From NCBI RefSeq assembly GCF_024612015.1, contig NZ_CP102512.1:10726001-10790000 (forward strand): a stretch of DNA of 64,000 nt, in the 5' to 3' direction. Both the position numbers and the translations under genes were made by a program. The notes under the pieces are model-generated. The model was not told where the DNA came from and ran no database searches. It saw nothing but the letters and a program-made list of their open reading frames with translations. Of the stretch, positions 1 through 64,000 are shown piece after piece. The DNA is from Streptomyces sp. CA-210063. GTDB taxonomy: Bacteria > Actinomycetota > Actinomycetes > Streptomycetales > Streptomycetaceae. The stretch's first letter is position 1, and each line of letters opens with the position of its first letter.

Positions 1-7
1 AAGTAAG

Positions 8-71
8 ATGATCGGTCTACTTAAGCCTCCACCGTAGCTGCCCTGCCTGGCTTATGTAAAACGATCGGTAT
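8..71. promoter_or_regulatory. Candidate TetR operator pair upstream of the first gene
   Basis: The heptamer GATCGGT occurs twice in the AT-richer leader of the TetR gene, at 10-16 and 63-69. The first copy lies in an imperfect palindrome with AAGTA and TACTT arms. TetR regulators usually bind such sites in their own promoter and that of a divergent gene, which would lie before base 1. Autoregulation is inferred from position and repetition only. Confidence 0.4.
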
Positions 72-80
72 CCTTAGGGT

Positions 81-689
81 GTGACCGAATCTCACCCCGT
101 GCGTCGGCGGCGAGGGCGTGGTGCCCGGGAACGGATCCTGAAGGCGGCGACCCAGCTGTTCACGGCGCAGGGGATCAATGCGACCGGGATGGACCAGCTG
201 TCGACCGTCGCCGAAGTGTCGAAACGCACTCTCTACACGCACTTCCCGAGCAAGGACGAGCTCGTCGAGGCCTACCTGCAGTCCTTGGTGGACGATCTCC
301 TGCCCGCCTCCCCGTCATCCGCCCAACCGACACCGAGCCTGCGTGAGCAACTCCTCGGCGTCTTCGACTGGGAGCTGCCGCAAACCACCGCTCCGTTCCG
401 GGGATGCCCGTTCCTGAACGTCGGCGTCGAAGTACCGGACCCCGGGCATTCCACCCACCAGCTGGCCGCGGCGTACAAGAGGGAGTTCGCCCGCCGCCTC
501 ACGGACATCGCACGGCGGGCCGGGGCCGCAGACCCGGAAACTCTTGGTGAGCAACTGGCACTGCTCTTCGACGGCGCGGCCGCACGCGGCACCGTACTCA
601 ACAGCAGCGACACCGGTGCGTGCGCGCGATCCATAGCAGAGTCGTTGGTCGATGCCGCCCTCGCCGACGCCGACCCGGCATCCCTGTGA
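81..689 (+). CDS. TetR/AcrR family transcriptional regulator
   Basis: A 202-residue protein of normal TetR length. A basic N-terminus is followed by the helix-turn-helix at about residues 33-56, with the family core SKRTLYTHFPSKDELV. The C-terminal ligand-binding half is variable, so no ligand can be named. It probably represses itself and a divergent neighbour outside the window. The GTG start at 81 sits directly before the conserved part of the protein and just after two GATCGGT boxes. The gene shows no sign of decay. Family assignment is firm; the target is unknown. Confidence 0.9.
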   Translation: MTESHPVRRRRGRGARERILKAATQLFTAQGINATGMDQLSTVAEVSKRTLYTHFPSKDELVEAYLQSLVDDLLPASPSSAQPTPSLREQLLGVFDWELPQTTAPFRGCPFLNVGVEVPDPGHSTHQLAAAYKREFARRLTDIARRAGAADPETLGEQLALLFDGAAARGTVLNSSDTGACARSIAESLVDAALADADPASL

Positions 690-1069
690 TGACGTCGGCA
701 ATCTGTCTTGCGAGCCGTCACCATCCGTGACGAACGGCAAGGCGGCCGACGGCCTCGAAGTCGCTGACCGGGAATGCGCGTGGCTCCGAAACACCGGACT
801 GCGGGCGGCCGGCAGCCCATGCAACGGGGCAGGCGCGGACTCAGCAGGAGCAGTACATGGCCGAAACGATCGTCCGTAACGTGCTGCAGGGCGCCGGCTG
901 GGGTGACTCGTGAACCGCTTGCCGAACTATGGCTCTCCCGGGGTGTGTTCCCCATCCGGTGCCCGTCCGCGGCCTGCCTCAACAGAGGCGTGACCCGGCT
1001 TGGCTGGTTCCGGAAGTCGGCGTGTCGGCTGCGGATCTCCTGCCGTCCCGTCCTGAGGAGCCGCAGCCG
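690..1069. other. Intergenic remnant, likely IS110 left end with an 18-codon ORF
   Basis: No full gene is visible. A tiny ORF at 857-913 (ATG to TGA, 18 residues, beginning MAETIVRNV) has a good AGGAG ribosome site at 846-850. It looks like the surviving start of a truncated gene. The roughly 155 bases before the IS110 start at 1070 would correspond to the non-coding left end of an IS110 element, where IS110-family elements are known to encode their guide (bridge) RNA. No structure could be verified by eye. Confidence 0.35.
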
Positions 1070-1275
1070 ATGATTCTGCTCGGCGTCGACCCGCACAAGT
1101 CCACGCACACCGCCACCGCGGTGGATCCGACGGCCAATCGGCCGATCTCCACGATCCGGATCGAGGCCACCCTGGGCGACTACCGCAGGCTGCTGGCCTG
1201 GGCCCGGAAATGGCCCGAGCGACGATGGGCCGTGGAAGGCGCCGATGGCCTGGGGCGGCACTTGTCCCGGTGGCT
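1070..1275 (+). pseudogene. IS110-family transposase, N-terminal fragment
   Basis: The ATG at 1070 begins MILLGVDPHKSTHTATAVD, the start of the DEDD RuvC-like domain of IS110-family transposases. The Asp of GVDPHK is the first catalytic acid. Reading stays in family through AWARKWPERRWAVEGADGLG and then stops at the inverted repeat of an inserted IS630-type element at 1275. Only about 68 of some 400 residues remain. No continuation is seen on the far side of the insertion, so the rest was lost separately. It cannot encode an active enzyme. Confidence 0.8.
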
Positions 1276-1304
1276 AGTGCAGCGCCGCATTGATCTTGCG
1301 AGGG

Positions 1305-2386
1305 TCATGCGGCTTTGAGTGGGGTTCCGTCGTAGGTCCAGCGGAACGGGCGGGCCTCGTCGTCGTAGGCGAGCGTGAAGTCGCGGATCTGGTCGATGAG
1401 GTCCTGGCGCGAGGTGAACTCGCCGCGTCGCAGCAGCCGGCGGGCCGGAATCGAGAAGAAGATTTCGACCTGGTTGAGCCAGGAGGCGTGTTTGGGTGTG
1501 TGGTGGACGGCGAACCTCGGGTGCGCTGCCAGCCAGGCCGGGTCGCCTTGGAGACATGGGAGGACCCGTTGTCGAGGACCAAGTGGATGGTCAGGGCCGG
1601 GTCGATGCTCTGATCCAGCAGTCGCAGGAAGCGGATGAAGGCGGCCGAGTCGTTGCGGATGATGTCCTCGACCAGGACCTGGCCGGTGTGCACGTCCAGG
1701 GTCGCGATTATGGAGGCGGTGCCGTGGCGGCGGTACTCGAACTCGCGCCGCTCGATCTGGCCGGGCTTCACCAGGCGGGTCGGGTGGCGGCGGGAGCGAG
1801 CCTGCATCGCGGTTTTCTCGTCCACGCTGAGCACCACCGAGTGCGGTGGGCAGAGCAGGTAGAGGCTGCAGACTTCGGCGGCCCTGGCGTGGAAGTCCGG
1901 GTCATCCGGGCGGGTGAGCCAGCCGCGGACCAGGTGGGGCTTGAGGTCGAGGTCGGCCAGGATCCGCCCGACCTGGGACGCTGAGATCCCGGTGGAGGCC
2001 AGGCGATGGGCGATGGCGCGGTGAGTCCAGTGGCTGTCGGTGGCGGGCTGTGCGGAGGTGACGGTGGCGACGATGGCCAGGTGCACCTCGGGTCCGTAGC
2101 GGCGGGAGCGGCCCGCCCGGGGCCGGTCCTCCAGCCCGGAAAGGCCCTCGGTACCGAATCGCTTACGCCAGCGCCGTACGGTGTCCAGATGCACGCCGAG
2201 GGCGCGGGCGATGGCCGCGTTTGTGTCACCCTCTGCACAGGCCAGCGCGGCTCGGGCCCGCTGCACCCGGCGCAACGGCGCGGTCCGCGAACGCGTCAAC
2301 TCTTCCAGTACTTTGCGCTGTTCACCGTCCCAGGCCACCTGGAACGGACTTGCCACCGGCACGTGCCCCCACCCCTTCGACTCCAT
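1305..2386 (-). pseudogene. IS630-family transposase, frameshifted
   Basis: The N-terminal helix-turn-helix (NAAIARALGVHLDTVRRW) is followed by an RNase H-like DDE domain. The first Asp is in VLSVDEKTA and the second in HLVLDNGSSHVS. Just after the second Asp the frame is lost near 1537-1543, where the coding strand has ACCCGGCC instead of the expected ACCCGGGCC. In the next frame the C-terminus continues normally with ASWLNQVEIFF, carrying the catalytic Glu, and ends at the TGA at 1305-1307. A one-base deletion is the simplest reading. Programmed frameshifting or a sequencing error cannot be excluded. Confidence 0.8.
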
Positions 2387-2456
2387 GCATCGCGGTGATC
2401 ATTGTGGTGGGAAGGGGCACACGTCCCGCCAGGGCAGGGCGAGCGCGGGTGGCAGG

Positions 2457-3080
2457 ATGGCCGCCATGGCGAACAGCAGGAGCGCGAGGCCGAACTCGCG
2501 GACGGCACCGGGTCAGACCGCACACAAGATCAAGATCACCTTGCGGGACTCCCGGCCTCCGATCTGGCGCCGCTTGGAGGTGCCGTCAGGCATCACCTTG
2601 CGCGAGTTGCACGACGTCATCCAGGCTGTCTTCGGCTGGGAGGACTACCACATGTGGGCCTTCGAGAGCGGACGGGACCGATACGGCGTCGCTGACCGCG
2701 ACCTGGGCATCCGCAACGCCGCCTCCAAGCGGCTCGGCCAGGTGGCTCCCCACGTCGGCGACCGGCTCCGCTACACCTACGACTTCGGCGACGACTGGGA
2801 ACACGACATCCTTGTCGAGGACGTCACCGCGCCGGAGGCCGGCACCGCCTACCCCCGATGCCTCACCGGCCGCCGGGCTTGCCCGCCTGAGGACTGCGGC
2901 GGCATCTGGGGATACGACTACCTCATCGAGATCCTTGCCGACCCCCGCCACGAAGAACACGAAGACCGCCTGGAATGGCTGGGCCTCGACTCTGCCGACC
3001 AGTTCGACCCCGCAGCCTTCGACGCAGCTCAGGTCAACTCCGCGCTATCCGCCCTCGCGACCGTGCTCGTCAAGAACTGA
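2457..3080 (+). CDS. Plasmid pRiA4b ORF-3-like protein (transposon passenger family)
   Basis: A 207-residue protein read from ATG 2457 (an ATG at 2466 is also possible). It matches the pRiA4b ORF-3 family, also known as the IS1096 TnpR-like passenger family. The cues are the start KIKITLRDSRPPIWRRLEVP, then FGWEDYHMWAF, LRYTYDFGDDWEHDI and ACPPEDCGGIWGYD. The molecular role of this family is not established; members often travel with insertion sequences. Here it lies inside the inverted repeats of an IS630-type element and is transcribed away from the transposase, so it is cargo. The reading frame is intact, unlike the transposase beside it. Confidence 0.8.
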   Translation: MAAMANSRSARPNSRTAPGQTAHKIKITLRDSRPPIWRRLEVPSGITLRELHDVIQAVFGWEDYHMWAFESGRDRYGVADRDLGIRNAASKRLGQVAPHVGDRLRYTYDFGDDWEHDILVEDVTAPEAGTAYPRCLTGRRACPPEDCGGIWGYDYLIEILADPRHEEHEDRLEWLGLDSADQFDPAAFDAAQVNSALSALATVLVKN

Positions 3081-3197
3081 CGCATCACCGCCCGCCGTCA
3101 GCAGCCCGCCTCGCCGCTGACGGCAGGGCACATGCCCCCGCAAGATCAATGCGGCGCTGCACTACTGGACACAGCACCTACCGAGGACACTGATGCC

Positions 3198-3461
3198 ATG
3201 CGCATCGATGAGACTGCCAAGGTGACGGCCACCAGGGCCGGAGCGGCCTTGGCGGCCGTCATCGCCTCCCCGGTCCTCCTTGTGGCCGGGGCTCACCTGC
3301 GCAGCCGCTACGTACGCTGGATCTACCGCGACGGCGCACCGGCCCCAGTCGACAAGGAACACGGCCAGGTCAGCGTCCACTACCTCGCCGTGACCAGCAC
3401 CATCGTGGAGTGGCTCTGCACACCCTCCCAGGCACTGGCATCACGTGTCCGCCGCAACTGA
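3198..3461 (+). CDS. Small hypothetical protein
   Basis: An 87-residue ORF from ATG 3198, directly downstream of the IS630-type inverted repeat. Residues 13-35 are Ala/Val/Leu-rich (AGAALAAVIASPVLLVAGAHL) and could form one membrane helix, followed by a basic, aromatic stretch (RSRYVRWIYRDG). I do not recognise it. Its promoter region may have been replaced by the insertion ending at 3164. Confidence 0.45.
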   Translation: MRIDETAKVTATRAGAALAAVIASPVLLVAGAHLRSRYVRWIYRDGAPAPVDKEHGQVSVHYLAVTSTIVEWLCTPSQALASRVRRN

Positions 3462-3536
3462 CCACGCGGCTGGTCCGAGAGCAGCAGACCTGTCCGAATG
3501 CACGGGGCTTGGCCACGATCACTGGCTCCGTTGTAG

Positions 3537-3971
3537 TCATGTAGGGCACTCGCCCCAGTCGAACGTGAACTGGCCCGTGGAGCTATCGCGGCTGACGTTG
3601 CAGCGGACGGGCGCCAGAGAGAACTCCGCTGCCACCCACCCGGCGATCGCCGGAGCAAGGGCCGCCTCCGCGTAGTCAACCTCGACGATCTGCAGCGTCC
3701 GGACTGAGATCAGGACGTAAGGACTGGTGTCGACGAGCTCGACGCCGCCGGTTACTTTGCCCAGGCCGAGCCGCAACCAGGCAAGTTCGCGTTCGTTGAG
3801 TGCCAGCCGGTTCCCGTAGTAGGCGTTGTTGACTTCGGAAGCGTCCAGCCAGACCCGGTCGCTGACGCGGGCGCCTATGGTCGGCGGGGTCGTCAGGCGG
3901 GTGGCCTCGGCTGCGATCCCGAGAAACAGCCCGAAGCCGCTCTTCTGTACCTTGAATCGATAGGTCCGCAT
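3537..3971 (-). CDS. Hypothetical protein
   Basis: A 144-residue protein with an even coding pattern and no membrane segment or signal peptide. It contains ELAWLRLGLGKV and ends in FTFDWGECPT. No family is recognised. The start region is unusual: the 14-mer CGATGAGGGCGAAT, which contains a GAGGG ribosome site, is present twice (3985-3998 and 3970-3983), and the second copy runs into the ATG at 3969-3971. It faces away from the istA fragment that begins within about 30 bases. Confidence 0.55.
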   Translation of the reverse strand: MRTYRFKVQKSGFGLFLGIAAEATRLTTPPTIGARVSDRVWLDASEVNNAYYGNRLALNERELAWLRLGLGKVTGGVELVDTSPYVLISVRTLQIVEVDYAEAALAPAIAGWVAAEFSLAPVRCNVSRDSSTGQFTFDWGECPT

Positions 3972-3997
3972 TCGCCCTCATCGTATTCGCCCTCATC

Positions 3998-4327
3998 GCG
4001 TTCGTGGGCATCGGCCCCGGAGCGGGCCGCTGGCTCGAGGAAGCCGGACCCGCCGGCGCCACCGGCATCCGCGCCAAGACGGCCCGCGCGGTTGAGCTGG
4101 CCACCGTCCTGGGCAACGACAAAGTCGACCAGGCCCTCGGTCTGGCGGCCACGGCCGGGTGCTTCGCCGACGACGACCTGCTCTCGGTCCTGGGACACAT
4201 CGCGGACAGCAAGTCCGCTGGCGAGGTCGTCCGCGCGGACGAAGCCCACTCCGTCCAGAACGGAACCATCGGCTGGCAGGCCCTCGGTCAACCGTCACCC
4301 GTCCCCAGGGAATTGACGGCCGGCTGA
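3998..4327 (+). pseudogene. istA: IS21-family transposase IstA, C-terminal fragment
   Basis: About 107 residues match the C-terminal tail of actinobacterial IstA proteins: RIRAKTARAVELA-type and VDQALGLAATAGCFADDDLLS stretches, then a VVRADEAHSVQ motif. The catalytic integrase domain is absent. The next ORF of an IS21 element, istB, follows at 4674 but is displaced from this stop by about 340 bases of foreign DNA. This is the downstream part of a second, decayed IS21 copy distinct from the one at 14917-21958. Confidence 0.7.
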
Positions 4328-4670
4328 CCGCGGTCAGTCCCCGACGAACCACAGATACCGGTGCCCGTTCTGCTGGAGGACCTGGCACAACTCGCGGGTC
4401 TGCCCGACCCAGTCACCGCCGCGAGCGGCCGGGAGCCGGTCGAGTTCCGCCAGCAGCAGCGGCACCTGCCGGTGGTTGAAGACCGCGTCGCCATACGGGT
4501 CCATGGCCCAGAGCATCGGAAACTCCGCCGGGTCCAGATCCGCGAATGCAGCGGTCCACTCCACACCACCCTGGGCCCGGGCCACGACGTTCCCGCGGTC
4601 GCCCCGCACCGACATATTGATCATCCGCCGAACCTATCGGCGCTCACCCCGACCGACGAAGGAATTGACG
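4309..4670. repeat. 10-bp direct repeats bounding a 342-bp insert
   Basis: GGAATTGACG occurs at 4309-4318, at the end of the istA fragment, and again at 4661-4670, just before the istB ATG at 4674. In IS21 elements istA and istB normally abut or overlap, so the 342 bases between the repeats look inserted. The direct repeat could be a target duplication or the recombination footprint of that insertion. Confidence 0.4.
4334..4624 (-). CDS. Hypothetical protein within the IS21 remnant
   Basis: A 96-residue protein on the opposite strand to the flanking istA and istB remnants. It starts MINMSVRGDRGNVVAR and contains FADLDPAEFPMLWAMDPYGD and VPLLLAELDRLP. Leu/Asp-rich composition and a clean reading frame suggest a real soluble Streptomyces protein rather than a shadow. 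No family is recognised. It fills nearly the whole segment between two GGAATTGACG repeats, so it appears to have been placed between istA and istB. Confidence 0.55.
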   Translation of the reverse strand: MINMSVRGDRGNVVARAQGGVEWTAAFADLDPAEFPMLWAMDPYGDAVFNHRQVPLLLAELDRLPAARGGDWVGQTRELCQVLQQNGHRYLWFVGD

Positions 4671-4673
4671 ACC

Positions 4674-5427
4674 ATGACGTTTCCCCAGGCCCCGGCGCTG
4701 CCCGAGGAGCTCGACAAGCTCATGCGCCGCATGCGCCTGCCCTACATGCGCAAAGCGGCCCCGGACGTCCTGGCCACCGCCCGAGCCCAACGCTGGGACC
4801 CCGCCGAGGTCCTGCGGCTGCTGATCGCCGAGGAGGTCACCGGCCGCGACGCCGCCACTCGGCGAACTTCCCCACCGGTAAGACCCTGGGCTCCTGGCGG
4901 GCCGAGGACTCCACCATCCCCGAACCCACCCAGAACTCCCTGATCACCCTGGAGTGGATCGGCCGCGCCGAGAATTTGGTGATCGCCGGCCCGTCGGGGA
5001 CGGGCAAGAGCCACTTCACCGAGGGCCTGGCCCAGGCCGCGATCGAGAAGGACCTGCGGGTGTCCTGGTTCACCCTGGAAACGCTGAGCGCCGCGATCGG
5101 GAAATCGAAGGTCGACGGGTCCACCGCACGGACCGTCGCCCGGATCTGCCGCGCAGACCTCATCGTCATCGACGACATCGGCCTGCTGCCTGTCGGGGAA
5201 GACGCCGCCGAGACGTTCTACCGGATCATCGACGCCGCCTACGAACGCCGGTCCATCCCGGTGACCAGCAACATTCACCCCTCGGGCTTCGACACGATCA
5301 TGCCGAAGACTCTCGCGGGCGCGAGCACCGATCGCCTCATGCCACGCTCACCTCGTGACCACCACCGGCGACTCACACCCGCCTAGCCGAGGCCCTCACC
5401 GGGAAAGGAGTGGTCCCCTTGAACTGA
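4674..5427 (+). pseudogene. istB: IS21-family helper ATPase IstB, multiply frameshifted
   Basis: ATG 4674 starts MTFPQAPALPEELDKLMRRM, the usual start of this IstB group. The frame breaks near 4858-4866, after EEVTGRDAATRR, and resumes one frame over with FPTGKTLGSW. Walker A (GPSGTGKSH) and Walker B (LIVIDDIGLLP) are present. A second break at about 5340-5380 disrupts the C-terminus, whose expected ending GKGVVPLN is still readable in another frame to the stop at 5425-5427. The ATPase core is preserved, but no single ORF can encode it. Confidence 0.8.
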
Positions 5428-5872
5428 CCCCCACCCCCAGGAGCACCACCGGCCACACACCTGGGTTTCTGATGGCCGCCAGCCTGGACACCCAACGGCC
5501 ACCCACCTGGGCATCCCAATGGCCGTTGACAGGTTGTCACCCCGCTGACCCGCCGTGACCAGCAACGACAACGGCTTCTGGCTCTGCTCGCAGGCCGCCA
5601 CCGTCCACGAGCCCGGCCCGCAGGCGGCAAGGCGGCCCGATCACTGCCCACGCGGCATCGGATGCATAGGGAACATCCCTCACGAAATGAGATGGATGCG
5701 CGCGATGGCGCCGCCGTAATGCTGTCATGCGCCCCCGCTGATTCGGATGGGCCGTTGCCTGATGGGCATGGCGTTACGGGAGGCACGGGCCCCTGGGGCC
5801 TGCAGCGATTTGGTGTCTCTTGCATCGTGACCGTGTGAGGGCACTGCCCCCTTCTGCGCATTGAGGAATCCT
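5428..5872. other. Non-coding: IS21 right-end remnant and methyltransferase leader
   Basis: No gene is seen. Two imperfect copies of a CACCTGGG...ATGGCCG motif lie at about 5458-5480 and 5502-5525. IS21-family ends carry such multiple short terminal repeats, so this is probably the right end of the decayed IS21 copy. The remainder up to 5860 is the presumed promoter region of the methyltransferase and shows no clear hairpin or operator. Confidence 0.35.
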
Positions 5873-6679
5873 GTGTCCCGTTACCTCTTCGACAGTGCCG
5901 ACGTTCATGCCGTCGGCCGTTTCACCGTTCTGGAGAATTGCTATGACCCTGTTTCCCGGTGCCAGTTGGAGCTGACCGGGCTCGCCAGGGGTTGGAGATG
6001 CCTGGAAATCGGCGGGGGGAGTGCATCGTTGGGCGACTGGCTGGGTGAGCGTGTGGGGCCGCAGGGCGAGGTGACAGTCACCGAGCTCGAACCGCGCTGG
6101 GCCGCCTCCCGGCAGCGCCCGGATCACGTGCGCCTGCTGCGGCACGACGTCGTCCGTGACCCGCTGCCGGGAAAGGACTACGACCTTATCCACGCCCGGC
6201 TGGTGCTGCTGCACCTGCCGCAGCGGATCGAGGTGCTCACGCGGCTCGTGGCGGCCCTGCGGCCGGGCGGGTGGCTGGTGCTGGAGGAGTTCGACTGCGG
6301 CTGGACGCCGGTACTGGCTGCTCCCGACGACGCGTCGGTGCTGTTGTTCGACCGGGTCCACACGGCGCTGATGGGCCTGCTCGAGAAGGCCGGTGCCGAT
6401 CCGCTGTGGGGGCGGCGGGTGCTGGGGGCGATGGCGGTTGCCGGGCTGCAGGAGCTCACGGCGACCACGTACGCCCAGGCGTGGCCGGGTGGGGGTACAG
6501 GCATTGCCCTGCACCGCCACAACACCGACCAGGTCGCCGACCGGCTGGCCGCATCCGGCGTGAGCGCCGGTGACCTGGATGAGTTCCGGGCGCTGTTGAA
6601 GCGCCCGGAGTTCGTCGTCAACTCCTACCCGCTGATCAGTGCGCGGGGCCGTCGGCCGCACGAGAAGGAAGTGCCGTGA
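5873..6679 (+). CDS. Class I SAM-dependent methyltransferase
   Basis: A 268-residue protein with the Rossmann-type SAM-binding motif I, LEIGGGSASLGDWL, near residues 40-53. The acidic loop is VTVTELEP and post-motif features include LIHARLVLLHLP and LRPGGWLVLEEFD. GTG 5873 is preferred to TTG 5861 because GAGGA at 5863-5867 is well spaced from it. The 3' end overlaps the salicylate-synthase-like gene by the sequence GTGATG, so the two are translationally coupled. That suggests it methylates a product of the same small pathway, such as a salicylate or other aromatic, but the substrate is inferred from context only. Confidence 0.8.
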   Translation: MSRYLFDSADVHAVGRFTVLENCYDPVSRCQLELTGLARGWRCLEIGGGSASLGDWLGERVGPQGEVTVTELEPRWAASRQRPDHVRLLRHDVVRDPLPGKDYDLIHARLVLLHLPQRIEVLTRLVAALRPGGWLVLEEFDCGWTPVLAAPDDASVLLFDRVHTALMGLLEKAGADPLWGRRVLGAMAVAGLQELTATTYAQAWPGGGTGIALHRHNTDQVADRLAASGVSAGDLDEFRALLKRPEFVVNSYPLISARGRRPHEKEVP

Positions 6680-7968
6680 TGACGCGCAACACCTACCTGG
6701 AAGTGCGCCTGCCGCTGCAGGAAGATCCGCTGCTGCTGATGGCTCGGCTGGTCCGCAGTGGCCTGTTCGACCAGTACGTCGTGTATGAGAACGGTTCCGG
6801 CTGGTCCCTGGCCGGCGACGTCCTGGCTTCAGTCCGGCTGAGTGGACACGAGGCCAGGGACCTCGGCAAGGTGGGGGCGCGGCTCGCAGAGGTCCCGGTG
6901 GCGGGCTGGCGGGCCTACGGCTGGGTGAAGTTCGAGCTAGGAGCTGTGCTCGCCGGAGCAGACCCGGAAAGCATGGAAACCTTGCTAAACCTGATCGTGC
7001 CATCGGACGAGCTGCGCTGCGACGCAACACACGTCCTCGTACGTTCCTTGACCGCCGAACGGCTGGATCTGCTCGTCGACCACGTGCGGGAAGGGGACGC
7101 CGAGGTCCCGCCGGTACCGGCCGGGCGGATTGCGCTGCCCCTGGAGGACACCGGCACCTACGAGGCGGCGGTTACGGCAGCCCTGGTGGAACTGCAGGGG
7201 CAAGGCCCGCTGGAGAAGGTGATCCTCTCCCGGCGGGTTCCAGTACCCGGGGAGGTGGATCTGGTCGCCAGTTACGTCGCGGGGCGGCGGGCCAACACCC
7301 CGGCCCGTTCGTTCCTGCTCGACCTCGGCGGTATCCAGGCGGCCGGGTTCAGCCCGGAGACGGTCGCAGAGGTCACCACTGATGGCCACGTCACCACCCG
7401 GCCTCTGGCCGGCACCCGAGCCCGGACGGGAACGGCCGGGAACGACGCCCGGCTGCGCTCTGATCTCCTCGGCGACCCCAAGGAGATCCACGAGCACGCC
7501 ATCTCCGTCAAACTCGCGCTGCAAGACCTCGACGAGGTATGCGAAGACACCAGTGTCAGCGAGTACATGACCGTCCTCGACCGAGGCTCCGTCCAGCACC
7601 TGGCCTCCACCGTCACCGGCCGCCTCCTCCCTGGCCATGGCTGCTGGGACGCGTTCGCGGCCCTCTTCCCCGCCGTCACCGCCACCGGCATCCCCAAAGC
7701 CCAGGCGTATCCCCTCATCCGGGCGCTCGAAGGCAATCCCCGCGGTCTATACGCGGGCGCGGTCCTGACCTGCGACGCCGACGGCACACTCGATGCAGCC
7801 CTCGTACTGCGCAGCGTCTTCCGGATGGGCGGCCAGTCCTGGCTCCAAGCCGGGGCCGGCGTCGTACGGCAGTCCCAGCCCGAACGCGAGCACGAGGAGA
7901 CCTGCGAGAAACTGCGAAGCGTCGCCCACCATCTCGTCCCCTCTGACCCCACCGCCAGGAATCCCTAG
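6676..7968 (+). CDS. Salicylate synthase-like chorismate-utilising enzyme (MbtI/Irp9 type)
   Basis: About 430 residues, the normal length for one-protein salicylate synthases that convert chorismate through isochorismate to salicylate in siderophore and related pathways. Diagnostic stretches include EKVILSRRV (Lys181 is the expected catalytic base), RPLAGTRARTG, DPKEIHEHAISVK, GSVQHLASTVTGRL, and PAVTATGIPKAQA followed by GNPRGLYAGAV. The start is GTG 6676 or ATG 6679, both overlapping the upstream methyltransferase stop. No NRPS, salicyl-AMP ligase or transporter is nearby, so the pair is either a minimal aromatic pathway or the relic of a siderophore cluster. Anthranilate or isochorismate synthase activity is less likely from the motif set. 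Confidence 0.8.
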   Translation: MMTRNTYLEVRLPLQEDPLLLMARLVRSGLFDQYVVYENGSGWSLAGDVLASVRLSGHEARDLGKVGARLAEVPVAGWRAYGWVKFELGAVLAGADPESMETLLNLIVPSDELRCDATHVLVRSLTAERLDLLVDHVREGDAEVPPVPAGRIALPLEDTGTYEAAVTAALVELQGQGPLEKVILSRRVPVPGEVDLVASYVAGRRANTPARSFLLDLGGIQAAGFSPETVAEVTTDGHVTTRPLAGTRARTGTAGNDARLRSDLLGDPKEIHEHAISVKLALQDLDEVCEDTSVSEYMTVLDRGSVQHLASTVTGRLLPGHGCWDAFAALFPAVTATGIPKAQAYPLIRALEGNPRGLYAGAVLTCDADGTLDAALVLRSVFRMGGQSWLQAGAGVVRQSQPEREHEETCEKLRSVAHHLVPSDPTARNP

Positions 7969-8035
7969 GGTCGGTGGCTGTCTTGTCTGAGAAGGAACTG
8001 CGGCGACGGGCCCGGCGCTGCTTCTGATCCTGTCC

Positions 8036-8067
8036 GGCGTCCCGCACGGTGCCGGCCCCGGGACGCC
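8036..8067 (+). terminator. Candidate terminator after the salicylate-synthase-like gene
   Basis: Nine-base arms GGCGTCCCG (8036-8044) and CGGGACGCC (8059-8067) are perfectly complementary around a 14-base loop. The hairpin lies between the convergent ends of the synthase gene and the IS701-like transposase and could serve both. There is no U-tract, as is common in Streptomyces terminators. Confidence 0.45.
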
Positions 8068-8093
8068 ATCAGCCTGCTGGTTTCAGTGCTGGT

Positions 8094-9026
8094 TCAGTCG
8101 GCCGGGGTGTAGGTGATCGGCTCGTTCGGGCAGGCCGCGGCCAGGGTCGCGTGCAGCCGGTCCCATGCCTGCGCGGTTGCCTTCCCGAAGAGCCGGGTGT
8201 CCGTGACAGTCGTGGCCTGCCCGGTGCCCCAGGTTGTGGGGTCGCCGAAGACGAACTCGCCGCCATGCTTGGGCGGCCGGCCGCCCTTGGGGTTGGCCAG
8301 GCTGAACTCCTTGCGGGAGGGTGTCGGACGCCGCATCACCCGATCTGAACGCAGCCGGCCGAGGATCTCGACGGGCAGGTCACCCAGCAGATGAGCAATG
8401 CGCGGAGCGTCGTATCCCGCGTCCAGCACAACCAGGACCTCTGGATCATCCGGTCGCCACTGGCCGGCGACGACGAGCCGCTCGACGACCTCACGGATCT
8501 GCACCGTGGTCACCGCGGCGACGTCGGCGCCGGGTTCCAGTCGGACCGCGTCCAGCACCGCCGTCCAGGACGTGCGGCCAGTCTCCAGCGCGGCCACCAC
8601 CGAGTAAGGCCAGCCGGGCACCATCTGATGCTTGCCCTCACCTCGGCCGAACGTGTGGCAAAAGGCCCGGTCAGCACACGTGTTGGCGTCCGGTCGCAGC
8701 CACGGCGAGACATCCACCGCCAGCACGAGCCGGCCATCTGCCGCCCTCGGCAGCGGCACCCCGACCAGGGCATGAGGCAGCCGGGCGACGTCGACCCGGC
8801 CCTGGTTGAGTCCGCCGTACAGAGCTCCGTGACCACGGCGATGTTCAGGCGCGAGCGCGAGATCGACCAGCGTCCGCACCGGCCCGTCCGTGCACAGCAG
8901 CGCGTCGCATAACTCGAACAGCGCGTCGCCTCGTGCGGTCAGACACGAGTACAGCTCCGACCGGAAGTGTGACACTTCCGCGAACGCATCCCGCAGGACG
9001 CCCTGATGCACCAAACTCACGACCAC
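8094..9026 (-). pseudogene. IS701-like transposase, C-terminally truncated
   Basis: 310 residues of a DDE-superfamily transposase that is usually well over 400 residues. Family stretches are ADGRLVLAVDVSPWLRPD (first Asp), GWPYSVVAALETGRTSW, EVLVVLDAGYDAPRIAHLL (second Asp) and RLRSDRVMRRPTPSRKEF. The ORF ends prematurely at 8094, before the region corresponding to LEHTFRLMKQ in the relative at 21959-22862, so the catalytic Glu region is missing. It is therefore a 3'-truncated copy. The downstream boundary lies close to the hairpin at 8036-8067. Confidence 0.75.
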
Positions 9027-9155
9027 GGCCTTCGCGCTGTTTCTATGCCTCTGTGACGGAGCACAGGATCAGACGAAGGCCGCCTTCACGTCCACTGAAC
9101 TGCGAAAATGCCGATCAAGTTCGAGTCTCGTTCGGCACATGACCTGGGCGGCGGC

Positions 9156-9713
9156 TCACAGTTCGCTCACCGAGTGGAGCTGGGCAAACTCGTCAGCGAG
9201 CATGCCCATCATGACCAGATCGTGGTGCCGACCGGCGAAGAACACGTGATCGCGCAGACGGCCCTCCTCGACAAAGCCGAGCCGTCGATGAAGTGCCAGC
9301 GATGCCTCGTTGTGTGCGAAGATCCGCGCCTGGCATTTGTGATAGCGCCGCTCTGCGAACATGAAGCGCAGCAGCATGACCACGGCTTCTGCCGCGAAAC
9401 CTTTGCGCCGATGTTCAGCGCCCATCGTGATGCCGTATTCGAACCAGCCCGCACGTGGATCAGCGTGGTGCGAGCCGACAGCACCAACTATTTCACCCGT
9501 GTCGACGGCTTCGATTGCCAATCCGAAGCCGTCGCCATCGGACTTGGCAACTGCCTGCTCCTTCGCCCAAGTACGGAAGCTCTCGGCGGAACGAGGCGGT
9601 TGCAGCAGGTCCCCCAACCGCTCCTCGTCCACGGCGAAGCGCATGAACGCCGTCCAGTCCTCAGGCTCGATACCGCGCAGACGTACCCGCTTGCCAGTCC
9701 AAAACGATGTCAT
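9156..9713 (-). CDS. GNAT-family N-acetyltransferase (RimJ/RimL-like)
   Basis: A 185-residue acetyltransferase of the Acetyltransf_3 type. The start RVRLRGIEPEDWTAFMRF is typical. The acetyl-CoA pyrophosphate loop is seen as GAEHRRKGFAAEA, followed by NEASLALHRRLGFVEEG, the conserved C-terminal motif of RimJ/RimL-like enzymes. Such proteins acetylate N-terminal amines, antibiotics or small metabolites; the substrate cannot be read from sequence. ATG at 9713 gives a full-length protein. It stands alone between a transposase remnant and unknown genes. Confidence 0.85.
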   Translation of the reverse strand: MTSFWTGKRVRLRGIEPEDWTAFMRFAVDEERLGDLLQPPRSAESFRTWAKEQAVAKSDGDGFGLAIEAVDTGEIVGAVGSHHADPRAGWFEYGITMGAEHRRKGFAAEAVVMLLRFMFAERRYHKCQARIFAHNEASLALHRRLGFVEEGRLRDHVFFAGRHHDLVMMGMLADEFAQLHSVSEL

Positions 9714-9843
9714 CCCCTATTCGATCACGCAGCAACGTGCGAAATCCAGACATTCGCCAACCCCTGAAACCCCTTGTGACCTGGCACTTCAAGCTGGCCA
9801 AGCTAGGGCCGCGTTTGGCCCCGGACGTTAAACGACAAGCTGA

Positions 9844-10242
9844 TTATCTACCGTCCGCGTCATAGGGCGGGGATGGACGGTTCCAGACGGCGTCTGACCG
9901 GCTGACAACCTTCTGAAGTTCGCGGGCACTTCGGGGTGATATGGCCTGCATCACGGTGTCGAGGAGGGTTCGGGATTCGAGGGGGTTGCCGCAGCAGTAC
10001 CAGTGCACGTTGCCCCACTTGTAGTCGTGCCACAGATCCCGCTCGGGCTGGTGGACGTAGTTCTTCCACAGGCCCACAGCCGTGCTGACGTCGCCTGGCT
10101 GCAGATAGTTGCGGGTGTGCTCGAGACGGGCGATCTCGGACAGTGCACGCGAAGACAGGCCGTCGATGACTGGCCTTGCACCCGTCGTCCGGTGGCTGGC
10201 GGGGACGCCGGCACGGATCTGTCCTGGTCGTCTACGCGGCAT
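9844..10242 (-). CDS. Hypothetical protein
   Basis: 132 residues. The middle (LWKNYVHQPERDLWHDYKWGNVHWYCCGNP) is rich in Trp, Tyr and His with a Cys pair, and the C-terminus (MQAISPRSARELQKVVSRSDAVW) resembles the end of small Streptomyces proteins of unknown function. The N-terminal 25 residues are Arg/Pro-rich and may be out of the true gene, so the real start may lie further in. The gene is not recognised as a named family. Confidence 0.5.
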   Translation of the reverse strand: MPRRRPGQIRAGVPASHRTTGARPVIDGLSSRALSEIARLEHTRNYLQPGDVSTAVGLWKNYVHQPERDLWHDYKWGNVHWYCCGNPLESRTLLDTVMQAISPRSARELQKVVSRSDAVWNRPSPPYDADGR

Positions 10243-10459
10243 GGACCCTTCGGTTCGTCGTCATGCGGTACATGGTGCCACGGTCTCGAATGGCGTCTCG
10301 AACGGATTCGCTCGCATGGGGATTCGCCGGACGTGGGGGCGGCCTTCGTCTGATCCTGTGCTCCGACCAAGGTGCACGCGACCGAGACGAAGGCCGTGAG
10401 GCACCGCAGCGCCGCTGGTGCCGCGGCAACTCCTCATCCTCCGTCCGGTGCCGTCACGC

Positions 10460-11463
10460 TCAGCGGTTACTGGACCCGCCTGCGTTTTCTGGGCGTGCGG
10501 TTCGAGGTGACCGGGTGTGGTGCTCGGCTTGCCGGTACAGGGCGGCGATATCTGCGGCCAGTTCGGGCTGGTCGCTGAGGTTGACGTTGCCGGGGTCGGC
10601 CGCGTGGGCGACGAGGCCGAAGAGCTGGTGGACGGCGTTGGCGAGACTGGTTGCCTTGCGGCGGGGCGCGTTGAGGTCGGAAGCGGACTGCACGGCGGGG
10701 CTGTCGCGGAGTGCGGCTTCTGCGGTGGCGGCTTCACGGAGCCGCTCGGGCCAGGTGCTGCGCGGCAGGGCGATGCCCCGGGCCTGGCGGCTGCCTCAAC
10801 CGCCCTAGGTGAGCGGTCAGTGCGCTCCTGCAGGTCCTTCACAGCCAGCAGCCGGTCGGCCAAAGCGCGAATTTCGGCGACGTGTTCGATGGCCCACGAG
10901 CGTTCTGTGCGGCGTTCGCGTTGGTCGCAAGCGTATTCGACGCGCTCGTGCTGGGTCAGGGGTGTGCCGTGGAGGTCGTCGATGCCGGTGCGTAGTTGGA
11001 GGTAGCGGCGTTCGGCTGCCTGGCGGCTGCGAAGTTCCAGGGCGTCCGCGAGGCGCGCCCAGGTGATCTTGCGGCGGCGGGCGGCGGGCGGCGGGCGGCG
11101 GGCGGCGGGGGTGGGGGCGGCGATGAGGTGGAGCTCGCGCTCGAGCAGTTTGTCGCGCAGGCTGCGGATGACCAGGAGAGCGGCGAGCAGCTCAGGGTCG
11201 GTCAGCGATGGTGCACCGGAGCCGGCTTCAGCGTTGGTGCGGATGCGGTCGTACTTCGCGGCGACGTCGCTGAGGTGGCCGGTGGGCAGGCGGAGTTCTG
11301 GTACCCCGTTGAGCGCCTTGGGCGAATCTTCCGGAATTTGGGGGGTGAACAGTAACTGCCATGCGTGGTGCCGGTCGTACTCAGCTTGCGAGCGTACGGG
11401 CTTTGTCGTCTGTGTGACGACGCTATTTGTCGTCCGTGAGGCGACAAGATGCGATGCAGGCAT
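10460..11463 (-). pseudogene. HTH-type 'HSP18 regulator/type III effector'-like protein, frameshifted
   Basis: The N-terminal half runs from ATG 11463. It contains LLAALLVIRSLRDKLLERELHLI followed by ITWARLADALELRSRQAAERRYL, the HTH-like signature of Streptomyces proteins annotated as HSP18 transcriptional regulator or type III effector. The frame is lost at about 10770-10815. The true C-terminus (TWPERLREA in the shifted frame, then KATSLANAVHQLFGLVAHAADPG) ends at 10460. Five perfect tandem copies of the heptamer GCGGCGG (11074-11108) lie inside the coding region just before the HTH, encoding an Ala/Arg/Pro linker. Function is unknown. A single-base indel most simply explains the break. Confidence 0.65.
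11074..11108. repeat. Five tandem heptamers (GCGGCGG)5 within coding sequence
   Basis: Five exact 7-bp units run from 11074 to 11108 in the linker just N-terminal to the HTH of the 10460-11463 gene. Because seven is not a multiple of three, gain or loss of one unit would shift the reading frame of everything downstream, including the HTH. The present copy number keeps the HTH in frame with ATG 11463. Confidence 0.85.
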
Positions 11464-11502
11464 GGAATTATCTCCAGGAATTTTTACTTGGACGGGGTGT
11501 CG

Positions 11503-11652
11503 TTATTCGTCGGTTCCGCTGACAGCGTTCTGTTCGCGGTGCAACCGGTGGCGGCGCCAGGCTGTCCGTGCGGCGCCGACTGCGCCGATGGTCAGCGCGC
11601 ACAGCAAGGCAGCGATGTACTGGGCTCCGGCATCCCGTAAGAAGCCAAGCAT
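11503..11652 (-). CDS. Small single-pass membrane protein
   Basis: A 49-residue ORF from ATG 11652 to TAA. It begins MLGFLRDAGAQYIAALL, continues with CALTIGAVGAARTAWRRH and ends with a charged tail. One hydrophobic helix (residues about 11-28) followed by Arg/His positive charges predicts an inner-membrane protein with the C-terminus in the cytoplasm. It lies 39 bases upstream of the HTH-protein gene on the same strand and is probably co-transcribed. No clear ribosome site is visible, so confidence is moderate. Confidence 0.5.
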   Translation of the reverse strand: MLGFLRDAGAQYIAALLCALTIGAVGAARTAWRRHRLHREQNAVSGTDE

Positions 11653-11769
11653 GCAGGTCAACGCACACATGGGGCCGGTCGAGCGTTGCCCTCCTCATCA
11701 ACGGAATAGGCACCTCACAGCAGGGTGGTACATAGAACGGCGCAAAACGTTCAGACGGACCCGCCACAC

Positions 11770-11928
11770 CTGATCACTTTGCATCGAAATTGATCGACGC
11801 GGTCATGCGCGTGTGGGCCCTGTCGCCCGGATACGGCGCAGCATAGGAAGAGCTGAAGCTTGTTCTTTAACCTCCGGTGTTCTGTGACGGCCCTGCAGTT
11901 GGAACGCCCGAGATGTTGCCCGGGGTGT
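11770..11928. other. Short intergenic stretch
   Basis: Nothing recognisable is present between the small membrane protein region and the propeller-like gene ending at 11929. No convincing hairpin or coding pattern is seen. Confidence 0.3.
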
Positions 11929-12882
11929 TCATGCTTCTATGCGCAGCCAGGTGTTGCCTGCGCGGAGCCAGAGGGAACCGTCGCGGCCTTGGCCGCAGTG
12001 CATGACGACTCGACCGGGCAGCCGTAGCCGACGGCGGCTGGTTACTGCCCAGGTGGTGCCGTTGAGCTCGGCACGTATGAGCTCGACGGACCGCTTGTTG
12101 TGGTCGCGGCGGGTGAGTACTGCCCTGTTGTCACAGACCGCGAATCCGTCCGGGGCGGGGACGGGGCTGGGGTAGCTGGCAATGTCGCCGGTGGACGGAG
12201 TGATCCGTGTCAGGAAGGTGCCGCCGCTGCCGCTGCCGGAGTACCAGACGAGCCATACCTGTTCGTTCTCGGTCGCGGCGGTGCAGCCTTCCAGCGGGTA
12301 GTCGGGCAGCCGGCCCTTGGGCGTCCAGGAGGTCCGGCCCTGGCTGTCCCAGCCCGCGAGGCCCGCTCCCGACTCGGGGTGGCCGCCGTAGATGCCCTCA
12401 TCGCCGTAAGCCGTCCAGATGCCTCCGTGGACGTCGGTGACCAAGGCGGGAATGTCATCACCGACGCAGAACTCGGCCTCAGGTGTCCCGGACGGGGAGA
12501 ACACCACAGCGTTGGACGCCCAGGGCCCCTCGGTCTCGTTGCGGAACGTGCGCCCGCTCACCAGAAGGAATCGAGAATCCGGAAGGAGGGCCAAGTGACT
12601 GGGCCGAATCCGAATGTCATTCACCAGGACGCGCCGCTCCTGCTGTCCCGTGACGGTGACCAGCTCACCCGTGAACGGGACTCGCGGCCTCCACCCGATC
12701 CACCCCTTGATGTAGCGGGTGTGATCAAGGTATTGCCGGGGGACCAACAGGACCGCAAGCTCCCCGGCGGGACCGACGCTCCACCAAAGGGCTCGGTGCC
12801 CCCGCATCGCGTCAGTAGCGGGAAGCCGCCACACGTTGTGTATCGCAGCATCGGAACCAGCAGCCAGGGGGCGGAGATTCAT
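11929..12882 (-). CDS. Hypothetical beta-propeller-like protein
   Basis: 317 residues from ATG 12882. It shows recurring beta-strand motifs such as LALLPDSRFLLVSGRTF, WASNAVVFSPSGTPEAEF, ALVTDVHGGIWTAYGDEGIY, QVWLVWYSG and GRDGSLWLRAGNTWLRIEA. These are spaced about 40-50 residues apart, as in six- or seven-bladed propellers. No signal peptide is present, so it is probably cytoplasmic. The role is unknown. The gene is intact and free-standing, its promoter facing the decayed IS5 fragment at 13019-13235. Confidence 0.65.
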   Translation of the reverse strand: MNLRPLAAGSDAAIHNVWRLPATDAMRGHRALWWSVGPAGELAVLLVPRQYLDHTRYIKGWIGWRPRVPFTGELVTVTGQQERRVLVNDIRIRPSHLALLPDSRFLLVSGRTFRNETEGPWASNAVVFSPSGTPEAEFCVGDDIPALVTDVHGGIWTAYGDEGIYGGHPESGAGLAGWDSQGRTSWTPKGRLPDYPLEGCTAATENEQVWLVWYSGSGSGGTFLTRITPSTGDIASYPSPVPAPDGFAVCDNRAVLTRRDHNKRSVELIRAELNGTTWAVTSRRRLRLPGRVVMHCGQGRDGSLWLRAGNTWLRIEA

Positions 12883-13018
12883 TGACAGTCGCCTCTAGGA
12901 CTCCGGAGCCGAGTAGCCCGAAGAGCACTACCTTACCGGCCCTTACTCGGTCGAACTCCGGTGGCAATTCGTCCAGCGGCCGTGCCACGGGACGTCCAGC
13001 GTCGAAATGTTCCTTGAA

Positions 13019-13235
13019 CTATGTCACTGAGGTTTTCTCAGCGATGATCGCTTCAGAGTCGGTTGAGCATGCAGTGCGGGTGAGGCCGCCGCTGGGGCTG
13101 AGCGTGACGTGCGGGGTGGGTCATCGCTGCTTGAGCTCGGCGGCAGTCGCTCGCCGAGAGCCCGCACGTGCCGCGCAGCGGGCGCCGAGGATCAACCGTG
13201 CGTTGGCGGAGTTGTCCCCGCACGCGCGTCCGGAG
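13019..13235 (-). pseudogene. IS5-type transposase, C-terminal remnant
   Basis: On the minus strand a short frame reads ...ATAAELKQR, then TGA (13121-13123), then PTPHVTLSPSGG.... This resembles the tail AAELKQRW..LxHVTLSPS found in the IS5-type transposases related to the copy at 14261-14916. The expected Trp after KQR is replaced by TGA. The remnant is decayed at both ends and the rest of 12883-13334 holds no gene. The assignment relies on one short matching block. Confidence 0.45.
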
Positions 13236-13334
13236 TCGGATTTCGAGAGTCGTTCGAGCTGCTGGTGGCCACCAAAGGGTTGGCGAGTCCGGCAGCGTAG
13301 TGCGCCAGTCCGCCTTTGTGTATCGTCCGGGTTC

Positions 13335-14147
13335 ATGGGTGACCTGGCAGGGCGCTGGCGGGAGTTGAACAAGGCGTACTGGGATGAGCGGGTGCCCATT
13401 CACCTGGGCTCTGCCTTCTACGACGGGGAGGGGTTCCGCGCCCGGACCGATTCGCTGAAGGACTTCGAGACAGCCGAGGTGGGGGATGTCAGGGGCAAGC
13501 GCCTGATCCATCTGCAGTGCCACTTCGGCCGGGACACGCTGTCCTGGGCGGCACGAGGAGCACAGGTCACCGGGCTGGACTTCTCTCCGCCCGCGATCAA
13601 AGCGGCTTCACGACTCGCGACTGAACTTGGTATCAAGGCACGCTTCCTGACCGCGGATGTCTACGACGCGGTCTCGGCGGTCGAGGGGGAGACCTTCGAC
13701 ATTGTCTATGCCAGCTTCGGGGCGCTGAACTGGCTTCCCGACATCAGCCGCTGGGCGTCGGTGGTCGCTGAACTACTCGCTCCCGCTGGGTGCCTGTACC
13801 TCGCGGAGTTCCATCCCTTCAGCTTCGTCCTCGACGACGAGACCGGAAGCACGGTCACGCACGACTACTTCGATGAAGGTCCGGAAGCCTCGGGAGGCCC
13901 GGGCACCTACGCCGACGAGGCGGCCAGGACCGAGCACGACGAGACCGTCGAGTGGCGGCACAGTCTGTCGACCGTTGTCTCGGCGATCGCCGGAGCTGGG
14001 CTACGGATCCAGTTCCTCCACGAGCACGACCACACCTTCTACCTCCAACGCCAGTCGCTTGAGCGCCACGACGGCGACATCTACCGGCATCCCGAGGGCG
14101 CTCCGCGCATCCCCCTCACCTATTCGATCCGCGCCGAGAAGGCTTGA
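13335..14147 (+). CDS. Class I SAM-dependent methyltransferase
   Basis: 270 residues from ATG 13335. The SAM-binding motif is LIHLQCHFGRDTLSWAARG, followed by the motif II region QVTGLDFSPPAIKAAS, FDIVYASFGALNWLPDI and LLAPAGCLYLAEFHP. This set matches small-molecule class I methyltransferases. A downstream Tyr/His/Glu-rich segment (HDYFDEGPEASGG) is typical of the family's substrate cap. No pathway partner is adjacent, so the substrate is unknown. The upstream DNA is a transposase remnant, which may have altered its promoter. Confidence 0.85.
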   Translation: MGDLAGRWRELNKAYWDERVPIHLGSAFYDGEGFRARTDSLKDFETAEVGDVRGKRLIHLQCHFGRDTLSWAARGAQVTGLDFSPPAIKAASRLATELGIKARFLTADVYDAVSAVEGETFDIVYASFGALNWLPDISRWASVVAELLAPAGCLYLAEFHPFSFVLDDETGSTVTHDYFDEGPEASGGPGTYADEAARTEHDETVEWRHSLSTVVSAIAGAGLRIQFLHEHDHTFYLQRQSLERHDGDIYRHPEGAPRIPLTYSIRAEKA

Positions 14148-14260
14148 GCCACTCGATCCAGCGCGGATCGGGTATGCGGGCCCCGTGCCCGGACCGACGT
14201 GAAGCCCCTGGTAGGACAGGCCTCTCTCACAAGATCGTCTGCTGAGCCAGAGGCCTCACC

Positions 14261-14916
14261 TTGGTCACCTACGCTGCCACGCTCGACATCCCGCGCCACG
14301 TCGTGGAGTACCTGTCCCGCCTGCTGGCCGCACACCGACGGCGCATCGGCACCCCGCGCGGCAGCCGCGCGCTCGGCCCCTTCCGCCAGGCCGTGCTGGT
14401 CCTTCGCTGGTTCCGCGAGCGTGGCTGCGTACATTGCCTGGCCCGAGACGCCGGCGTCTCCCAGGCCACGGGCTACCGCTACCTCCACGAAGGCATCGAC
14501 GTCCTCGCCGACCAGGTCCAGGACCTGCACCAGGTCCTGGACCGCTGCCGTCGTGAGGGCATGACCCACGTGATACTCGACGGCACGCTGATCGAGTCCG
14601 ACAGCCTCGCCAGGGTCCGCGACAACGGCAACGACCTGTGGTTCAGCCAGGCACACAAGGCCTTCGGCGGCAACGTGCAGTTCCTGTCCGCTCCGGACGG
14701 CACCCCGCTGTGAGTCTCCGACGGCGAGCCCGGCTCCACCCCCGACATCACCGCCGCACGCCTCCACGCACTGCCCGCGCTGTACAAGGCAGCCGCCGAC
14801 GGCCTGCCCACCCTCGCCGACAAGGGCTACATCGGCGCGGGGATCGGCATCCTCGTCCCGGTCCGGCGCCCGAAAGGCCGCTCTGAGCAGACCCTGCACG
14901 CGGACACCCGCACCAC
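14261..14916 (+). pseudogene. IS5-family transposase with in-frame TGA, 3' end cut by IS21
   Basis: The N-terminal HTH part (PFRQAVLVLRWFRERG, SQATGYRYLHEGIDVL) and the first DDE acid (HVILDGTLIESD) are present. At 14711-14713 the codon after PL is TGA where relatives have Trp (PLWVSD). The frame then continues open with PGSTPDITAARLHALPALYK and LADKGYIGAGIGI to TLHADTRTT, where the IS21 terminus at 14917 cuts it off. It is therefore both nonsense-mutated and truncated. Confidence 0.8.
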
Positions 14917-14983
14917 TGTCGACGACGGCGTAATTCCCCAGGGGCTGTGGTCGCGTAATTCCCCAGCCCCTGGCGGTGACCGG

Positions 14984-15745
14984 CTACTTGGTCGGGGGTT
15001 CGGTGGGGTTCTTCGGTCGTTTGTTGGGCCTGTAGCTGGGGCCGTTCATGATGACTTGGTGGCTGGCGTTGATCAGCCGGTCCAGGAGGGACTCGGCGAC
15101 GACGGGGTTGGGGAAGAGCGGATACCAGTCGCTAGGCGCCCGGTTGCTGGTGATGATCACGGACCGGCCTTGCCGCTCGGAGATGAGTTCGTAGAGGTCG
15201 TCGGCTTGTGGGGCGGTCATCTGGCGCATGGCGAAGTCGTCGAGGATGAGGAGGTCGGGGCGGACGATCTCTCGCATGCGTCGGTCCCAGGTGCGGTCCG
15301 CGTGGCCGCCGGCGAGCTCGGCCAGGATCCTGCTGGTTTTGGCGAAGCGGACGCCTGCGCCCTGACGGATGGCGAGGTGTCCGAGGGCCTGCGCGACGTG
15401 TGTCTTTCCGACCCCGACCGGTCCGAACAAAATGACGGACTCGCCAGCGTGGAGCCAGCGCAGGGCTGCCAGGTCGCGGAACTGGGCGGCGGGCAGCTTC
15501 GGGGAGGCGTTGAAGTCGAAGCCCTCCAGGGTGACCTGCTGCTCGAACTTCGCCTTGCACAGGCGGCGTTGGAAGGCGACGGTCTCACGGCGGTTGATTT
15601 CGTCCTGGCAGAGGATCTGGAGGAAGTCGAGGTGGCCGAGTTCGCCGCCGTGGGCCTGGGCGAGGCGCGCGTCGAGGGTTTCCAGCATCCCCGACAGTCG
15701 CAGGGTCTTGAGCGATTCACGCAGGGCGGTGTCCAGCACGCTCAT
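14984..15745 (-). CDS. istB: IS21-family transposition helper ATPase
   Basis: 253 residues, full length. It starts MSVLDTALRESLKTLRLSGM and has Walker A GPVGVGKTH, Walker B LLILDDFAM and sensor region VIITSNRAPSDWYPLF, the AAA+ layout of IstB. It regulates target choice and activates the IstA transposase. It overlaps the istA C-terminal part by 4 bases (ATGA at 15742-15745), the normal coupled arrangement. It belongs to a different IstB subgroup from the broken copy at 4674-5427. The gene is intact although its partner is split. Confidence 0.9.
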   Translation of the reverse strand: MSVLDTALRESLKTLRLSGMLETLDARLAQAHGGELGHLDFLQILCQDEINRRETVAFQRRLCKAKFEQQVTLEGFDFNASPKLPAAQFRDLAALRWLHAGESVILFGPVGVGKTHVAQALGHLAIRQGAGVRFAKTSRILAELAGGHADRTWDRRMREIVRPDLLILDDFAMRQMTAPQADDLYELISERQGRSVIITSNRAPSDWYPLFPNPVVAESLLDRLINASHQVIMNGPSYRPNKRPKNPTEPPTK

Positions 15746-16725
15746 CGCGCGGCCCCCTCAGCGTCGCCGTCCTCCTGGTGATCGTGGCGCTCGCCGGGTG
15801 TCTGGGTGGGGATGCCGGCGCCGAACAGGCCCTCGGGCCCGTGGAGGAAGGCCGCGGCTCCAGCGTCCCCGGTGTCGGGTTCGGGGTCGGTCTCGGTGCC
15901 GGCGACTAGGATGCCCTTGATGGTGCGGTAGGACGGATCGCCGACCGAGATGGCCTTCACGCAGGCGGCCTCCAGACGCTGGTCACCGTACTTCTTCCGC
16001 AAGCCCAGCACTCCCTGAGCGGCCCGGAGCCGGTAGAGCGCGTTGACCTCCAACAGTTGGTCGATCACTTCCCGGCAGGCGTCGCCGACCTCGGACGCCT
16101 GGCTGCGGCACCAGATCGGCGTCCGCATCTGAAAGGCGATCTTCTCGGGCGGGTAGTCGCTGGCATCGGTGCGCTTGCCCTGCTCGAGAGCCGCGTGCGT
16201 CTTGATCAGCCCTCCTTCGTGGAAGACCTGCACCATGGTGGCGGTGGAGTGGACGTCCACGCGTCGGCCGATCAGTTTCCAGGGCACCGAGTAGAGGGTG
16301 CGGCCGACCTTGATGTGGATGTCCGGGCCGACCGTCGCGGTCGACCACTTCGCCAGCACGAACGGCGTCTCGGGCAGCGGGAGGAGGGCTTCGGCCTCGG
16401 CGGCCTCGAACACCGCCAGTGGCGCCGCCCCCTGAAGCGGTCGGCACTGGCGGCGTCCGGCGGTCTCCCTTGCCCAGGTGAGGGCCTCGGCCTGCATGTG
16501 GTCGAGGGAGGTGAACGATCGCCCGCTCCAGAACGAGTGCCTGATGTAGGGCATGGGCCGCTCCACCCTGGGCTTGTCCTTCGGATGCAAGGCCCGGGCG
16601 GGATCGACCAACGTGCCGTAGTGGGAGGCGAGTTCGGCGTACGACTTATTGATCTGCGGGTCGTAGAGGTCGGGCTTGTCCACTCCTGTCTTCAGATTGT
16701 CCGGCACCAGACGGCGCGGGACACC
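15742..16725 (-). pseudogene. istA: IstA transposase, C-terminal part (split gene)
   Basis: The part from VPRRLVPDNLKTGVDKP onward holds the second catalytic Asp (VPDNLK), the candidate Glu (KSYAELASHYG) and the Mu-like C-terminal domain with VKVGRTLYSVPWKL-type strands. The N-terminal part lies at 20461-21096. When the two are joined at the shared ACC (16723-16725 and 20461-20463) the reading frame TTC GGC GGT GTC CCG CGC is restored. The gene was therefore intact before the 16726-20460 insertion. Confidence 0.85.
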
Positions 16726-16776
16726 TCTAATATGCGGGTCTCGATGTCAAGCCATAGTCGAAAGAGGCAGCCGCCC

Positions 16777-17178
16777 GTGAGCACTGAGCCGCTCCGCAGC
16801 CTGCGTTATGTGGATGACATCACCCGCGATGACGTCCTCACGCTGGAGGCGTTCATCTACTCCCAGCTTCGGCCAGTCCAAGACGCAGCTGGCGAGACCG
16901 GGGACACGTTCTGCGCGTTGCGTTCCCTGGAGATCCTGGTCTGCGACTCGGCAGGGCTCCTGCTGGCACTCCTCGACCGGAGCGGACGTGGCCAGGAGGA
17001 ACGGTCCACCATGCTCCGCGAGTGGAACCGGTTGTGGACCACCGCGAGCTGGTGGAACTACCGCGACGGATATGACACTGACCGCTGGAATCGCCTGGAT
17101 CACGTGGACGCCGCTGCCGAAGCCTCACACCATGCCGAGATTGCAAGAGCTCAAGCAGGCACTGGGGAGGCCCAGTGA
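16777..17178 (+). CDS. Hypothetical protein of the recombinase element
   Basis: 133 residues from GTG 16777, preceded by GAGGCAG at a suitable distance (an ATG at 16744 would add 11 residues). The sequence has a helical, acidic character (DDITRDDVLTLEAFIYSQL, LEILVCDSAGLLLALLDRS) and then an aromatic patch (NRLWTTASWWNYRDGYD). No family is recognised. It converges with the recombinase gene and sits just inside the left end of the recombinase element, so it is probably an accessory or cargo gene of that element. Confidence 0.55.
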   Translation: MSTEPLRSLRYVDDITRDDVLTLEAFIYSQLRPVQDAAGETGDTFCALRSLEILVCDSAGLLLALLDRSGRGQEERSTMLREWNRLWTTASWWNYRDGYDTDRWNRLDHVDAAAEASHHAEIARAQAGTGEAQ

Positions 17179-17211
17179 ACAGGCAACTGTCGATTTGGCG
17201 AGTGGAGATTG

Positions 17212-18783
17212 TCAGGAGGCTTCTCCATCGAGGCGGCTGAGGAGTCCGTCGAAGATCTGCTCGCGTGCGACCTGTCCCTTGGCAGCCGCGTCGTCTCGTT
17301 GGCGTTCGAGGGTGGGCCGGAACTCGATCGTGGTGACGAAGAAGGTGCAGGACTCGCAGATCGACTCGAAGTGGCAGTCCATCTCGACGGGGCGAGCGCA
17401 GTAGCCGTTGCCGAGCATGCGGCGGTGCATCTCCCGGCGAAGCTTGGCCATCTCCGAACCCTCGGCGTCGGCCGGCAGCTGGCGCGGGGCGTCGTAGAGC
17501 GCCTCGACCTTCTCTGAGACGGCGAAGTACTCGTCGGCGACGGTCCGGTCGGCGATCCGGGCGTAAACACGCGTCATGGACAGCGACTTGTGTCCGAGGA
17601 GGGCGGCGATTGCTTCCAGAGACATGCCCCGGTTGATCGCCTGGGTCGCCAGAGTGTGGCGGAGCTGGTGCGGGGTGACCCTGCCCAGTCCGGCCCTTTC
17701 GGCGGCCTTGCGGACCGCGGCCTCGATGCGGGAGGCGTTGACCGGGCGGCCGTGGTCGGTGAACAGCAGGTTCGAGCGCAGGCCCTCGGGCCGGTGCAGC
17801 AGCCAGTCGTCCAGCAGCGTCTTCAGCTGTGGGTGCAGGGGAACGTAGCGGTCGGTGTGCATCTTGCCGACCGGGATGCGGAGCCAGTAGGCGGAGCCGA
17901 TCTGCACGACAGCGTCGATGGTGAGGCCGAGCATCTCGCTGCGGCGCATCCCGGTGCGAGCGAGGATCTCGATGGCCAGCCGGGTGAACGGATCGGGGTC
18001 CTGGCGGGCGGCGGCGAGCAGTTTGGCGGCCGCGGCGTCGTCGAGGAATCGGGGCAGCGGTTCGTCCGCAATCGGAAAGTCGCTGTCGAACACCAGCTGG
18101 CGGGGCGGCCGGTCGGCGGCGTCCCACTCGTCCAGGCGGCGGAAGAAGCCGCGGAGTTTGCTGAGTCGATCGCGGACGGTGTGTCGGTGCAGTGAGCCGC
18201 CGCGGACGGCCGGCCGCTCCAACAGCCACTGGCGGTAGCGTTCGACATGCCGCCGCTTGAGTGCGGCGACGCAGGTGACGTTCGCGTCTTCGGCGGCGAC
18301 CAAGAGGGCGAACTCCCGCAGCGTCAGTTCGGCGTTCTTCACGGTGCCCGGCCGTAGTGTTCCGGCGATCTGCTGCAGGTAGTGGTGCATGGTGTCCGCC
18401 ATCGCGGCCGGGACACGGGCCCACTCCTGGGCCCGGATGTCGGCGTGGTCCGGGGAGCGTCGGCGTGGGAGCTGATCGGTCAACTCGCAGTGGAACAAGG
18501 TCGCTTCGAGGTTGAATAGGGCGGTCGACAGGGCCTTGACGCCGCGGTTGGGGATGCGACGGGCGGCCTCGAGCAGTAGGCGGCGTCCCTCGTCCCAGTC
18601 GCTCTGCTGCAGTTCGTGCGGCTGTCTGCCGAACAGCGCGATGAAGTAGGCCAGCAGGTTGAACTGGGTCATGGCCACGGTGTCACGAAAGCCGAGCGTG
18701 CGGGCAGTTTCCATGAACCGCAGGTGCAGTTCCGGCTCCGTGCGGGCCAGCACGATGCCCAGTCGCGGGCGCCGGGCGACTAG
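17212..18783 (-). pseudogene. Tyrosine recombinase, catalytic part (split by IS5)
   Basis: About 520 residues carry a complete catalytic domain. The first Arg is in ILARTGMRRSEML, the HxxR box is PHQLRHTLATQ, the second His is in ALLGHKSLSMTRV and the Tyr nucleophile is in RVYARIAD. A C-terminal cysteine cluster (GNGYCARPVEMDCHFESIC) probably binds zinc. The N-terminal part (19876-20053) is separated by an IS5-type element. Joining at the duplicated CTAG restores the frame (GADYL-VARRPRLGIV), so precise excision would rebuild a full recombinase. A translation start within this part might give a truncated protein. Confidence 0.85.
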
Positions 18784-18802
18784 GGCCTGTGTGACGTTGT
18801 GA

Positions 18803-19309
18803 TCAGTCAGCCTTCAGGAGGTCGTTGATCCAGATCATCGAGGCACGGAGGTGGAGGCCGGCGAGGTAGCTCTCGGGCGACTTGTCGTATCGAGTCGCGA
18901 CGCCTCGCCATGCCTTCAACTTGTTGATGAGCCGCTCGACGGTGTTCCGCTCCTTGTAAAGATCGCCGTCGTGGCATGTGGGGCGGCCGCCCCGGCTTCC
19001 CTTCTTCTTCCGGTTGGCGGCCTGGTCCTTCTTCTCCGGGATGACGGCCTTGATGTTGCGTTTGCGCAGGTAAGAGCGGATAGCGCGGGACGAGTAGGCT
19101 TTGTCCGCGGCGACAGCGTCGGGCCGGGTCCGGGGGCGGCCGACAGGCAGACGGACCCGCACCTTCTGCAACACGGGGACGAACTGCGGGCTGTCGGCGG
19201 CCTGTCCTGCGGTCAGGACGAGCGACAGCGGACGGCACTTGCGGTCCGCGGCGAGATGAACCTTGCTCGTCAGCCCACCACGGGACCTGCCGAGCAGGGC
19301 TTGGTTCAA
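18803..19309 (-). CDS. IS5-type transposase, downstream ORF
   Basis: 168 residues supply the second half of the DDE transposase: GRSRGGLTSKVHLAADRK, the second Asp in AVAADKAYSSRAIR, and the catalytic Glu in NTVERLINKLKAWR. It overlaps the upstream ORF by four bases (19306-19309). In IS427-group elements such ORF pairs are joined by programmed frameshifting, and fusion is needed here too because the first Asp is in the upstream ORF. An independent ATG start at 19309 is possible but would lack that residue. Confidence 0.8.
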   Translation of the reverse strand: MNQALLGRSRGGLTSKVHLAADRKCRPLSLVLTAGQAADSPQFVPVLQKVRVRLPVGRPRTRPDAVAADKAYSSRAIRSYLRKRNIKAVIPEKKDQAANRKKKGSRGGRPTCHDGDLYKERNTVERLINKLKAWRGVATRYDKSPESYLAGLHLRASMIWINDLLKAD

Positions 19310-19860
19310 GCGGAGCTTGCGCCGCCGCCTGACACGCCGCCGCTCTTCCCGCTCGGGGCCGTCCCTGCCGTCCTGTCCGATCTGTTCTGGCGTGCCGCCC
19401 CCTTTTGCCGGGCCCGCTCCTGCTCGGCGGCAGCTTCTTCAAGGGCGTCCATGACCTCCTTGCCGATACGCATCCCGGCGGCGTCGTGATGGGCGCGGGC
19501 AGTGGTGGAGTCCACGCTGACCAGGGACAAGTCCGTCTGTCCCCGGCGGGCGGCCTCCGCGATCACGCCTTCCAGAAGAGCGGAGAAGACCCCGGCGTCC
19601 CGCCAGACGCGAAAGCGCCCGTAGACCGTCGGCCACGGTCCGAACTCGGAGGGCATCTCGCGCCACTGGGCGCTGGACCGGAACCGCCAGATCACCCCCT
19701 CGAACTGCTCCCGCAGCCGTTCGGGGTACGGACCGTACTCGCCTATAGGGAGGTACGGCTCGATGAACTCCCATTGCTCGTCGGTGAGTTGCCTGCGTGT
19801 CACACCCAGCGTTCTACCAGGTTCTGCCCCCGCACGGGACCAGAACCCGAAATTGATCAC
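19306..19860 (-). CDS. IS5-type transposase, upstream ORF
   Basis: 184 residues beginning in the left arm of the element. The DUF4096-type start (LTDEQWEFIEPYLP, then GVIWRFRSSAQWREMP) is followed by the first catalytic Asp in LVSVDSTTARAHHDAAG. It ends in a Gly/Ser/Ala-rich tail that is probably out-of-frame sequence past the natural frameshift site. It is in the same orientation as the interrupted recombinase gene. Confidence 0.8.
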   Translation of the reverse strand: MINFGFWSRAGAEPGRTLGVTRRQLTDEQWEFIEPYLPIGEYGPYPERLREQFEGVIWRFRSSAQWREMPSEFGPWPTVYGRFRVWRDAGVFSALLEGVIAEAARRGQTDLSLVSVDSTTARAHHDAAGMRIGKEVMDALEEAAAEQERARQKGAARQNRSDRTAGTAPSGKSGGVSGGGASSA

Positions 19861-19875
19861 GACCTCACACAGGCC

Positions 19876-20053
19876 CTAGATAGTCCGCCCCCGGCTGCAT
19901 CCGGCCCGTCACCGAGAGCCAGCTGATGAACCGGTGGGTCTCATGGTTGAAGGCGAGCTGGCACTCCAGCGGCAGGCGACGGAAGCCCGTCAGGTCGGGC
20001 ACTGCGGCGAGCAGAGCACGAGCGCCCCAGCGGACCTTGTGATCGGTGTTCAT
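19876..20053 (-). pseudogene. Tyrosine recombinase, N-terminal part
   Basis: ATG 20053, preceded by an AGGGCAGGG-type ribosome site, begins MNTDHKVRWGARALLAAVPD and runs to QPGADYL at the CTAG of the IS5-type insertion. It continues in frame into the catalytic part at 18783. This identifies the true start of the recombinase gene and shows that the insertion falls about 57 residues into the protein. Confidence 0.75.
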
Positions 20054-20065
20054 ACCCTGCCCTGC

Positions 20066-20390
20066 CCGGTGAGCGACTGGCGAGCCGGCGCTTGATGGTT
20101 CGGGCCGAGAGCCCCGCCTCACCGTCTTCGAGCCGGACGACCTTCGGGCCTCGCCGCGGCTTCTTCTGAGCGGTGATGAACGCGAAGACGTCCGCAGGGA
20201 CGATGTCGGCCGGCTCCTTGGGCACCACCGAGAAGAAGACCTTCAGGTCGTAGGCGGTGGCCAGCAACGTGTTCGGCCGACAGCGTGCCGCCACGAACTC
20301 CAAGTAGTCGTCGACCAGGGCGTGCCCGAGCGATGCCGCAGGGTTCCCCGCGGCGTCGACGCGTCGTACCAACTGGGGCTGCCAGGCCAT
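20066..20390 (-). pseudogene. Second tyrosine recombinase, N-terminal remnant
   Basis: ATG 20390, with GAGGAG upstream, starts MAWQPQLVRRVDAAGNP. It continues with the SAM-like N-terminal domain of a tyrosine recombinase (DDYLEFVAARCRPNTLLA, TAYDLKVFF, SARTIKRRLAS). It then runs straight into the leader of the next recombinase gene at about 20066 with no catalytic domain. A deletion removed the rest. Two recombinases in tandem suggest a former recombinase array. Confidence 0.65.
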
Positions 20391-20460
20391 CCGAGCTCCT
20401 CGACGGGAGCGACCATCCTGGCCGGGAACACGATGTCGCGGAAGAGTTGTCACCCACATA

Positions 20461-21096
20461 ACCGCCGAAGTAGCGGAACGCGTCCACGTGGGCCAGGGTC
20501 CAGGCGTGCTGGTCCATATGTGTCACGGGGCGAACGAACATGTGCCGCGAGCAGGGCAGCACCATCACGAATGCCCAGATCCGGTGCCGCTTGCCGGTCC
20601 TGGGGTTGATCCACTGCCCCAGGAAGCCGTAGTCGATCTGGGCCTCCGAGCCCGGCTCGACCTCCTCGCGCAGCACCGTCACCTTCGACCGGGCCGCCTC
20701 CTCGGGAAGGTTCTCGTGCACCCACCGCCGCAGCGACGTGAGCGATGCCTTCAGCTTCCGCTCGTCCCGCAGCCGCTGGTGGATCGTGGTGACCGTGGTG
20801 GTCTCCAGCAACTGCTTGATGTAGTCGCGGTGCTGCTCGATTTCCGGCCAGGTCAGCTGGTTCAGCCTCCGGCTGGCAAGCTCCGGGAACCAGCTCTTGA
20901 TCAGCTTGGCCCAGTCCGCCTCGCTCATGGGCGGCCCGCCCGGGGTCATCCCGGCCGCCTCCGCCGGCGCCAGGTACTTCCTGATCGTCTTGCGGTCCAC
21001 TCCCAGCGAAGTGGCCACCTGGCTCTTCGACCGGCCCGCGTACCAGTGGACGTAGATCTCGACGATGTCGACCACGGTGAAGGTTCTCCTTGCCAT
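20461..21096 (-). pseudogene. istA: IstA transposase, N-terminal part (split gene)
   Basis: ATG 21096 begins MARRTFTVVDIVEIYVHWY. The HTH (SKSQVATSLGVDRKTIRKYL) follows, then the start of the integrase domain with the first catalytic Asp in EAQIDYGFLGQW. The sequence runs to AFRYFGG, where the recombinase element interrupts it. The remaining catalytic residues are in the 15742-16725 part, so neither half is functional. Confidence 0.85.
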
Positions 21097-21265
21097 CCGG
21101 TGTGTCCGTCGGCCTCTCGGCTCGCAGGTCGAGGGACGCCTGCGGCACCGAGATGGCCAGGACCCTCAACCCGGCACTGGCATGCCCAGGGGGAACCAGA
21201 CCGATTCGCAAGGAATAGCTATCTAAAGTCCAAACTGCTCGAAACAGGAAAACTGTGGCGCTGGG

Positions 21266-21718
21266 TCAGTAGAACCAGACGACGAGTCGTACGTTCTCCG
21301 CGCCATGGACTTCGCCGAGTATGCGCATGACGCTCCAGACCCGACCCCAGTCGCTGCCGGAGCCTGCGGCCGAGGCGCGGCTTCGTGTGCCAGAGGCGTC
21401 TGTCTCCTGCCAGTCGGCGTCGGCCAGCTCAGCCCAGGTCAGCCATGTGGTTCCGTGTACGTCGCCGGGACCGCCGTGTGCAGCGAAATCACCACGCAGC
21501 CCATCCGACGCGTCGTCCGGGAAGCCGCGGCCCTCAGCCAGGGGGCGGAAGCCAAAGGAATTGCGGATTCCGAAGAGGCAAGCGAGGCCGTCGTAGGCGT
21601 TGCCCCTGTTGAGCAGGAACAGGTCGATGGCGGCTTGCCACACGGAGTCCTCGTCGTCGGGCCCCCACAGCCGGGCTCCCGGACGGCATTCGATCATTCC
21701 ACTGACGTCGGTCGACAT
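21266..21718 (-). CDS. Hypothetical protein inside the IS21 boundaries
   Basis: 150 residues from ATG 21718. It contains DEDSVWQAAIDLFLLNRGN, LACLFGIRNSFGFRPLAEG and a C-terminal VWSVMRILGEVHGAENVRL. The clean frame and typical codon use suggest a real gene. No family is recognised. It lies between the istA start and the right terminal repeat at 21958, so it is either a passenger of this IS21 element or a later insertion into its promoter end. Confidence 0.55.
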   Translation of the reverse strand: MSTDVSGMIECRPGARLWGPDDEDSVWQAAIDLFLLNRGNAYDGLACLFGIRNSFGFRPLAEGRGFPDDASDGLRGDFAAHGGPGDVHGTTWLTWAELADADWQETDASGTRSRASAAGSGSDWGRVWSVMRILGEVHGAENVRLVVWFY

Positions 21719-21958
21719 ACTGAGATCCTGCCTGCGCGGCCCGGAAGCCGGCACCTGCATTTCCTTCCCCGTAGGCTCGCGGCCTGGTCGACGCAGCCCA
21801 TCCCAGCCGGGGGCGTCGCTACCTGGGAGTCACAACCGAGTACGCGTTCGATCGCGCACTGCCACGGTCACCGTCCTCATGGGGACTCGTGACCGCGGGG
21901 GTGGGGAATTACGCCGACACGAAAGCGCGATTCGCGGGGAATTGCACGACCGTCGACA

Positions 21959-22862
21959 GTGCTGGCCGGTCTGCCGATGCCGCGGGCCGCCGACGGGCGC
22001 CTGGTCCTGGCGGTCGACGTCAGCAACTGGCTCCGCCCCGACCAGCGCGGAGCGTCTGTTCTGTCACGTCTACGGCCGCAGCGGACGCTCCTCGGACCAG
22101 TGCGTGCCCGGCTGGCCGTACTCCTTCGTCGCCGCCCTCGAATCAGGCCGGACGTCCTGGTGCCAGCTGCTGGACGCCGTCCGTCTCGGACCCGAAGACG
22201 ACGTCGCCGAAGTGACCGCCGCCCAGGTCCGCCGTGTGGTCACGGACCTGATCGAGATGGGCCGCTGGCACTTCGGCGACCGCGACATCCTCATCGTCTT
22301 CGACGCCGGCTACGACGCCCCGCGCATGGCTCACCTCCTCGATGGCCTCTCGATCGAGGTGCTGGGACGGATGCGCTCCGACCGCGTCATGCGACGGCCG
22401 ACGCCCTCACTCAAGGAGTACGCCCTGTCCTACCCCCAGGGCGGGCGATCGCCGAAGCACGGCAAGGAGTTCCGCTTCGCCAAGCCGGAGACCTGGGGCG
22501 AGCCGGACGCGACCACGACGCAGGTCACCGACCGGTACGGAACCGCCCGAGCGATGGCCTGGGACCGCATCCACCCCCGCCTGACCACCCGCTCCGCGTG
22601 GATCGACCACACCGGCGAACTCCCCATCATCGAAGGCACGCTGATCCGCCTCCAGGTCGACCGCCTGCCCGGCGGCGGAGACCCGCTCCCGCTCTGGCTC
22701 TGATCATCCGCCACCGGCCTGAACAGCGAGGACGTCGACGTGCGCTGGCAGGCATGCCTACGGAGATTCGACCTGGAGCACACCTTCCGGCTGATGAAAC
22801 AGACTCTCGGGTGGACCCGACCGAAGCTGCGAACCCCCGAGGCCGGCGAGCACTGGACTGTT
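21959..22862 (+). pseudogene. IS701-like transposase, N-terminally truncated and mutated
   Basis: It is related to the copy at 8094-9026. It starts abruptly at the IS21 end with LAGLPMPRAADGRLVLAVDV, shifts frame near 22045 (LRPDQ to ERLFCHVYG), and continues through GWPYSFVAALESGRTSW, ILIVFDAGYDAPRMAHLL and RMRSDRVMRRPTPSLKEY. TGA at 22701-22703 replaces the Trp of PLWLW, after which family sequence resumes (RWQACLRRFDLEHTFRLMKQ with the catalytic Glu). It fades out at about 22862. It has three lesions and is certainly inactive. Confidence 0.8.
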
Positions 22863-22874
22863 TGCTATCCCCTG

Positions 22875-23435
22875 TCACGCACAGGACGACACGGGTTGCA
22901 GGTCCGTGACCTCAGTGAGCGCCATGGTGACGGTGCGGTCGTCCGCCTTGAGGGTCAAAAACCCGTAGTCGCTCTCGCTCAGAGGTCCGCAGATGGTGCC
23001 GGCCTCGGTGCTGACGCGGACGAGACTCCGCGTCGCGCTGCCCGTGCTCTCAGCCTTATCCGCTTTCACGGGCCACCAGGAAGTGGCTGCCGACAGGGCG
23101 AGCAGTGCGACGGCAGTGAAAGTCAGGGCGATTCCAGTGCGCAGGGCACGGCTCGTTCGCTGGGGGTCGGTAGGGCGGGCCGCGGTCCGGTACAGGGGCC
23201 AGGCAGCGAGGCCGACGAGGAAGATGGCGCAGCAGGCGACGGCCAGGGCGCTCAGCGCCAGCACCCCGGCCACTGCCTGGATGCCCCACGGGACTCCCGC
23301 CGGGCCGCTGTCCTTGAGTACCCCACATAGGCCGACGAAGCCGAGGACGGCCAGTTGGACGCCCTGCCAGCCCTTGGCGGTCGTCCGCAGGTCATCCGGG
23401 GCCGGTGCCTGTCCGTGCCCGGCATCGCTCGTCAT
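22875..23435 (-). CDS. Hypothetical membrane protein
   Basis: 186 residues from ATG 23435, with GGAGG eight bases upstream. Three hydrophobic segments are visible (LAVLGFVGLCGVL; VAGVLALSALAVACCAIFLV; ALTFTAVALLALSAATSWW). A short outer domain follows, ending YGFLTLKADDRTVTMALTEV and a C-terminal Cys pair region. The function is unknown. Its 3' end abuts the IS701 remnant. Confidence 0.6.
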   Translation of the reverse strand: MTSDAGHGQAPAPDDLRTTAKGWQGVQLAVLGFVGLCGVLKDSGPAGVPWGIQAVAGVLALSALAVACCAIFLVGLAAWPLYRTAARPTDPQRTSRALRTGIALTFTAVALLALSAATSWWPVKADKAESTGSATRSLVRVSTEAGTICGPLSESDYGFLTLKADDRTVTMALTEVTDLQPVSSCA

Positions 23436-23591
23436 AGCTTCGGCCTCCTCCCGGCGGGTCGATCCTCGCAGATACGCCTACCTGGACGCGGTAGCCAGCC
23501 CGGCGCGGACGTTCCAATCACCCGCCCGGCCGCACCACCAATTCCTTCGTGCCTGTTTCACATTCACATATTGATCAGAAACGCATTGAGT

Positions 23592-23783
23592 TCATTCGTG
23601 GAGGAAGAGCTCTTCGATCTTCAGGTCGAAGAGCTTGGCGAGGCGGAAGGCGAGAGGAAGGCTTGGGTCGAACTTCCCTGTCTCGATGGAGTTGATCGTT
23701 TGCCTGGACACGCCCGTACGCTGAGCCAGGTCGGCCTGCGTCCAGCCCCGTTCAGCGCGAAGGTCCGTGATGCGGTTCTTCAT
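23592..23783 (-). CDS. XRE-family regulator (small)
   Basis: A 63-residue protein from ATG 23783 that is almost entirely one helix-turn-helix: ITDLRAERGWTQADLAQRTG followed by VSRQTINSIETGKFDPSLPLA, ending IEELFLHE. This is the YgzD/HTH_3-type small regulator commonly paired with a four-helix membrane protein. Its ATG overlaps the stop of the upstream membrane-protein gene (ATGA), so the two are coupled. It probably regulates its own operon. Confidence 0.85.
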   Translation of the reverse strand: MKNRITDLRAERGWTQADLAQRTGVSRQTINSIETGKFDPSLPLAFRLAKLFDLKIEELFLHE

Positions 23784-24178
23784 CGGTATCGGATCTTGCC
23801 GACGACGAAGGCGACCACAAAGACGACTCCCATGAGCGCGGGGAGGACGGCGATGTCGACGTCGCGGGCGACGAGGCTGGCGTCGTCCGTAACGACATAG
23901 GCGAATCCGAGGATCCACCCCACGCCGAGGGTGACCGCCAGCGCATCCTGCATGATCTTCCGTTGCAGCTCATCGAGCGCGCGGAGAAAGCGCGTGAAGG
24001 CGACGATCCAGCCGATGCCGACGGCGAGATTGACGGCAACGGCGGCCCAGCCCGCCACCCGCTGTGGCGGATCCCATAGGAGTTGCGGGCCGAACTTGGC
24101 CAGGGCAAGGGTCGCCGCCCAGGCGAATGTCCAGAGCACGAGCCGAGCGCTCGCCTTGATCTCGTTATGCGCTTTCAC
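23780..24178 (-). CDS. Four-helix membrane protein partnered with the XRE regulator
   Basis: 132 residues read from GTG 24178. Four hydrophobic segments (LVLWTFAWAATLALA; AGWAAVAVNLAVGIGWIVAF; ALAVTLGVGWILGFAYVV; VLPALMGVVFVVAFVVG) surround a charged loop (FLRALDELQRKIMQD), as in DUF2178-type proteins found next to small XRE regulators. The start codon overlaps the TGA of an IS630 transposase tail (24175-24177), so the native promoter and possibly the native start were lost to an insertion. Expression may now depend on outside transcription. Confidence 0.65.
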   Translation of the reverse strand: MKAHNEIKASARLVLWTFAWAATLALAKFGPQLLWDPPQRVAGWAAVAVNLAVGIGWIVAFTRFLRALDELQRKIMQDALAVTLGVGWILGFAYVVTDDASLVARDVDIAVLPALMGVVFVVAFVVGKIRYR

Positions 24179-24321
24179 TCGTCGAGGATGTAGCGGACGT
24201 GCGGGGCTTTGAAGTAGCCGGTGACGACGTGGGGTTGGCGTTGTCGGCAGTGGAAGAACCTTCGGGTTTCGGCGGCGAGTTCGGTCTGGTTCCTGGCGCG
24301 GTGGGTGTGGGGCAGGCTGCC
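24175..24321 (-). pseudogene. IS630-family transposase, last ~48 codons
   Basis: The minus strand reads SLPHTHRARNQTELAAETRR, then FFHCRQRQPHVVTGYF and ends in VRYILDE followed by a stop. This closely matches the C-terminus of the intact transposase at 45736-46791 (RNQTELASETRRFFHRRQ and VRYVIDEW). Only the 3' end remains. Its upstream break at about 24321 is next to the CRISPR-like repeats. Confidence 0.8.
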
Positions 24322-24361
24322 GGACGATGTCGCCGTCCTGGCGGCCGCGCCCATGCGAAGG

Positions 24362-24510
24362 AACTATCCCCGCGGGTGCGGGGAACACCCGCCGTCGCGG
24401 TGGTGGGGCCCTGCAAACGGACCATCCCCGCTCTCGCGGGGATGGTCCCGCATACACGGGTACCTCAGCCTGGTCGAACGTGTGCTCCCCGCGCCTCCGG
24501 GGATGGTCCC
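24362..24510. CRISPR. Degenerate CRISPR type I-E-like array of three repeats
   Basis: Three 29-nt units lie at 24362-24390, 24421-24449 and 24482-24510, with 30- and 32-nt gaps that match type I-E spacer lengths. The first reads ...CTATCCCCGCGGGTGCGGGG..., resembling the type I-E consensus in plus orientation. The third reads GTGCTCCCCGCG...GGGGATGGTCCC, the minus orientation. The middle one is a near-perfect palindrome (GGACCATCCCCGC, TCTC, GCGGGGATGGTCC). No cas gene is in the window. This is an orphan, decaying array, possibly two opposite arrays joined. Confidence 0.6.
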
Positions 24511-24570
24511 GGCCCCCTGACCGCCACCCCGTGGTCGTCACCGCTTGGCCATCTCTACTCCCCAGCCCCT

Positions 24571-24599
24571 CCGGGAGGGCCGTACTCCGGCCCTCCCGG
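24571..24599 (-). terminator. Strong hairpin terminator after the LysR gene
   Basis: Perfect 12-bp arms CCGGGAGGGCCG (24571-24582) and CGGCCCTCCCGG (24588-24599) flank a 5-base loop. It lies 92 bases beyond the LysR stop and would stop transcription before the CRISPR-like repeats. Confidence 0.75.
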
Positions 24600-24690
24600 G
24601 ACACTCCGATGGGCGCCCGGCCGGTGAAAGCCCGTGAGCCGTCACATCCCTCGTCCCACGTCCATGTCGCATGTCACATGTCGCATGTCG

Positions 24691-25575
24691 TCATACGGTT
24701 GCGCGGAGCAGGTCCCGAAGTGTCAGCGCCGCCGGTAGGGGGGTGGTGGGCAGGGCCACGTGTACGGTCCGGCGCAGGGCCGGGTCGGCGAGGCGGCACA
24801 GGACGAGTTCGTCGGGGACGGCGCGGGCGGCCAGCGAGGGGACCATCGCGACTCCCAGACCGGCGGCCACGTAGCCGAACTTCCCGGTCCACTCGGCGAT
24901 CCTGATGACCTTCCTGGGGGTGAAGCCGGCACGGGCGCAGGCGTCGGCGAGCATGGTGGGCCGGTCGCCGTATGCGTTCTGGAGCCAGGCCTCGTCACGC
25001 AGTTCACACAGGTCGACCGGGCCGCCGGAGCCTGCCAGGGGATGTTCGCGCGGGAGGGCGACGAGTAGTTCGTCCTCGAACAGCTCGGTCGTCGTGACAC
25101 CGTCGGCCGACGGCAGACCGTACGGATAGTCGCTGACCACGGCGAGGTCCAGCGTGCCGTCCGCGAGGCGCCGCATCAACGTGTCGGTCGGGCCCTCGAC
25201 CGCGATGACCTCGACTTCCGGCCGGACCTCCTGCAGCGCCCGCAAGGCGGCGGGCATCAGCGAGACGTTCGCGGTACCGAACGCACCCACGTGCAGCAGC
25301 CCGCCGTGCCCCGCGTGCAGCACGGCCAGCTCCCGCTCCGCTCTCGCCAGCCGCTCCAGCACGTCCAGGGCGTGCCGGTGCAGGGTCCGGCCGGCGGGAT
25401 TGAGCCGTACGCCCCGGGGGAGCCGTTCGAACAGTGGCCCGCCCGCCTGCTGTTCCAGCGCGGCGATGCGGCGGGACACCGCGGACTGCGTGTAGTTGAG
25501 CCGGACCGCCGCCTTCGTGAACGAGCCGGTCTCGGCCACGGCCACGAGCAGCCTCAGCGCGTCGGTTTCGAACAC
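24691..25575 (-). CDS. LysR-family transcriptional regulator
   Basis: 294 residues from GTG 25575, with GGAGGAC upstream. The N-terminal winged HTH reads LRLLVAVAETGSFTKAAVRL, then LNYTQSAVSRRIAALEQQAG. The periplasmic-binding-like effector domain follows (LLHVGAFGTANVSLMPAAL, DLAVVSDYPYG, GYVAAGLGVAMVPSL). It is divergent from the M20 peptidase gene with a 168-bp shared promoter region, the classic arrangement for a LysR regulator and its target. Small peptide-like or amino-acid effectors are plausible but unproven. Confidence 0.9.
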   Translation of the reverse strand: MFETDALRLLVAVAETGSFTKAAVRLNYTQSAVSRRIAALEQQAGGPLFERLPRGVRLNPAGRTLHRHALDVLERLARAERELAVLHAGHGGLLHVGAFGTANVSLMPAALRALQEVRPEVEVIAVEGPTDTLMRRLADGTLDLAVVSDYPYGLPSADGVTTTELFEDELLVALPREHPLAGSGGPVDLCELRDEAWLQNAYGDRPTMLADACARAGFTPRKVIRIAEWTGKFGYVAAGLGVAMVPSLAARAVPDELVLCRLADPALRRTVHVALPTTPLPAALTLRDLLRATV

Positions 25576-25613
25576 AGCCGTCCTCCTCACCCTGCTAGAG
25601 ACATTCCTGTGGC

Positions 25614-25631
25614 GCATTGATCCCATGCAAT
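25614..25631. promoter_or_regulatory. Candidate LysR box between divergent genes
   Basis: ATTG (25616-25619) and CAAT (25628-25631) form a dyad with an 8-base spacer in the LysR/M20 intergenic region. It contains the T-N11-A arrangement (TTGATCCCATGCAA) typical of LysR binding sites. This is a single candidate judged by symmetry and position. Confidence 0.35.
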
Positions 25632-25743
25632 CTAGTCGCTGGTGGAATGCCACGTCCGCTTCTAACGTCGATCGCATGGCGGCGCCCGGCAAGAGGGAGC
25701 GAACGCCGCCGCTCCCATGGCTCACGAAATCCGAGGGGGAAGT

Positions 25744-26901
25744 GTGCTGTTGCCGACGAGACTCATGCCCTTGCCGTCGATGCTGGCCGATCTGGAGGAA
25801 CTCGTTCTCTGCGAGTCCTTCTCGGCCGACCACGCCGCGGTGGCACGCAGCGCGGAGGTGGTCGGCGCCCTCGGCGCGCGGCTCTTGGGGGCCGAGCCGG
25901 AGAGCATCATGATCGACGGCGTGACCCATCTGCGGTGGGCCTTCGGCAGCCCTCGGGTGCTGCTGGTGGGACACCACGACACGGTGTGGCCCATGGGCTC
26001 GCTGCGGACCCATCCCTGGTCGGTGGCCGACGGGATCGCCCGGGGCCCCGGGGTCCTGGACATGAAGGCCGGGCTGGTGCAGATGTTCCACGCGCTGGCC
26101 TCGCTGCCCTCTTTGGAGGGGGTGGGCGTCCTGGTCAACGGGGACGAGGAAGTGGGCTCCCCGACCTCCCGGCAGCTGATCGAGGAGTCCGCCCGGGGGT
26201 GCGCGGCCGCCTTCGTCCTGGAGGCGGCCGCGGATGAGCGGGGTGCGCTCAAGACCGCCCGCAAGGGCACTTCGCGGTACGAGGTCGTGGTGCACGGCAG
26301 GTCCGCGCACGCGGGTCTTGAACCGCAGAAGGGGGTCAACGCGGCGGTCGAGGCCGCGCACCAGGTGCTGTCGATCGCGGAGCTCGGGGCGTCGACGGAA
26401 ACCGTCGTGACCTTCGCGGCCGATGGCGGTGCCGGTTCCCTGCCGAGCGGCGTGACCGTCACACCCACCCTGTTGTCGGCCGGCAGTTCACGCAACACGG
26501 TGCCCGCGCTGGCCCGGTTGTCGGTGGACGTACGTGTACCGACCGCCGTGGCGCAGGACCGGATCGACGAGCTCATGCACGCACTCACCGCCCGGCTGCC
26601 AGGAGCCCGGCTGGAGGTCCTGGGCGGCCGACAACGGCCGCCCATGGAACCGGAGTCCTCCGCCGAACTGTTCACCCTGGCCTCCCGGCTCGCCACCGAA
26701 CTGGGCCAGGAACCACCGCGCGGCATCGCCGTCGGCGGTGCCTCGGACGGCAACCACACCGCGGCGGCGGGGTGTCCGACCCTCGACGGCCTGGGCGCCG
26801 TGGGTGGTGGCGCGCACGCGGACACCGAGCACGTGGAGGTCGCGTGGATGGTGCCCCGGGCCCGCCTCCTCGCCCAACTCGTCGCACGGACACGGGGATG
26901 A
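25744..26901 (+). CDS. M20-family metallopeptidase (glutamate carboxypeptidase-like)
   Basis: About 385 residues. Zinc ligands and catalytic residues are visible in VLLVGHHDTVWP, GPGVLDMKAG, VLVNGDEEVGS (Glu base) and, near the end, GAVGGGAHADTEHV. The dimerisation lid begins HGRSAHAGLEPQKGVNA. These enzymes are cytoplasmic or exported carboxypeptidases that cleave C-terminal glutamate or acylated amino acids. GTG 25744 is chosen because GAGGGGG lies 6-12 bases before it; ATG 25717 would extend it by 9 residues. No clear signal peptide is present. It is probably controlled by the divergent LysR regulator. Confidence 0.85.
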   Translation: MLLPTRLMPLPSMLADLEELVLCESFSADHAAVARSAEVVGALGARLLGAEPESIMIDGVTHLRWAFGSPRVLLVGHHDTVWPMGSLRTHPWSVADGIARGPGVLDMKAGLVQMFHALASLPSLEGVGVLVNGDEEVGSPTSRQLIEESARGCAAAFVLEAAADERGALKTARKGTSRYEVVVHGRSAHAGLEPQKGVNAAVEAAHQVLSIAELGASTETVVTFAADGGAGSLPSGVTVTPTLLSAGSSRNTVPALARLSVDVRVPTAVAQDRIDELMHALTARLPGARLEVLGGRQRPPMEPESSAELFTLASRLATELGQEPPRGIAVGGASDGNHTAAAGCPTLDGLGAVGGGAHADTEHVEVAWMVPRARLLAQLVARTRG

Positions 26902-26968
26902 GGGGATGAGGGGATCACGCATCCACCGGCTGGAAATCATGCGTCTGTTCCAAGGAAGGCGATGGGTC

Positions 26969-27469
26969 ATGTTTCAGAAAGTGGACGAGCTCGATCTCGG
27001 GGAAAGACGTGGGAGTTACCCCGTGGCCGGACTCTCGGGCTTCTTCGCGCAGCTCGCGCGGCGGGGGATCATGGCGTTTTACATCGCCATAGTCATCGTC
27101 CTGCTCGTCGACAGGCCCCCGGACATGCTCACCAGGGGCGCCGCCATGTCGGCCGTGCTGGTCGGCCTGATCGGATACCTGCTGGCGTGGCGCCGTCTGA
27201 CAGCCCGGCTGGGGCTCAGGAGGTGCTACCTCTACACGGACGGCGTGGTCGTCACCAACTGGTTCGGCCGTGTGCAGGACTGCGTGTCGTGGCGCAACGT
27301 GAGGGAGCTGGACGGCCTCAGCGCCCAGTCCCTCGTCTTCAGCTTCCACCGGCTCGAACTCTGGCGACGCGATCGCGGCAAACCGCTGCGCCTCGTGGCC
27401 CTGGGAATGAACCCCAAACTGACGTACGCCCTGTATGACGAGGCGAAACGGAACGGCGTGCGCTGCTGA
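26969..27469 (+). CDS. Membrane protein with PH-like domain, unknown function
   Basis: 166 residues from ATG 26969, after an AAGGAAGG ribosome site. Two membrane helices (GIMAFYIAIVIVLLVD and SAVLVGLIGYLLAWRRL) form an N-terminal hairpin. A beta-rich cytoplasmic domain follows (CYLYTDGVVVTNWFGRVQD, CVSWRNVRELDG, SLVFSFHRLELWRRDRGKPL), resembling bacterial PH or YcxB-like domains. It sits 67 bases after the M20 gene and may be co-transcribed with it. The role is unknown. Confidence 0.65.
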   Translation: MFQKVDELDLGERRGSYPVAGLSGFFAQLARRGIMAFYIAIVIVLLVDRPPDMLTRGAAMSAVLVGLIGYLLAWRRLTARLGLRRCYLYTDGVVVTNWFGRVQDCVSWRNVRELDGLSAQSLVFSFHRLELWRRDRGKPLRLVALGMNPKLTYALYDEAKRNGVRC

Positions 27470-27706
27470 GGAGCATGCCGGGCGCCGGCAGCCTGGGCAG
27501 CGGCAGCCGACGGCATCGAGGACAGTGGCAGTCAGGTCACCCAGGTGCTCGGCATGGTCACCCTCGCGACGTAGGACTGGTTCGACACTTTCGATCCTGA
27601 GCAGGCCCGAAACCCCGCCCGCGGTTTCCGCCACGAGTGACCAGGCACCGGCAACGGCCACTCCCGGGCACGGCCCACCCCTGCTACCACCCTGCTACCA
27701 TGAGGT

Positions 27707-27961
27707 GTGACCACGAGGAAGCAGACGCAGGTCCGGCTGGACGAGGACGTACTGGAGGCCGGCAAAGCCGCCGCGCGCTCCCGTTCGCTGGACTTCAACA
27801 AGTACGTGGAACGGCTCATCATCGAGGACACCACCGGCGCCCGCGCCGCCGGCATGGCGGCCGCCCAGCGGCTCATCGATGAGCACGGCACATTCCTCGA
27901 CGACCTGGAGCAGCAGCTCGACGCCCCGTACGCCCAGCAGCAGCCGGGCGCTGCCGCGTGA
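27707..27961 (+). CDS. RHH-type antitoxin of a toxin-antitoxin pair
   Basis: 84 residues from GTG 27707. The N-terminal ribbon-helix-helix-like part (QTQVRLDEDVLEAGKAAARS, then LDFNKYVERLI) would bind operator DNA. The acidic C-terminal tail (DEHGTFLDDLEQQLDAP) is suited to wrapping the toxin. It overlaps the toxin gene by 4 bases (GTGA at 27958-27961), the usual antitoxin-first coupling. In Streptomyces this pair is annotated as a Fic-family toxin-antitoxin system. Confidence 0.75.
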   Translation: MTTRKQTQVRLDEDVLEAGKAAARSRSLDFNKYVERLIIEDTTGARAAGMAAAQRLIDEHGTFLDDLEQQLDAPYAQQQPGAAA

Positions 27962-28329
27962 TCCTGCACGTCGACGAATCCTGGATCCTCGAAGTGGCGG
28001 AGCGGGCCGGGCACCGCGATCCGGCCGCCGACGACTACGGTGTGCCCATCGCCGCCGTCGCCCGCCACCGTGGCGAACTCCTCGACACTCCCGTCTACGG
28101 CGGAGCCTTCGCCCGCGCCGCCGCCCTGGTACACACCCTGGGCCGCTGCCGGTGGCTGGAGCGCTCCAACCTCACCGTTGCCTGTGCCGTCGCCGTCATG
28201 TATCTCGAGGCCAGCAACATCCCCGTCAACCCCACCCGCGAACAGCTCACCGCACTCGCCTACGAGCTGAGCAACCCCCGCTGTACCGCCGACCGGATCG
28301 CCTCCTTCCTGCGCACCTGGAAACCCTGA
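27958..28329 (+). CDS. Fic/Doc-like toxin component (small)
   Basis: 123 residues: a start MILHVDESWILEVAERAG, then DPAADDYGVPIAAVARHRGE, ARAAALVHTLGRCRWLERSN and YLEASNIPVNPTREQLTALA. This matches the Streptomyces family labelled Fic-family toxin component. The canonical HxFx(D/E)GNGR active-site motif is not present, so if it modifies or kinases a target it must do so with a diverged site. It is coupled to the preceding RHH protein. Confidence 0.7.
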   Translation: MILHVDESWILEVAERAGHRDPAADDYGVPIAAVARHRGELLDTPVYGGAFARAAALVHTLGRCRWLERSNLTVACAVAVMYLEASNIPVNPTREQLTALAYELSNPRCTADRIASFLRTWKP

Positions 28330-28618
28330 TCCCGAACCGGGCGGGGATCGCCTCCGGCCACGCCGGCTCTCGGCCTGGTGGTCATGGAGCCTGGAGTCCT
28401 TCCAGTAGCTGTTTCGGGGTCCTCGGGCTTGTCCTCGCCCTCGATCCCGCGGCCCGCCGTCGCCGACCGTCTGTGATGCCAACGTCGTTGGTGGCGCGAT
28501 GAGTTGGGGCGAAAGGTGGGGTTTCGTGCAGGGTGAAGACGGCAGATTCAGACGGCGGTTCGGGGAGGTTCGGATTCGGAGGATCCGCTGATGCTGCCGT
28601 TGGAGGCGATCGAGCTGG
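28330..28618. other. Intergenic, no gene seen
   Basis: After the toxin stop there is GC-rich sequence with no convincing ORF. AAACCCTGATCCCGAACCGGG just after the stop gives no clear terminator. The stretch ends in the remnant described at 28619. Confidence 0.3.
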
Positions 28619-28720
28619 ATGCCTTTCGCCGCCGTCACGGACGACACGTTTTGGTGCGGACTGCTGCTCGGAGGCTGTGGCCTCCAGCTGACGACGAAGC
28701 TGTACACCGACCTTCTCTGA
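28619..28720 (+). pseudogene. N-terminal fragment resembling CoiA-like competence/nuclease proteins
   Basis: ATG 28619 reads MPFAAVTDDTFWCGLLLGGC, then GLQLTTKLYTDLL and stop. The WCG...GCG...L..KLYTD pattern is the start of Streptomyces CoiA-like proteins, where it is followed by a conserved CHFAH-type segment. Here a stop intervenes, and the next 140 bases contain only faint out-of-frame echoes (GPFCVRW, DAAHH). A decayed gene start is the best reading. The assignment rests on one short block. Confidence 0.4.
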
Positions 28721-28834
28721 ACCAGCACTCGAGTCGTACACCTGACGGTGCACAAGGTCCATTCTGTGTCCGTTGGGCGGGCGACGCCGCTCATCACCGC
28801 CTGATCACGGTGGAAGACGTCAATGCTGTCGCCG

Positions 28835-29458
28835 TTATGATCCGCCGCTGGTTTCAGGTACTGGTTTGCCCGGGGGTGTGAAGGCGGCGAGAACTGTGGC
28901 GGTGATGTGGTCGGCGGCGCGGTCGGAGGTGAGCCGGTCGGCGCGGATCTCTTCTGCTGCGCTATGCATGACCGCGTGCAAGACGTTGACCATCCAGGCG
29001 ATCGGCAGGTCCGTACGGAAGACCCCCTCGGCGCGGCCGCGGGCGACGAGTGCCTCGACTCGGGCTGCGGGCCCGGCATGCAGTTCGAGGATGCGTCCAG
29101 CGGACAGCTCCCGTTGTGCGGCGGTGAGCAGCGCCTGTGCCTGGTCCACCAGGTGCCAGCCGGCGTCGATGTACCGGGACAGGGCGAGCCGTGGGTCACC
29201 GGTCATATCGATCATGTCCAGGACTTCGTTGCCCCGGTCGAGAGCGCGGCTCATCGCCGCGTCGACGACCTCCGCCCGTGAGGCGAAGTGGCCATACAGC
29301 GTCACCCGGCCCACGCCTGCGGCCCGCGCGATCTCACTGAGGCTCGCCTCCGGGTTGCGCCCGAGGCATTCGGCGGCGGCCTGCACGATCGCCTCGATGC
29401 TGCGTAGCGCATCGGCGCGTTTGGCGGTCGCGGAGTTCTTGCTGCCCATGGCGCCCAC
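28835..29458 (-). CDS. TetR-family regulator of the adjacent efflux gene
   Basis: 207 residues from GTG 29458 (ATG 29449 is the alternative). The HTH is ASLSEIARAAGVGRVTLYGH followed by FASRAEVVDAAM. The ligand-binding half is of the usual size. It is divergent from an MFS efflux pump, separated by 96 bases that hold two palindromes. It is therefore very likely the repressor of that pump and of itself, relieved by a drug-like ligand. The ligand is unknown. Confidence 0.9.
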   Translation of the reverse strand: MGAMGSKNSATAKRADALRSIEAIVQAAAECLGRNPEASLSEIARAAGVGRVTLYGHFASRAEVVDAAMSRALDRGNEVLDMIDMTGDPRLALSRYIDAGWHLVDQAQALLTAAQRELSAGRILELHAGPAARVEALVARGRAEGVFRTDLPIAWMVNVLHAVMHSAAEEIRADRLTSDRAADHITATVLAAFTPPGKPVPETSGGS

Positions 29459-29467
29459 TCTACCCCG

Positions 29468-29536
29468 GTAAGTCGTACAGCACTGTTTGGCTTATACCCC
29501 CAGGGCGTATAACGTGAACAGCTCTGTACGACTTAC
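29468..29536. promoter_or_regulatory. Divergent TetR/MFS operator region with paired inverted repeats
   Basis: GTAAGTCGTACAG (29468-29480) and CTGTACGACTTAC (29524-29536) are perfect 13-bp inverted copies separated by 43 bases. The arms sit next to the start sites of the two divergent genes. Between them lies a second dyad, TTATACCCCCAGGGCGTATA (29492-29511). The TetR dimer could bind one half-site pair per promoter or bridge both arms. Confidence 0.65.
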
Positions 29537-29554
29537 TGATGAGGGGCAAGCGCC

Positions 29555-30949
29555 ATGAGCGACTCGGAAACCACCACCCGCGCACCGGATGCACCGCGTC
29601 CGCTGCGCTGGACGGCCTTGGGACTGCTGGGGCTGGCCCAGCTGATGCTGATCCTCGACATCACCGTCGTCGCGATCGCCCTGCCGGACATGGGCGCCGA
29701 ACTGGACCTGGACCGCGCGGCTTTGACCTGGGTGGTGAGCGGCTACGCCCTCACGTTCGGGAGTCTGATGCTGCTCGGCGGCCGGGCCGCAGACCTCTTC
29801 GGCCCCAAGCCGGTCGTCCTGGCCGGGCTCGCCGTGTTCACCGCCGCCTCCCTGGCCGCCGGACTGGCCACCGGCGCCCCGCTGCTGCTCGCCTCCCGCA
29901 TCGCCCAGGGCGCGGGCGCCGCGATGCTCTCGCCCGCCGCACTGTCGGTGGTGGTGCGGCTGTTCGACGGCGACGAACGCAACCGCGCGCTGGGCATCTG
30001 GTCGGCGCTCGGCGGCGGGGGCGCCGCCCTCGGTGTGCTGCTGGGCGGGCTGATCACGGCAGGGCCGGGCTGGGCCTGGGTCTTCTTCGTCAACGTTCCC
30101 GTTGGCCTGGCCGTCCTCGTCTCACTCGCCCGGATCCTGCCGACCCTGCCCCGCGCGGCCACTGGCACCCTGGACATACCCGGCGCCGTCCTGGTCGCCG
30201 CCGCGACCGGCGCCCTCATCTACGCCCTGATCCGTGCCGGTGACCACGGCTGGCTCGACCTGGTCACCGTGGCCCTGGCCTTCGCCGCGGCAGCCGGCTA
30301 CGCGGCCTTCGCCCTCTGGCAGCGCCGGGCGGCGGCGCCGCTGATGGACCTGCGGTTGCTCACCCGGCGGCCGGTGGTGGCGGGCACCTTCGTTATCGCC
30401 GTCACGACGGCGCTGATGGTGGGGGCCTTCTTCCTCGGCTCCTTCTACCTGCAGAACCTTCAAGGCCACGGGGCGCTGACGACCGGTGTGCTGTTCCTGC
30501 CGGTGGCGTTGCTGACCATGGCCGCCGCCGCAGCCGCCGGCCGTGTGATCGGCGTTCTCGGAGCCCGGCTGTTGGCGGTGATCTCGCTGGCTGTGGCGGC
30601 CGCCGGGTTCCTCGTGCCGGTGCTGTGGTCCGGAACGGCCGCGATGGTCACCGGCGTGAGCGTGGCTGCGGCGGGACTGGGCGGCCTGTTCGTGGTCGCC
30701 TCCGCCACCGCCCTCGCCAGCGTCGCCGCCCACGAGGCCGGGGTCGTGTCGGGCATCGTGAGTACCTTCCACGAGTTCGGCGCCTCCGCCGGCGCGGCGG
30801 CCGTCTCCAGCGCCGCCGCTACGAGCATCGCCGCCCGCACCGGTGCCCAGAGCGCCTCCGGCTTCGACGACGCGTTCCTCGTCGCCACCGGCCTGGCCGC
30901 AGTCTCCGCCGTCATCGTCTGGTGGCTGATCCCCGCCAAGCAGCAGTAA
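29555..30949 (+). CDS. MFS multidrug efflux transporter (DHA2/EmrB-QacA type)
   Basis: 464 residues with about 12-14 hydrophobic helices. Helix 1 carries the family motif LILDITVVAIALPDMGAEL with the membrane Asp. The loop 2-3 motif is LLGGRAADLFGPK and the motif C region is ALGGGGAALGVLLGG. It would export drugs or antibiotics using the proton gradient. GAGGGG at 29541-29546 fits ATG 29555. The divergent TetR gene and operator point to ligand-induced expression. The protein is somewhat short for DHA2 (often 480-520), mostly at the C-terminus. Confidence 0.9.
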   Translation: MSDSETTTRAPDAPRPLRWTALGLLGLAQLMLILDITVVAIALPDMGAELDLDRAALTWVVSGYALTFGSLMLLGGRAADLFGPKPVVLAGLAVFTAASLAAGLATGAPLLLASRIAQGAGAAMLSPAALSVVVRLFDGDERNRALGIWSALGGGGAALGVLLGGLITAGPGWAWVFFVNVPVGLAVLVSLARILPTLPRAATGTLDIPGAVLVAAATGALIYALIRAGDHGWLDLVTVALAFAAAAGYAAFALWQRRAAAPLMDLRLLTRRPVVAGTFVIAVTTALMVGAFFLGSFYLQNLQGHGALTTGVLFLPVALLTMAAAAAAGRVIGVLGARLLAVISLAVAAAGFLVPVLWSGTAAMVTGVSVAAAGLGGLFVVASATALASVAAHEAGVVSGIVSTFHEFGASAGAAAVSSAAATSIAARTGAQSASGFDDAFLVATGLAAVSAVIVWWLIPAKQQ

Positions 30950-31099
30950 GCCCAGGCCACATACCTCAGGGCCGAAAGGGGCGGGCCGCGCAGGCGAAGC
31001 CGAAGGACTGCGCTACGCCCCGGCCACCGCATCGCAGCGATCCCACCCACAACGGCGCGGGCTCGCCACACGCCCTCGAAATGCTCACGGAGGCACAGG

Positions 31100-31627
31100 A
31101 TGAACATCGGAAAGCGTCGGCTGCTGACGGCCGGCATCACCACGGCCTGCATTGGCGCGGCAGTGAGCGCAGCCTTCTGGATCGGCGGCCCCCAAAAGGA
31201 CGGCGGCGAGGGGCGGACCGACCGGCAGGAAGCGGTCGCCGAACGTGGCCGGACCGTGATGCCCTTCGACCTCGAAGAGACCACCCACCACTTCACCCCG
31301 ACCGACACAGGCGGCGTACAGGACGTCGTCGCCGACCAGCCCGACGACGGCAAGCAGGTCGCCCTCATCCGCACCCACCTGAAGCAGGAGGCCAAAGCAT
31401 TCGGGCAGGGCGACTTCGGCGACCCCGCCCAGATCCACGGCGACAGCATGCCGGGACTGGCCACACTGGAGGAGGGCTACGAGCGCATCGAAGTCCGATA
31501 CAAGGAGCGGACCGACGGAGCCACCCTGACGTACACCACCGACGAACCCGCCTTGGTCGACGCCCTGCACGACTGGTTCGAAGCACAGCTCAGCGACCAC
31601 GGCGACCACGCTGAAACCGGCCACTGA
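31100..31627 (+). CDS. Hypothetical membrane-anchored or secreted protein
   Basis: 175 residues from ATG 31100, with GGAGG well placed. An N-terminal signal or anchor (RRLLTAGITTACIGAAVSAAF) is followed by an acidic soluble domain (MPFDLEETTHHFTPTDTGGV, FGDPAQIHGDSMPGLATLEE, IEVRYKERTDGATLTYTTDE). It ends in an amphipathic helix (ALVDALHDWFEAQLSDHGDH). No Cys follows the hydrophobic stretch, so it is not a clear lipoprotein. Similar Streptomyces proteins have no proven role. Confidence 0.65.
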   Translation: MNIGKRRLLTAGITTACIGAAVSAAFWIGGPQKDGGEGRTDRQEAVAERGRTVMPFDLEETTHHFTPTDTGGVQDVVADQPDDGKQVALIRTHLKQEAKAFGQGDFGDPAQIHGDSMPGLATLEEGYERIEVRYKERTDGATLTYTTDEPALVDALHDWFEAQLSDHGDHAETGH

Positions 31628-31692
31628 CCCACCAGCCGAGCACCACGGTAGACCGCCACCGCCACCGCCACCGCAACGACGCACGATCGGAA

Positions 31693-32154
31693 GTGGACAG
31701 CTTGAACAATCCGTACGAGTTGAGCGTCGGTGTGCCCTCCGTTGAGGTCTTCCGCCGCCTGCGCACCGACGCCGGCCTCTCCGACAAGGACCCCGAAGCG
31801 GTCACGCTCGCCTTGCCCAACACGTGGCACGGGGTGGTCCTCCACCACGAAGGGGAGCCCATCGGCATGGGCCGCATCATCGGGGACGGCGGCACCACCT
31901 TCCAGATCGTCGACATGTGCGTCAATCCCGCCCACCAAGGCCGCGGGCTCGGCAAGCGCCTCATGGCCGCACTCACCGAAGAACTGGAACGCCGGGCGCC
32001 CGCTACCGCCTACGTCTCACTGATCGCCGACGGCCCGGCCCGCTTCCTCTACGAGAAGTTCGGCTTCGCCGACACCGCCACCCACGACTCGATCGGCATG
32101 TACCGCGTCATCGGCAAACCCCCTGGGGCCAGCCGACCACCGGCGCAGCTCTAG
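31693..32154 (+). CDS. GNAT-family N-acetyltransferase
   Basis: 153 residues from GTG 31693. The acetyl-CoA binding loop is VNPAHQGRGLGKRLMAAL, following the strand TFQIVDMCV. The C-terminal motif is FLYEKFGFADTATHDSIGMY, typical of compact GNAT enzymes. The substrate is unknown. It lies 66 bases after the anchored hypothetical protein and may share its transcript. Confidence 0.85.
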   Translation: MDSLNNPYELSVGVPSVEVFRRLRTDAGLSDKDPEAVTLALPNTWHGVVLHHEGEPIGMGRIIGDGGTTFQIVDMCVNPAHQGRGLGKRLMAALTEELERRAPATAYVSLIADGPARFLYEKFGFADTATHDSIGMYRVIGKPPGASRPPAQL

Positions 32155-32328
32155 ACGTTGCCGGTCCCATGACCGCAACTCCCACCGGGCCTACCCGTCC
32201 GGTGACCGCGACGGTCGGGCGAGGGCACCGCACCCCGCCTGGCCGATCGTGAACATCTCGTTGCAGGTCATCTCACTGTCCTCCGAGGCGTTGATACTGG
32301 CCAGGCGAACAACGGGCAGGGGGCGACG

Positions 32329-33111
32329 GTGGACTGGACGGTGGCAGGAGGACTGGTCGCCGGGCTACTGATCGCGACCGTGACCGCACCGGTCGGCGTG
32401 TCCGGCGCAGTGTTCCTCCTCCCCATCCAGCTGAGCGTCTTCGGCGTGCCCAACCCGTCAGTCACCCCAACCAATCTGCTCTTCAACGTCGCCGCAGGAC
32501 CCGGCGCCCTGTGGCGCTACCGGCACGACGGCGCCCTGCGCGGCGGCCTCGCCCGGCGCCTGGTGCTGGGCACGCTGCCCGGCGTCGTCCTCGGCGCTGC
32601 CCTCCGCGTCTTCGCCCTCCCCGGCCCCGGAGTCTTCCGCCTCCTGATCGCCGCCCTGCTGCTCCCGCTCGGCCTGTGGCTGTGTCTGCGCACCCTCGCC
32701 CCGTCCCGTCACCGGCCATCGGCCAGCGAGTTGCCCCCGCGTACCCTGACCGGCCTTGCCCTGGCGGTCGGCGTAGTCGGCGGCATCTACGGCATCGGCG
32801 GCGGCTCCCTCCTCGGCCCGATCCTCGTCGGCCGCGGCCTGCCCGTCGCCCGCGTCGCCCCGGCCGCGCTCGCCGCCACCTTCGCCACGTCCCTCGCCGG
32901 CGCCGCAACCTACGCCCTGCTGTCCCTCGTCAGCCCCGGAGACGTCGCCCCCGACTGGTGCCTCGGACTCGCCTGCGGCATCGGCGGCCTGATCGGCGGC
33001 TACCTCGGCGCCCGCCTCCAACCCCGCCTGCCCGAACGCGCTCTACGCCTCCTCCTCGGCACCCTCGCCACTGCCCTCGGCACCCTGTATGCAGCCCAGA
33101 CCCTGAGCTGA
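32329..33111 (+). CDS. TauE/SafE-family membrane transporter
   Basis: 260 residues from GTG 32329, with GCAGGGGG upstream. About eight hydrophobic helices occur in two repeats: GLLIATVTAPVGVSGAVFLL with SVTPTNLLFNVAAGPGALWR, and VGVVGGIYGIGGGSLLGPIL with AALAATFATSLAGAATYALL. This is the inverted-repeat fold of TauE/SafE (DUF81) proteins that export sulfite, sulfoacetate or related anions. The substrate is not determinable. The gene looks intact. Confidence 0.85.
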   Translation: MDWTVAGGLVAGLLIATVTAPVGVSGAVFLLPIQLSVFGVPNPSVTPTNLLFNVAAGPGALWRYRHDGALRGGLARRLVLGTLPGVVLGAALRVFALPGPGVFRLLIAALLLPLGLWLCLRTLAPSRHRPSASELPPRTLTGLALAVGVVGGIYGIGGGSLLGPILVGRGLPVARVAPAALAATFATSLAGAATYALLSLVSPGDVAPDWCLGLACGIGGLIGGYLGARLQPRLPERALRLLLGTLATALGTLYAAQTLS

Positions 33112-33182
33112 ACCGGAGGGTCTTCCTGCCCTGCAACACCGTCGCCGAGGCGGGCGCTTCCCCAGTGGTTGGCCCGTCAGGC

Positions 33183-34106
33183 TCATGACGCCGTACCTGC
33201 CGCAGCCGTCGATACTGCCGTCCACTTGGCGAGTTGGTCGGCCGACTCGTCGGCGACGTCCCGGACGACCGGGATGCCGAGGTCCACGGCGGTGCCGCGG
33301 CGGGCCTGTTCGGCGCTCAGCTGGGCGAGTTTGTCCTGGGCTCCGGCAAGGCTGACTTTGAGTCCTTCCAGTTCGCCCACCCAGCCCTCGCGTTCGGCCT
33401 CCATGATCAGGGCGAGTAGGTTGTCGCGGATTTCGACCAGACGCGGGCGCTGGGTGGGTTCGGGACGGAGCAAGGAGCAGCGGACGCAGGCATGCTCGTG
33501 GATACAGGGCGTTCCGAAGGAGCGTCCGCAGATGCCGATCGAGAGCTTCCGTTTTTCGAAGTGCCCGAGGAACTGGTCCCACTCTTCGGCGGTGGGCGTC
33601 CGGTATTCCTCCGCAGGTCGCAGGGCCCGGCGGCGGGTGATGAAGGCTCGGTGGGCTTCGATCGCGTCATGGGGATAGACCGCGTTGTGGCCCATCGTGG
33701 TGTTGATGTCCTTGTGGCCGCAGATGACCTGGGCGATGTGCGGAGGCATGCCGTTGGCGATGGCGTCGGTGACGAAGATCCGGCGGAAGTCGTGCGGCTG
33801 GAAGCGCAGCGGCTTGGCGTTCTCGTCGAAGCCGGTGGCGGCCAGAGCCTCGTTGAGGCCCTTGCGGATGTTCGCTGGCGAGACGGGCCAGCGGCGGCCA
33901 GCAGATTCCCATGGGAACAGCAACGGAAGGGGTGGGTTCCAGAGCCTCTCCCTGTCGTCGAACGACGCGACCAGGGGGACTGCGCCGGACCGTTCACGCA
34001 CTCGCCAGACGATCGTGCCCAGGACGTCGGCGAGTTCAGGGCTGACGAGCAGTGCACGCTCCTCGTCAGTTTTTGATGGCGCGATCTGCAGCCGTGGGAC
34101 GATCTC
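33183..34106 (-). pseudogene. Tyrosine recombinase/integrase, N-terminally truncated
   Basis: The catalytic core survives. DFRRIFVTDAIANGMPP precedes QVICGHKDINTTMGHNAVYP, with the Tyr nucleophile in the last segment. The cysteine-containing C-terminal region (CIHEHACVRCSLLRPEP) and a coiled tail (EIRDNLLALIMEAEREGWVG) follow. The first catalytic Arg and the N-terminal DNA-binding domain are missing, because the sequence runs into an IS256 transposase fragment at about 34107. It cannot be active. It differs from the recombinase at 17212-20053. Confidence 0.8.
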
Positions 34107-34266
34107 CAAGGCTGTCAAGAAGATCGTCGACGACGAAGACGAGCTGCTGGCGTTCTACGACTGTCCCGCCGAGCACTGGATCCACCTGCGGACCACGAAC
34201 CCCGTCGAGTCGACCTTCGCAACCGTCCGGCTACGAACAAAGGTCACCGGAGCCCTCTTCGAATGA
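34105..34266 (+). pseudogene. IS256-family transposase, C-terminal fragment
   Basis: The plus strand reads KAVKKIVDDEDELLAFYDCP, AEHWIHLRTTNPVESTFATV and RLRTKVT, the strongly conserved end of IS256 (mutator) transposases with the catalytic Glu in NPVEST. About 45 codons remain before the sequence diverges (GALFE, stop). It lies head-to-head with the truncated integrase, marking a recombination or deletion junction. Confidence 0.8.
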
Positions 34267-34334
34267 GGCCGGCTCGTCGAGCGCGGCCAGACCCGTACGG
34301 CATGATCGGGATGGCGACTGCGTTGGGAGTTGAG

Positions 34335-35135
34335 ATGAGGGGGTCCGAGCGGCTCGTCCTGCGGGACGGCGTCCGGCTGGTCTGTCGTGACTGGGGAGGG
34401 CCGGGCCACCCCGTCCTGCTGCTGCACGGACTGGCCGGTCACGCAGGCGAATGGGACGTGCTGGCAAGACGCCTGAGTGAACGGTTTCGCGTAGTCGCGG
34501 TCGATCAGCGCGGACACGGCGCCAGCGAGCGGTATCCGGAAGATGTCTCGCGCGCCGCCTACATCGCCGACGTGGTGGCCATCACCGAGCAACTGGGGCT
34601 GGAACGACCGGTCCTGGTCGGCCAGTCGCTCGGCGGCCACACCGCGATGCTTACCGCCGCCTCCCACCCCGAAATGGTGCGCGGACTTGTGCTCGTCGAA
34701 GCCGGTCCCGGCGGCCCGAATCCGAACGTCCCCAAGGAGATCGGCGACTGGTTCGACTCATGGCCGACCCCGTTCCCCTCACGTGCAGCGGCGGCCGAAT
34801 TCTTCGGCGGCGGACCAGTGGGCGCGGGCTGGGCAGCGGGACTGGAAGAGCACAACGGCACCTGGCACCCGCGCTTCGACCGGGACGTCATGGTCGCCGC
34901 ACTGGCGGAAAACGCCCAGTACTCCTTCGACCACGAGTGGCGGCAGATCACCTGCTCTACCCTCGTCGTGCTCGCCCAGTCGAGCATCCTTTCCGAGCCG
35001 GACGTCGACAAGATGCTCCAGCAGCGGCCCACAACTGTGGCGATGAGCGTTCCCGGCACGGGCCACGACCTGCACCTCGAACGACCGGAACTCCTCCACA
35101 CCATGCTCTTGGAGTTCCTGGCGGCACTTACCTGA
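34335..35135 (+). CDS. Alpha/beta-fold hydrolase
   Basis: 266 residues from ATG 34335, after GGGAG (earlier in-frame ATGs at 34302 and 34311 are possible). The oxyanion strand is HPVLLLHGLAGHAGEWD and the nucleophile elbow is VLVGQSLGGHTAML with Ser. The His is in PGTGHDLHLERPE. DQRGHGASERYPEDVSRAAY is typical of esterase/epoxide-hydrolase-like members. The acid residue is not obvious in the usual strand (LAQSSILSEPDVD). The substrate is unknown. The upstream boundary is the IS256 fragment. Confidence 0.85.
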   Translation: MRGSERLVLRDGVRLVCRDWGGPGHPVLLLHGLAGHAGEWDVLARRLSERFRVVAVDQRGHGASERYPEDVSRAAYIADVVAITEQLGLERPVLVGQSLGGHTAMLTAASHPEMVRGLVLVEAGPGGPNPNVPKEIGDWFDSWPTPFPSRAAAAEFFGGGPVGAGWAAGLEEHNGTWHPRFDRDVMVAALAENAQYSFDHEWRQITCSTLVVLAQSSILSEPDVDKMLQQRPTTVAMSVPGTGHDLHLERPELLHTMLLEFLAALT

Positions 35136-35691
35136 ACCATCCACAGGTCTTGACGATTCCTTCCGCCCGCCGCGCCCCGACAGTACGGCAGCCCGCGAGG
35201 CCCTGCACCGCGCGCTGCGACTCCTGGACGACCAGGACAACCCGAACGCGCTCGCCGAGGCCCGGGCGGCTGCCCAGACGGCGGTAGACGCAGTGCGCTC
35301 CAGGGCGGCAGCGCCTCCCGCACCTGGTGCACGAGTACGGCGTCACTATCCGCGACGTATCCGGGCTGCTCATCGTCTACATCCGCCACGGCCCCGGCAC
35401 CTGGTCCGGTGGCTCAAGCCCGCCACCGACGACGGCCGGCATGTCTGGGAGGCCGACGGCAGCATCCGCACCGATGAGCTCGCCGAGATCGGCCTGAGTG
35501 CCGAGGACGGCCCGTACGAAACCCTCGCCGGCCTGACCGCCACCCTCCTTGAGCGCATCCCGAAGCCTGGAGACACCGTGCACTCCGACGGGTGGGACAT
35601 CATCGTCCGCGATGTCGACCATCACCGCGCCGACCGCCTCATCCTCACCGCCCCCGCGGCGGACCGCGCCGAGCAGGAGAGTGCCCGATGA
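35136..35691 (+). pseudogene. Remnant of a CNNM/CorC-type membrane protein, C-terminal domain only
   Basis: From about 35430 the frame encodes a CorC_HlyC-type domain: HVWEADGSIRTDELAEIGL, then GPYETLAGLTATLLERIP and VHSDGWDIIVRDVDHHRADR. It ends at 35691 and overlaps the next gene by ATGA. The DUF21 membrane domain and CBS pair that should precede it are absent. The DNA at 35136-35420 holds only unrelated helical coding-like scraps (AAREALHRALRLLDDQ; LVHEYGVTIRDVSGLL in another frame). It was the first gene of a tandem pair, now truncated. Confidence 0.65.
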
Positions 35692-36833
35692 CCACCATCC
35701 AACTGCTCATCGGCGCCTTGACCCTGCTCACCAACGCCTTCTTCGTCGGCGCCGAATTCGCCCTGATCTCGGTACGCCGCAGCCAGATCGAGCCCCAGGC
35801 CCAGGTTGGGAGCAAGCGCGCCAGGACCACTTTGTGGGGGGTGGAGCACCTGTCGGCGATGATGGCCACCGCCCAGCTCGGCATCACCGTCTCCTCCCTT
35901 GTCCTGGGCGCCGTCGCTGAGCCGGCCATCGCTCACCTGCTGGAACCCCCGTTCCACGCCATCGGCGTGGCCGAGGGGCTCATCCATCCGATCGCCTTCG
36001 TCATCGCCCTGACGCTCGCCACGTATCTGCACATGCTTTTCGGCGAGATGGTGCCCAAGAACATCGCCCTGGCCGCCCCGGTGCCCACCGCGCTGTTCCC
36101 GGGCCCGCCGCTGGTCGCGCTCACCCGAGCGCTCAAGCCCGTCATCTTCGGCATCAACGCCTTCGCCAACACCCTGCTGCGCCTGCTCGAAGTCGAGCCC
36201 AAGGACGAAGTCGCCGCCGTCTACACCGACGACGAACTCGCCCGCCTGGTCGCCGACTCCAGCCAGGCCGGCCTGCTTGAGCCTGCCGACGGCGAACGGC
36301 TGCGCGACGCCCTGGAGCTCGGCACCCGCCCGGTCGGCGAGGTCCTGGTGCCGCTGGCCTGGCTGAGCACAGTCGACCACCGCGTCACCCCCGCACAGCT
36401 CGAGAAGGCCGCGACAGGCCTCGGCTACTCCCGGATGCCCGTCCTGGGCCCGGGCGGCACGATCATGGGCTACCTGCACATCAAGGACGTCATCGGCGTT
36501 GCTGAACGGCACAAGCCGTTCCCCCGTACCGCCCTGCATCCCGTGACTCGCGTGCAGATCGACACTCCGGTCGACGACGCCCTCACCGCGATGCGGGCCA
36601 ACGGCACCCATCTCGCCGCTGTCACCGGTGACAAGGGCACCGTGATCGGATTCGTCACCATGGAGGACGTCCTGTCCGAACTCGTGGCCCGACACCCGCA
36701 TGATCGCTCGGGCCCAAGGGGCGGGGATGCCGGCGTGGTCTGCCACCAGACGTGGAAGCGTCGGTGCCCGGCGAGCTTGCGATGCGTGAAGCCCTGTGTC
36801 GCCGGCTGGGTGAGCGCCGCGTTCCGGGGGTAG
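35688..36833 (+). CDS. CNNM/CorC-type (hemolysin-family) membrane protein
   Basis: 381 residues from ATG 35688. The DUF21 domain, with three to four helices, opens [20 protein letters not shown], then [29 protein letters not shown] and [20 protein letters not shown] pair follows ([15 protein letters not shown]..., [45 protein letters not shown]). The CorC_HlyC end domain is lacking, as usual for the second member of actinobacterial pairs. The last 45 residues after VARHPH look unlike the family (Cys/Arg-rich) and may be read-through into foreign sequence. Role: divalent cation homeostasis. Confidence 0.8.
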
Positions 36834-36921
36834 AACGGCTGTTGGCTCCTGGGATTGCAGAGAGCTGGAGCACGCCCCGCTGAAGGGGCTGTTCCCAGGC
36901 ATGAACGAAGGATCGACCAGT

Positions 36922-37125
36922 ATGGCCAGCGGCACCGTGAAGTGGTTCAACGCCGAAAAGGGCTTCGGCTTCATCGAGCAGGACGGCGGAGGCCCGGACG
37001 TCTTCGCGCACTACTCCGAAATCAAGGGCAGCGGATACCGCGAGCTGAACGAGGGCGAGCACGTCACCTTCGACATCGGCCAGGGCCAGAAGGGCCCGCA
37101 GGCCCAGAACATCATCCGCGGCTGA
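36922..37125 (+). CDS. Cold-shock domain protein
   Basis: 67 residues, standard CspA size. RNP1 is [11 protein letters not shown] and RNP2 is DVFAHYSEI, in the order [15 protein letters not shown] ... [17 protein letters not shown]. It binds single-stranded RNA or DNA as an RNA chaperone. ATG 36922 is the family start; AAGGAT lies about 10 bases upstream. A strong hairpin follows at 37147-37175. It is a free-standing gene and looks intact. Confidence 0.95.
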
Positions 37126-37146
37126 CCAGGCGCAGGGATGCAGAGC

Positions 37147-37175
37147 GAGGCGGCTGCCGGACCGGCAGCCGCCTC
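37147..37175 (+). terminator. Terminator of the cold-shock gene
   Basis: GAGGCGGCTGCCGG (37147-37160) pairs perfectly with CCGGCAGCCGCCTC (37162-37175) around a single A, which in practice opens to a small loop. It starts 22 bases after the cold-shock stop. The stem is very stable with no U-run. Confidence 0.8.
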
Positions 37176-37302
37176 ACTCATGGAGGTGAGAGTCCTTCCA
37201 CCCTCCATGTCCGCCACCCGAGTGGCTACGCATCGCCCGGCGAGCGAGCTGTAACCCCGGCTCGCAGACGACACGAGGGCCCCGGCCACAGCCCCCGAGG
37301 GC

Positions 37303-37848
37303 GTGGGCATACTGCTGGCAGTAACGATCCCGCTCAGTATCCGCATGTATGTGATGATCACCGCGGTGCTGGTCTGCGTGGTGAGTAGCGGAGCCTGCCT
37401 CAGCTTCCTCCTGGCCGACTGGGCGGGTGCCGGGGTGGGCGCGGGTGCCGCCGGCGGGTTGGTGGCACTGATTACGTCTGTTTTGCTGCTGGCATGGCAG
37501 ACGAAGATCAGCAATGACATCGCTGGCGCGTCCGTCCTCGGTAATGCCATGGCGAGCGATCGCGACGTCGATAGGGTGACACTGCAATACCCGGGCTTGC
37601 GGGCCTACTTCTATGACAACAAGCCGTGTCCCCGACGCGGTCGCGAGCGCGAACGTGTCCTGATCCTCACAGGCATGTATGCCGATGTCCTGGAGGCTGG
37701 CCTGATGTCTACGCGCCGCATCCCGGCCTCAGAATCGTACGAGGACTGGCTGTCCTACAGCCGTTTCATCCTTTTCCACAGCCCCACGATGCTCGCCTTC
37801 GTGCGGGCTCATCCAGATTGGTGGCCGAATCTCGCGAAGCTGTGCTGA
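37303..37848 (+). CDS. Hypothetical membrane protein
   Basis: 181 residues from GTG 37303 (ATG 37345 is possible). Two hydrophobic helices (YVMITAVLVCVVSSGACLSF; VGAGAAGGLVALITSVLLLAW) are followed by a cytoplasmic part with LQYPGLRAYFYDNKPCPRRG and ERVLILTGMYADVLEAGL. This is reminiscent of uncharacterised actinobacterial membrane proteins with a short regulatory tail. It ends FVRAHPDWWPNLAKLC. No function is assigned. Composition is slightly lower in GC than its neighbours. Confidence 0.6.
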   Translation: MGILLAVTIPLSIRMYVMITAVLVCVVSSGACLSFLLADWAGAGVGAGAAGGLVALITSVLLLAWQTKISNDIAGASVLGNAMASDRDVDRVTLQYPGLRAYFYDNKPCPRRGRERERVLILTGMYADVLEAGLMSTRRIPASESYEDWLSYSRFILFHSPTMLAFVRAHPDWWPNLAKLC

Positions 37849-37894
37849 CTCTAAGGAACTTGGGTGCGGCTCTGTCTGAGTGAGTTCCCGCGTC

Positions 37895-38101
37895 AGGCTT
37901 GAAGTGCGTAGATGTGCTGGTCGGGTAAAGGATGGAGCCGTTCGCGCTCTTTCCGCGCGTGGAAGATCCAGTAGTCGGGGAAGCGCCGTTGCTGATGACG
38001 GTGCGGAGGGTGAGGACGGCTTCGGCGCCGGGGACGGTCCACCTGCTGCCGGTGATGTCGAGTCTGTCGGCGACCATTATCTGAACCAGCGTGAAGCCCA
38101 C
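37895..38101 (-). pseudogene. ISKra4-family transposase, C-terminal remnant
   Basis: The minus strand reads MVADRLDITGSRWTVPGAEA then VLTLRTVISNG, matching the KDRxDxxGxRWxxxGAEAxLxLRxxxxNG end of ISKra4 transposases. The frame is then lost: the expected DYWIFHARKERERL is readable only one frame over, where the bases spell GACTACTGGATCTTCCACGC. About 65 codons remain, with a frameshift near 38000. Confidence 0.65.
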
Positions 38102-39036
38102 TCAGTCGCCGCCCGACGATCGGGGCGGGTCCAGGGTGGCGATGGGGCGGGCGCCGTGGGCTCTGGGGCGGAGCCGACGGACATACAGCAACTCCTCGGC
38201 GTGAGGCGGGCGAAAACCATCTTCTCGCACAGGACAGAACTCATGGAGCTGGATGCTTCGGTTTGGCAGCCACTCTCGGCAAGCATCGCTGGTCGAGGGC
38301 TGATGACGGCTGATCCAAGTCGGTCGCTCACGTGCTGTCGGCGTACGGGCTCAATTCCCCAGGTACGTGCGGACGAGCGTCCCCGGCTCACTCCGTGGCG
38401 TGCTCGCCGTCGAGAACCATGACGCAGTCCTTCAGCCTCGCAGGCTAGCCATACTCGTCCGTACGCGGGCGGGGACGTTCACATGTACGCCGACACCGGG
38501 CGGCGAGGACGGCGACCGTACGACGGGCATCGTCCATCGCCTCTCGCAGCCCGGCCGTGATCACGCGGGCCCGCGCAGCGTCCAGTGGCACCGGCACCGG
38601 TCCGGCGATGTCGCCCTGGTCCTCGTTGTCCTCGCCCACCATCCCATCGTGCGCCCACCGGAGAGCTTCGCCAGGGCGTACGCAAGTACGGGCGCGGGCC
38701 CCATCAGAGATGGCGAAGCCTGCACCCCAATGACAGGATCCTGGAAACTTATAGGTTCCCAATGCGGCGCTGGTGACCCAGATTGGCTTCGCCGGGATGG
38801 AAGCTCCACTGGTCTTCGGGGTGCTCTCATCCACATTGGGTCAGTGGGCCGTGTGGGCTGTGGCTTCAGCGCTACACGAAAGCAGAGGGGTGTATACGTC
38901 AGGGAGCCGTGTCCGCCGCTGACGCCGAAAGGGTTCGCCGATCAGGCGATCACTGCCCGGTCTACTTGGCGTGTACATGACTAATAGGGTTGGATATGTG
39001 CCGACGATTCGAAGGAAACCGGTGAACGGGGGACCG
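38102..39036. other. Decayed region with no secure gene
   Basis: No ORF here has clear family features. A minus-strand frame at 38445-38690 (VRPGEALRWAHDGMVGEDNE, then VITAGLREAMDDARRTVAVL) has coding-like composition and could be the end of a small hypothetical gene, but it lacks a convincing start. The part before 39037 is AT-richer and probably holds the promoter of the secreted protein. Confidence 0.35.
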
Positions 39037-39429
39037 ATGAACATCCGCAAAAAGATCACGGCGCTGGTGCTGGCCAGCGGGATCGCCGCGGCAGGACTGA
39101 TCAGCGCGGCACCCACCGCCAGTGCTGCCACCTGCTACGAAAGTCGTGTCGTCTTCAACAAGGACGCGGGGGACTATTACCTTCCGGACAGCCCAACCTT
39201 CTACAAGACGACCAACCAGTGCGCGGACATCAACATTTCGACCAACATGAGCCGTGACATCAAGGTCTGCTTCTACAAGAGCGACTACAGCCTGAACTAC
39301 TGTCAGGCCAACTACACCACCACCACCGCGAGCCAGTGGACCGTGATAGCCAGCGACGTCAACGACGGCGTTCTCTTCCGGTTCCGCTTCCGAACCAGCG
39401 GCTACTCGCAGGGCTACGTCGCGAGATAA
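39037..39429 (+). CDS. Small secreted protein
   Basis: 130 residues from ATG 39037, with GGGGGA just upstream. A textbook Sec signal peptide (MNIRKKITALVLASGIAAAG, LISAAPTASA) ends with the AxA site before ATCYES. The mature part of about 100 residues is rich in Tyr, Asn, Thr and Ser, with four Cys (CYES, QCAD, VCFY, YCQA) that could make two disulfides. It resembles the small extracellular beta-sheet proteins of Streptomyces. The role is unknown. Confidence 0.8.
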   Translation: MNIRKKITALVLASGIAAAGLISAAPTASAATCYESRVVFNKDAGDYYLPDSPTFYKTTNQCADINISTNMSRDIKVCFYKSDYSLNYCQANYTTTTASQWTVIASDVNDGVLFRFRFRTSGYSQGYVAR

Positions 39430-39483
39430 CCTCGATCCGGGCCTCGGGCTAGCTGGCTGAACCGCCGCCCCGCCCGCACCACC

Positions 39484-39513
39484 ACGGCGCTCTCCAGATC
39501 AGGAGGGCGCCGT
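39484..39513 (+). terminator. Candidate terminator after the secreted protein
   Basis: ACGGCGCTCTCC (39484-39495) and GGAGGGCGCCGT (39502-39513) form a 12-bp stem with one G:U-type pair and a 6-base loop, 55 bases after the stop. Confidence 0.6.
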
Positions 39514-39614
39514 CGTCGTTCCCGGCCCGTTCCATGCAAATGAGGTAGGTTCCGATCTGCGGGACCGCTGCGGCCCTGTAACCCTCGGTCCGCTCCAGTG
39601 CTCCGAGATAGCCC

Positions 39615-39895
39615 TTGGACGGCTCCCCGACCTGTCCGGCGACGGTGTCCGTGGACGAGGCGGCGGGGGAAGTCCCGGTGTCGGTGGACCGGAGCGGGGC
39701 GGGATCGCCGGTCGGGGTGCGGCTGGTGCCGCAGTGGGAGCCGGGGGGTGAGGCGGATGTGCTGCCGCGCTCGTACCGGGACGTCGTCGAGGTGTTGCAG
39801 GACGCGGTGCATCCGATGCGGGCGCATCATCTGTGCGCCGCGCTGGGGTTGTCGACGGACAAGAACAAGGTGGAGGGGTTCCGTTCGAAGCTGAG
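39615..39895 (+). pseudogene. Hypothetical protein with winged-helix-like end, cut by IS1182
   Basis: The recognisable part is LPRSYRDVVEVLQDAVHPMR followed by AHHLCAALGLSTDKNKVEGF and RSKL. This is a helix-turn-helix-like segment of the type seen at the C-terminus of Streptomyces proteins of unknown function. It is interrupted at the CTAG-free duplication CTGAG (39891-39895) by the IS1182 element. The N-terminal Asp/Val-rich part is of uncertain reality. No continuation appears beyond the element, which instead abuts an IS5 fragment. Confidence 0.45.
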
Positions 39896-41733
39896 CTTGA
39901 CTCTGTCGGGGATCTTGGGGTTGACAAGGTCAACTGCCCAGGGTTCGCCAGGATTTCAGCCGAGGTAACTCGCGCTGGTCAAGGTAGCTCTGGAAGGCAG
40001 TCGGTCGGCGGGGTATGGGGGCTTCCTCGGCCGGTGGCAATCCGCTGAGGCGCTCGATGTTGACGGCGATGGCCGTCAGGACGTGCTGGAGGTGGGCCTT
40101 TCCCTGCCCTCGGTAGCGGCAGCGCCGCATGCCGTGGCCATGGGCGAACTCGTTGACCGTGCCCTCCACTCCGGAGCGGACCGCGTAACGCGTCTTCCAC
40201 TCGGGCGTCTGCTGCTCGGCGCGGACACGGAGTTGCAGGTCACGGAGCTCTCGTGGAGGAAATCCCACGGTGCGGGCGCTATCGGCGGTGGTGGTGCACT
40301 GGGCGCGGGCCGGGCAGGGCGGCACTGGCTCTTGGCGAACCTGGCCACGATCAGCGGGGCCGCGGTGGGCGAGGAGGTCGGGTAGGGGCCGTGCCAGCCC
40401 GCGCTGACCTGCCCCTGCGGGCATGTGACTTGCTGATGGTCGTAGTCGATGCGGAAGTCGTCCCGGGCGAAGCCCTCATTTCGGCGGTGTTGGCGGGTGG
40501 GGTTGCTCTTCAGCGGCCCGGAGACGGTGACCTGGTATTCGCGGGTGGCCTGTTCCAGGTGGGGCAGGGAGGTGTAGCCGGCGTCGACCAGGTGCTCGGC
40601 GGGCAGCAGTCCGCGGCGGGAGAGGCGGGTGTGGATGCCGGGCAGGACCTTGCTGTCGTGGGTGGTGGCCGCGGTGGTGGCCACGTCGGTGATCACGTTG
40701 GGGCCGTCGGGAGCGCAGGTCTCGGTCAGGTGGGCGGTGAACCCCTTCCAGCTGATGATGTGTCCGTGCCGTGCGTAGCGGGCCGAGGTGTCGTAGGGCG
40801 AGACGACCGCCCGGGACGAGGGCGGCAGTCCGGGTCCGCCTTCCTTCTCGGCGGTGCGCCAGCGCAGGTGTTTGCGGCGTCGCGGTGGTAGTTCTGCACC
40901 ATGATCTGGCGCAGGGCCGGATACGAGGACCGGATGTGCGGTCTGCTCCGTGCCGGTAGAGGTGTTCCAGGAGTCGGACGGCGTCGTTTCCGGTGGCAAG
41001 AATCCTGGTCTTGGGCTTGGTGGGGTTCTTGCCCAGGCGGACCGGCCGGCCGTAGCGGAGCCCCCAGTCCTCATCGACCAGCTCGTCCAGCAGGTGCGGG
41101 GATGTGCCGGCGACTTCTTCGAGTGCGGCGCGGACCGCCTCGGTGACCATCTCCAGGCGGGTCAGGTCGCGCACCGAGGCCAGGACGTGGGTGGAGTCGG
41201 TGCGCTGCGTGGTGCGCTCGCGCACCAGGCCGGCCTCCTTGAGGCGGGCCAGTGCGAGGTCGAGGAGGCGGTCGGCGCGGTCGTCTTCGGCGAGACGGTC
41301 TCGGAAGTCGGCCAGCACGCTGTGGTGGAAACCGGGGTCGTCCAGCTCCATGGCCATGGCGTACTTGAAGTCCATGCGGCAGCGGACCGACTCGGCGGCC
41401 TGCCGGTCGGACAGGCCGAGCAGGAACTGCAGCACACAGACGGTGGCCAGTTGCGCAGGTGAGAGACCCGGACGCCCGTCTCGCGGGTACCAGTCGGCGA
41501 AGTCCTCGTCGCACCACAGCCCATCGAGGCGGTCACGTACCCATATCGCCGTCGTGCCGTCCGGGTTGCTCGCCCGCGCAACCTGCGCAGTCAGAGACGG
41601 GACCTGCTCACCGGAACGGGGACGAAGGGACAACGAGCACCTCGAGAGCTGTATCGGTCGGCGAAACTACCCGAGCATGCCCGTCGATCTTGCTGCCGCA
41701 CCGGGAAACTCCAAGATCCCCGACAGAGTCAAG
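39896..41733 (-). mobile_element. IS1182-family element
   Basis: A 1838-bp element whose ends share the inverted repeat CTTGACTCTGTCGGGGATCTTGG (exact for 23 bases at 39896 and read inward from 41733), flanked by the direct repeat CTGAG (39891-39895, 41734-41738). It carries a single transposase gene on the minus strand that is frameshifted at least twice. The ends remain good substrates for a trans-acting transposase. Confidence 0.8.
39930..41633 (-). pseudogene. IS1182-family transposase, multiply frameshifted
   Basis: The N-terminus reads GLWCDEDFADWYPRDGRPGL, SPAQLATVCVLQFLLGLSDR and MDFKYAMAMELDDPGFHHSV, classic for IS1182, then RTDSTHVLASVRDL. Near 40930 the frame shifts. The DDE core continues as [36 protein letters not shown] and [12 protein letters not shown] second shift near 40300-40400 leads to the ending [20 protein letters not shown]. 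All parts of a roughly 550-residue protein are present, so decay is recent. Confidence 0.8.
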
Positions 41734-42317
41734 CTGAGCTCCTGCAGGGGTCTGCGTTTGATGGCCGTGGTCACCCAGGGGCCGGCGCCCTGGTAGGCGA
41801 GGTCGGCCAGGATGGGGACGCCCTGGCGCTCGCAGATGCGGATGATCTGGTGGGTGCGGGCTGCGGTGAGGTCGTGAGCTCGGCCCGGCAACGCGGGTGA
41901 AAGCCACAGCAGCCGGCCGCCTGGATCGGTGACTACCTGCACGTTCACCCCATGCCGGCGGTGCTTGTGGGAAGAGTCGGCCCGTCCGTCGCCGACCCGG
42001 TCGCACTCGGCGAGTGTGCCGTCCAGCAGGACGAAGTCCGCATCGGCCTCGCGCAGGACCCTCAGCAGGCCGGGCGCGCGTTCGGCGAGCAGGTGGATGA
42101 CTGCCCCGGTGTAGGCGTGGGCGGTGGATTCGCTGATCCCGAACCCGGCAGCGATCTTCGCCAGGGTGGTGTGTTCGCGCAGGTACACCAGTGCCACCAT
42201 CGCGCGTTGAGACGGGCGGAGCTTGCAGCGCCGGTCGCCCTCACGGGTGACGATCAACATCGTCACCCACTCCACGAGCGCATGCGACAGGTCGAGTGCG
42301 GCAGGACAGATGACCAA
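41734..42317 (-). pseudogene. IS5-type (DDE_4) transposase, 3' end lost
   Basis: About 190 residues: [40 protein letters not shown] (HTH), [15 protein letters not shown] (first Asp), [17 protein letters not shown] and [11 protein letters not shown] (second Asp). After KRRPLQEL the family sequence stops at the IS1182 end and the catalytic Glu region is missing. An inverted-repeat-like sequence lies upstream at about 42330-42380. It belongs to a different IS5 subgroup from the copies at 14261, 18784 and 50291. Confidence 0.75.
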
Positions 42318-42521
42318 CGAGGCCCCCGTGCAACGTGGTTGAGACGTCAGACATCTCGATCAACAGCTCGAGGGCCTCGCTCGTTGCGCTTCGTCAGCCG
42401 TCACCTGATCGGTGGCCAGCTCGAAGAAGCTCAATGACGTCCAGGACGCTCCTCGTCCGGGTGCAGGCCAAACGGGGCAGCGCCGCATGCGTGGTGCTGC
42501 TTCCGGTGTGAACCTGATCCC

Positions 42522-43982
42522 ATGAGCATCCGTCCATGGGTCATCGTCGAGGCACCGGACAGTCGTGGGCTTCGCCGGATCATGATAGGCAGCGAGACGG
42601 TAGGTAGTGCCTGGTCATTGGGTGAACTGCGGAAAATCCTCGGCCGGCACGGTTACCCCATGAACATGGATCTGGAGGATCCGGCATCCATATGCTGGCG
42701 GGGCGGGGACAGCAAGAAATGGCCTGACCGTGCATGGAGAAGGCACGCGACCACGATGCTCATGATGGCCGGACTGCTGGCTTCCATGGTGCTCAATGCG
42801 GTTATCGGATGGCCGGATGCCTCCGGAGCGCTGACTTTCGCGCAACGGATCACCGGGGCTCTTTTCGTTCTGTCCGGTCTGGTCCAGGGTGCGGCAGCAG
42901 TCGTGGTGCTCGACTACTGGGGGCGACGGCAGTTCAAGATCTCCGGGGCGGTCGTCCTGCTTGGGGTGCTGATTGCGCTGACCACGGACAGCCTTCTGCT
43001 GTTCATGTGGCTGGAAGAGATGGAGTACACGCCCCATCTGTTGGTGTTCATGCCCCTCTGGTGCTGGTCCCTGTGGGCGCTCGCTCTTCTTGTGCGTGAA
43101 AAATCGTGGCAGGGAGTCCCGCAGCCCAAGAGATTTGCGGCCGGAGTGCTCGCCACCGCACTTCTGACCGGTGTCAGCCTGGCGTATTCAACCGTGTACC
43201 AGCCCGCGGCAGCACCCATGCACTTTACGGTACGGGCGAAATTCGGGACGGCGCGGCCGGACCGTGGGCTGCCGTTTGTTCACGTCCCGCTGATGCTTTA
43301 CATGAAGAATACGGGTGAGATCCCCGTCTACATCATCAATGATATCTACACGGTCCACGGCAGAGGTGCCGAGTACTCCGAACACCCCAGGAACAGGGAC
43401 TTGGTAAAGGAGTGGAGGGAGAGCGCGGGTGAGCGGGGCGATCCCGTGGGGGAGGCGGAACTATATGTCGACCATCTCACATATGCCGCAATAAGTAGCG
43501 GGCATTTCTACGGCCCCGGAAACTGGCTCGAAGTCGGGCAGGAATATGCTCTTGAGCGCGTGTTCCAACTCCCTGAGGACGCCCTGTACGACATCGTAAG
43601 TGTCAACGTGCAGGTCTCATATATGAGGAAGGATCGAGGGAAGCTTGATGTGGAGGAGTTCAGTACCGTTCATTATTCATGGAGTAAGAACGACGAGCAG
43701 TACTACTGTGCTCCGGAGGAGGGGTGCGGGCAGCAGCTCATATATCACGGGAGGGTATGGCACAACAATAATCTCATCAACGTGACACGAAAACCGCGCT
43801 ATGTGACGGCGATCTGGCAACCCGGAGTCCGGCCCATCTCCTCAATTTCGTCGTTTCGTTTTGAGGAGGAGCAGGGTTCTTACTCGGAAGAGAAGAGGGA
43901 GTTGGACAGGTACGGGGCTGCGAGGGTCAACGCGCATGTGGATGTGCCCGTCGCGAAGTTGCTGAGACCCGCCGATCGCTGA
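42522..43982 (+). CDS. Large hypothetical membrane protein
   Basis: 486 residues from ATG 42522. An N-terminal cytoplasmic part of about 70 residues is followed by five or so helices (TTMLMMAGLLASMVLNAVIG; GALFVLSGLVQGAAAVVVLD; ISGAVVLLGVLIALTT; LLVFMPLWCWSLWALALLV; AGVLATALLTGVSLAYSTV). A roughly 250-residue extracytoplasmic domain follows, with a Cys pair (YYCAPEEGCGQQL) and beta-rich sequence. GC content is visibly lower than its neighbours and rare codons such as ATA and AAT are more frequent, suggesting recent transfer. No family is recognised. Confidence 0.65.
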   Translation: MSIRPWVIVEAPDSRGLRRIMIGSETVGSAWSLGELRKILGRHGYPMNMDLEDPASICWRGGDSKKWPDRAWRRHATTMLMMAGLLASMVLNAVIGWPDASGALTFAQRITGALFVLSGLVQGAAAVVVLDYWGRRQFKISGAVVLLGVLIALTTDSLLLFMWLEEMEYTPHLLVFMPLWCWSLWALALLVREKSWQGVPQPKRFAAGVLATALLTGVSLAYSTVYQPAAAPMHFTVRAKFGTARPDRGLPFVHVPLMLYMKNTGEIPVYIINDIYTVHGRGAEYSEHPRNRDLVKEWRESAGERGDPVGEAELYVDHLTYAAISSGHFYGPGNWLEVGQEYALERVFQLPEDALYDIVSVNVQVSYMRKDRGKLDVEEFSTVHYSWSKNDEQYYCAPEEGCGQQLIYHGRVWHNNNLINVTRKPRYVTAIWQPGVRPISSISSFRFEEEQGSYSEEKRELDRYGAARVNAHVDVPVAKLLRPADR

Positions 43983-44004
43983 CGGCGGCTTCGGCGCCAT
44001 TCCC

Positions 44005-45399
44005 CTAGCCTGCCTTTGTGAGCCAGGTACCCGCTGTGATCCCGAACTCCTCGTCCAGGTATACGGCTGCCTGCCTGCAATGGAGAGCCGGCTTTCCGAG
44101 GGTCGCGAGCAGTTCGTTCCCCGGTACCAGTTCGGCGAGGTCTGTGATGAGGGGCGCAACTTCAAAGGGGGCGTGGGTGTGCTCGTCGTTCTGCAACTGG
44201 GCGAGGACGTCGAGCAAGTCGTTTTGCTCTTCCTCGGCCTTCCAGAAGTCCTTGACCCCTTCGCTGTCCCACCTCGTGGGAACCAGGTCTTCCAGCTCCT
44301 CGGTGAGGGCATCCTCTGACACGGACTCGAATACGGCGTTCGTGCACACTTCGGCCGCCTTGCCGAGGGGATCGTCCGGCTGGTCCTGGGCCGAGGCGGC
44401 TTCCTCCTGCTCATCCTTCATCCGAGCGGTCCGCTCTTTCATCTCTTCCCGGGCTTCGGCTCGGTCCTCGGGTGACGTCCTGGGGTCGCTCATCTTCCTC
44501 AGCAGGCGATTGACGTGACGTGTCTCGTTCGCGAGTCTGTCCCGCGTCTCCTGAGGTGTGTCCGAGTCGAGGACCCAGTCCATCGAGGTGCTCGCCCACA
44601 TCACCTGCGGACCTATGTCCTGCGCGCCCTGGCTCTTCTCCAAGACGTAGTTCCCGTCCTCCACGATGCTGATCAGCTGCTCGCGCAACTCCTCTGGCGT
44701 CTCGGGGGCGCAGATCATGTCGAGGGCGGATGTCGTCCGCTTCACAGCCAGGAGGAGCCTGGATCGGTCCTCGGGCGGCACACTCAGGTCGTGGCCCACC
44801 TCCAGAGTTGCGGTCACCTGCTCCACGAGCACGGTCAATTGTTCCTGCAGCTCGCGAGGAGTGCTGTCGTCGCTGATGACCGCCAGCGTCGAGATCAGGT
44901 TATTCGCGCTTTCGATGACCCCTTGCCTGTCCTGGAGCGACGTCTCCGGGTCTTGGACCGCTTGCAGGGTGGCAGTCAATTTCTCCACGGCCGGGGTGAG
45001 CTCTTCGGGGACTTCTCCCTGCTCCTCCTTCAGACTTTTCGTTAGGTCTTCAATTTCCTTGTTCTGCTCCGCCGTGGGTTCGGACGCCGGCTCGGAATCC
45101 GTGGGGTCGGCAGGGGGCGACGTTTCGCTCGGTGTGGATGGAGGAGGCGTCGAAGACGTCGGCGTATCAGTTGGAGCCGGTGTGTCCGTAGTCGGCGCAT
45201 CAGTTGGAGCCGGCGTATCAGTCGAAGTAGGCGTAGGTGTCGGCGAGGGAGATTTTAGCGCGAGTACTTCAGTAGGGCTCTCGTCGTCGGCTTGAGATGC
45301 TGCCGCAACCCCTATCGGGCCCGTTGGCAATGTGAGCGCCGCAGTCAAGAGGGACGCGTTGACCATGTGGAAGACGTGACGCCGGGCGGTTCTGGCCAT
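44005..45399 (-). CDS. Secreted helical-repeat protein with Pro/Thr linker
   Basis: 464 residues. A signal peptide (RRHVFHMVNASLLTAALTLP, then TGPIGVAAASQA) is followed by a Thr/Pro/Ser-rich, probably cell-wall-spanning linker (about residues 45-105). The rest is highly acidic and helical, with a unit of about 26 residues recurring at least six times. Each unit opens with a motif like STPRELQEQL, SVPPEDRSRL, ETPEELREQL, DTPQETRDRL or TSPEDRAEAR. The last 120 residues form a separate domain with two Cys. It resembles uncharacterised secreted Streptomyces proteins and could be structural or adhesive. No enzymatic motif is seen. Confidence 0.65.
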   Translation of the reverse strand: MARTARRHVFHMVNASLLTAALTLPTGPIGVAAASQADDESPTEVLALKSPSPTPTPTSTDTPAPTDAPTTDTPAPTDTPTSSTPPPSTPSETSPPADPTDSEPASEPTAEQNKEIEDLTKSLKEEQGEVPEELTPAVEKLTATLQAVQDPETSLQDRQGVIESANNLISTLAVISDDSTPRELQEQLTVLVEQVTATLEVGHDLSVPPEDRSRLLLAVKRTTSALDMICAPETPEELREQLISIVEDGNYVLEKSQGAQDIGPQVMWASTSMDWVLDSDTPQETRDRLANETRHVNRLLRKMSDPRTSPEDRAEAREEMKERTARMKDEQEEAASAQDQPDDPLGKAAEVCTNAVFESVSEDALTEELEDLVPTRWDSEGVKDFWKAEEEQNDLLDVLAQLQNDEHTHAPFEVAPLITDLAELVPGNELLATLGKPALHCRQAAVYLDEEFGITAGTWLTKAG

Positions 45400-45693
45400 G
45401 GTGACTCCAGATGCGCTGTGCGTTGTGCTGCGTCGTCCGTTACGGATCCGGCCTTTTTCGGGCGGTCCTCAGAGAAGATCTGGAGCTCAAACAATGCAGA
45501 GCCCACACAAATCCAGTCTTCACCCACTCGTCGTATTCCGCAACGCGAACGCCGCGGGTGAAATGGTCGCGCGGATGATGGCTGAGTGCAGGCCTTCGGC
45601 CATCGAATGGGTGGAGGCGAGGTCGATGGCGGTGAAGCCCGCGGTTTGAATGCCCAGACGGCGATGGAGTGGATGGAGCACCGTGCGGGCGCT
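45400..45693. other. Intergenic, nothing secure
   Basis: Between the secreted repeat protein and the IS630 element. A minus-strand frame around 45530-45660 (GFTAIDLASTHSMAEGLHSA) looks coding-like and may be a gene remnant, but no family is recognised. It should include the promoter of the secreted protein. Confidence 0.3.
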
Positions 45694-45694
45694 A

Positions 45695-46803
45695 TTTGAT
45701 CCGAAACGCTTTGTGTTCGCGCTCGTTGGTGGTGTGTGAGTGATCTGGTGGGGGATGCGCGGGCCTGGTCGCCGGACGCACAGGAGGCTGTACGTCTGCT
45801 GGCGGTGTCCGCGCTGGTGGACGGCCGGGACCGGTCGGAGGTTGCGGCCCTGTTCAGAGTGTCGGTCAGGGCCGTGGACAACTGGTGGGCGAGGTGGCAG
45901 GCGGGTGGCCGAGACGCGCTGATGTCCCGCCCGCGGGGCCGGCGCGCGGGTGAACATCAGGTTCTGTCCGAGGCTGAGCAGGCCGCTCTCCGGCAGGCCG
46001 TCGTGGACCACACTCCATCTGAACTGGGTCTTTCCGGTCAGCTGTGGACGCGAGGGCTGATAGGCGAACTGATCTTCACGCTGTACCGGGTCCGCTTCAC
46101 CGAGCCGGGAGTGGGCAAGTACCTCAAGCGGTGGGGACTGACGTTCCAGCGGCCGGACAAGCGGGCCGTCGAGCAGGACCCGGAGGCGGTCCGGATCTGG
46201 CACGAGGAGACCTGGCCGGCGATCCGGGCCAGAGCGAAGGCGGACAACGGTGAAGTCCTGTTTGCCGACCAGGTCGGCATCCGGTCGGACCAGGTCACCG
46301 GCCGGACCTGGGGGGCCAAAGGCGCGACGCCGGTCGTGCACCGCACCGGGAACCGGTTCTCGGTGAACGCGATGTCCGCGATCAGCACCAAAGGGCGGAT
46401 GCACTTCATGGTCTTCACCGAGTCGTTCGACGCGACGGTCATGTGCCGCTTCCTGGCCAGGCTCGTCGGCCACTTCGACCGCAAGGTCCACCTGGTCGTG
46501 GACCGGCACTCGGCCCACCGCTCGAAGGCCGTCCGGGCGTGGCTCGCCGACCACAAGGACCAGGTCGAACTGAACTTCCTGCCCTCGTACTCACCCGAAC
46601 TCAACCCGGACGAGCTGGTCAACGCCGACCTCAAACGCAGCCTGCCTCACACCCACCGGGCCAGGAACCAGACTGAACTCGCCTCCGAAACCCGGCGGTT
46701 CTTCCACCGTCGACAACGCCAACCTCACATTGTGCGTGGATACTTCGGCGGCCGACACGTCCGCTACGTCATCGACGAGTGGACCCCATGAGTTTTTGAT
46801 CAA
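45695..46803 (+). mobile_element. Intact IS630-family element
   Basis: The ends are flanked by TA at 45693-45694 and 46804-46805. They read inward TTTGATCCGAAACGC on the left and TTGATCAAAAACTC on the right, similar inverted termini. One uninterrupted transposase gene fills the element. The first 260 bases recur in inverted orientation at 49579-49832, and a relative of the 3' end recurs at 24175-24321. Confidence 0.8.
45736..46791 (+). CDS. IS630-family transposase
   Basis: 351 residues from GTG 45736, full length. The N-terminal HTH is SEVAALFRVSVRAVDNWWAR. The DDE catalytic domain has the first Asp in VLFADQVGIRSD, the second in LVVDRHSAHRSKAV and the Glu in SPELNPDELVNADL. No lesion is visible, so it may be the only fully active transposase of this group in the window and could act on the related fragments. 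Confidence 0.9.
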   Translation: MSDLVGDARAWSPDAQEAVRLLAVSALVDGRDRSEVAALFRVSVRAVDNWWARWQAGGRDALMSRPRGRRAGEHQVLSEAEQAALRQAVVDHTPSELGLSGQLWTRGLIGELIFTLYRVRFTEPGVGKYLKRWGLTFQRPDKRAVEQDPEAVRIWHEETWPAIRARAKADNGEVLFADQVGIRSDQVTGRTWGAKGATPVVHRTGNRFSVNAMSAISTKGRMHFMVFTESFDATVMCRFLARLVGHFDRKVHLVVDRHSAHRSKAVRAWLADHKDQVELNFLPSYSPELNPDELVNADLKRSLPHTHRARNQTELASETRRFFHRRQRQPHIVRGYFGGRHVRYVIDEWTP

Positions 46804-46805
46804 TA

Positions 46806-47098
46806 GCGGCATGGCGCTGATCGCGGCGGCGTGATCAGCGCACCCGCCGCGCGCTCAGTGGCCGAATAATTGCCTATTTGTTCGATATGTCCAGTACACG
46901 ACGCCAGTGCTGTGACCGCGTACGTTCACCGGGTTGGTGATCCCTGAGGTCGGGAGGTGGGCCTCTAGATCAACACGAGCCGCCAGGTGTTCATGGCCCC
47001 TCCCACAGGCCGAACGAGCGACTCATAGCGGCAGTCACCAAAGCGTGAATCGGCCCCAGGGGTGCTGCCGGGGCCATCGGCTGACTGTTCCGCGTCGC
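46806..47098. other. Intergenic, no gene seen
   Basis: The region between the IS630 element and the S66-like gene is AT-richer near 46860-46900. It contains no convincing ORF, hairpin or repeat. Confidence 0.3.
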
Positions 47099-48118
47099 TC
47101 AGCTCACCGGTCCCGTCATCGCGAGAGGTCCTACCGTCGGTTCGAGTAGCGACAACGTCCGCCGTTGCGCATCGAGGCCGGCACGGATGCCGACCGGCAT
47201 CGGCAGGTTCGGGCCGGCATGCCCGAACTCGACGTTGCCCAGGACCGGGATGTCACGGTCGCCGAGGACGTCGAGGACGATCTCGCGCAGGGATGGGGAC
47301 GCGCCGGGCTCAAGTCCGCCGATCTCACGCGGCACGCCCACGACCATGCCGGAGATCCGGTCGAGGATGCCGCAGTGCCGCATCACCTGCAGATAGCTCC
47401 ACACGTACGAGGCCAGGCCGCCCATCTCCTCCCAGAACAGCACGGCACCGTCGAACCGCTCCAGCGGCAGCGCGAAGGGTGTCGCCTGCGCCAGCACGAT
47501 GCGGTTGATCACCCCGCCGATCAGCGGCCCTTCGGCGCGACCTGGACGCCAGCATTCCCACGACGGGCTCGCCGGCAGCGCCCCGATCGCCGCGGTACCG
47601 GTCAGCAGCCTGCAGTAGAGCTGCTCGAGTTCCGCCTGGCGCGCCGTGGGCGCGGACGGCCACTGGCCGCCGAAGCCGGGGACGGCCATGTCGGCGTGGA
47701 ACCCGACCAGGCCCGTGCGCCCATGGAGCACCAGGTGCAGCAGCGAGATGTCGCTGTAGCCGAGGATCGGCTTGGGGTCGGTCTTGATCGCGTCGACGTC
47801 GATGAGGTCGAGGTAGCCGAGCGCCGTCTGGCCGCCGTCACTCGCGATAATCGCGCGCACCTCGGGATCACGCAGAAGTCCGTTGAGTTCTGCGGCGATC
47901 TCGGCCGGCGTGGCCGCGCTCCACCAATGGTGCCGTCCTAATTCGAGCAGCGGAGCCCGCCGCACGCGGAAACCTATTCGCTCGAACAGTTCCACCGTTC
48001 GCTGAACGTTGGGCTCGTAGGCGGTCGGCAGCGGGCCGGACAGCGCGGCGATGACTACGAGGTCTCCGGGCCTGAGGGCACGCGGTCGAAGCAGCTGGGG
48101 CCGTGCAGTACCCGTCAT
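47099..48118 (-). CDS. S66 peptidase family (LD-carboxypeptidase/MccF-like) protein
   Basis: 339 residues from ATG 48118. Family landmarks are LRPGDLVVIAALSGPLPTAY, ELNGLLRDPEVRAIIASDGG, KPILGYSDISLLHLVLHGRT, GPLIGGVINRI, VLFWEEMGGLASYVWSYLQV (Glu) and VEFGHAGPNLPMPVGI (His). These enzymes cleave LD bonds in muropeptides or, in MccF, inactivate acyl-AMP peptide toxins. The segment after GG reads QTALGYL, where characterised members carry the nucleophilic Ser in a GGYG(S)-like turn, so the active-site Ser is not evident. Self-immunity or cell-wall recycling roles are both possible. Confidence 0.75.
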   Translation of the reverse strand: MTGTARPQLLRPRALRPGDLVVIAALSGPLPTAYEPNVQRTVELFERIGFRVRRAPLLELGRHHWWSAATPAEIAAELNGLLRDPEVRAIIASDGGQTALGYLDLIDVDAIKTDPKPILGYSDISLLHLVLHGRTGLVGFHADMAVPGFGGQWPSAPTARQAELEQLYCRLLTGTAAIGALPASPSWECWRPGRAEGPLIGGVINRIVLAQATPFALPLERFDGAVLFWEEMGGLASYVWSYLQVMRHCGILDRISGMVVGVPREIGGLEPGASPSLREIVLDVLGDRDIPVLGNVEFGHAGPNLPMPVGIRAGLDAQRRTLSLLEPTVGPLAMTGPVS

Positions 48119-48294
48119 GGCGTGAGTGTCGCCGGTGCCATGGGCAGGGTCACGCGATTTTTCCGGTCGCCCGCCCCAGCGGCTGCCCTTCTCGCTGCGA
48201 CTGTCAGCGATGAGGCCGGACCTGCATCGAACCGTGCTGAACCATGCATCTGCTAGAGAAAGGGGACTGCTGCAGGGGTGGGTGACAGCGGGGT

Positions 48295-48480
48295 TTATGC
48301 AGCCAGGGCTGCGGCTGGGGTCATGATGGTCTCGTACTCGACGGGGGTCAATCGGGCCAGGCGTCTCTGACGCCGGCGTCGGTGGTAGGTGCGCTCGATC
48401 CAGGTGACGATCGCGATCCGCAGTTCCTGGCGGGTGGCCCAGGTACGGCGGTCGAAGACGTTCTTCTGAAGCAGCGCGAA
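48295..48480 (-). pseudogene. IS3-family transposase, C-terminal fragment
   Basis: The minus strand reads LQKNVFDRRTWATRQELRIA, then IVTWIERTYHRRRRQRRLAR and LTPVEYE, the usual end of the rve integrase domain of IS3-family OrfB. About 60 codons remain. It directly abuts a treZ-like fragment on the plus strand at about 48480. Confidence 0.8.
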
Positions 48481-48487
48481 GCGCGGC

Positions 48488-48670
48488 GATCTGCGGGTCG
48501 CGGTCAACCTTTCCGGGAAGCCCGCCGCCATCCCGCTGGGCGCCGGCCGGCACCGGGCCGGCGGGGGGAGGGTGCTGGCCGCCTGGGAGCCGGCCGAGGC
48601 CCCGGGCGGCGACGGGGTGCTGCACCTGCCGCCGGAGTCGTGCGTGGTGCTGGCCGACGACCGAGACCGC
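48488..48670 (+). pseudogene. 3' end fragment of a treZ-like gene (trehalohydrolase C-terminal domain)
   Basis: The plus strand reads DLRVAVNLSGKPAAIPLGAG, then VLAAWEPAEAPGGDGVLHL and PPESCVVLADD. This is the small C-terminal beta domain that ends malto-oligosyltrehalose trehalohydrolases in actinomycetes. The catalytic barrel is absent on the left, where an IS3 fragment begins. This is a stray piece of a chromosomal metabolic gene. Other GH13 C-terminal domains are possible but fit less well. Confidence 0.5.
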
Positions 48671-48688
48671 GCCTCCTGCGGGCGGCCG

Positions 48689-49357
48689 TCAGATCTTCCC
48701 CCGGTCCCACGCGTTCAGCATGCCGTCGAAGGAACGGACCAGGGCCAGTACGGCGGCGCCTGACCGCGGGTCCAGGAACGCTTCTTCAAGATGCACCTGG
48801 TTTCCGTGCGCCTTGAATTCCAGTGGCACCCGGCCGCCCTCGCGCCAGATGATGCGGCCCGGTCCACGAGGAAGGTCGCCGCCCCCGCCCAGCACGGCCG
48901 CCACGAAGAGGAACGGCAGCAGGGGCGAGAACAGCCACCACACGCACCACCAGACGATCCGGCCCTTGTATCCCACCGCGTCGGGTGCGCCGGGCCGGCT
49001 CACCGTCCACCGGGTACGCAGCCCCCTCCTGAACGCCTTCTCGCGTACGACGGTGCAGAGGAGCTCACCCTGCGCGCCGAGTACTTGATAGACCGAGACG
49101 CCCTTCGCGCAGGAGGCGGTCACCACGGTGGCGACCCGCGCCCCGCGGTACTCGTCCGCCCACAGGACGAAGGAGCGTGCGCCGCTGCCCCGGGCCGCGA
49201 GATAGGCGGGCACGCCCCCCGGCGGCAGCTCCCGTTCCACGTGGCCGACCGTCCAGGACGGTCCCGGCTTGACAAAGAGGTTGATCTTGCGGGCGACCGG
49301 CTCGGGAGTGACCCCCTCCTGTCGCCTCGGGTGAGTCATCGTCAGCATGCCGACCAT
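48689..49357 (-). CDS. Hypothetical membrane-associated protein
   Basis: 222 residues from ATG 49357, with GAGGGGG about 8 bases upstream (ATG 49339 is also possible). Beta-rich segments (ARSFVLWADEYRGARVATVV; GELLCTVVREKAFRRGLRTR) flank one very hydrophobic, Trp-rich helix pair region (IVWWCVWWLFSPLLPFLFVA). The C-terminus resembles scramblase or LURP-one-like short proteins only loosely. No function is claimed. The 3' end overlaps the treZ-like remnant region. Confidence 0.55.
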   Translation of the reverse strand: MVGMLTMTHPRRQEGVTPEPVARKINLFVKPGPSWTVGHVERELPPGGVPAYLAARGSGARSFVLWADEYRGARVATVVTASCAKGVSVYQVLGAQGELLCTVVREKAFRRGLRTRWTVSRPGAPDAVGYKGRIVWWCVWWLFSPLLPFLFVAAVLGGGGDLPRGPGRIIWREGGRVPLEFKAHGNQVHLEEAFLDPRSGAAVLALVRSFDGMLNAWDRGKI

Positions 49358-49578
49358 CCGGCTTCCCCCTCGTACGGTCCTCGCCGGTGCGAGGAGCGTA
49401 CGGATCCTACGGCCGTGAGGGTGCTTGTGCCGCTGGGGCCGGGCAACTCGCGTTCCGAGTAAGGGTCTTCGCCCGGCGACGCCGTGCCGACGCGCGGGAG
49501 ACGGCTCAGACGACGATGACCCGGCGCCCGCGCGCGTGACCGGCCTGGCTGTCGATGTGCGCCGCCGCGGCCTCGCAC

Positions 49579-49832
49579 CCGCGCGCCGGCCCCGCGGGCG
49601 GGACATCAGCGCGTCTCGGCCACCCGCCTGCCACCTCGCCCACCAGTTGTCCACGGCCCTGACCGACACTCTGAACAGGGCCGCAACCTCCGACCGGTCC
49701 CGACCGTCCACCAGCGCGGACACCGCCAGCAGACGTACAGCCTCCTGTGCGTCCGGCGACCAGGCCCGCGCATCCCCCACCAGATCACTCACACACCACC
49801 AACGAGCGCGAACACAAAGCGTTTCGGATCAA
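49579..49832 (-). mobile_element. Truncated inverted copy of the IS630 element (5' end)
   Basis: The first 40 bases of terminus and about 70 codons of transposase (MSDLVGDARAWSPDAQEAVR to RPRGRRAG) match 45695-45950 almost exactly, in opposite orientation. One mismatch is visible by eye (GACGGCCGGG versus GACGGTCGGG). TA follows the terminus at 49833-49834. The copy ends abruptly at about 49579. Together with the intact element it forms a roughly 250-bp inverted repeat around 46.8-49.6 kb. Confidence 0.85.
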
Positions 49833-49937
49833 TACTGAACTTGAATTCGTGATGTCGGCGGTGTCGCGGAGCCCCCTGGGTACTGGTCGCTCGGGATCAA
49901 GAGCGTGTCTGCAACCAGTGACCCGCGGCGGCCAGTG

Positions 49938-50294
49938 TCACTTCGATGTCGTCGCGAGGCGGCTGCGGGTGACGTTCATGGCCGGGTCGTCGGTGGGCAT
50001 GCCGAGGAGTTCGTGGAGTTCTCGGACCCGGAATGCCTGGTCGGGGTGCTGGTTGAAGGCGTTCACGATGGCCTGGTAGGTGGTGGCCTGTTCGGGCGGA
50101 CCGTGCTCGCCTCCTTCGCCGGTCGGCGCGAGTTCGGCGATGATCTTTCGAGTGGTGGCCAGGTCCGCGAGATGCGCTTCGGTCTCGGTGAGTGCGCCGG
50201 TCAAGTCCTCTATTTGTCTGCGGAGTTCATCAGCCCGGGCAGCGGCGTCGTCGTGGCGGGCCTGGAGATCGGTCAGGAGCTCGGTGATGTTCAC
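49938..50294 (-). CDS. Accessory ORF coupled to the IS5-type transposase
   Basis: 118 residues from GTG 50294, overlapping the transposase stop by GTGA. A heptad-rich coiled coil comes first (NITELLTDLQARHDDAAARA, DELRRQIEDLTGALTETEAH). A small helical domain follows (TYQAIVNAFNQHPDQAFRVR, ELHELLGMP) that looks like a winged helix. Translational coupling to the transposase suggests a regulator or assembly factor of that element. No described family is recognised. Confidence 0.6.
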   Translation of the reverse strand: MNITELLTDLQARHDDAAARADELRRQIEDLTGALTETEAHLADLATTRKIIAELAPTGEGGEHGPPEQATTYQAIVNAFNQHPDQAFRVRELHELLGMPTDDPAMNVTRSRLATTSK

Positions 50295-51145
50295 GAGGCC
50301 GCTCGGAGGGTGTCGCGCCAGGCCGGGCTGGGTGCGGTGAGGCGACGGGACATGTTCGCGGTGGCGGCCCAGTAGACGCACGAGGCGGAGGTGTCGGGCC
50401 GGTGGTCGTACTCGCGAGCCAGGCGCCGGTGCAGCATCAGGGTGCCGTTGACCTGCTCGACCACCCACCGCTTCGGTTGTGGGACGAAGCCTTTGCCCTG
50501 GTCGGCCGGGTTGCGGCGGACGACCTCGACGGTGATGTCCAGCAGTGCGCCGTGGATGATGACTTCGTCCTTGAAGCCCTGGTCCACGAGGGCCTTCTCG
50601 AGACGGTTCCCGCACCGTTCGGCCGCCAGATCGAGCAGGGCGGTGCCGGCGGCGTTGCCGTGGGCGGAGGCGGCCAGGACGACGACGCCGATGATCAGGC
50701 CCAGCACGTCGACGGCCAGTCCCCGCTTGCGCCCCGGCGTCCTCTTGTTCACATCCAGTCCCGTCGTGGTCTTCGGGACACCCGCGGCCGCACGCACGGA
50801 CTGGGTGTCGATGATCACGAGGGACGGGTCCTCTAATCGGCGGGCCTTCTCCCGTACCTGACAGCGCAGGAGTTCCTGGATCCGCTGGTCAAGGCCGTCC
50901 TCGCGCCAGAGCGTGAAGTAGTAGAACACCGCCGACCAGGCGGGAAGGTCATGGGGCAGGTAGCGCCACTGACAGCCGGTCCGGTTCTGGTAGAAGATCG
51001 CGTTCACGACCTCCCGGAGATCGCGGGTCCCGGGGTCTCCGGTCGCCGACCGTCTCACCCGGTCCTGCTTCCAGGCCGTGATCATCGGCTCGATCAACAC
51101 CCAGTGCTCGTCCGATAAGTCGCTCGGATACGGTCTTCGATCCAT
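50291..51145 (-). CDS. IS5-family transposase
   Basis: 284 residues from ATG 51145. The DUF4096 start is PYPSDLSDEHWVLIEPMI, then CQWRYLPHDLPAWSAVFYYF. The catalytic triad is visible as Asp in LVIIDTQSVRAAAGV, Asp in ALVDQGFKDEVI and Glu in RWVVEQVNGTLMLHRRLARE. The frame is open and complete. The element's terminal repeats could not be found by eye, so its limits are not given. The coupled ORF at 49938-50294 extends it. Confidence 0.85.
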   Translation of the reverse strand: MDRRPYPSDLSDEHWVLIEPMITAWKQDRVRRSATGDPGTRDLREVVNAIFYQNRTGCQWRYLPHDLPAWSAVFYYFTLWREDGLDQRIQELLRCQVREKARRLEDPSLVIIDTQSVRAAAGVPKTTTGLDVNKRTPGRKRGLAVDVLGLIIGVVVLAASAHGNAAGTALLDLAAERCGNRLEKALVDQGFKDEVIIHGALLDITVEVVRRNPADQGKGFVPQPKRWVVEQVNGTLMLHRRLAREYDHRPDTSASCVYWAATANMSRRLTAPSPAWRDTLRAAS

Positions 51146-51217
51146 GCCCGCATCCCAGCATGCGCATGGCGAACGGTCGGCTCGTACGGCGATCAGTACC
51201 ACGATCGAGCGATCACG

Positions 51218-51342
51218 AACCGAGGAAGATCGGACTTAACGCCCTCTTCGACCTCGCCGACACGATCATCACCGTCCGCGGCCTCATCCGCCGCTCCTGG
51301 AAGACCCACCGCTGGGACGCGCGGCCTTCTCGGTGCCCGTGA
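51218..51342 (+). pseudogene. IS5-family transposase, C-terminal tail fragment
   Basis: The short plus-strand frame NALFDLADTIITVRGLIRRS then WKTHRWDARPSR is the usual last 30-35 residues of another IS5-type transposase. It overlaps nothing else and stands beside the complete IS5 copy in opposite orientation. Only the tail remains. Confidence 0.6.
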
Positions 51343-51379
51343 ACATCACCGCGGCCGGTGTCGGAAGGCGTACGTCAGA

Positions 51380-51685
51380 ATGGGCGGCACCATGGACGAC
51401 GAGAAGCCACGACCCAGGTGGCGATTCACCCTGCCCTGGGCAATCCTCGACGTGTTCGCCGACGGCCCCGCCCCCTCGGCGCTGCAAGCCACCGCCGCAG
51501 CCCTCGCTCACCTGGAAGACCGCTTCCGTCCCGCACTGCTCCGCCCGAACCGATGGCCGGAGGGCGCCTACGCGGCAGTCCGGCCTGCAAACCAGTCGAT
51601 GCCTGAGCCTGCCGGAATTCCGGCGGAACCGGGCTTGCAGGAGCTGGTTGAGGAGATCAGCGCCTGCAGCAGCGAGGTTCCCTGA
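51380..51685 (+). CDS. Small protein paired with the CHAT protease
   Basis: 101 residues from ATG 51380 (ATG 51392 would give 97). It has no signal peptide or membrane segment. Aromatic stretches (RWRFTLPWAILDVFADG) precede a helix (LQATAAALAHLEDRFRPAL), then a Pro-rich linker, and the end is acidic (GLQELVEEISACSSEVP). The stop is two bases before the ATG of the CHAT gene, so the two are translated together. It could be a sensor, inhibitor or substrate of the protease. No family is recognised. Confidence 0.6.
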   Translation: MGGTMDDEKPRPRWRFTLPWAILDVFADGPAPSALQATAAALAHLEDRFRPALLRPNRWPEGAYAAVRPANQSMPEPAGIPAEPGLQELVEEISACSSEVP

Positions 51686-51687
51686 CG

Positions 51688-53841
51688 ATGTCGTCACCGT
51701 TCGAGAAGCCGCCGTTGTACGTGGTCCCGTTCACTCCGGGAGCCGCGGAGGGCCGGGCTCAGGACCAGTCAGCCTACGCACCCGTTCTGTTTGAGCGCCC
51801 GGAGGCTGTGGAGTCGACCGTCCCCCACGGTCTGGCCAAAACGGTGGCCACCGCGCTGCCCGGGCTCTGGTACTGCCTGCACCTACCCGCCGCGCTCTCG
51901 GACCTCATCGACGTCGATATCTGGATGCTCAAGGCAGCCCAGAACCTGAGCCTTGAGCACAACATCCTGCTGGTGCCGATCGACTGCTTCGACGAGGACG
52001 TACTCGGTCGTCATCTGCAGTACCACCATCCCGTGGTCACCATCTGCCCGGACGAACTGCTGGACGAAGCCCGGCAGCGGGCCTCGACACTGGGATTCGC
52101 GCTGCCTACGACTCCCTACTCCCAGCTGTCCGACGCCACCCTCACCGCTCAGTGGAAGGCCGTTCACGAGCACTTCATCCCCGATCTGCCGAGGCTGACG
52201 GGGGAGGTGCCCCTCACTCACCGCCTGGATCTGGCCCCCCTCACCCTGCCTCACCGCAGGCTGGCCCGACAGATGGGATGGCCAACTGCAGAGTCGGTCG
52301 TCCAGGACACGAGCGCGAGCGAAGCATTCGCGCAGGCCCTCCGTGGCCAGACCTTCTTGGCCGCTTTGACGCGCCTGGAACGGGAGGGGGCATCCCACGA
52401 CGAGGCTGACCGACGCTTCCGCCAGACATTCGAGGAAGAAGCAACCCGACTGCGGGTACCAGTTGCACTGGCCCTGCCGGGTACGGCACCGGCCTACGCC
52501 CGCATCGCCTACGACAGTGAGCTACGGCGCCGGACGGGACCCCAGTCCGCCGTCAACCCGAACGACACATGGTCGGTCACGCTCCACGAACGCCCCGATC
52601 ACATGGTCGAACGAGCAGCCATCGAATTCGCAGTGACGCACCAGTCCGTCGCGAGCAGCGGACTGGGCCTCATGCTGCCCACCATGCCCCCGGACGCTTT
52701 CATCACTCTTGCCGAACTCGAACGGCATTTCCACACCCCCCACAGCAGCGCCGCCGTGAGACGTCTGCTCACCCGGCTCAATGACGCGGCCCAGCCGCTA
52801 TGGAGCAAAGAACTGAAGGCCGCCATCCAGCGAGCCTCGTACCTGACGGTGTTCTCCGACTTTCCTCTCGGCCTGCTGACCATGCCCGGAGACAGCGCCC
52901 CGCTGTGCGCACGCCTGCCCGTCATGTACAGGCCCTTGCAGCCATTGACCAGGATGGTGCAGCAGCAGCTGTCCGCCCCACCGGCCATGAGCCTGGACCG
53001 CAGCATCAAAGTCCTGGTGGCCGAGTGCATCCCTGTCAGCGACCCGGTCGGACGGATGTCGAGACAGGGATGGGACATTGCCCGCGAGACCGTCGCACCC
53101 GACTCGGTCACACTCACCATCATCCAAGCCGAGACCCTCACCCTTGAAGCTCTCCGGCAATCCGTGGCCGAACACCGCCCCGACATCCTCATCATCAGCG
53201 CGCACGGAACGATGGTCGGCAACATGGCCGCGCTTGTGGTTGGTGACGCGCCACACCTGGACCTCGGCCTGGACCGTATGCCGCCGGTGGTTATCCTCAG
53301 CGCCTGCCACGTCGCCCCCCGCGGCTCCGGCACCGTGGCCATCACCGATCTCCTGCTACGGGAAGGCGCCCTGGCGGTACTCGGCACACAAGTCCCAGTC
53401 GACGTCAGACGTAACGCCATGCTGATGGTCCGCTTCATGGTGTATCTCGCCAAAGAGAACACGAAGCCCGGACAGTTCTCCACCATCCTGGACGTGTGGC
53501 ATCACGTGCAGACGTCGAACGCGGTCAACGACATCATCGACGGAAGCCCCAGCCTCAGGGCATGGGGCACCAGCACCACCATCAATGGCCGGCCTGTCCT
53601 TGTCGAGTTCATGAGCAGCCGGGCCGTCGGCCGAATCCGTCCGCCACACGTCTACGAAGACACCGAACGTGTCCTGGGCGAGATCGCCGACGAGCAGGGC
53701 CAGGGCGACCGCGTACGTAACTGGTTCCGCAGGCCGGGCTACGTCCCCGAATCGCTGTTCTACATCTTCGCCGGTCGTCCCGACCGCATTCACCTCACAC
53801 CCCTGGAGCTGCTGACCGAACAAGCGTGCCCCGGGCGATAG
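51688..53841 (+). CDS. CHAT-domain (caspase-like) protease
   Basis: 717 residues. The CHAT domain occupies about residues 445-620: the strand IKVLVAECIPVSD, then HRPDILIISAHGTMVGNMAA with catalytic His506, then VVILSACHVAPRGSGTVAIT with Cys540, and LLREGALAVLGTQVPVDV. The N-terminal 440 residues lack visible TPRs, contain alpha/beta stretches (LIDVDIWMLKAAQNLSLEHN; NILLVPIDCFDEDVLG) and are not recognised. A C-terminal extension of about 100 residues follows (RVRNWFRRPGYVPESLFYIF). CHAT proteases act in separase-like cleavage and in several phage-defence systems. The target here is unknown. It is coupled to the upstream 101-residue gene. Confidence 0.8.
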   Translation: MSSPFEKPPLYVVPFTPGAAEGRAQDQSAYAPVLFERPEAVESTVPHGLAKTVATALPGLWYCLHLPAALSDLIDVDIWMLKAAQNLSLEHNILLVPIDCFDEDVLGRHLQYHHPVVTICPDELLDEARQRASTLGFALPTTPYSQLSDATLTAQWKAVHEHFIPDLPRLTGEVPLTHRLDLAPLTLPHRRLARQMGWPTAESVVQDTSASEAFAQALRGQTFLAALTRLEREGASHDEADRRFRQTFEEEATRLRVPVALALPGTAPAYARIAYDSELRRRTGPQSAVNPNDTWSVTLHERPDHMVERAAIEFAVTHQSVASSGLGLMLPTMPPDAFITLAELERHFHTPHSSAAVRRLLTRLNDAAQPLWSKELKAAIQRASYLTVFSDFPLGLLTMPGDSAPLCARLPVMYRPLQPLTRMVQQQLSAPPAMSLDRSIKVLVAECIPVSDPVGRMSRQGWDIARETVAPDSVTLTIIQAETLTLEALRQSVAEHRPDILIISAHGTMVGNMAALVVGDAPHLDLGLDRMPPVVILSACHVAPRGSGTVAITDLLLREGALAVLGTQVPVDVRRNAMLMVRFMVYLAKENTKPGQFSTILDVWHHVQTSNAVNDIIDGSPSLRAWGTSTTINGRPVLVEFMSSRAVGRIRPPHVYEDTERVLGEIADEQGQGDRVRNWFRRPGYVPESLFYIFAGRPDRIHLTPLELLTEQACPGR

Positions 53842-54042
53842 CTGCCAGGCTCCTGCACCCTTCGCTCCCGCCGGTACGTCGGGGCCGTACTGCTCGGACC
53901 AACGCCGGCACCGGCCAAACCACCTTCGCGAGGTAATCGGTTCAGCTCATCCATACGCATCGTGTGGGAGTCGAGGCGATCCGAAAGATCCCGACGGTGC
54001 CTCCTCCGGTCATTCAGGACGCCGACCGGGCCACCGCCACCC
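53842..54042. other. Spacer between the CHAT module and the ISAs1 element
   Basis: No gene is seen. GCCGGTACGTCGGGGCCGTAC after the CHAT stop gives only a weak hairpin. The ISAs1 left terminus begins at 54043. Confidence 0.35.
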
Positions 54043-54203
54043 AGAGCTTCGGCGTAGTCGGGTGGCGTCCGATTTGTGTTCAAGTGGGGCCGGCTTCGAC
54101 AAGATCAAGACGGCTCCCGCAACCGCCATGCCATGGGAGGCGGCGACGTCCCGCCCCTGTGCGAAACTGCCGCCCACCCTCTGCCTCGGCCCTTGCTTCA
54201 CCT

Positions 54204-54237
54204 ATCGAATTACGATAGATTCCCATCGTGATTCGAT
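54204..54237. promoter_or_regulatory. Palindromic operator before the DUF2975/XRE genes
   Basis: ATCGAATTACGAT (54204-54216) and ATCGTGATTCGAT (54225-54237) are 13-bp inverted arms with one mismatch and an 8-base spacer, ending 13 bases before the ATG at 54251. It is locally AT-rich. Its position suggests autoregulation by the XRE protein. Confidence 0.65.
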
Positions 54238-54250
54238 GGAAGGATGGGTC

Positions 54251-54742
54251 ATGGGAAAGCTGACCGTGCGTGCGCTGCGCGCCCTGCTCGTGGTGGTGCT
54301 CGCCGGCACCGTGCTCGTGCAGGCATTGATGGTGTGGACATTGGTCAGCGGGAGCGACCCGGAGGACGGGTCGCTCCCGCTGACCGCGCTGCGCGTGATC
54401 ACGATCCTGGGCATGGTGTCGGTCCAGGTCGCCCTGGTCTGCGTATGGCGGCTGGTGACGATGGTGCGACGCGGAACCGTGTTCTCCCACGCCGCCTTCC
54501 GGTACGTGGACGGCGTGATCGGCGCGATCGTGGCGGCTGCCCTCGTATGGTTCGCGGTCACGGCCATCAATGCGCCGGGCCAGAGGGACGACCCGGGCGT
54601 CACCGTCATCATGGGCGGGGTTGGCGTGGCCATCCTGGGGGTCGCGCTCATCGTGCTCGTGCTGCGGATGCTGCTCGCCCAGGCCGTCGCGCGCGACGTC
54701 GAAGCGACGCGGATGCAGGCCGAGCTGGACGAGGTGATCTGA
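54251..54742 (+). CDS. DUF2975-family membrane protein
   Basis: 163 residues from ATG 54251, with GGAAGGA six bases upstream. Four hydrophobic helices (ALLVVVLAGTVLVQALMVWT; VITILGMVSVQVALVCVWRL; GVIGAIVAAALVWFAVTAI; VGVAILGVALIVLVLRMLL) are arranged as in DUF2975 proteins, with the loop LVTMVRRGTVFSHAAFRYVD between helices 2 and 3. The family is nearly always coupled to a small XRE regulator, as here (TGATG overlap at 54740-54744). It may act as a membrane sensor or effector in stress or sporulation control. Confidence 0.85.
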   Translation: MGKLTVRALRALLVVVLAGTVLVQALMVWTLVSGSDPEDGSLPLTALRVITILGMVSVQVALVCVWRLVTMVRRGTVFSHAAFRYVDGVIGAIVAAALVWFAVTAINAPGQRDDPGVTVIMGGVGVAILGVALIVLVLRMLLAQAVARDVEATRMQAELDEVI

Positions 54743-55002
54743 TGCCGATCGCCGTCGACATCGACGTGATGCTGGCCAGGCGGAAGATGTCCGTGGGCGA
54801 GCTCGCGGACCGCGTAGGGATCACGCCCGCCAACCTGGCGGTCCTCAAGAACGGCCGCGCCAAGGCGGTGCGCTTCGCGACGCTCGCCGCGCTCTGCGAG
54901 GTGCTCAAGTGCCAGCCGGGCGACCTGCTGCGCTGGGAGGCTGAGGACGCGCAGCTGACTGACGTGCCCTTCCAAGATCATGGAGTTCTCGACGCCCCGT
55001 GA
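54742..55002 (+). CDS. XRE-family regulator (YozG-like) paired with DUF2975
   Basis: 86 residues. The core is VDIDVMLARRKMSVGELADR then VGITPANLAVLKNGRAKAVR, FATLAALCEVLKCQPGDLLR, a compact Cro/C1-type HTH. Relatives end soon after LLRWEAEDA. Here about 17 further residues (QLTDVPFQDHGVLDAP) run into ISAs1 sequence, so the C-terminal tail may be a junction product. The palindrome at 54204-54237 is its likely operator. Confidence 0.85.
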   Translation: MPIAVDIDVMLARRKMSVGELADRVGITPANLAVLKNGRAKAVRFATLAALCEVLKCQPGDLLRWEAEDAQLTDVPFQDHGVLDAP

Positions 55003-55005
55003 TCC

Positions 55006-56207
55006 TTGTGGAAGACCGTGCCTGCCGACGTATCATCGCCGATCCCGCCTGCCTTGGACCAACTCCGCGAGCATCCCGGGGCCGTGCCCGAGGAGATCCC
55101 GGGCCTGCTGGAGCGACTGGCCGAGGTTCCCCACCCTCGCGATCCGCGCGGCGTACGGCACGCTCTGGTCGTCGTGCTCGCGCTGACCGCGTGCGCGGTT
55201 CTGGCCGGATCGACCTCCCTGCTGGCGGTGGGTGAGTGGATCACCGACGCCCCGCCGTCCGTCCTGGAGCGCCTTGGCGTACGGCCCGACCCGCTGTCCC
55301 CGAAGCGGTGCCTGCCGGCGGAGGCGACGGTGCGGCGGCTGCTGGGCCGCATCGACGGCGACGCGTTGGACCGGGCGGTGGGTCGGTGGCCGGCCGACCG
55401 GCGCGCTGGGGCCGACGGTCAACTGCACGCAGTGGCGGTCGACGGCAAGACCCTACGCGGAGCGGCCAGGGCCACGGGCCGCAAGATCCACCTGCTCGCC
55501 GCCTGCGACCACCTCTCCGGCCTGGTCCTCGCCCAACTCGCCGTAAGCGAGAAGACCAACGAGATCACTTGCTTCCCAGCCTCTGCTGGAAACCCTCGCT
55601 GAGCTAGCGGGCGTGGTCGTCACCAGCGAGTCCATGCACACCCAGCGTGAGCACGCCAGCTATCTGCTCGGCCGAGGCGCGCACTACATCGTGACCGTGA
55701 AGGGGAACCAGAAGCAGCTCCACAAGCAGCTCACGTCCCTTCCCTGGAAGCAGATCCCGCTGCAGGGCCGCACCCGCGACGCCGACCACGGCCGCGGCGA
55801 GATCCGCCGTATCAAGGTATGCACGGTGAACAGCCAGCCTGCTCTTTCCCGGCGCCCGCCAGGCTGTCCAGCTCAAGCGCCGCCGAGTGGACCGCAAGAC
55901 CGGCAAGGTCAGCATCAAGACCGTCTACGCGGTCACCAGCCTCACTGCGGAACAGGCCACACCCGCTGAGCTCGCTCGGCTGATCCGCAGCCACTGGAAG
56001 ATCGAAGCCCTGCACCACGTCCGAGACGTGACGTTCACCGAGGACGCCTCCCACCTGCGAACCGGATCCGAGCCCCGCGCCATGGCGACCTGGCGCAACC
56101 TCGCCATCGCCGCCCTTCGCCTCGCCGGGAAGAGCAGCATCGCCGCCGGCCTCCGGCACAACGCCCGCGACGCCAGCCGACCGCTCACCCTCCTCGGACT
56201 CACTTGA
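55006..56207 (+). pseudogene. ISAs1-family transposase with two frameshifts
   Basis: The part to about 55575 encodes [40 protein letters not shown], the first Asp region [20 protein letters not shown] and [16 protein letters not shown]. An extra C near 55574-55576 shifts the frame ([20 protein letters not shown] continues in the next). A 4-base AGCC-type duplication near 55831-55838 shifts it again before [19 protein letters not shown]. The ending is [20 protein letters not shown], with the Glu, and RPLTLLGLT. The protein is otherwise complete, so decay is recent. Confidence 0.85.
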
Positions 56208-56245
56208 TCACGAAACAGACGTCACGCGACTACGCCGAGGCCCTG

Positions 56246-57115
56246 AGCTGGTGGCTGAGCCCCGCAGCCTCAAGCCGCCGTCTGGCGGTTGTCGCTGACC
56301 AGACCCCCGATTCGCCTGCCCCGGCCGGTTGCACCTCCTCTTCTCCCAGCACTGATGTGCCTGGAGAAGCGTCCCGGCCGCGGAAAGCCGTCGCTGCGAA
56401 GGCCGGAGCGGAGATCCGTGGCGAGGTCCTGCTCACTCTCGCTCAGCTGCGCCTGGCCACACGCCGCCAGCTCAAGGCGCTGCTGCCCCGCCAGCAGGAC
56501 ACCGGCCACGTCCGTCGCGTGCTGCGCAACCTGCGCGACGAATCCCCGGCCCTGGTCGGCCGGACCAACCGCGCCCAGCAGAGCTACTGGTACTTCGCCC
56601 CGGCGGGCCTCGCCGAAGCCGCCGCCTCCGGCGAACTCGCGCCGACGGCCGGTCGGGCCACCGGCAAGCGCGTCGCCGCCAGCAGGACGCGCCTGCGGGA
56701 GCACGACCTCGCCCTGGTCGACACCGTCATCGCCTTCCACCAGGCGAAGATGGCCGACCACGCCGACTGGCAACTCGAAGTCGCCCACCCCACCCCGGCC
56801 GGGAACCTGGTGCCCGACGCCGTGGTGCTCCTGGCCGACGGCTCCAGCGCCTTCGTGGAGATCGACCGCACCATGTCCTCCGCCCGCCTGGTCGTCAAGC
56901 TGGAACGCTACGACGCCTACCGCAAGCCGCCGCCGTCCGGGCGCGGCAACGCCGCCCGCGCCCCACGCAGTCACTGGCAGGAGACCTACGCCGGGCCGTC
57001 CATGGACAGGCCCTTCCCGCCGGTGCTGTTCGTCTTCGCTCCCGCCCTGCGCCGCGCGGCCCCGGCAACGAGTGAGGCCGCCTTCCACGAGCGCGCCCAA
57101 CGCGCTCGGGCGTGA
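56246..57115 (+). CDS. Replication-relaxation family protein (5' end altered by ISAs1)
   Basis: The conserved part begins AEIRGEVLLTLAQLRLATRR, an HTH, then RRVLRNLRDESPALVGRTNR and SYWYFAPAGLAEAA. A nuclease-like region follows (HDLALVDTVIAFHQ; LVPDAVVLLADGSSAFVEID; VVKLERYDAYR). This is the replication-relaxation family found on actinobacterial plasmids and integrative elements. The ISAs1 right end stops at 56245, so the native start and promoter were probably replaced. The best in-frame start is GTG 56357, giving 252 residues. The role is inferred to be in plasmid or element replication. Confidence 0.75.
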   Translation, partial: SWWLSPAASSRRLAVVADQTPDSPAPAGCTSSSPSTDVPGEASRPRKAVAAKAGAEIRGEVLLTLAQLRLATRRQLKALLPRQQDTGHVRRVLRNLRDESPALVGRTNRAQQSYWYFAPAGLAEAAASGELAPTAGRATGKRVAASRTRLREHDLALVDTVIAFHQAKMADHADWQLEVAHPTPAGNLVPDAVVLLADGSSAFVEIDRTMSSARLVVKLERYDAYRKPPPSGRGNAARAPRSHWQETYAGPSMDRPFPPVLFVFAPALRRAAPATSEAAFHERAQRARA

Positions 57116-57252
57116 ACTACCGGCTCATCGTGGCGACCACGACGCTGGCGCAGCTGACCCGGCAGGGGCCCGATGAGCCGGTGTGGCGAGTGGCCGGCCG
57201 CGGCGTGGGGGAGGAACGCTGCTCTCTGGACGCGTTGCCGAAGGCGCGGTGA
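57112..57252 (+). CDS. Small hypothetical protein
   Basis: 46 residues from GTG 57112, which overlaps the replication-relaxation stop (GTGA). It reads MNYRLIVATTTLAQLTRQGP, then DEPVWRVAGRGVGEERCSLD and ALPKAR. Translational coupling and clean composition support expression. No family is recognised. Confidence 0.5.
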   Translation: MNYRLIVATTTLAQLTRQGPDEPVWRVAGRGVGEERCSLDALPKAR

Positions 57253-57347
57253 GCGCGGCGGGCCCGGCCCGGCCTGAGGGAGCGGAGGCACGGGCCGGGC
57301 CCGCCGCCGCGCGGGCGTTGTCAGTGGCGGCTGAGAGGCTGGACGGC

Positions 57348-57644
57348 ATGAACGGAGACGAGCAGCTGCTGAACGGCCGGGTCTACGGCCACGACCACGA
57401 GGACCCCAACCCCGGTCCGCTCCCGCACCGGACCTACGCCGAACTGGTCGGCGGACCGCTGGACGGCCTGCTGCTGGACATTCACGGATGGCGGACCGTG
57501 GAAGTCGACGACGGGGTGGCCCTGGCCACCGAGCTCGGGCAGTTCCCCGGCGGACGCGCCCTCTACGACCCGCGCCCCGGCGAGGCGCGTACGCCGGGCC
57601 CGGGTGTGAGCTGCCGCTTCTACCACTCCGGCGACACACCCTGA
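57348..57644 (+). CDS. Hypothetical protein
   Basis: 98 residues from ATG 57348. It contains PNPGPLPHRTYAELVGGPLD, GLLLDIHGWRTVEVDDGVAL and GVSCRFYHSGDTP. Short proteins with a GGPLDG motif of this kind occur on Streptomyces plasmids and phages, without known function. It follows the replication-relaxation gene and the 46-residue ORF in the same direction. Confidence 0.55.
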   Translation: MNGDEQLLNGRVYGHDHEDPNPGPLPHRTYAELVGGPLDGLLLDIHGWRTVEVDDGVALATELGQFPGGRALYDPRPGEARTPGPGVSCRFYHSGDTP

Positions 57645-57786
57645 CCGCACAACGACCGCACAACCCTGGCTCAAGCCGCATAGCCCGTGTCCAAGATTCC
57701 GGGTCAAGGCCCTCTTCAGCCTCGTGCAACCCTTTGTGCACCAAGAGGGTCGTACGGGCGTCGGATCATCAGACGGGAGCATCACC

Positions 57787-59231
57787 TTGGCGCTTCGTAC
57801 CCTGCCCGTGGCCACGGCAGCCGCCGCACTCGCCCTTGCCGTCGCCGGGCTCAACGCGCCCACGGCCGTCGCCGCGCCTTCCGGCCTGGCCGACGACTTC
57901 AACGGCGACGGCTACCGCGACCTCGCCATCGGGACGCCCAAGGCGAGCGGCGGCACGGTCACCGTCCTCTTCGGCTCGGCCGCCGGCGTCAGCCGGACCC
58001 GGTTCGTGAACGTCACCCAGAACACCCCCCGCGTGCCCGGCGCTTCGGAGAGCGTGGACAAGTTCGGCGAGAACGTCACCAGCGGCGACGTGAACGGCGA
58101 CGGGTACGCCGACCTGATCGTCGGTGCGCCCGGCGAGGAGGTCACCGGCAAGCCGCGCGGCTCGGTGACGATCGTCTGGGGCGGCGCGAAGCCGTTCACC
58201 TCCGGCGGCATCTCGCTCACGGCCCCGACCGCCGGCGCGGCCGGTTTCGGAGAGGGCGCGGCCTTCGCCGACCTCGACGGGGACGGCAACGGCAACCTGA
58301 CCGTCGTCGGCACCGACACCTTCTGGTGGTACGCCGACGGCGAGCCCACGCAGGACGGCGCGTTCGGCCCGGAAAGGGAGTTCCTGCCCGACGGCGTACA
58401 ACTGGACGGCATCGTGGCCGGCCACTTCTCCTCCAAGGACGGCAGCAACGGTTTCGATTACGTCTTCCACGGCCGCCAGTACGATCTGGACGGCTCCCCG
58501 ATGTCCGGCTACGTGGGCGTGCTGCGCGGTGGCCCCGGCGACATCGGCTCCTCCCACACGGTCCTCAGCGACGACGGGACGACCGGCTCCGCCGCGTGGT
58601 GGTCGTCGGCCGTCGCGACGGGCGACATCAACGGCGACGGGTACGACGACCTGGTCACCGCCGACGAGGCGGGCTCGAGGGCGGTTCGTTCATGGTGCGG
58701 TACGGCTCGGCGTCCGGTCTGCCGCTCAAGGGCCGCACGTACCACCAGGCCAGCCCCGGCGTCCCGGGCACCGACGAGGTCTACGACGCGTTCGGCTCGG
58801 CGCTCGCCCTGGGCGACGTGACCGGCGACGGCCGCGCGGACCTCGCGGTCGGCGCCCCGTACGAGGACGTGAACGGCAAGCGCAACGTCGGCAATGTCGT
58901 GCTCCTCAAGGGCGGTCCGGACGGCCTGACCACGGCCGGCGCACAGTCCTTCCACCAGGCCACGGCGGGTGTGCCGGGCGCGGCGGAGGCCGGAGACCAC
59001 TTCGGTTCGTCGCTCCGCCTGCGCGACATCAACGGCAACGGCAAGGCCGACCTGGCGATCGGCGCGTTCGGCGAGGACGTCCTGCCGGCCGGCTACGACG
59101 ACGGCGCGGCGGGGGTACTGCGGGGCGCGGCCTCCGGCCTTACGACGACCTCGGCGACGTCCTTCAACGCGACGGACTTCGGGTACCCGGTGGTGGCGGG
59201 CCGGAAGTTCGCGGACGTCTTGGCCCGCTGA
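57787..59231 (+). pseudogene. Secreted FG-GAP (integrin-like) repeat protein, frameshifted
   Basis: TTG 57787 starts a signal peptide (ALRTLPVATAAAALALAVAG, then LNAPTAVAA). Six FG-GAP/VCBS calcium loops follow: DFNGDGYRDLAIG, DVNGDGYADLIVG, DLDGDGNGNL, DINGDGYDDLVTA, DVTGDGRADLAVG and DINGNGKADLAIG. One base is missing near 58674-58682 (AGS to GGSFMVRYG), so the last third is in another frame. The repeats would fold into a beta-propeller for extracellular binding. The lesion is a single indel and could be a sequencing artefact. Confidence 0.8.
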
Positions 59232-59462
59232 GCTTCCCTCGCGGGGTCCATGCGCCGGGCGCACTGCGTCTCTCCATGCCCGGGGCGCGCGCAGCCGGAT
59301 GCCACCACGCGGTGAACGCCGCCCTCGCCTCGGTCGGCCGCCACACCTGCACTCCGGGCACGGCGTGGACGAGGTCCCGGGCGGGCAGCCGGAAGCCGTT
59401 CGAGGCAGGTCACCAGCACCAGCGGGGCATCGCACCGGAGGCCCCGCTGATGACGGTGACGG
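59232..59462. other. Convergent intergenic region
   Basis: It lies between the convergent FG-GAP and GH43 genes. No ORF with family features is seen and no perfect hairpin is evident by eye. Confidence 0.3.
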
Positions 59463-60959
59463 TTACTCCCCTGACGGGGCCGTCAGCGGGACGCCCAGAG
59501 CCACCGGTGTACCGAAGTTCGGCGTGCCGTCGGCGTTCCAGGTGAACTTCTGCGCCCTCGTGGAGCGGTTCATGTCACAGCCGCCGCTCGCGGAGTTGTT
59601 GGCGTGGTAGACCATCCAGTCCTCGGTCCCGTCGGGCGACTTGAAGAAGCCGTTGTGGCCGGGGCCGTACACGCCGTTGGCATGGGAGCGCTGGAAGACC
59701 GGGTTCGGTGACTTGACCCACGAGGAGGAGCTGAGCGGGTCGCCGCCGTTGTAGGTGAGCATGCCCAGCTTGTAGTCGGGCGTGGAGCAGTGGCTCGCGG
59801 AGTAGACGATGAACGTCCTGCCGTTCCGTTGGAGCACCTCGGCGCCCTCGTTGACCGCGCCGCCCACCGTCTCCCAGCTGTAGGTCGGTGTGGACAGCAC
59901 ACGCCGGGTGCCGCTCGCGGTCCACGGGTTGGACAGCGGCCGGATGAACATGGGCTGCGAGCCGTTGTAGAAGGTGCCGAGGAGGTACAGCTTGCCGTTG
60001 AGCTGGAGGATGCCGGGATCAAGCTCCCAGGTGTTGTCCTGTGTCGGGTCGAGCAGGTCGGCCTTGAAGGTGTAGGGCCCCATCGGGTCCAGGCCGGCGC
60101 TCTCCAGTACATGGATGCGCTGGGTGCCCAGGTCGAACGGCTCCCGCCCGGCCGTGTAGTAGAAGTACCACCGCTTGCCGCCCGGGCCGTCGAGCAGATG
60201 GAACTCCGGGGCCCACATCGTGCCGGCCCCGTTGGGCCGGGTCAGGTTGAAGAGCACCTGTTCGTCGGCCGTGGCGAGCCCCGCCAGGGTTGGGGACTTG
60301 CGCATGGTGATCGTCGAGTTCCACGTCGTGGTGGCGAGGTAGTAGGAGCCGTCGTGGTACGTCAGCCACGGGTCGGGGCCGCGCTGGGCGAGCGGGTTGG
60401 TGAACGTGCCCGGGCTCGTGCCGCCCCCGGTGAAGCCGGGCAGTCGCCACACCCTGCCGTTCGCGGTGCCGCACGGCAGCTGCACCAGGTTGGTGTTCGA
60501 CGCCGACGAACCGCCGCTCGGGGTGACGCACTTGCCCGAGCTGACGGAGACCAGGTTGAAAGTCTTGTCGGCGCCGCTCACCGACACCGCCACGAGCCGC
60601 CACTGCTGGTTCGTGGCGCCGTGGCAGGGCCACTGGATGATCGCCGCGTTGTCGGCCGTGGACGCGCCTGAGACGTCGACGCACTGGCCGGACCGGGTGG
60701 TGACCGTGTAGGTGTCGCCCGTCCCCGAGACCGGGGTGAAGCCGAGGGCCTGGCCGGCTTCGGAACCGCAGGTGAAGGCGCGCAGCTGAGTCCCGTTGGC
60801 CGACGAACCGTTCGGCAGATCCAGGCAGTTGCCGCCGTGCTGGTTCACGCCCGTCGAGGTGAACGTGACAGCGGCGGCGGCGGGCGGCGGCGCCACCAGG
60901 AAGGCGACCACCATGGTGAGTACGCCGATGAGCGCGGACAGGCATCTTGAACGAGTCAC
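59463..60959 (-). CDS. Secreted GH43-family glycoside hydrolase with ricin-type CBM13
   Basis: 498 residues from GTG 60959. Signal peptide: CLSALIGVLTMVVAFLVAPP then PAAAA. A CBM13 beta-trefoil spans about residues 35-170 (NCLDLPNGSSANGTQLRAFT; QCVDVSGASTADNAAIIQWP; KCVTPSGGSSASNTNLVQLP). The five-bladed GH43 domain follows: Asp base in NPLAQRGPDPWLTYHDGSYY, MWAPEFHLL, LDPGILQLNGKLYLLGTF and the likely acid Glu in AVNEGAEVLQRNGRTFIVYS. It probably acts on arabinan, arabinoxylan or related side chains outside the cell. Its start overlaps the stop of the upstream glycosidase gene (GTGA), forming an operon. Confidence 0.85.
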   Translation of the reverse strand: MTRSRCLSALIGVLTMVVAFLVAPPPAAAAVTFTSTGVNQHGGNCLDLPNGSSANGTQLRAFTCGSEAGQALGFTPVSGTGDTYTVTTRSGQCVDVSGASTADNAAIIQWPCHGATNQQWRLVAVSVSGADKTFNLVSVSSGKCVTPSGGSSASNTNLVQLPCGTANGRVWRLPGFTGGGTSPGTFTNPLAQRGPDPWLTYHDGSYYLATTTWNSTITMRKSPTLAGLATADEQVLFNLTRPNGAGTMWAPEFHLLDGPGGKRWYFYYTAGREPFDLGTQRIHVLESAGLDPMGPYTFKADLLDPTQDNTWELDPGILQLNGKLYLLGTFYNGSQPMFIRPLSNPWTASGTRRVLSTPTYSWETVGGAVNEGAEVLQRNGRTFIVYSASHCSTPDYKLGMLTYNGGDPLSSSSWVKSPNPVFQRSHANGVYGPGHNGFFKSPDGTEDWMVYHANNSASGGCDMNRSTRAQKFTWNADGTPNFGTPVALGVPLTAPSGE

Positions 60960-63900
60960 GGGCCGTACACCTTTGCTTCCAGGAGGCCGACGGAGTTGGT
61001 GCCGTTACTGGTGAGCTGCACACGCAGTCGCGTGGTGTTCGTGGCGGTGAACGTGACGGTGTTGTACTGGTTCTTGGCCAGCGGGTAGCCGCTCGCGCCG
61101 GGCACGTCGACGTAGGCGCTGCCGTTCCAGTACTGGAGCTTCCACGAGGCGGGCATGTCGATGCCCTGGTCGTCGTCGAAGAAGTACACCTCGGCCCTGT
61201 CGATCGTCTTCGCCGACGGCCAGGTCAGTTCGGCCCACTGCTGCCCGGTCTCCGGCCAGGTGCCCCAGCGCGGATTGACGGTGTCGTCGGACGAGGGCGG
61301 GTCGATCCCGTCGTTGACGGCGGTGACGCTCTCCCAGGAGGAGGTGTACGACGCGGACGCCGTCGCGGACGTCGCCAGGTTGGCCGGTGGCTGGAGACCG
61401 CCACGGTTGAAGATCTTCACCTCGGTGAGTCCCGTCTTGGCCCCGGAGGCGTTGGTGGCCAGGACACGAACGCGCTGGGCGCTGACCGCCGGGAACCGCA
61501 CCAGGTTGTAATTGGCGCGTGGCGTTGCCGGGCCCTTGGTCTGGCCAGGCACGTTCAGCCACGAACTGCCGTTGTGATACTGGATGTCGTAGGCGGACGG
61601 GGCCCGGTAGGTGGTGCTCGCCGGGCGGCTGTCCTTGAAGTGCAGGCGCACCTCGTTGAACGTGCGTGCGGTGCCGAGGTTGAGCTCGTACCAGTCCTGA
61701 CTGTTGGCGGAACCGCCGGCGCCCCAGAAGGGCTCGTTGGTGGGGTAGCCGTCGACCGCCCCCGAGACGTTGCTGCCGGAGCCGGTGTGGGAGGCGGACA
61801 CCGTCGCCCCGGCGGCGAGGTTGGTCAGGTCGGCGGTCAGGTCGACGCCGGCCTTGGCGAACATGTCCACCAGCCGGGGGCTGTCCTGCACGACCTGGTT
61901 GGGCGCCTTGAGCCCGGGGACGGCGGTGTGGTGGGTGACCGAGCCGTTCGTGGTGACGTCACCGGTGGCGGGGTCCCACGTGAAGGGCACCAGCGAGCCG
62001 ACGGTGGCGACCCGGTTGCCGTTGACGTAGATCGAGTAGCCCTCCGGGACCCCGGGGTAGCGCACGACCTTGTCGGCCGGGTCGTCCCAGACGATGGACA
62101 GGTCGGCGCCCCGGTAGCGGAGGTTGTTGACCGTGAAGTGACTCCAGCCGATGTCGATCGGCGAGAGCTCCACCTTGGCGTCATTGCGGGGCCGCAGACC
62201 GGCGACGTCCTCGATCACGGTCCAGTTGCTGCTGCCGAGGATGTTGTGGTGGATCCAGGACCGGTAGTTGACCGAGCTGCCGTTCCAGTCGGCCCAGAAC
62301 TCGTTGGCGTCGGGCCACTGGGTGTTGCCGCCGACGTACTGCGCCCAGGCGTTCCAGTAGAGCAGCTTCTTGTAGTCGGTCGCGTTCATCCAGGAGTTGG
62401 GGTAGTTGCGCAGCACCGAGGAGTACAGCCGGAACTGGACGGTGGAGTTGATGGTGGAGAAGTTGTTGGAGCCGGGCTCCCCGGCGTCGGCCGCCGCCTT
62501 CTTGTCGACCTGGTTGGCCGTGTAGAAGGGGAAGACGGGGTACTGCGCCGGATCGTCGTACAGGCGCAGGGCCTGCTTGTACGTCGCCGTGTTGGGGACG
62601 GCGCCGACGGAGAACGGGTAGTAGTTGTTGATCTCCTTCCAGGGCACCCACTCGTTGGTCGACTTCAGCCGGTGCTCGAACAGCTGCCGGTTCGGGTTCC
62701 ACAGCACGTTGACGATCGCGTCCTTGATCTGCGTCGCCAGCGTGCGCATCTCGGTGGCCTTGGCCGTGTTGCCCATCGCCTCGTACGCCTGCGCGGCGGC
62801 GAGCGCGCCGCTGTACTGGTACGCGGACTCGGCGCGGTCCATATTGCCGGGCTTCCAGTGGAAGGAGACCGCGTCGGCGTCGTTGCCGGTCAGGGCGCCC
62901 CAGTCGTACTCGATCAGCTTGTTGCCGTCGTGGTCGTAGTGTGCGAGCTGGCCCTTGACGTCGCCCTCTGCGTAGCGGGCCAGGTTGCCGGCGATCGCGG
63001 GCTGGCCGCCGTGAATCTGGTAGCTCTTCCAGGCCGCCTCGGCGATGTACTGGGTGTAGCTGTTGGACCAGTTCTCCGGGTCGCCCGGGTTGTCCAGGAA
63101 CCGGCCGCCCTTGGAGGTCTGGCCGACGCTGAGCCAGTCGCCGTAGGCGTAGGCCGGGTTGCGTAGGTACTTGAGGTCGTCGATGTGCATGGGCTGGGTC
63201 AGCGCGATCGCGTTGTTTTAGCCGAGGACGCCCTCGGTGGAGGTCGGGAACTGGAAGGTCTGCCCGGGGATGTCGGCGTCGAGGTTGTTGAAGCGCATCA
63301 GCCACCAGCGGTAGTAGATGCTCTTCTTGATCGCGGCCTCGGGCACGTCGATGTAGGGCACGTTCCGCGCCCACCACAGGTTGTAGGCCTTGACGTGGGT
63401 CGCGAACGCGGTCGCGGGGGAGTGGCCCGCGTAGGCGTTGTACTCGGTGAGCGACTCGGGGATCTCGTCGGTGACGAAGCCCATGACCACCTTGGCGGTC
63501 ACGGTGGCTCCGGCCGCGATGGTCACGGACCGGTTGAGGCCGCCGCTGGAGACGGAGAAACCGTCGCCGGTGAGCCGGGGACGGATGGAGGTGAGGTTGT
63601 TGAAGGCGTTCACCTGCCCGGTCAGCTCGCTGCCGGTGCCCGTGGTGGCGTACGGGGAGGTCGCCCGCAACTGCAGCGTGGTGGAGCCGCTGCCGTTGTT
63701 CTTGATCGACAGGTTGGTCACGGCGACGTTGTTGTCGGTGATGAACTTGGTCTGGTCGACGGTGATCGAGCCGCTGGTGTGCACGCTCTTCCAGTGGCTG
63801 GGCGCCTGCCAACGCTGGGAGACCTGTTCGGTGAAGGTGCCCGGGCTGATCGCGACCGTGTAGGCGTTGTTGTCGTTGACGCTCTCCCAGTAGGCGACCT

Positions 63901-64000
63901 TGCCGCCGAACCCGAGCCTGGAAGGATCGTGTTCCTTCATGAAGACGGCCCGCCCACGGCTCATCAGCCAGGGGCCGGCCGGGTCGTTGCCGGAGCGGGC
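60956..64000 (-). pseudogene. Large secreted glycosidase with discoidin domains, stop-interrupted and partial
   Basis: The gene enters from beyond base 64000. The first segment (to 63221) has a beta-sandwich N-domain (SRLGFGGKVAYWESVNDNNA) and the start of an (alpha/alpha)6 domain (KKSIYYRWWLMRFNNLDADI). TAA at 63218-63220 replaces the expected Tyr of GVLGYNNAIALTQPMHIDD. The frame stays open to 60956 with MGH1-like barrel sequence (SFHWKPGNMDRAESAYQYSG; FWADWNGSSVNYRSWIHHNI) and two F5/8-type discoidin modules (VSASHTGSGSNVSGAVDGYP; GQQWAELTWPSAKTIDRAEV). It is coupled to the GH43 gene. One nonsense change separates it from function. Confidence 0.8.

Follow-up and report, generated by a model that had tools for sequence, protein, structure and literature searches.

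A 101-codon open reading frame ends two bases before the gene for a 717-residue CHAT protease, which raises the question of whether this locus encodes a protease with a small, translationally coupled partner or a protease that acts alone, and what such a protease might be for. The initial annotation proposed a two-gene module, with the 101-residue protein as sensor, inhibitor or cleaved effector of a protease of the defence type. The window, by which we mean the whole 64,000-nucleotide stretch analysed, covers positions 10,726,001-10,790,000 of a 10.86-Mb genome assembled as a single contig, whose end lies 70 kb away. Those close relatives of the CHAT gene that carry names come from Streptomyces, and the genome is accordingly assigned to that genus or a very near neighbour. 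Re-reading the DNA bore out the open reading frame (ORF) coordinates and the spacing given there: the small ORF ends in TGA at 51683-51685, two bases follow, and the CHAT gene begins on the same strand with ATG at 51688 and runs as an intact frame of 717 codons to 53841 on the plus strand. Third-position GC contents of the two frames (0.78 and 0.80) are of the coding type, in the CHAT gene over nearly the whole length. A scan for promoters and terminators gave no promoter and two terminator-like sites against 1.5 expected, nothing clearly above chance.

The features on which the argument rests are listed here in window coordinates; L numbers denote loci and G numbers genomes used in the comparisons.

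50291..51202, minus strand: transposase of the IS5 family, lying upstream of both the small ORF and the CHAT gene; the DNA at 50800-51247 matches annotated IS5 family transposases of Streptomyces plasmids
51239..51342, plus strand: remnant of another transposase gene, its 3' end, lying ahead of the small ORF; L025 and L026 have the same DNA in front of their small gene
51380..51685, plus strand: 101-residue ORF, the truncated N-terminal part (~90 residues) of a family of 143-154 residues; its last ~14 codons fall in the CHAT leader
51594..51646 (in or near), no strand: junction of two DNA modules, placed by the ends and starts of the DNA in common with L025/L026 and with L002/L006
51646..51687, plus strand: leader of the CHAT gene, common to L002 and L006 and, from 51665, also to L004
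51688..52626, plus strand: CHAT protein residues 1-313, the lineage-specific and unrecognised N-terminal half, 44-49% identical in three divergent relatives
52627..53007, plus strand: residues 314-440, a linker collinear with BovA (hhalign 9.4e-5; none of 40 shuffles scores as high)
53008..53472, plus strand: residues 441-595, the CHAT protease core (Pfam CHAT 37.9 bits; hhalign to BovA 1.5e-18; invariant dyad)
53473..53841, plus strand: residues 596-717, the C-terminal tail with the stop codon, collinear with the BovA tail (hhalign 7.6e-4; 0 of 40 shuffles)

The small open reading frame and the junction upstream of the CHAT gene

We searched a genus sample of 392 genomes with the 101-residue protein and obtained matches in 29 at E ≤ 0.01, only four of which fell below 1e-10: the window's own genome, G300 (3.9e-29), G173 (8.9e-16) and G145 (1.7e-14). 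Five of the other 25 matches were re-examined; L028 resembles a decayed remnant with an internal stop, and L029-L032 resemble chance matches. The possibility that the ORF itself arose purely by chance was rejected because real coding relatives were found. These belong to an unnamed Streptomyces family of 143-154 residues, to which the ORF is 57% (L025, residues 1-95), 58% (L026, residues 15-75) and 51% (L027, residues 4-67) identical. Full-length members carry a C-terminal region of the CxxC type with pairs of cysteines (CHAC ... CPRCGSDFA in L026), whereas the window copy stops earlier and lacks it. Three members of the family compared with Pfam matched no family above its cut-off.

The DNA on either side of the end of this ORF has different relatives. 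The window and L025/L026 have DNA in common from 51239/51240 to 51588/51593, while L027 has only 55 bases in common with it, all inside the small gene; the transposase remnant at the start of this stretch corresponds in L026 to the end of a 280-residue ORF, which we take to be of a transposase type. Likeness to the CHAT loci starts at 51646 (L002, L006) or 51665 (L004) and continues through the gene, and upstream of these points all three loci diverge from the window. Where the common stretch begins in L002 and L006, the counterpart of the 101-residue frame has an in-frame stop, and none of the three loci encodes a significant relative of the small protein (best E 0.47). Differing partners in shared DNA thus define two modules, one made of the transposase end and the start of the small gene, the other of the leader and the CHAT gene. 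The exact point at which they join is uncertain because weak protein similarity to L025 extends to residue 95 (51664). The 101-residue ORF is a truncated fragment of an unrelated gene that a rearrangement beside IS sequence brought up against the CHAT leader; the IS itself may have played a part in that event.

Genome cross-checks agree with this picture. When the full-length small protein of L026 was searched against four CHAT carriers (G039, G248, the genome of L002 and the plasmid of L006), none contained the small gene, and a search of G836, G998, G947, G1026 and again G039 with the 101-residue protein found it in none of the five; the window's own genome served as positive control in both searches and matched. 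Altogether 0 of 8 distinct other carriers have the small gene, counting G248 and G1026, which hold only CHAT fragments, and L006, for which the sequence searched was the plasmid only. Conversely, a search with alignment A4 found the CHAT gene in none of the three small-gene carriers G300, G173 and G145, a result that held on repetition with G998 as a matching positive control. Together with the junction, these cross-checks indicate that the two-base coupling is an accident of where the DNA was joined. A module of CHAT protease and small partner was therefore rejected on the 0/8 and 0/3 counts, the truncation and the leader junction: the pair was found nowhere else, and, judged from sequence comparison, it is close to certain that the ORF is no conserved partner. 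The role of sensor, inhibitor or cleaved effector first suggested for it thereby fails the test of conservation that the initial annotation itself had set. The result removes a wrong pairing and illustrates how two genes that look translationally coupled may owe their spacing to a junction beside IS sequence.

The CHAT protein and its relation to BovA

The identification of the CHAT core stood up well. Pfam CHAT (PF12770), whose cut-off is 24 bits, matches residues 482-591 with 37.9 bits, and the 717-residue protein is the only CHAT match in the whole genome at E ≤ 0.001. The catalytic pair lies where the initial annotation had placed it, with His506 in ISAHG (codon 53203-53205) and Cys540 in LSACH (codon 53305-53307). 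Both residues are invariant in all seven full-length sequences of the Streptomyces group, the window's included, and neither changes in any of the 10 rows of an alignment that also takes in BovA-type proteins. In the same 10 rows Tyr692 and Gly696 (Tyr697 and Gly701 of L007) are invariant; the tail carries the motif ES-(L/M)-FY-x-F-x-GRP-x-RI. The protein has no TPR profile match in Pfam and no match in NCBIfam, and in PHROGs one family of unknown function matches it, over the core.

Only one PADLOC family, BovA (PDLC03831), which we take to be the protein of the single-gene anti-phage system Borvo, matched the protein. The match runs from residue 341 to 705, corresponding to positions 349-714 of a 720-position profile (E 1e-18, 65 bits, a score not set against PADLOC's own thresholds), and thus spans far more of the protein than PF12770 does; for the six other full-length relatives BovA is likewise the only PADLOC match. 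Borvo is a CHAT system that acts by abortive infection. A Rhizobium leguminosarum plasmid protein that matches BovA with 687 bits over residues 6-713 of 738 is 31% identical to the window protein over 386-589 and 25% identical overall.

We compared profiles of eight BovA-type proteins (from seven plasmid records and one phage) with profiles of the Streptomyces proteins. With four Streptomyces rows, residues 314-707 aligned to 322-716 (E 1.8e-17). When seven rows were used and the protein was divided into segments, the linker (9.4e-5), the core (1.5e-18) and the tail (7.6e-4) each matched, no score being reached by any of 40 column shuffles, and the linker and tail matches sit at the same places in the two families. 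Compared with the BovA N-terminus, residues 1-313 gave p 0.43, a score equalled by 12 of 40 shuffles and in agreement with earlier N-terminal tests, and they matched nothing in Pfam, NCBIfam or PADLOC. What had been described as an unrecognised N-terminus of 440 residues is accordingly shorter: residues 1-313 keep that description, and residues 314-440 are collinear with BovA. By these profile comparisons the family is Borvo-like in its C-terminal 400 residues. The likeness to BovA thus comprises near-equal length (717 residues against a 720-position profile), the collinear linker, core and tail, and the His/Cys dyad; the difference is the N-terminal half, which shows no detectable homology and may still be a remote homologue hidden by divergence. 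We do not file the protein as Borvo because that half was tested and gave no match.

The extent of the BovA match sets the window protein apart from other CHAT proteins of its phylum. Apart from the window's own match, a BovA search across 396 genomes of the phylum returned 13, none of which covered more than 145 profile positions, compared with 366 for the window protein. An unrooted tree of CHAT cores separates three groups, namely BovA, the Streptomyces family and the remaining CHAT proteins, without giving their order, and places the Streptomyces family on a long branch of 1.4 substitutions per site; for the generic CHAT rows we used 11 of the 13 loci L010-L022, leaving out L019 and L020. 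Scans of viral contigs with the window protein, with Rhizobium BovA and with alignment A1 found no relative, and a scan with the mixed alignment A2 found 10 relatives of BovA.

Neither the window protein nor the Streptomyces-only alignment A5 matched any PDB chain. With the mixed alignment A2 the best matches were to CHAT cores, that of 8rot_B at 6e-4 and that of 8d9h_E at 0.007, in the latter case over a stretch spanning both catalytic positions. We take the CHAT proteins of 8d9h and 7x8a to be the Craspase, or gRAMP-associated, TPR-CHAT protease; the window protein resembles these in its CHAT core and differs from them in the missing TPR match and in the failure of the Streptomyces-only profile to find them. 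AlphaFold models had mean pLDDT values of 36 (single sequence) and 33 (five rows), too low for the active-site geometry to be read.

Relatives, selection and gene neighbourhoods

Close relatives of the CHAT protein are encoded at L002 (Streptomyces sp. NRRL WC-3549, 87% identity), on a linear plasmid of S. laculatispora (L006, 88%) and in genome G039 (L004, 81%; L057 is a wider stretch of the same locus). Divergent full-length relatives with 52-55% identity occur in G836, G998 and G947 (loci L067, L068 and L069), and G248 and G1026 hold gene fragments only. A single-protein search of the genus sample at E ≤ 1e-10 matched 3 of 392 genomes, the window's own and one fragment included, and alignment A4 at E ≤ 1e-6 matched 7 of 391 genomes of an order sample, including the window's own and two fragments. 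As far as these searches reach, the family is sparse and patchy and belongs to the Streptomycetaceae; since two of the seven order-sample matches are fragments, some copies have decayed. Between the window gene and its counterparts in L002, L006 and L004, dN/dS is 0.16, 0.14 and 0.20 (three pairs), and for the first 313 codons alone the values are 0.16, 0.14 and 0.22. Start codon and leader are conserved in all three.

We compared all frames of at least 60 codons within 4 kb of the gene among seven full-length loci (the window, L002, L006, L057, L067, L068 and L069) at E ≤ 1e-6. Upstream, 1 of 21 locus pairs has an ORF in common (L002 with L006, two loci that resemble each other throughout their flanks), and downstream 2 of 21 do (the same pair and, through a 58-residue match, L068 and L069). 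No neighbour of the CHAT gene is conserved across the seven loci, where the gene occurs, as in Borvo, singly and without an obligatory partner. Directly upstream stands a NUDIX gene in L067 and a KAP NTPase gene in L068.

Several of the neighbours are of defence type. Downstream of the gene in L057, at a distance of 0.8 kb, is the two-gene candidate system PDC-M68 (A/B), a DUF2326 ATPase and an HNH protein with matches of 734 and 358 bits. In L006 a PDC-S73 candidate that combines nSTAND3 and an Mrr-type nuclease lies ~6 kb downstream (402 bits, the gene being cut by the end of the stretch), and L002 has flanking genes in common with L006 in a stretch that stops short of the PDC-S73 position. 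The KAP NTPase of L068 is of the PifA type (205 bits), and a large helicase ~1 kb upstream in L069 matches a type IV restriction profile (411 bits). The NUDIX gene of L067, with a weak candidate-system match of 45.8 bits, was left out of the count. Defence or candidate-defence profile matches thus lie within ~6 kb in 4 of the 6 other full-length loci, which is a descriptive count made with no random-gene control and not an enrichment test. Beside the window copy lie a DUF2975 gene (Pfam), downstream, and IS genes, among which no defence gene was seen; the PADLOC scan of neighbours covered the other loci.

Probable function and competing explanations

Our proposal, to which we give a probability of about 0.6 overall, is that the product of 51688-53841 is a Borvo-like CHAT cysteine protease that stands alone as a single-gene system and has a probably sensory N-terminal half. 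The suggestion that this is a CHAT protease of the defence type is supported, as inference, by the BovA match (E 1e-18) and by the defence and candidate-defence genes near its relatives. The C-terminal 400 residues, comprising the linker, the core with His506 and Cys540, and the tail, would form the conserved protease part, and residues 1 to ~313 would be a lineage-specific regulatory or sensor half that keeps the protease inactive. A signal of infection would act on the N-terminal half and release the protease, whose CHAT core would then cut one or more cell proteins; growth arrest or death of the infected cell would follow and end the infection. The 101-residue ORF would play no part. What the sequences themselves show is an intact gene with low dN/dS and a catalytic dyad, its collinearity with BovA, the lack of a conserved neighbour among seven full-length loci, and the truncated ORF with its junction. 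Phage defence as the purpose, cell death as the outcome, sensing by the N-terminal half, and the trigger and substrate are the inferred parts of this scheme.

The strongest competitor is regulated proteolysis in the housekeeping or development of Streptomyces rather than in phage defence. Streptomyces use proteolysis in development, the N-terminal half is unlike that of BovA, and the genes seen next to the window copy include none for defence. Such a role fits poorly with a gene found so sparsely and patchily (3 of 392 and 7 of 391 genomes), with a copy on a linear plasmid, and with flanks that differ between most loci and in several of them hold defence-type genes, and we consider it unlikely. 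That the gene is a decaying, non-functional relic in an IS-rich chromosome arm would explain why it adjoins IS sequence and a truncated gene and why only fragments of it persist in G248 and G1026. The intact 717-codon frame, a start and leader that L002, L004 and L006 also keep, the retention of catalytic and family motifs and dN/dS values of 0.14-0.20 all speak against decay, which makes this account improbable.

Least credible of all, and to our minds very nearly dismissed, is the view that the 101-residue protein is a translationally coupled inhibitor, sensor or substrate of the protease. Two-base spacing on one strand and coding-type third-position GC in both frames are what such a pair would show. 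Against them stand the absence of the small gene from all eight other CHAT carriers (two with a CHAT fragment only) and of the CHAT gene from all three small-gene carriers, an ORF that stops short of the Cys-pair C-terminus conserved among its relatives, and last codons that are CHAT-leader DNA, the counterpart of which in L002 and L006 opens with an in-frame stop.

The stand-alone, Borvo-like protease makes a clean target: a single-gene Streptomyces family whose protease half is conserved and whose N-terminal half is of a kind not yet recognised. More tentatively, and with considerable doubt, we suggest that Borvo-type CHAT proteases may be modular, pairing a conserved protease half with exchangeable N-terminal sensor halves, and that residues 1-313 of the Streptomycetaceae proteins may be a new sensor fold for actinophage triggers unlike those of proteobacterial BovA. 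Should the N-terminal half be a swapped sensor, chimeras of this family with BovA would directly reveal how CHAT immune proteases recognize phage. Among the BovA-type plasmid genes themselves most neighbours differ; a gene of the RHE_PE00001 family lies upstream in both L007 and L041, and in both L042 and L046 tcmP lies downstream with a DUF5131 or Gp37/Gp68 gene.

Surroundings of the CHAT genes

In the linear plasmid of S. laculatispora (L006), RefSeq starts the CHAT gene at 8157, which is 52 codons downstream of the start at 8001 conserved in the window and in the related genes of Streptomyces sp. NRRL WC-3549 (L002) and genome G039 (L004), and leaves out 8001–8156. Downstream of the CHAT gene lie, in the window and in L006 and L002:

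window 54062–54981: DUF2975 protein gene, then a small putative regulator gene
L006 10621–15400 and L002 8827–13621: gene for a 1031/1036-aa protein, then gene for a 508-aa protein

The small window gene looks like a helix-turn-helix regulator. RefSeq assigns a HEPN domain to the 508-aa protein, and neither it nor the larger protein, searched with the L006 copies, had a Pfam match (E ≤ 0.001) or a PADLOC match (E ≤ 0.01); the two genes possibly form an unnamed two-gene system.

BovA relatives in phages and on plasmids

Ten viral contigs, as well as the E. coli phages cdtI and Ayreon, carry CHAT genes related by alignment to BovA, the single-gene Borvo protein; these genes could be prophage-borne defence genes:

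L039 2660–4792; L047–L056: phage or viral CHAT genes that align with BovA

On plasmids, an RHE_PE00001-family gene lies upstream of the BovA-type gene in both L007 and L041, and in both L042 and L046 tcmP lies downstream, accompanied by a DUF5131 or Gp37/Gp68 gene.

Transposase-type sequences in the window

Full-length members of the 143–154-aa family, of which the 101-aa window ORF is a fragment, end in a Cys-pair region. Transposase-type sequence lies directly upstream of the family gene in the window (the two together at 51239–51593), L025 and L026, unlike in L027, where an ORF that we take to be YaaA-like occupies its place; the family gene is possibly an IS passenger. Elsewhere, window ORFs 45736–46791 and 48689–49792 share their N-terminal ~70 residues, by eye presumably those of an IS630-like transposase, after which the latter has unrelated sequence and looks like another gene to which a truncated IS copy has been fused.
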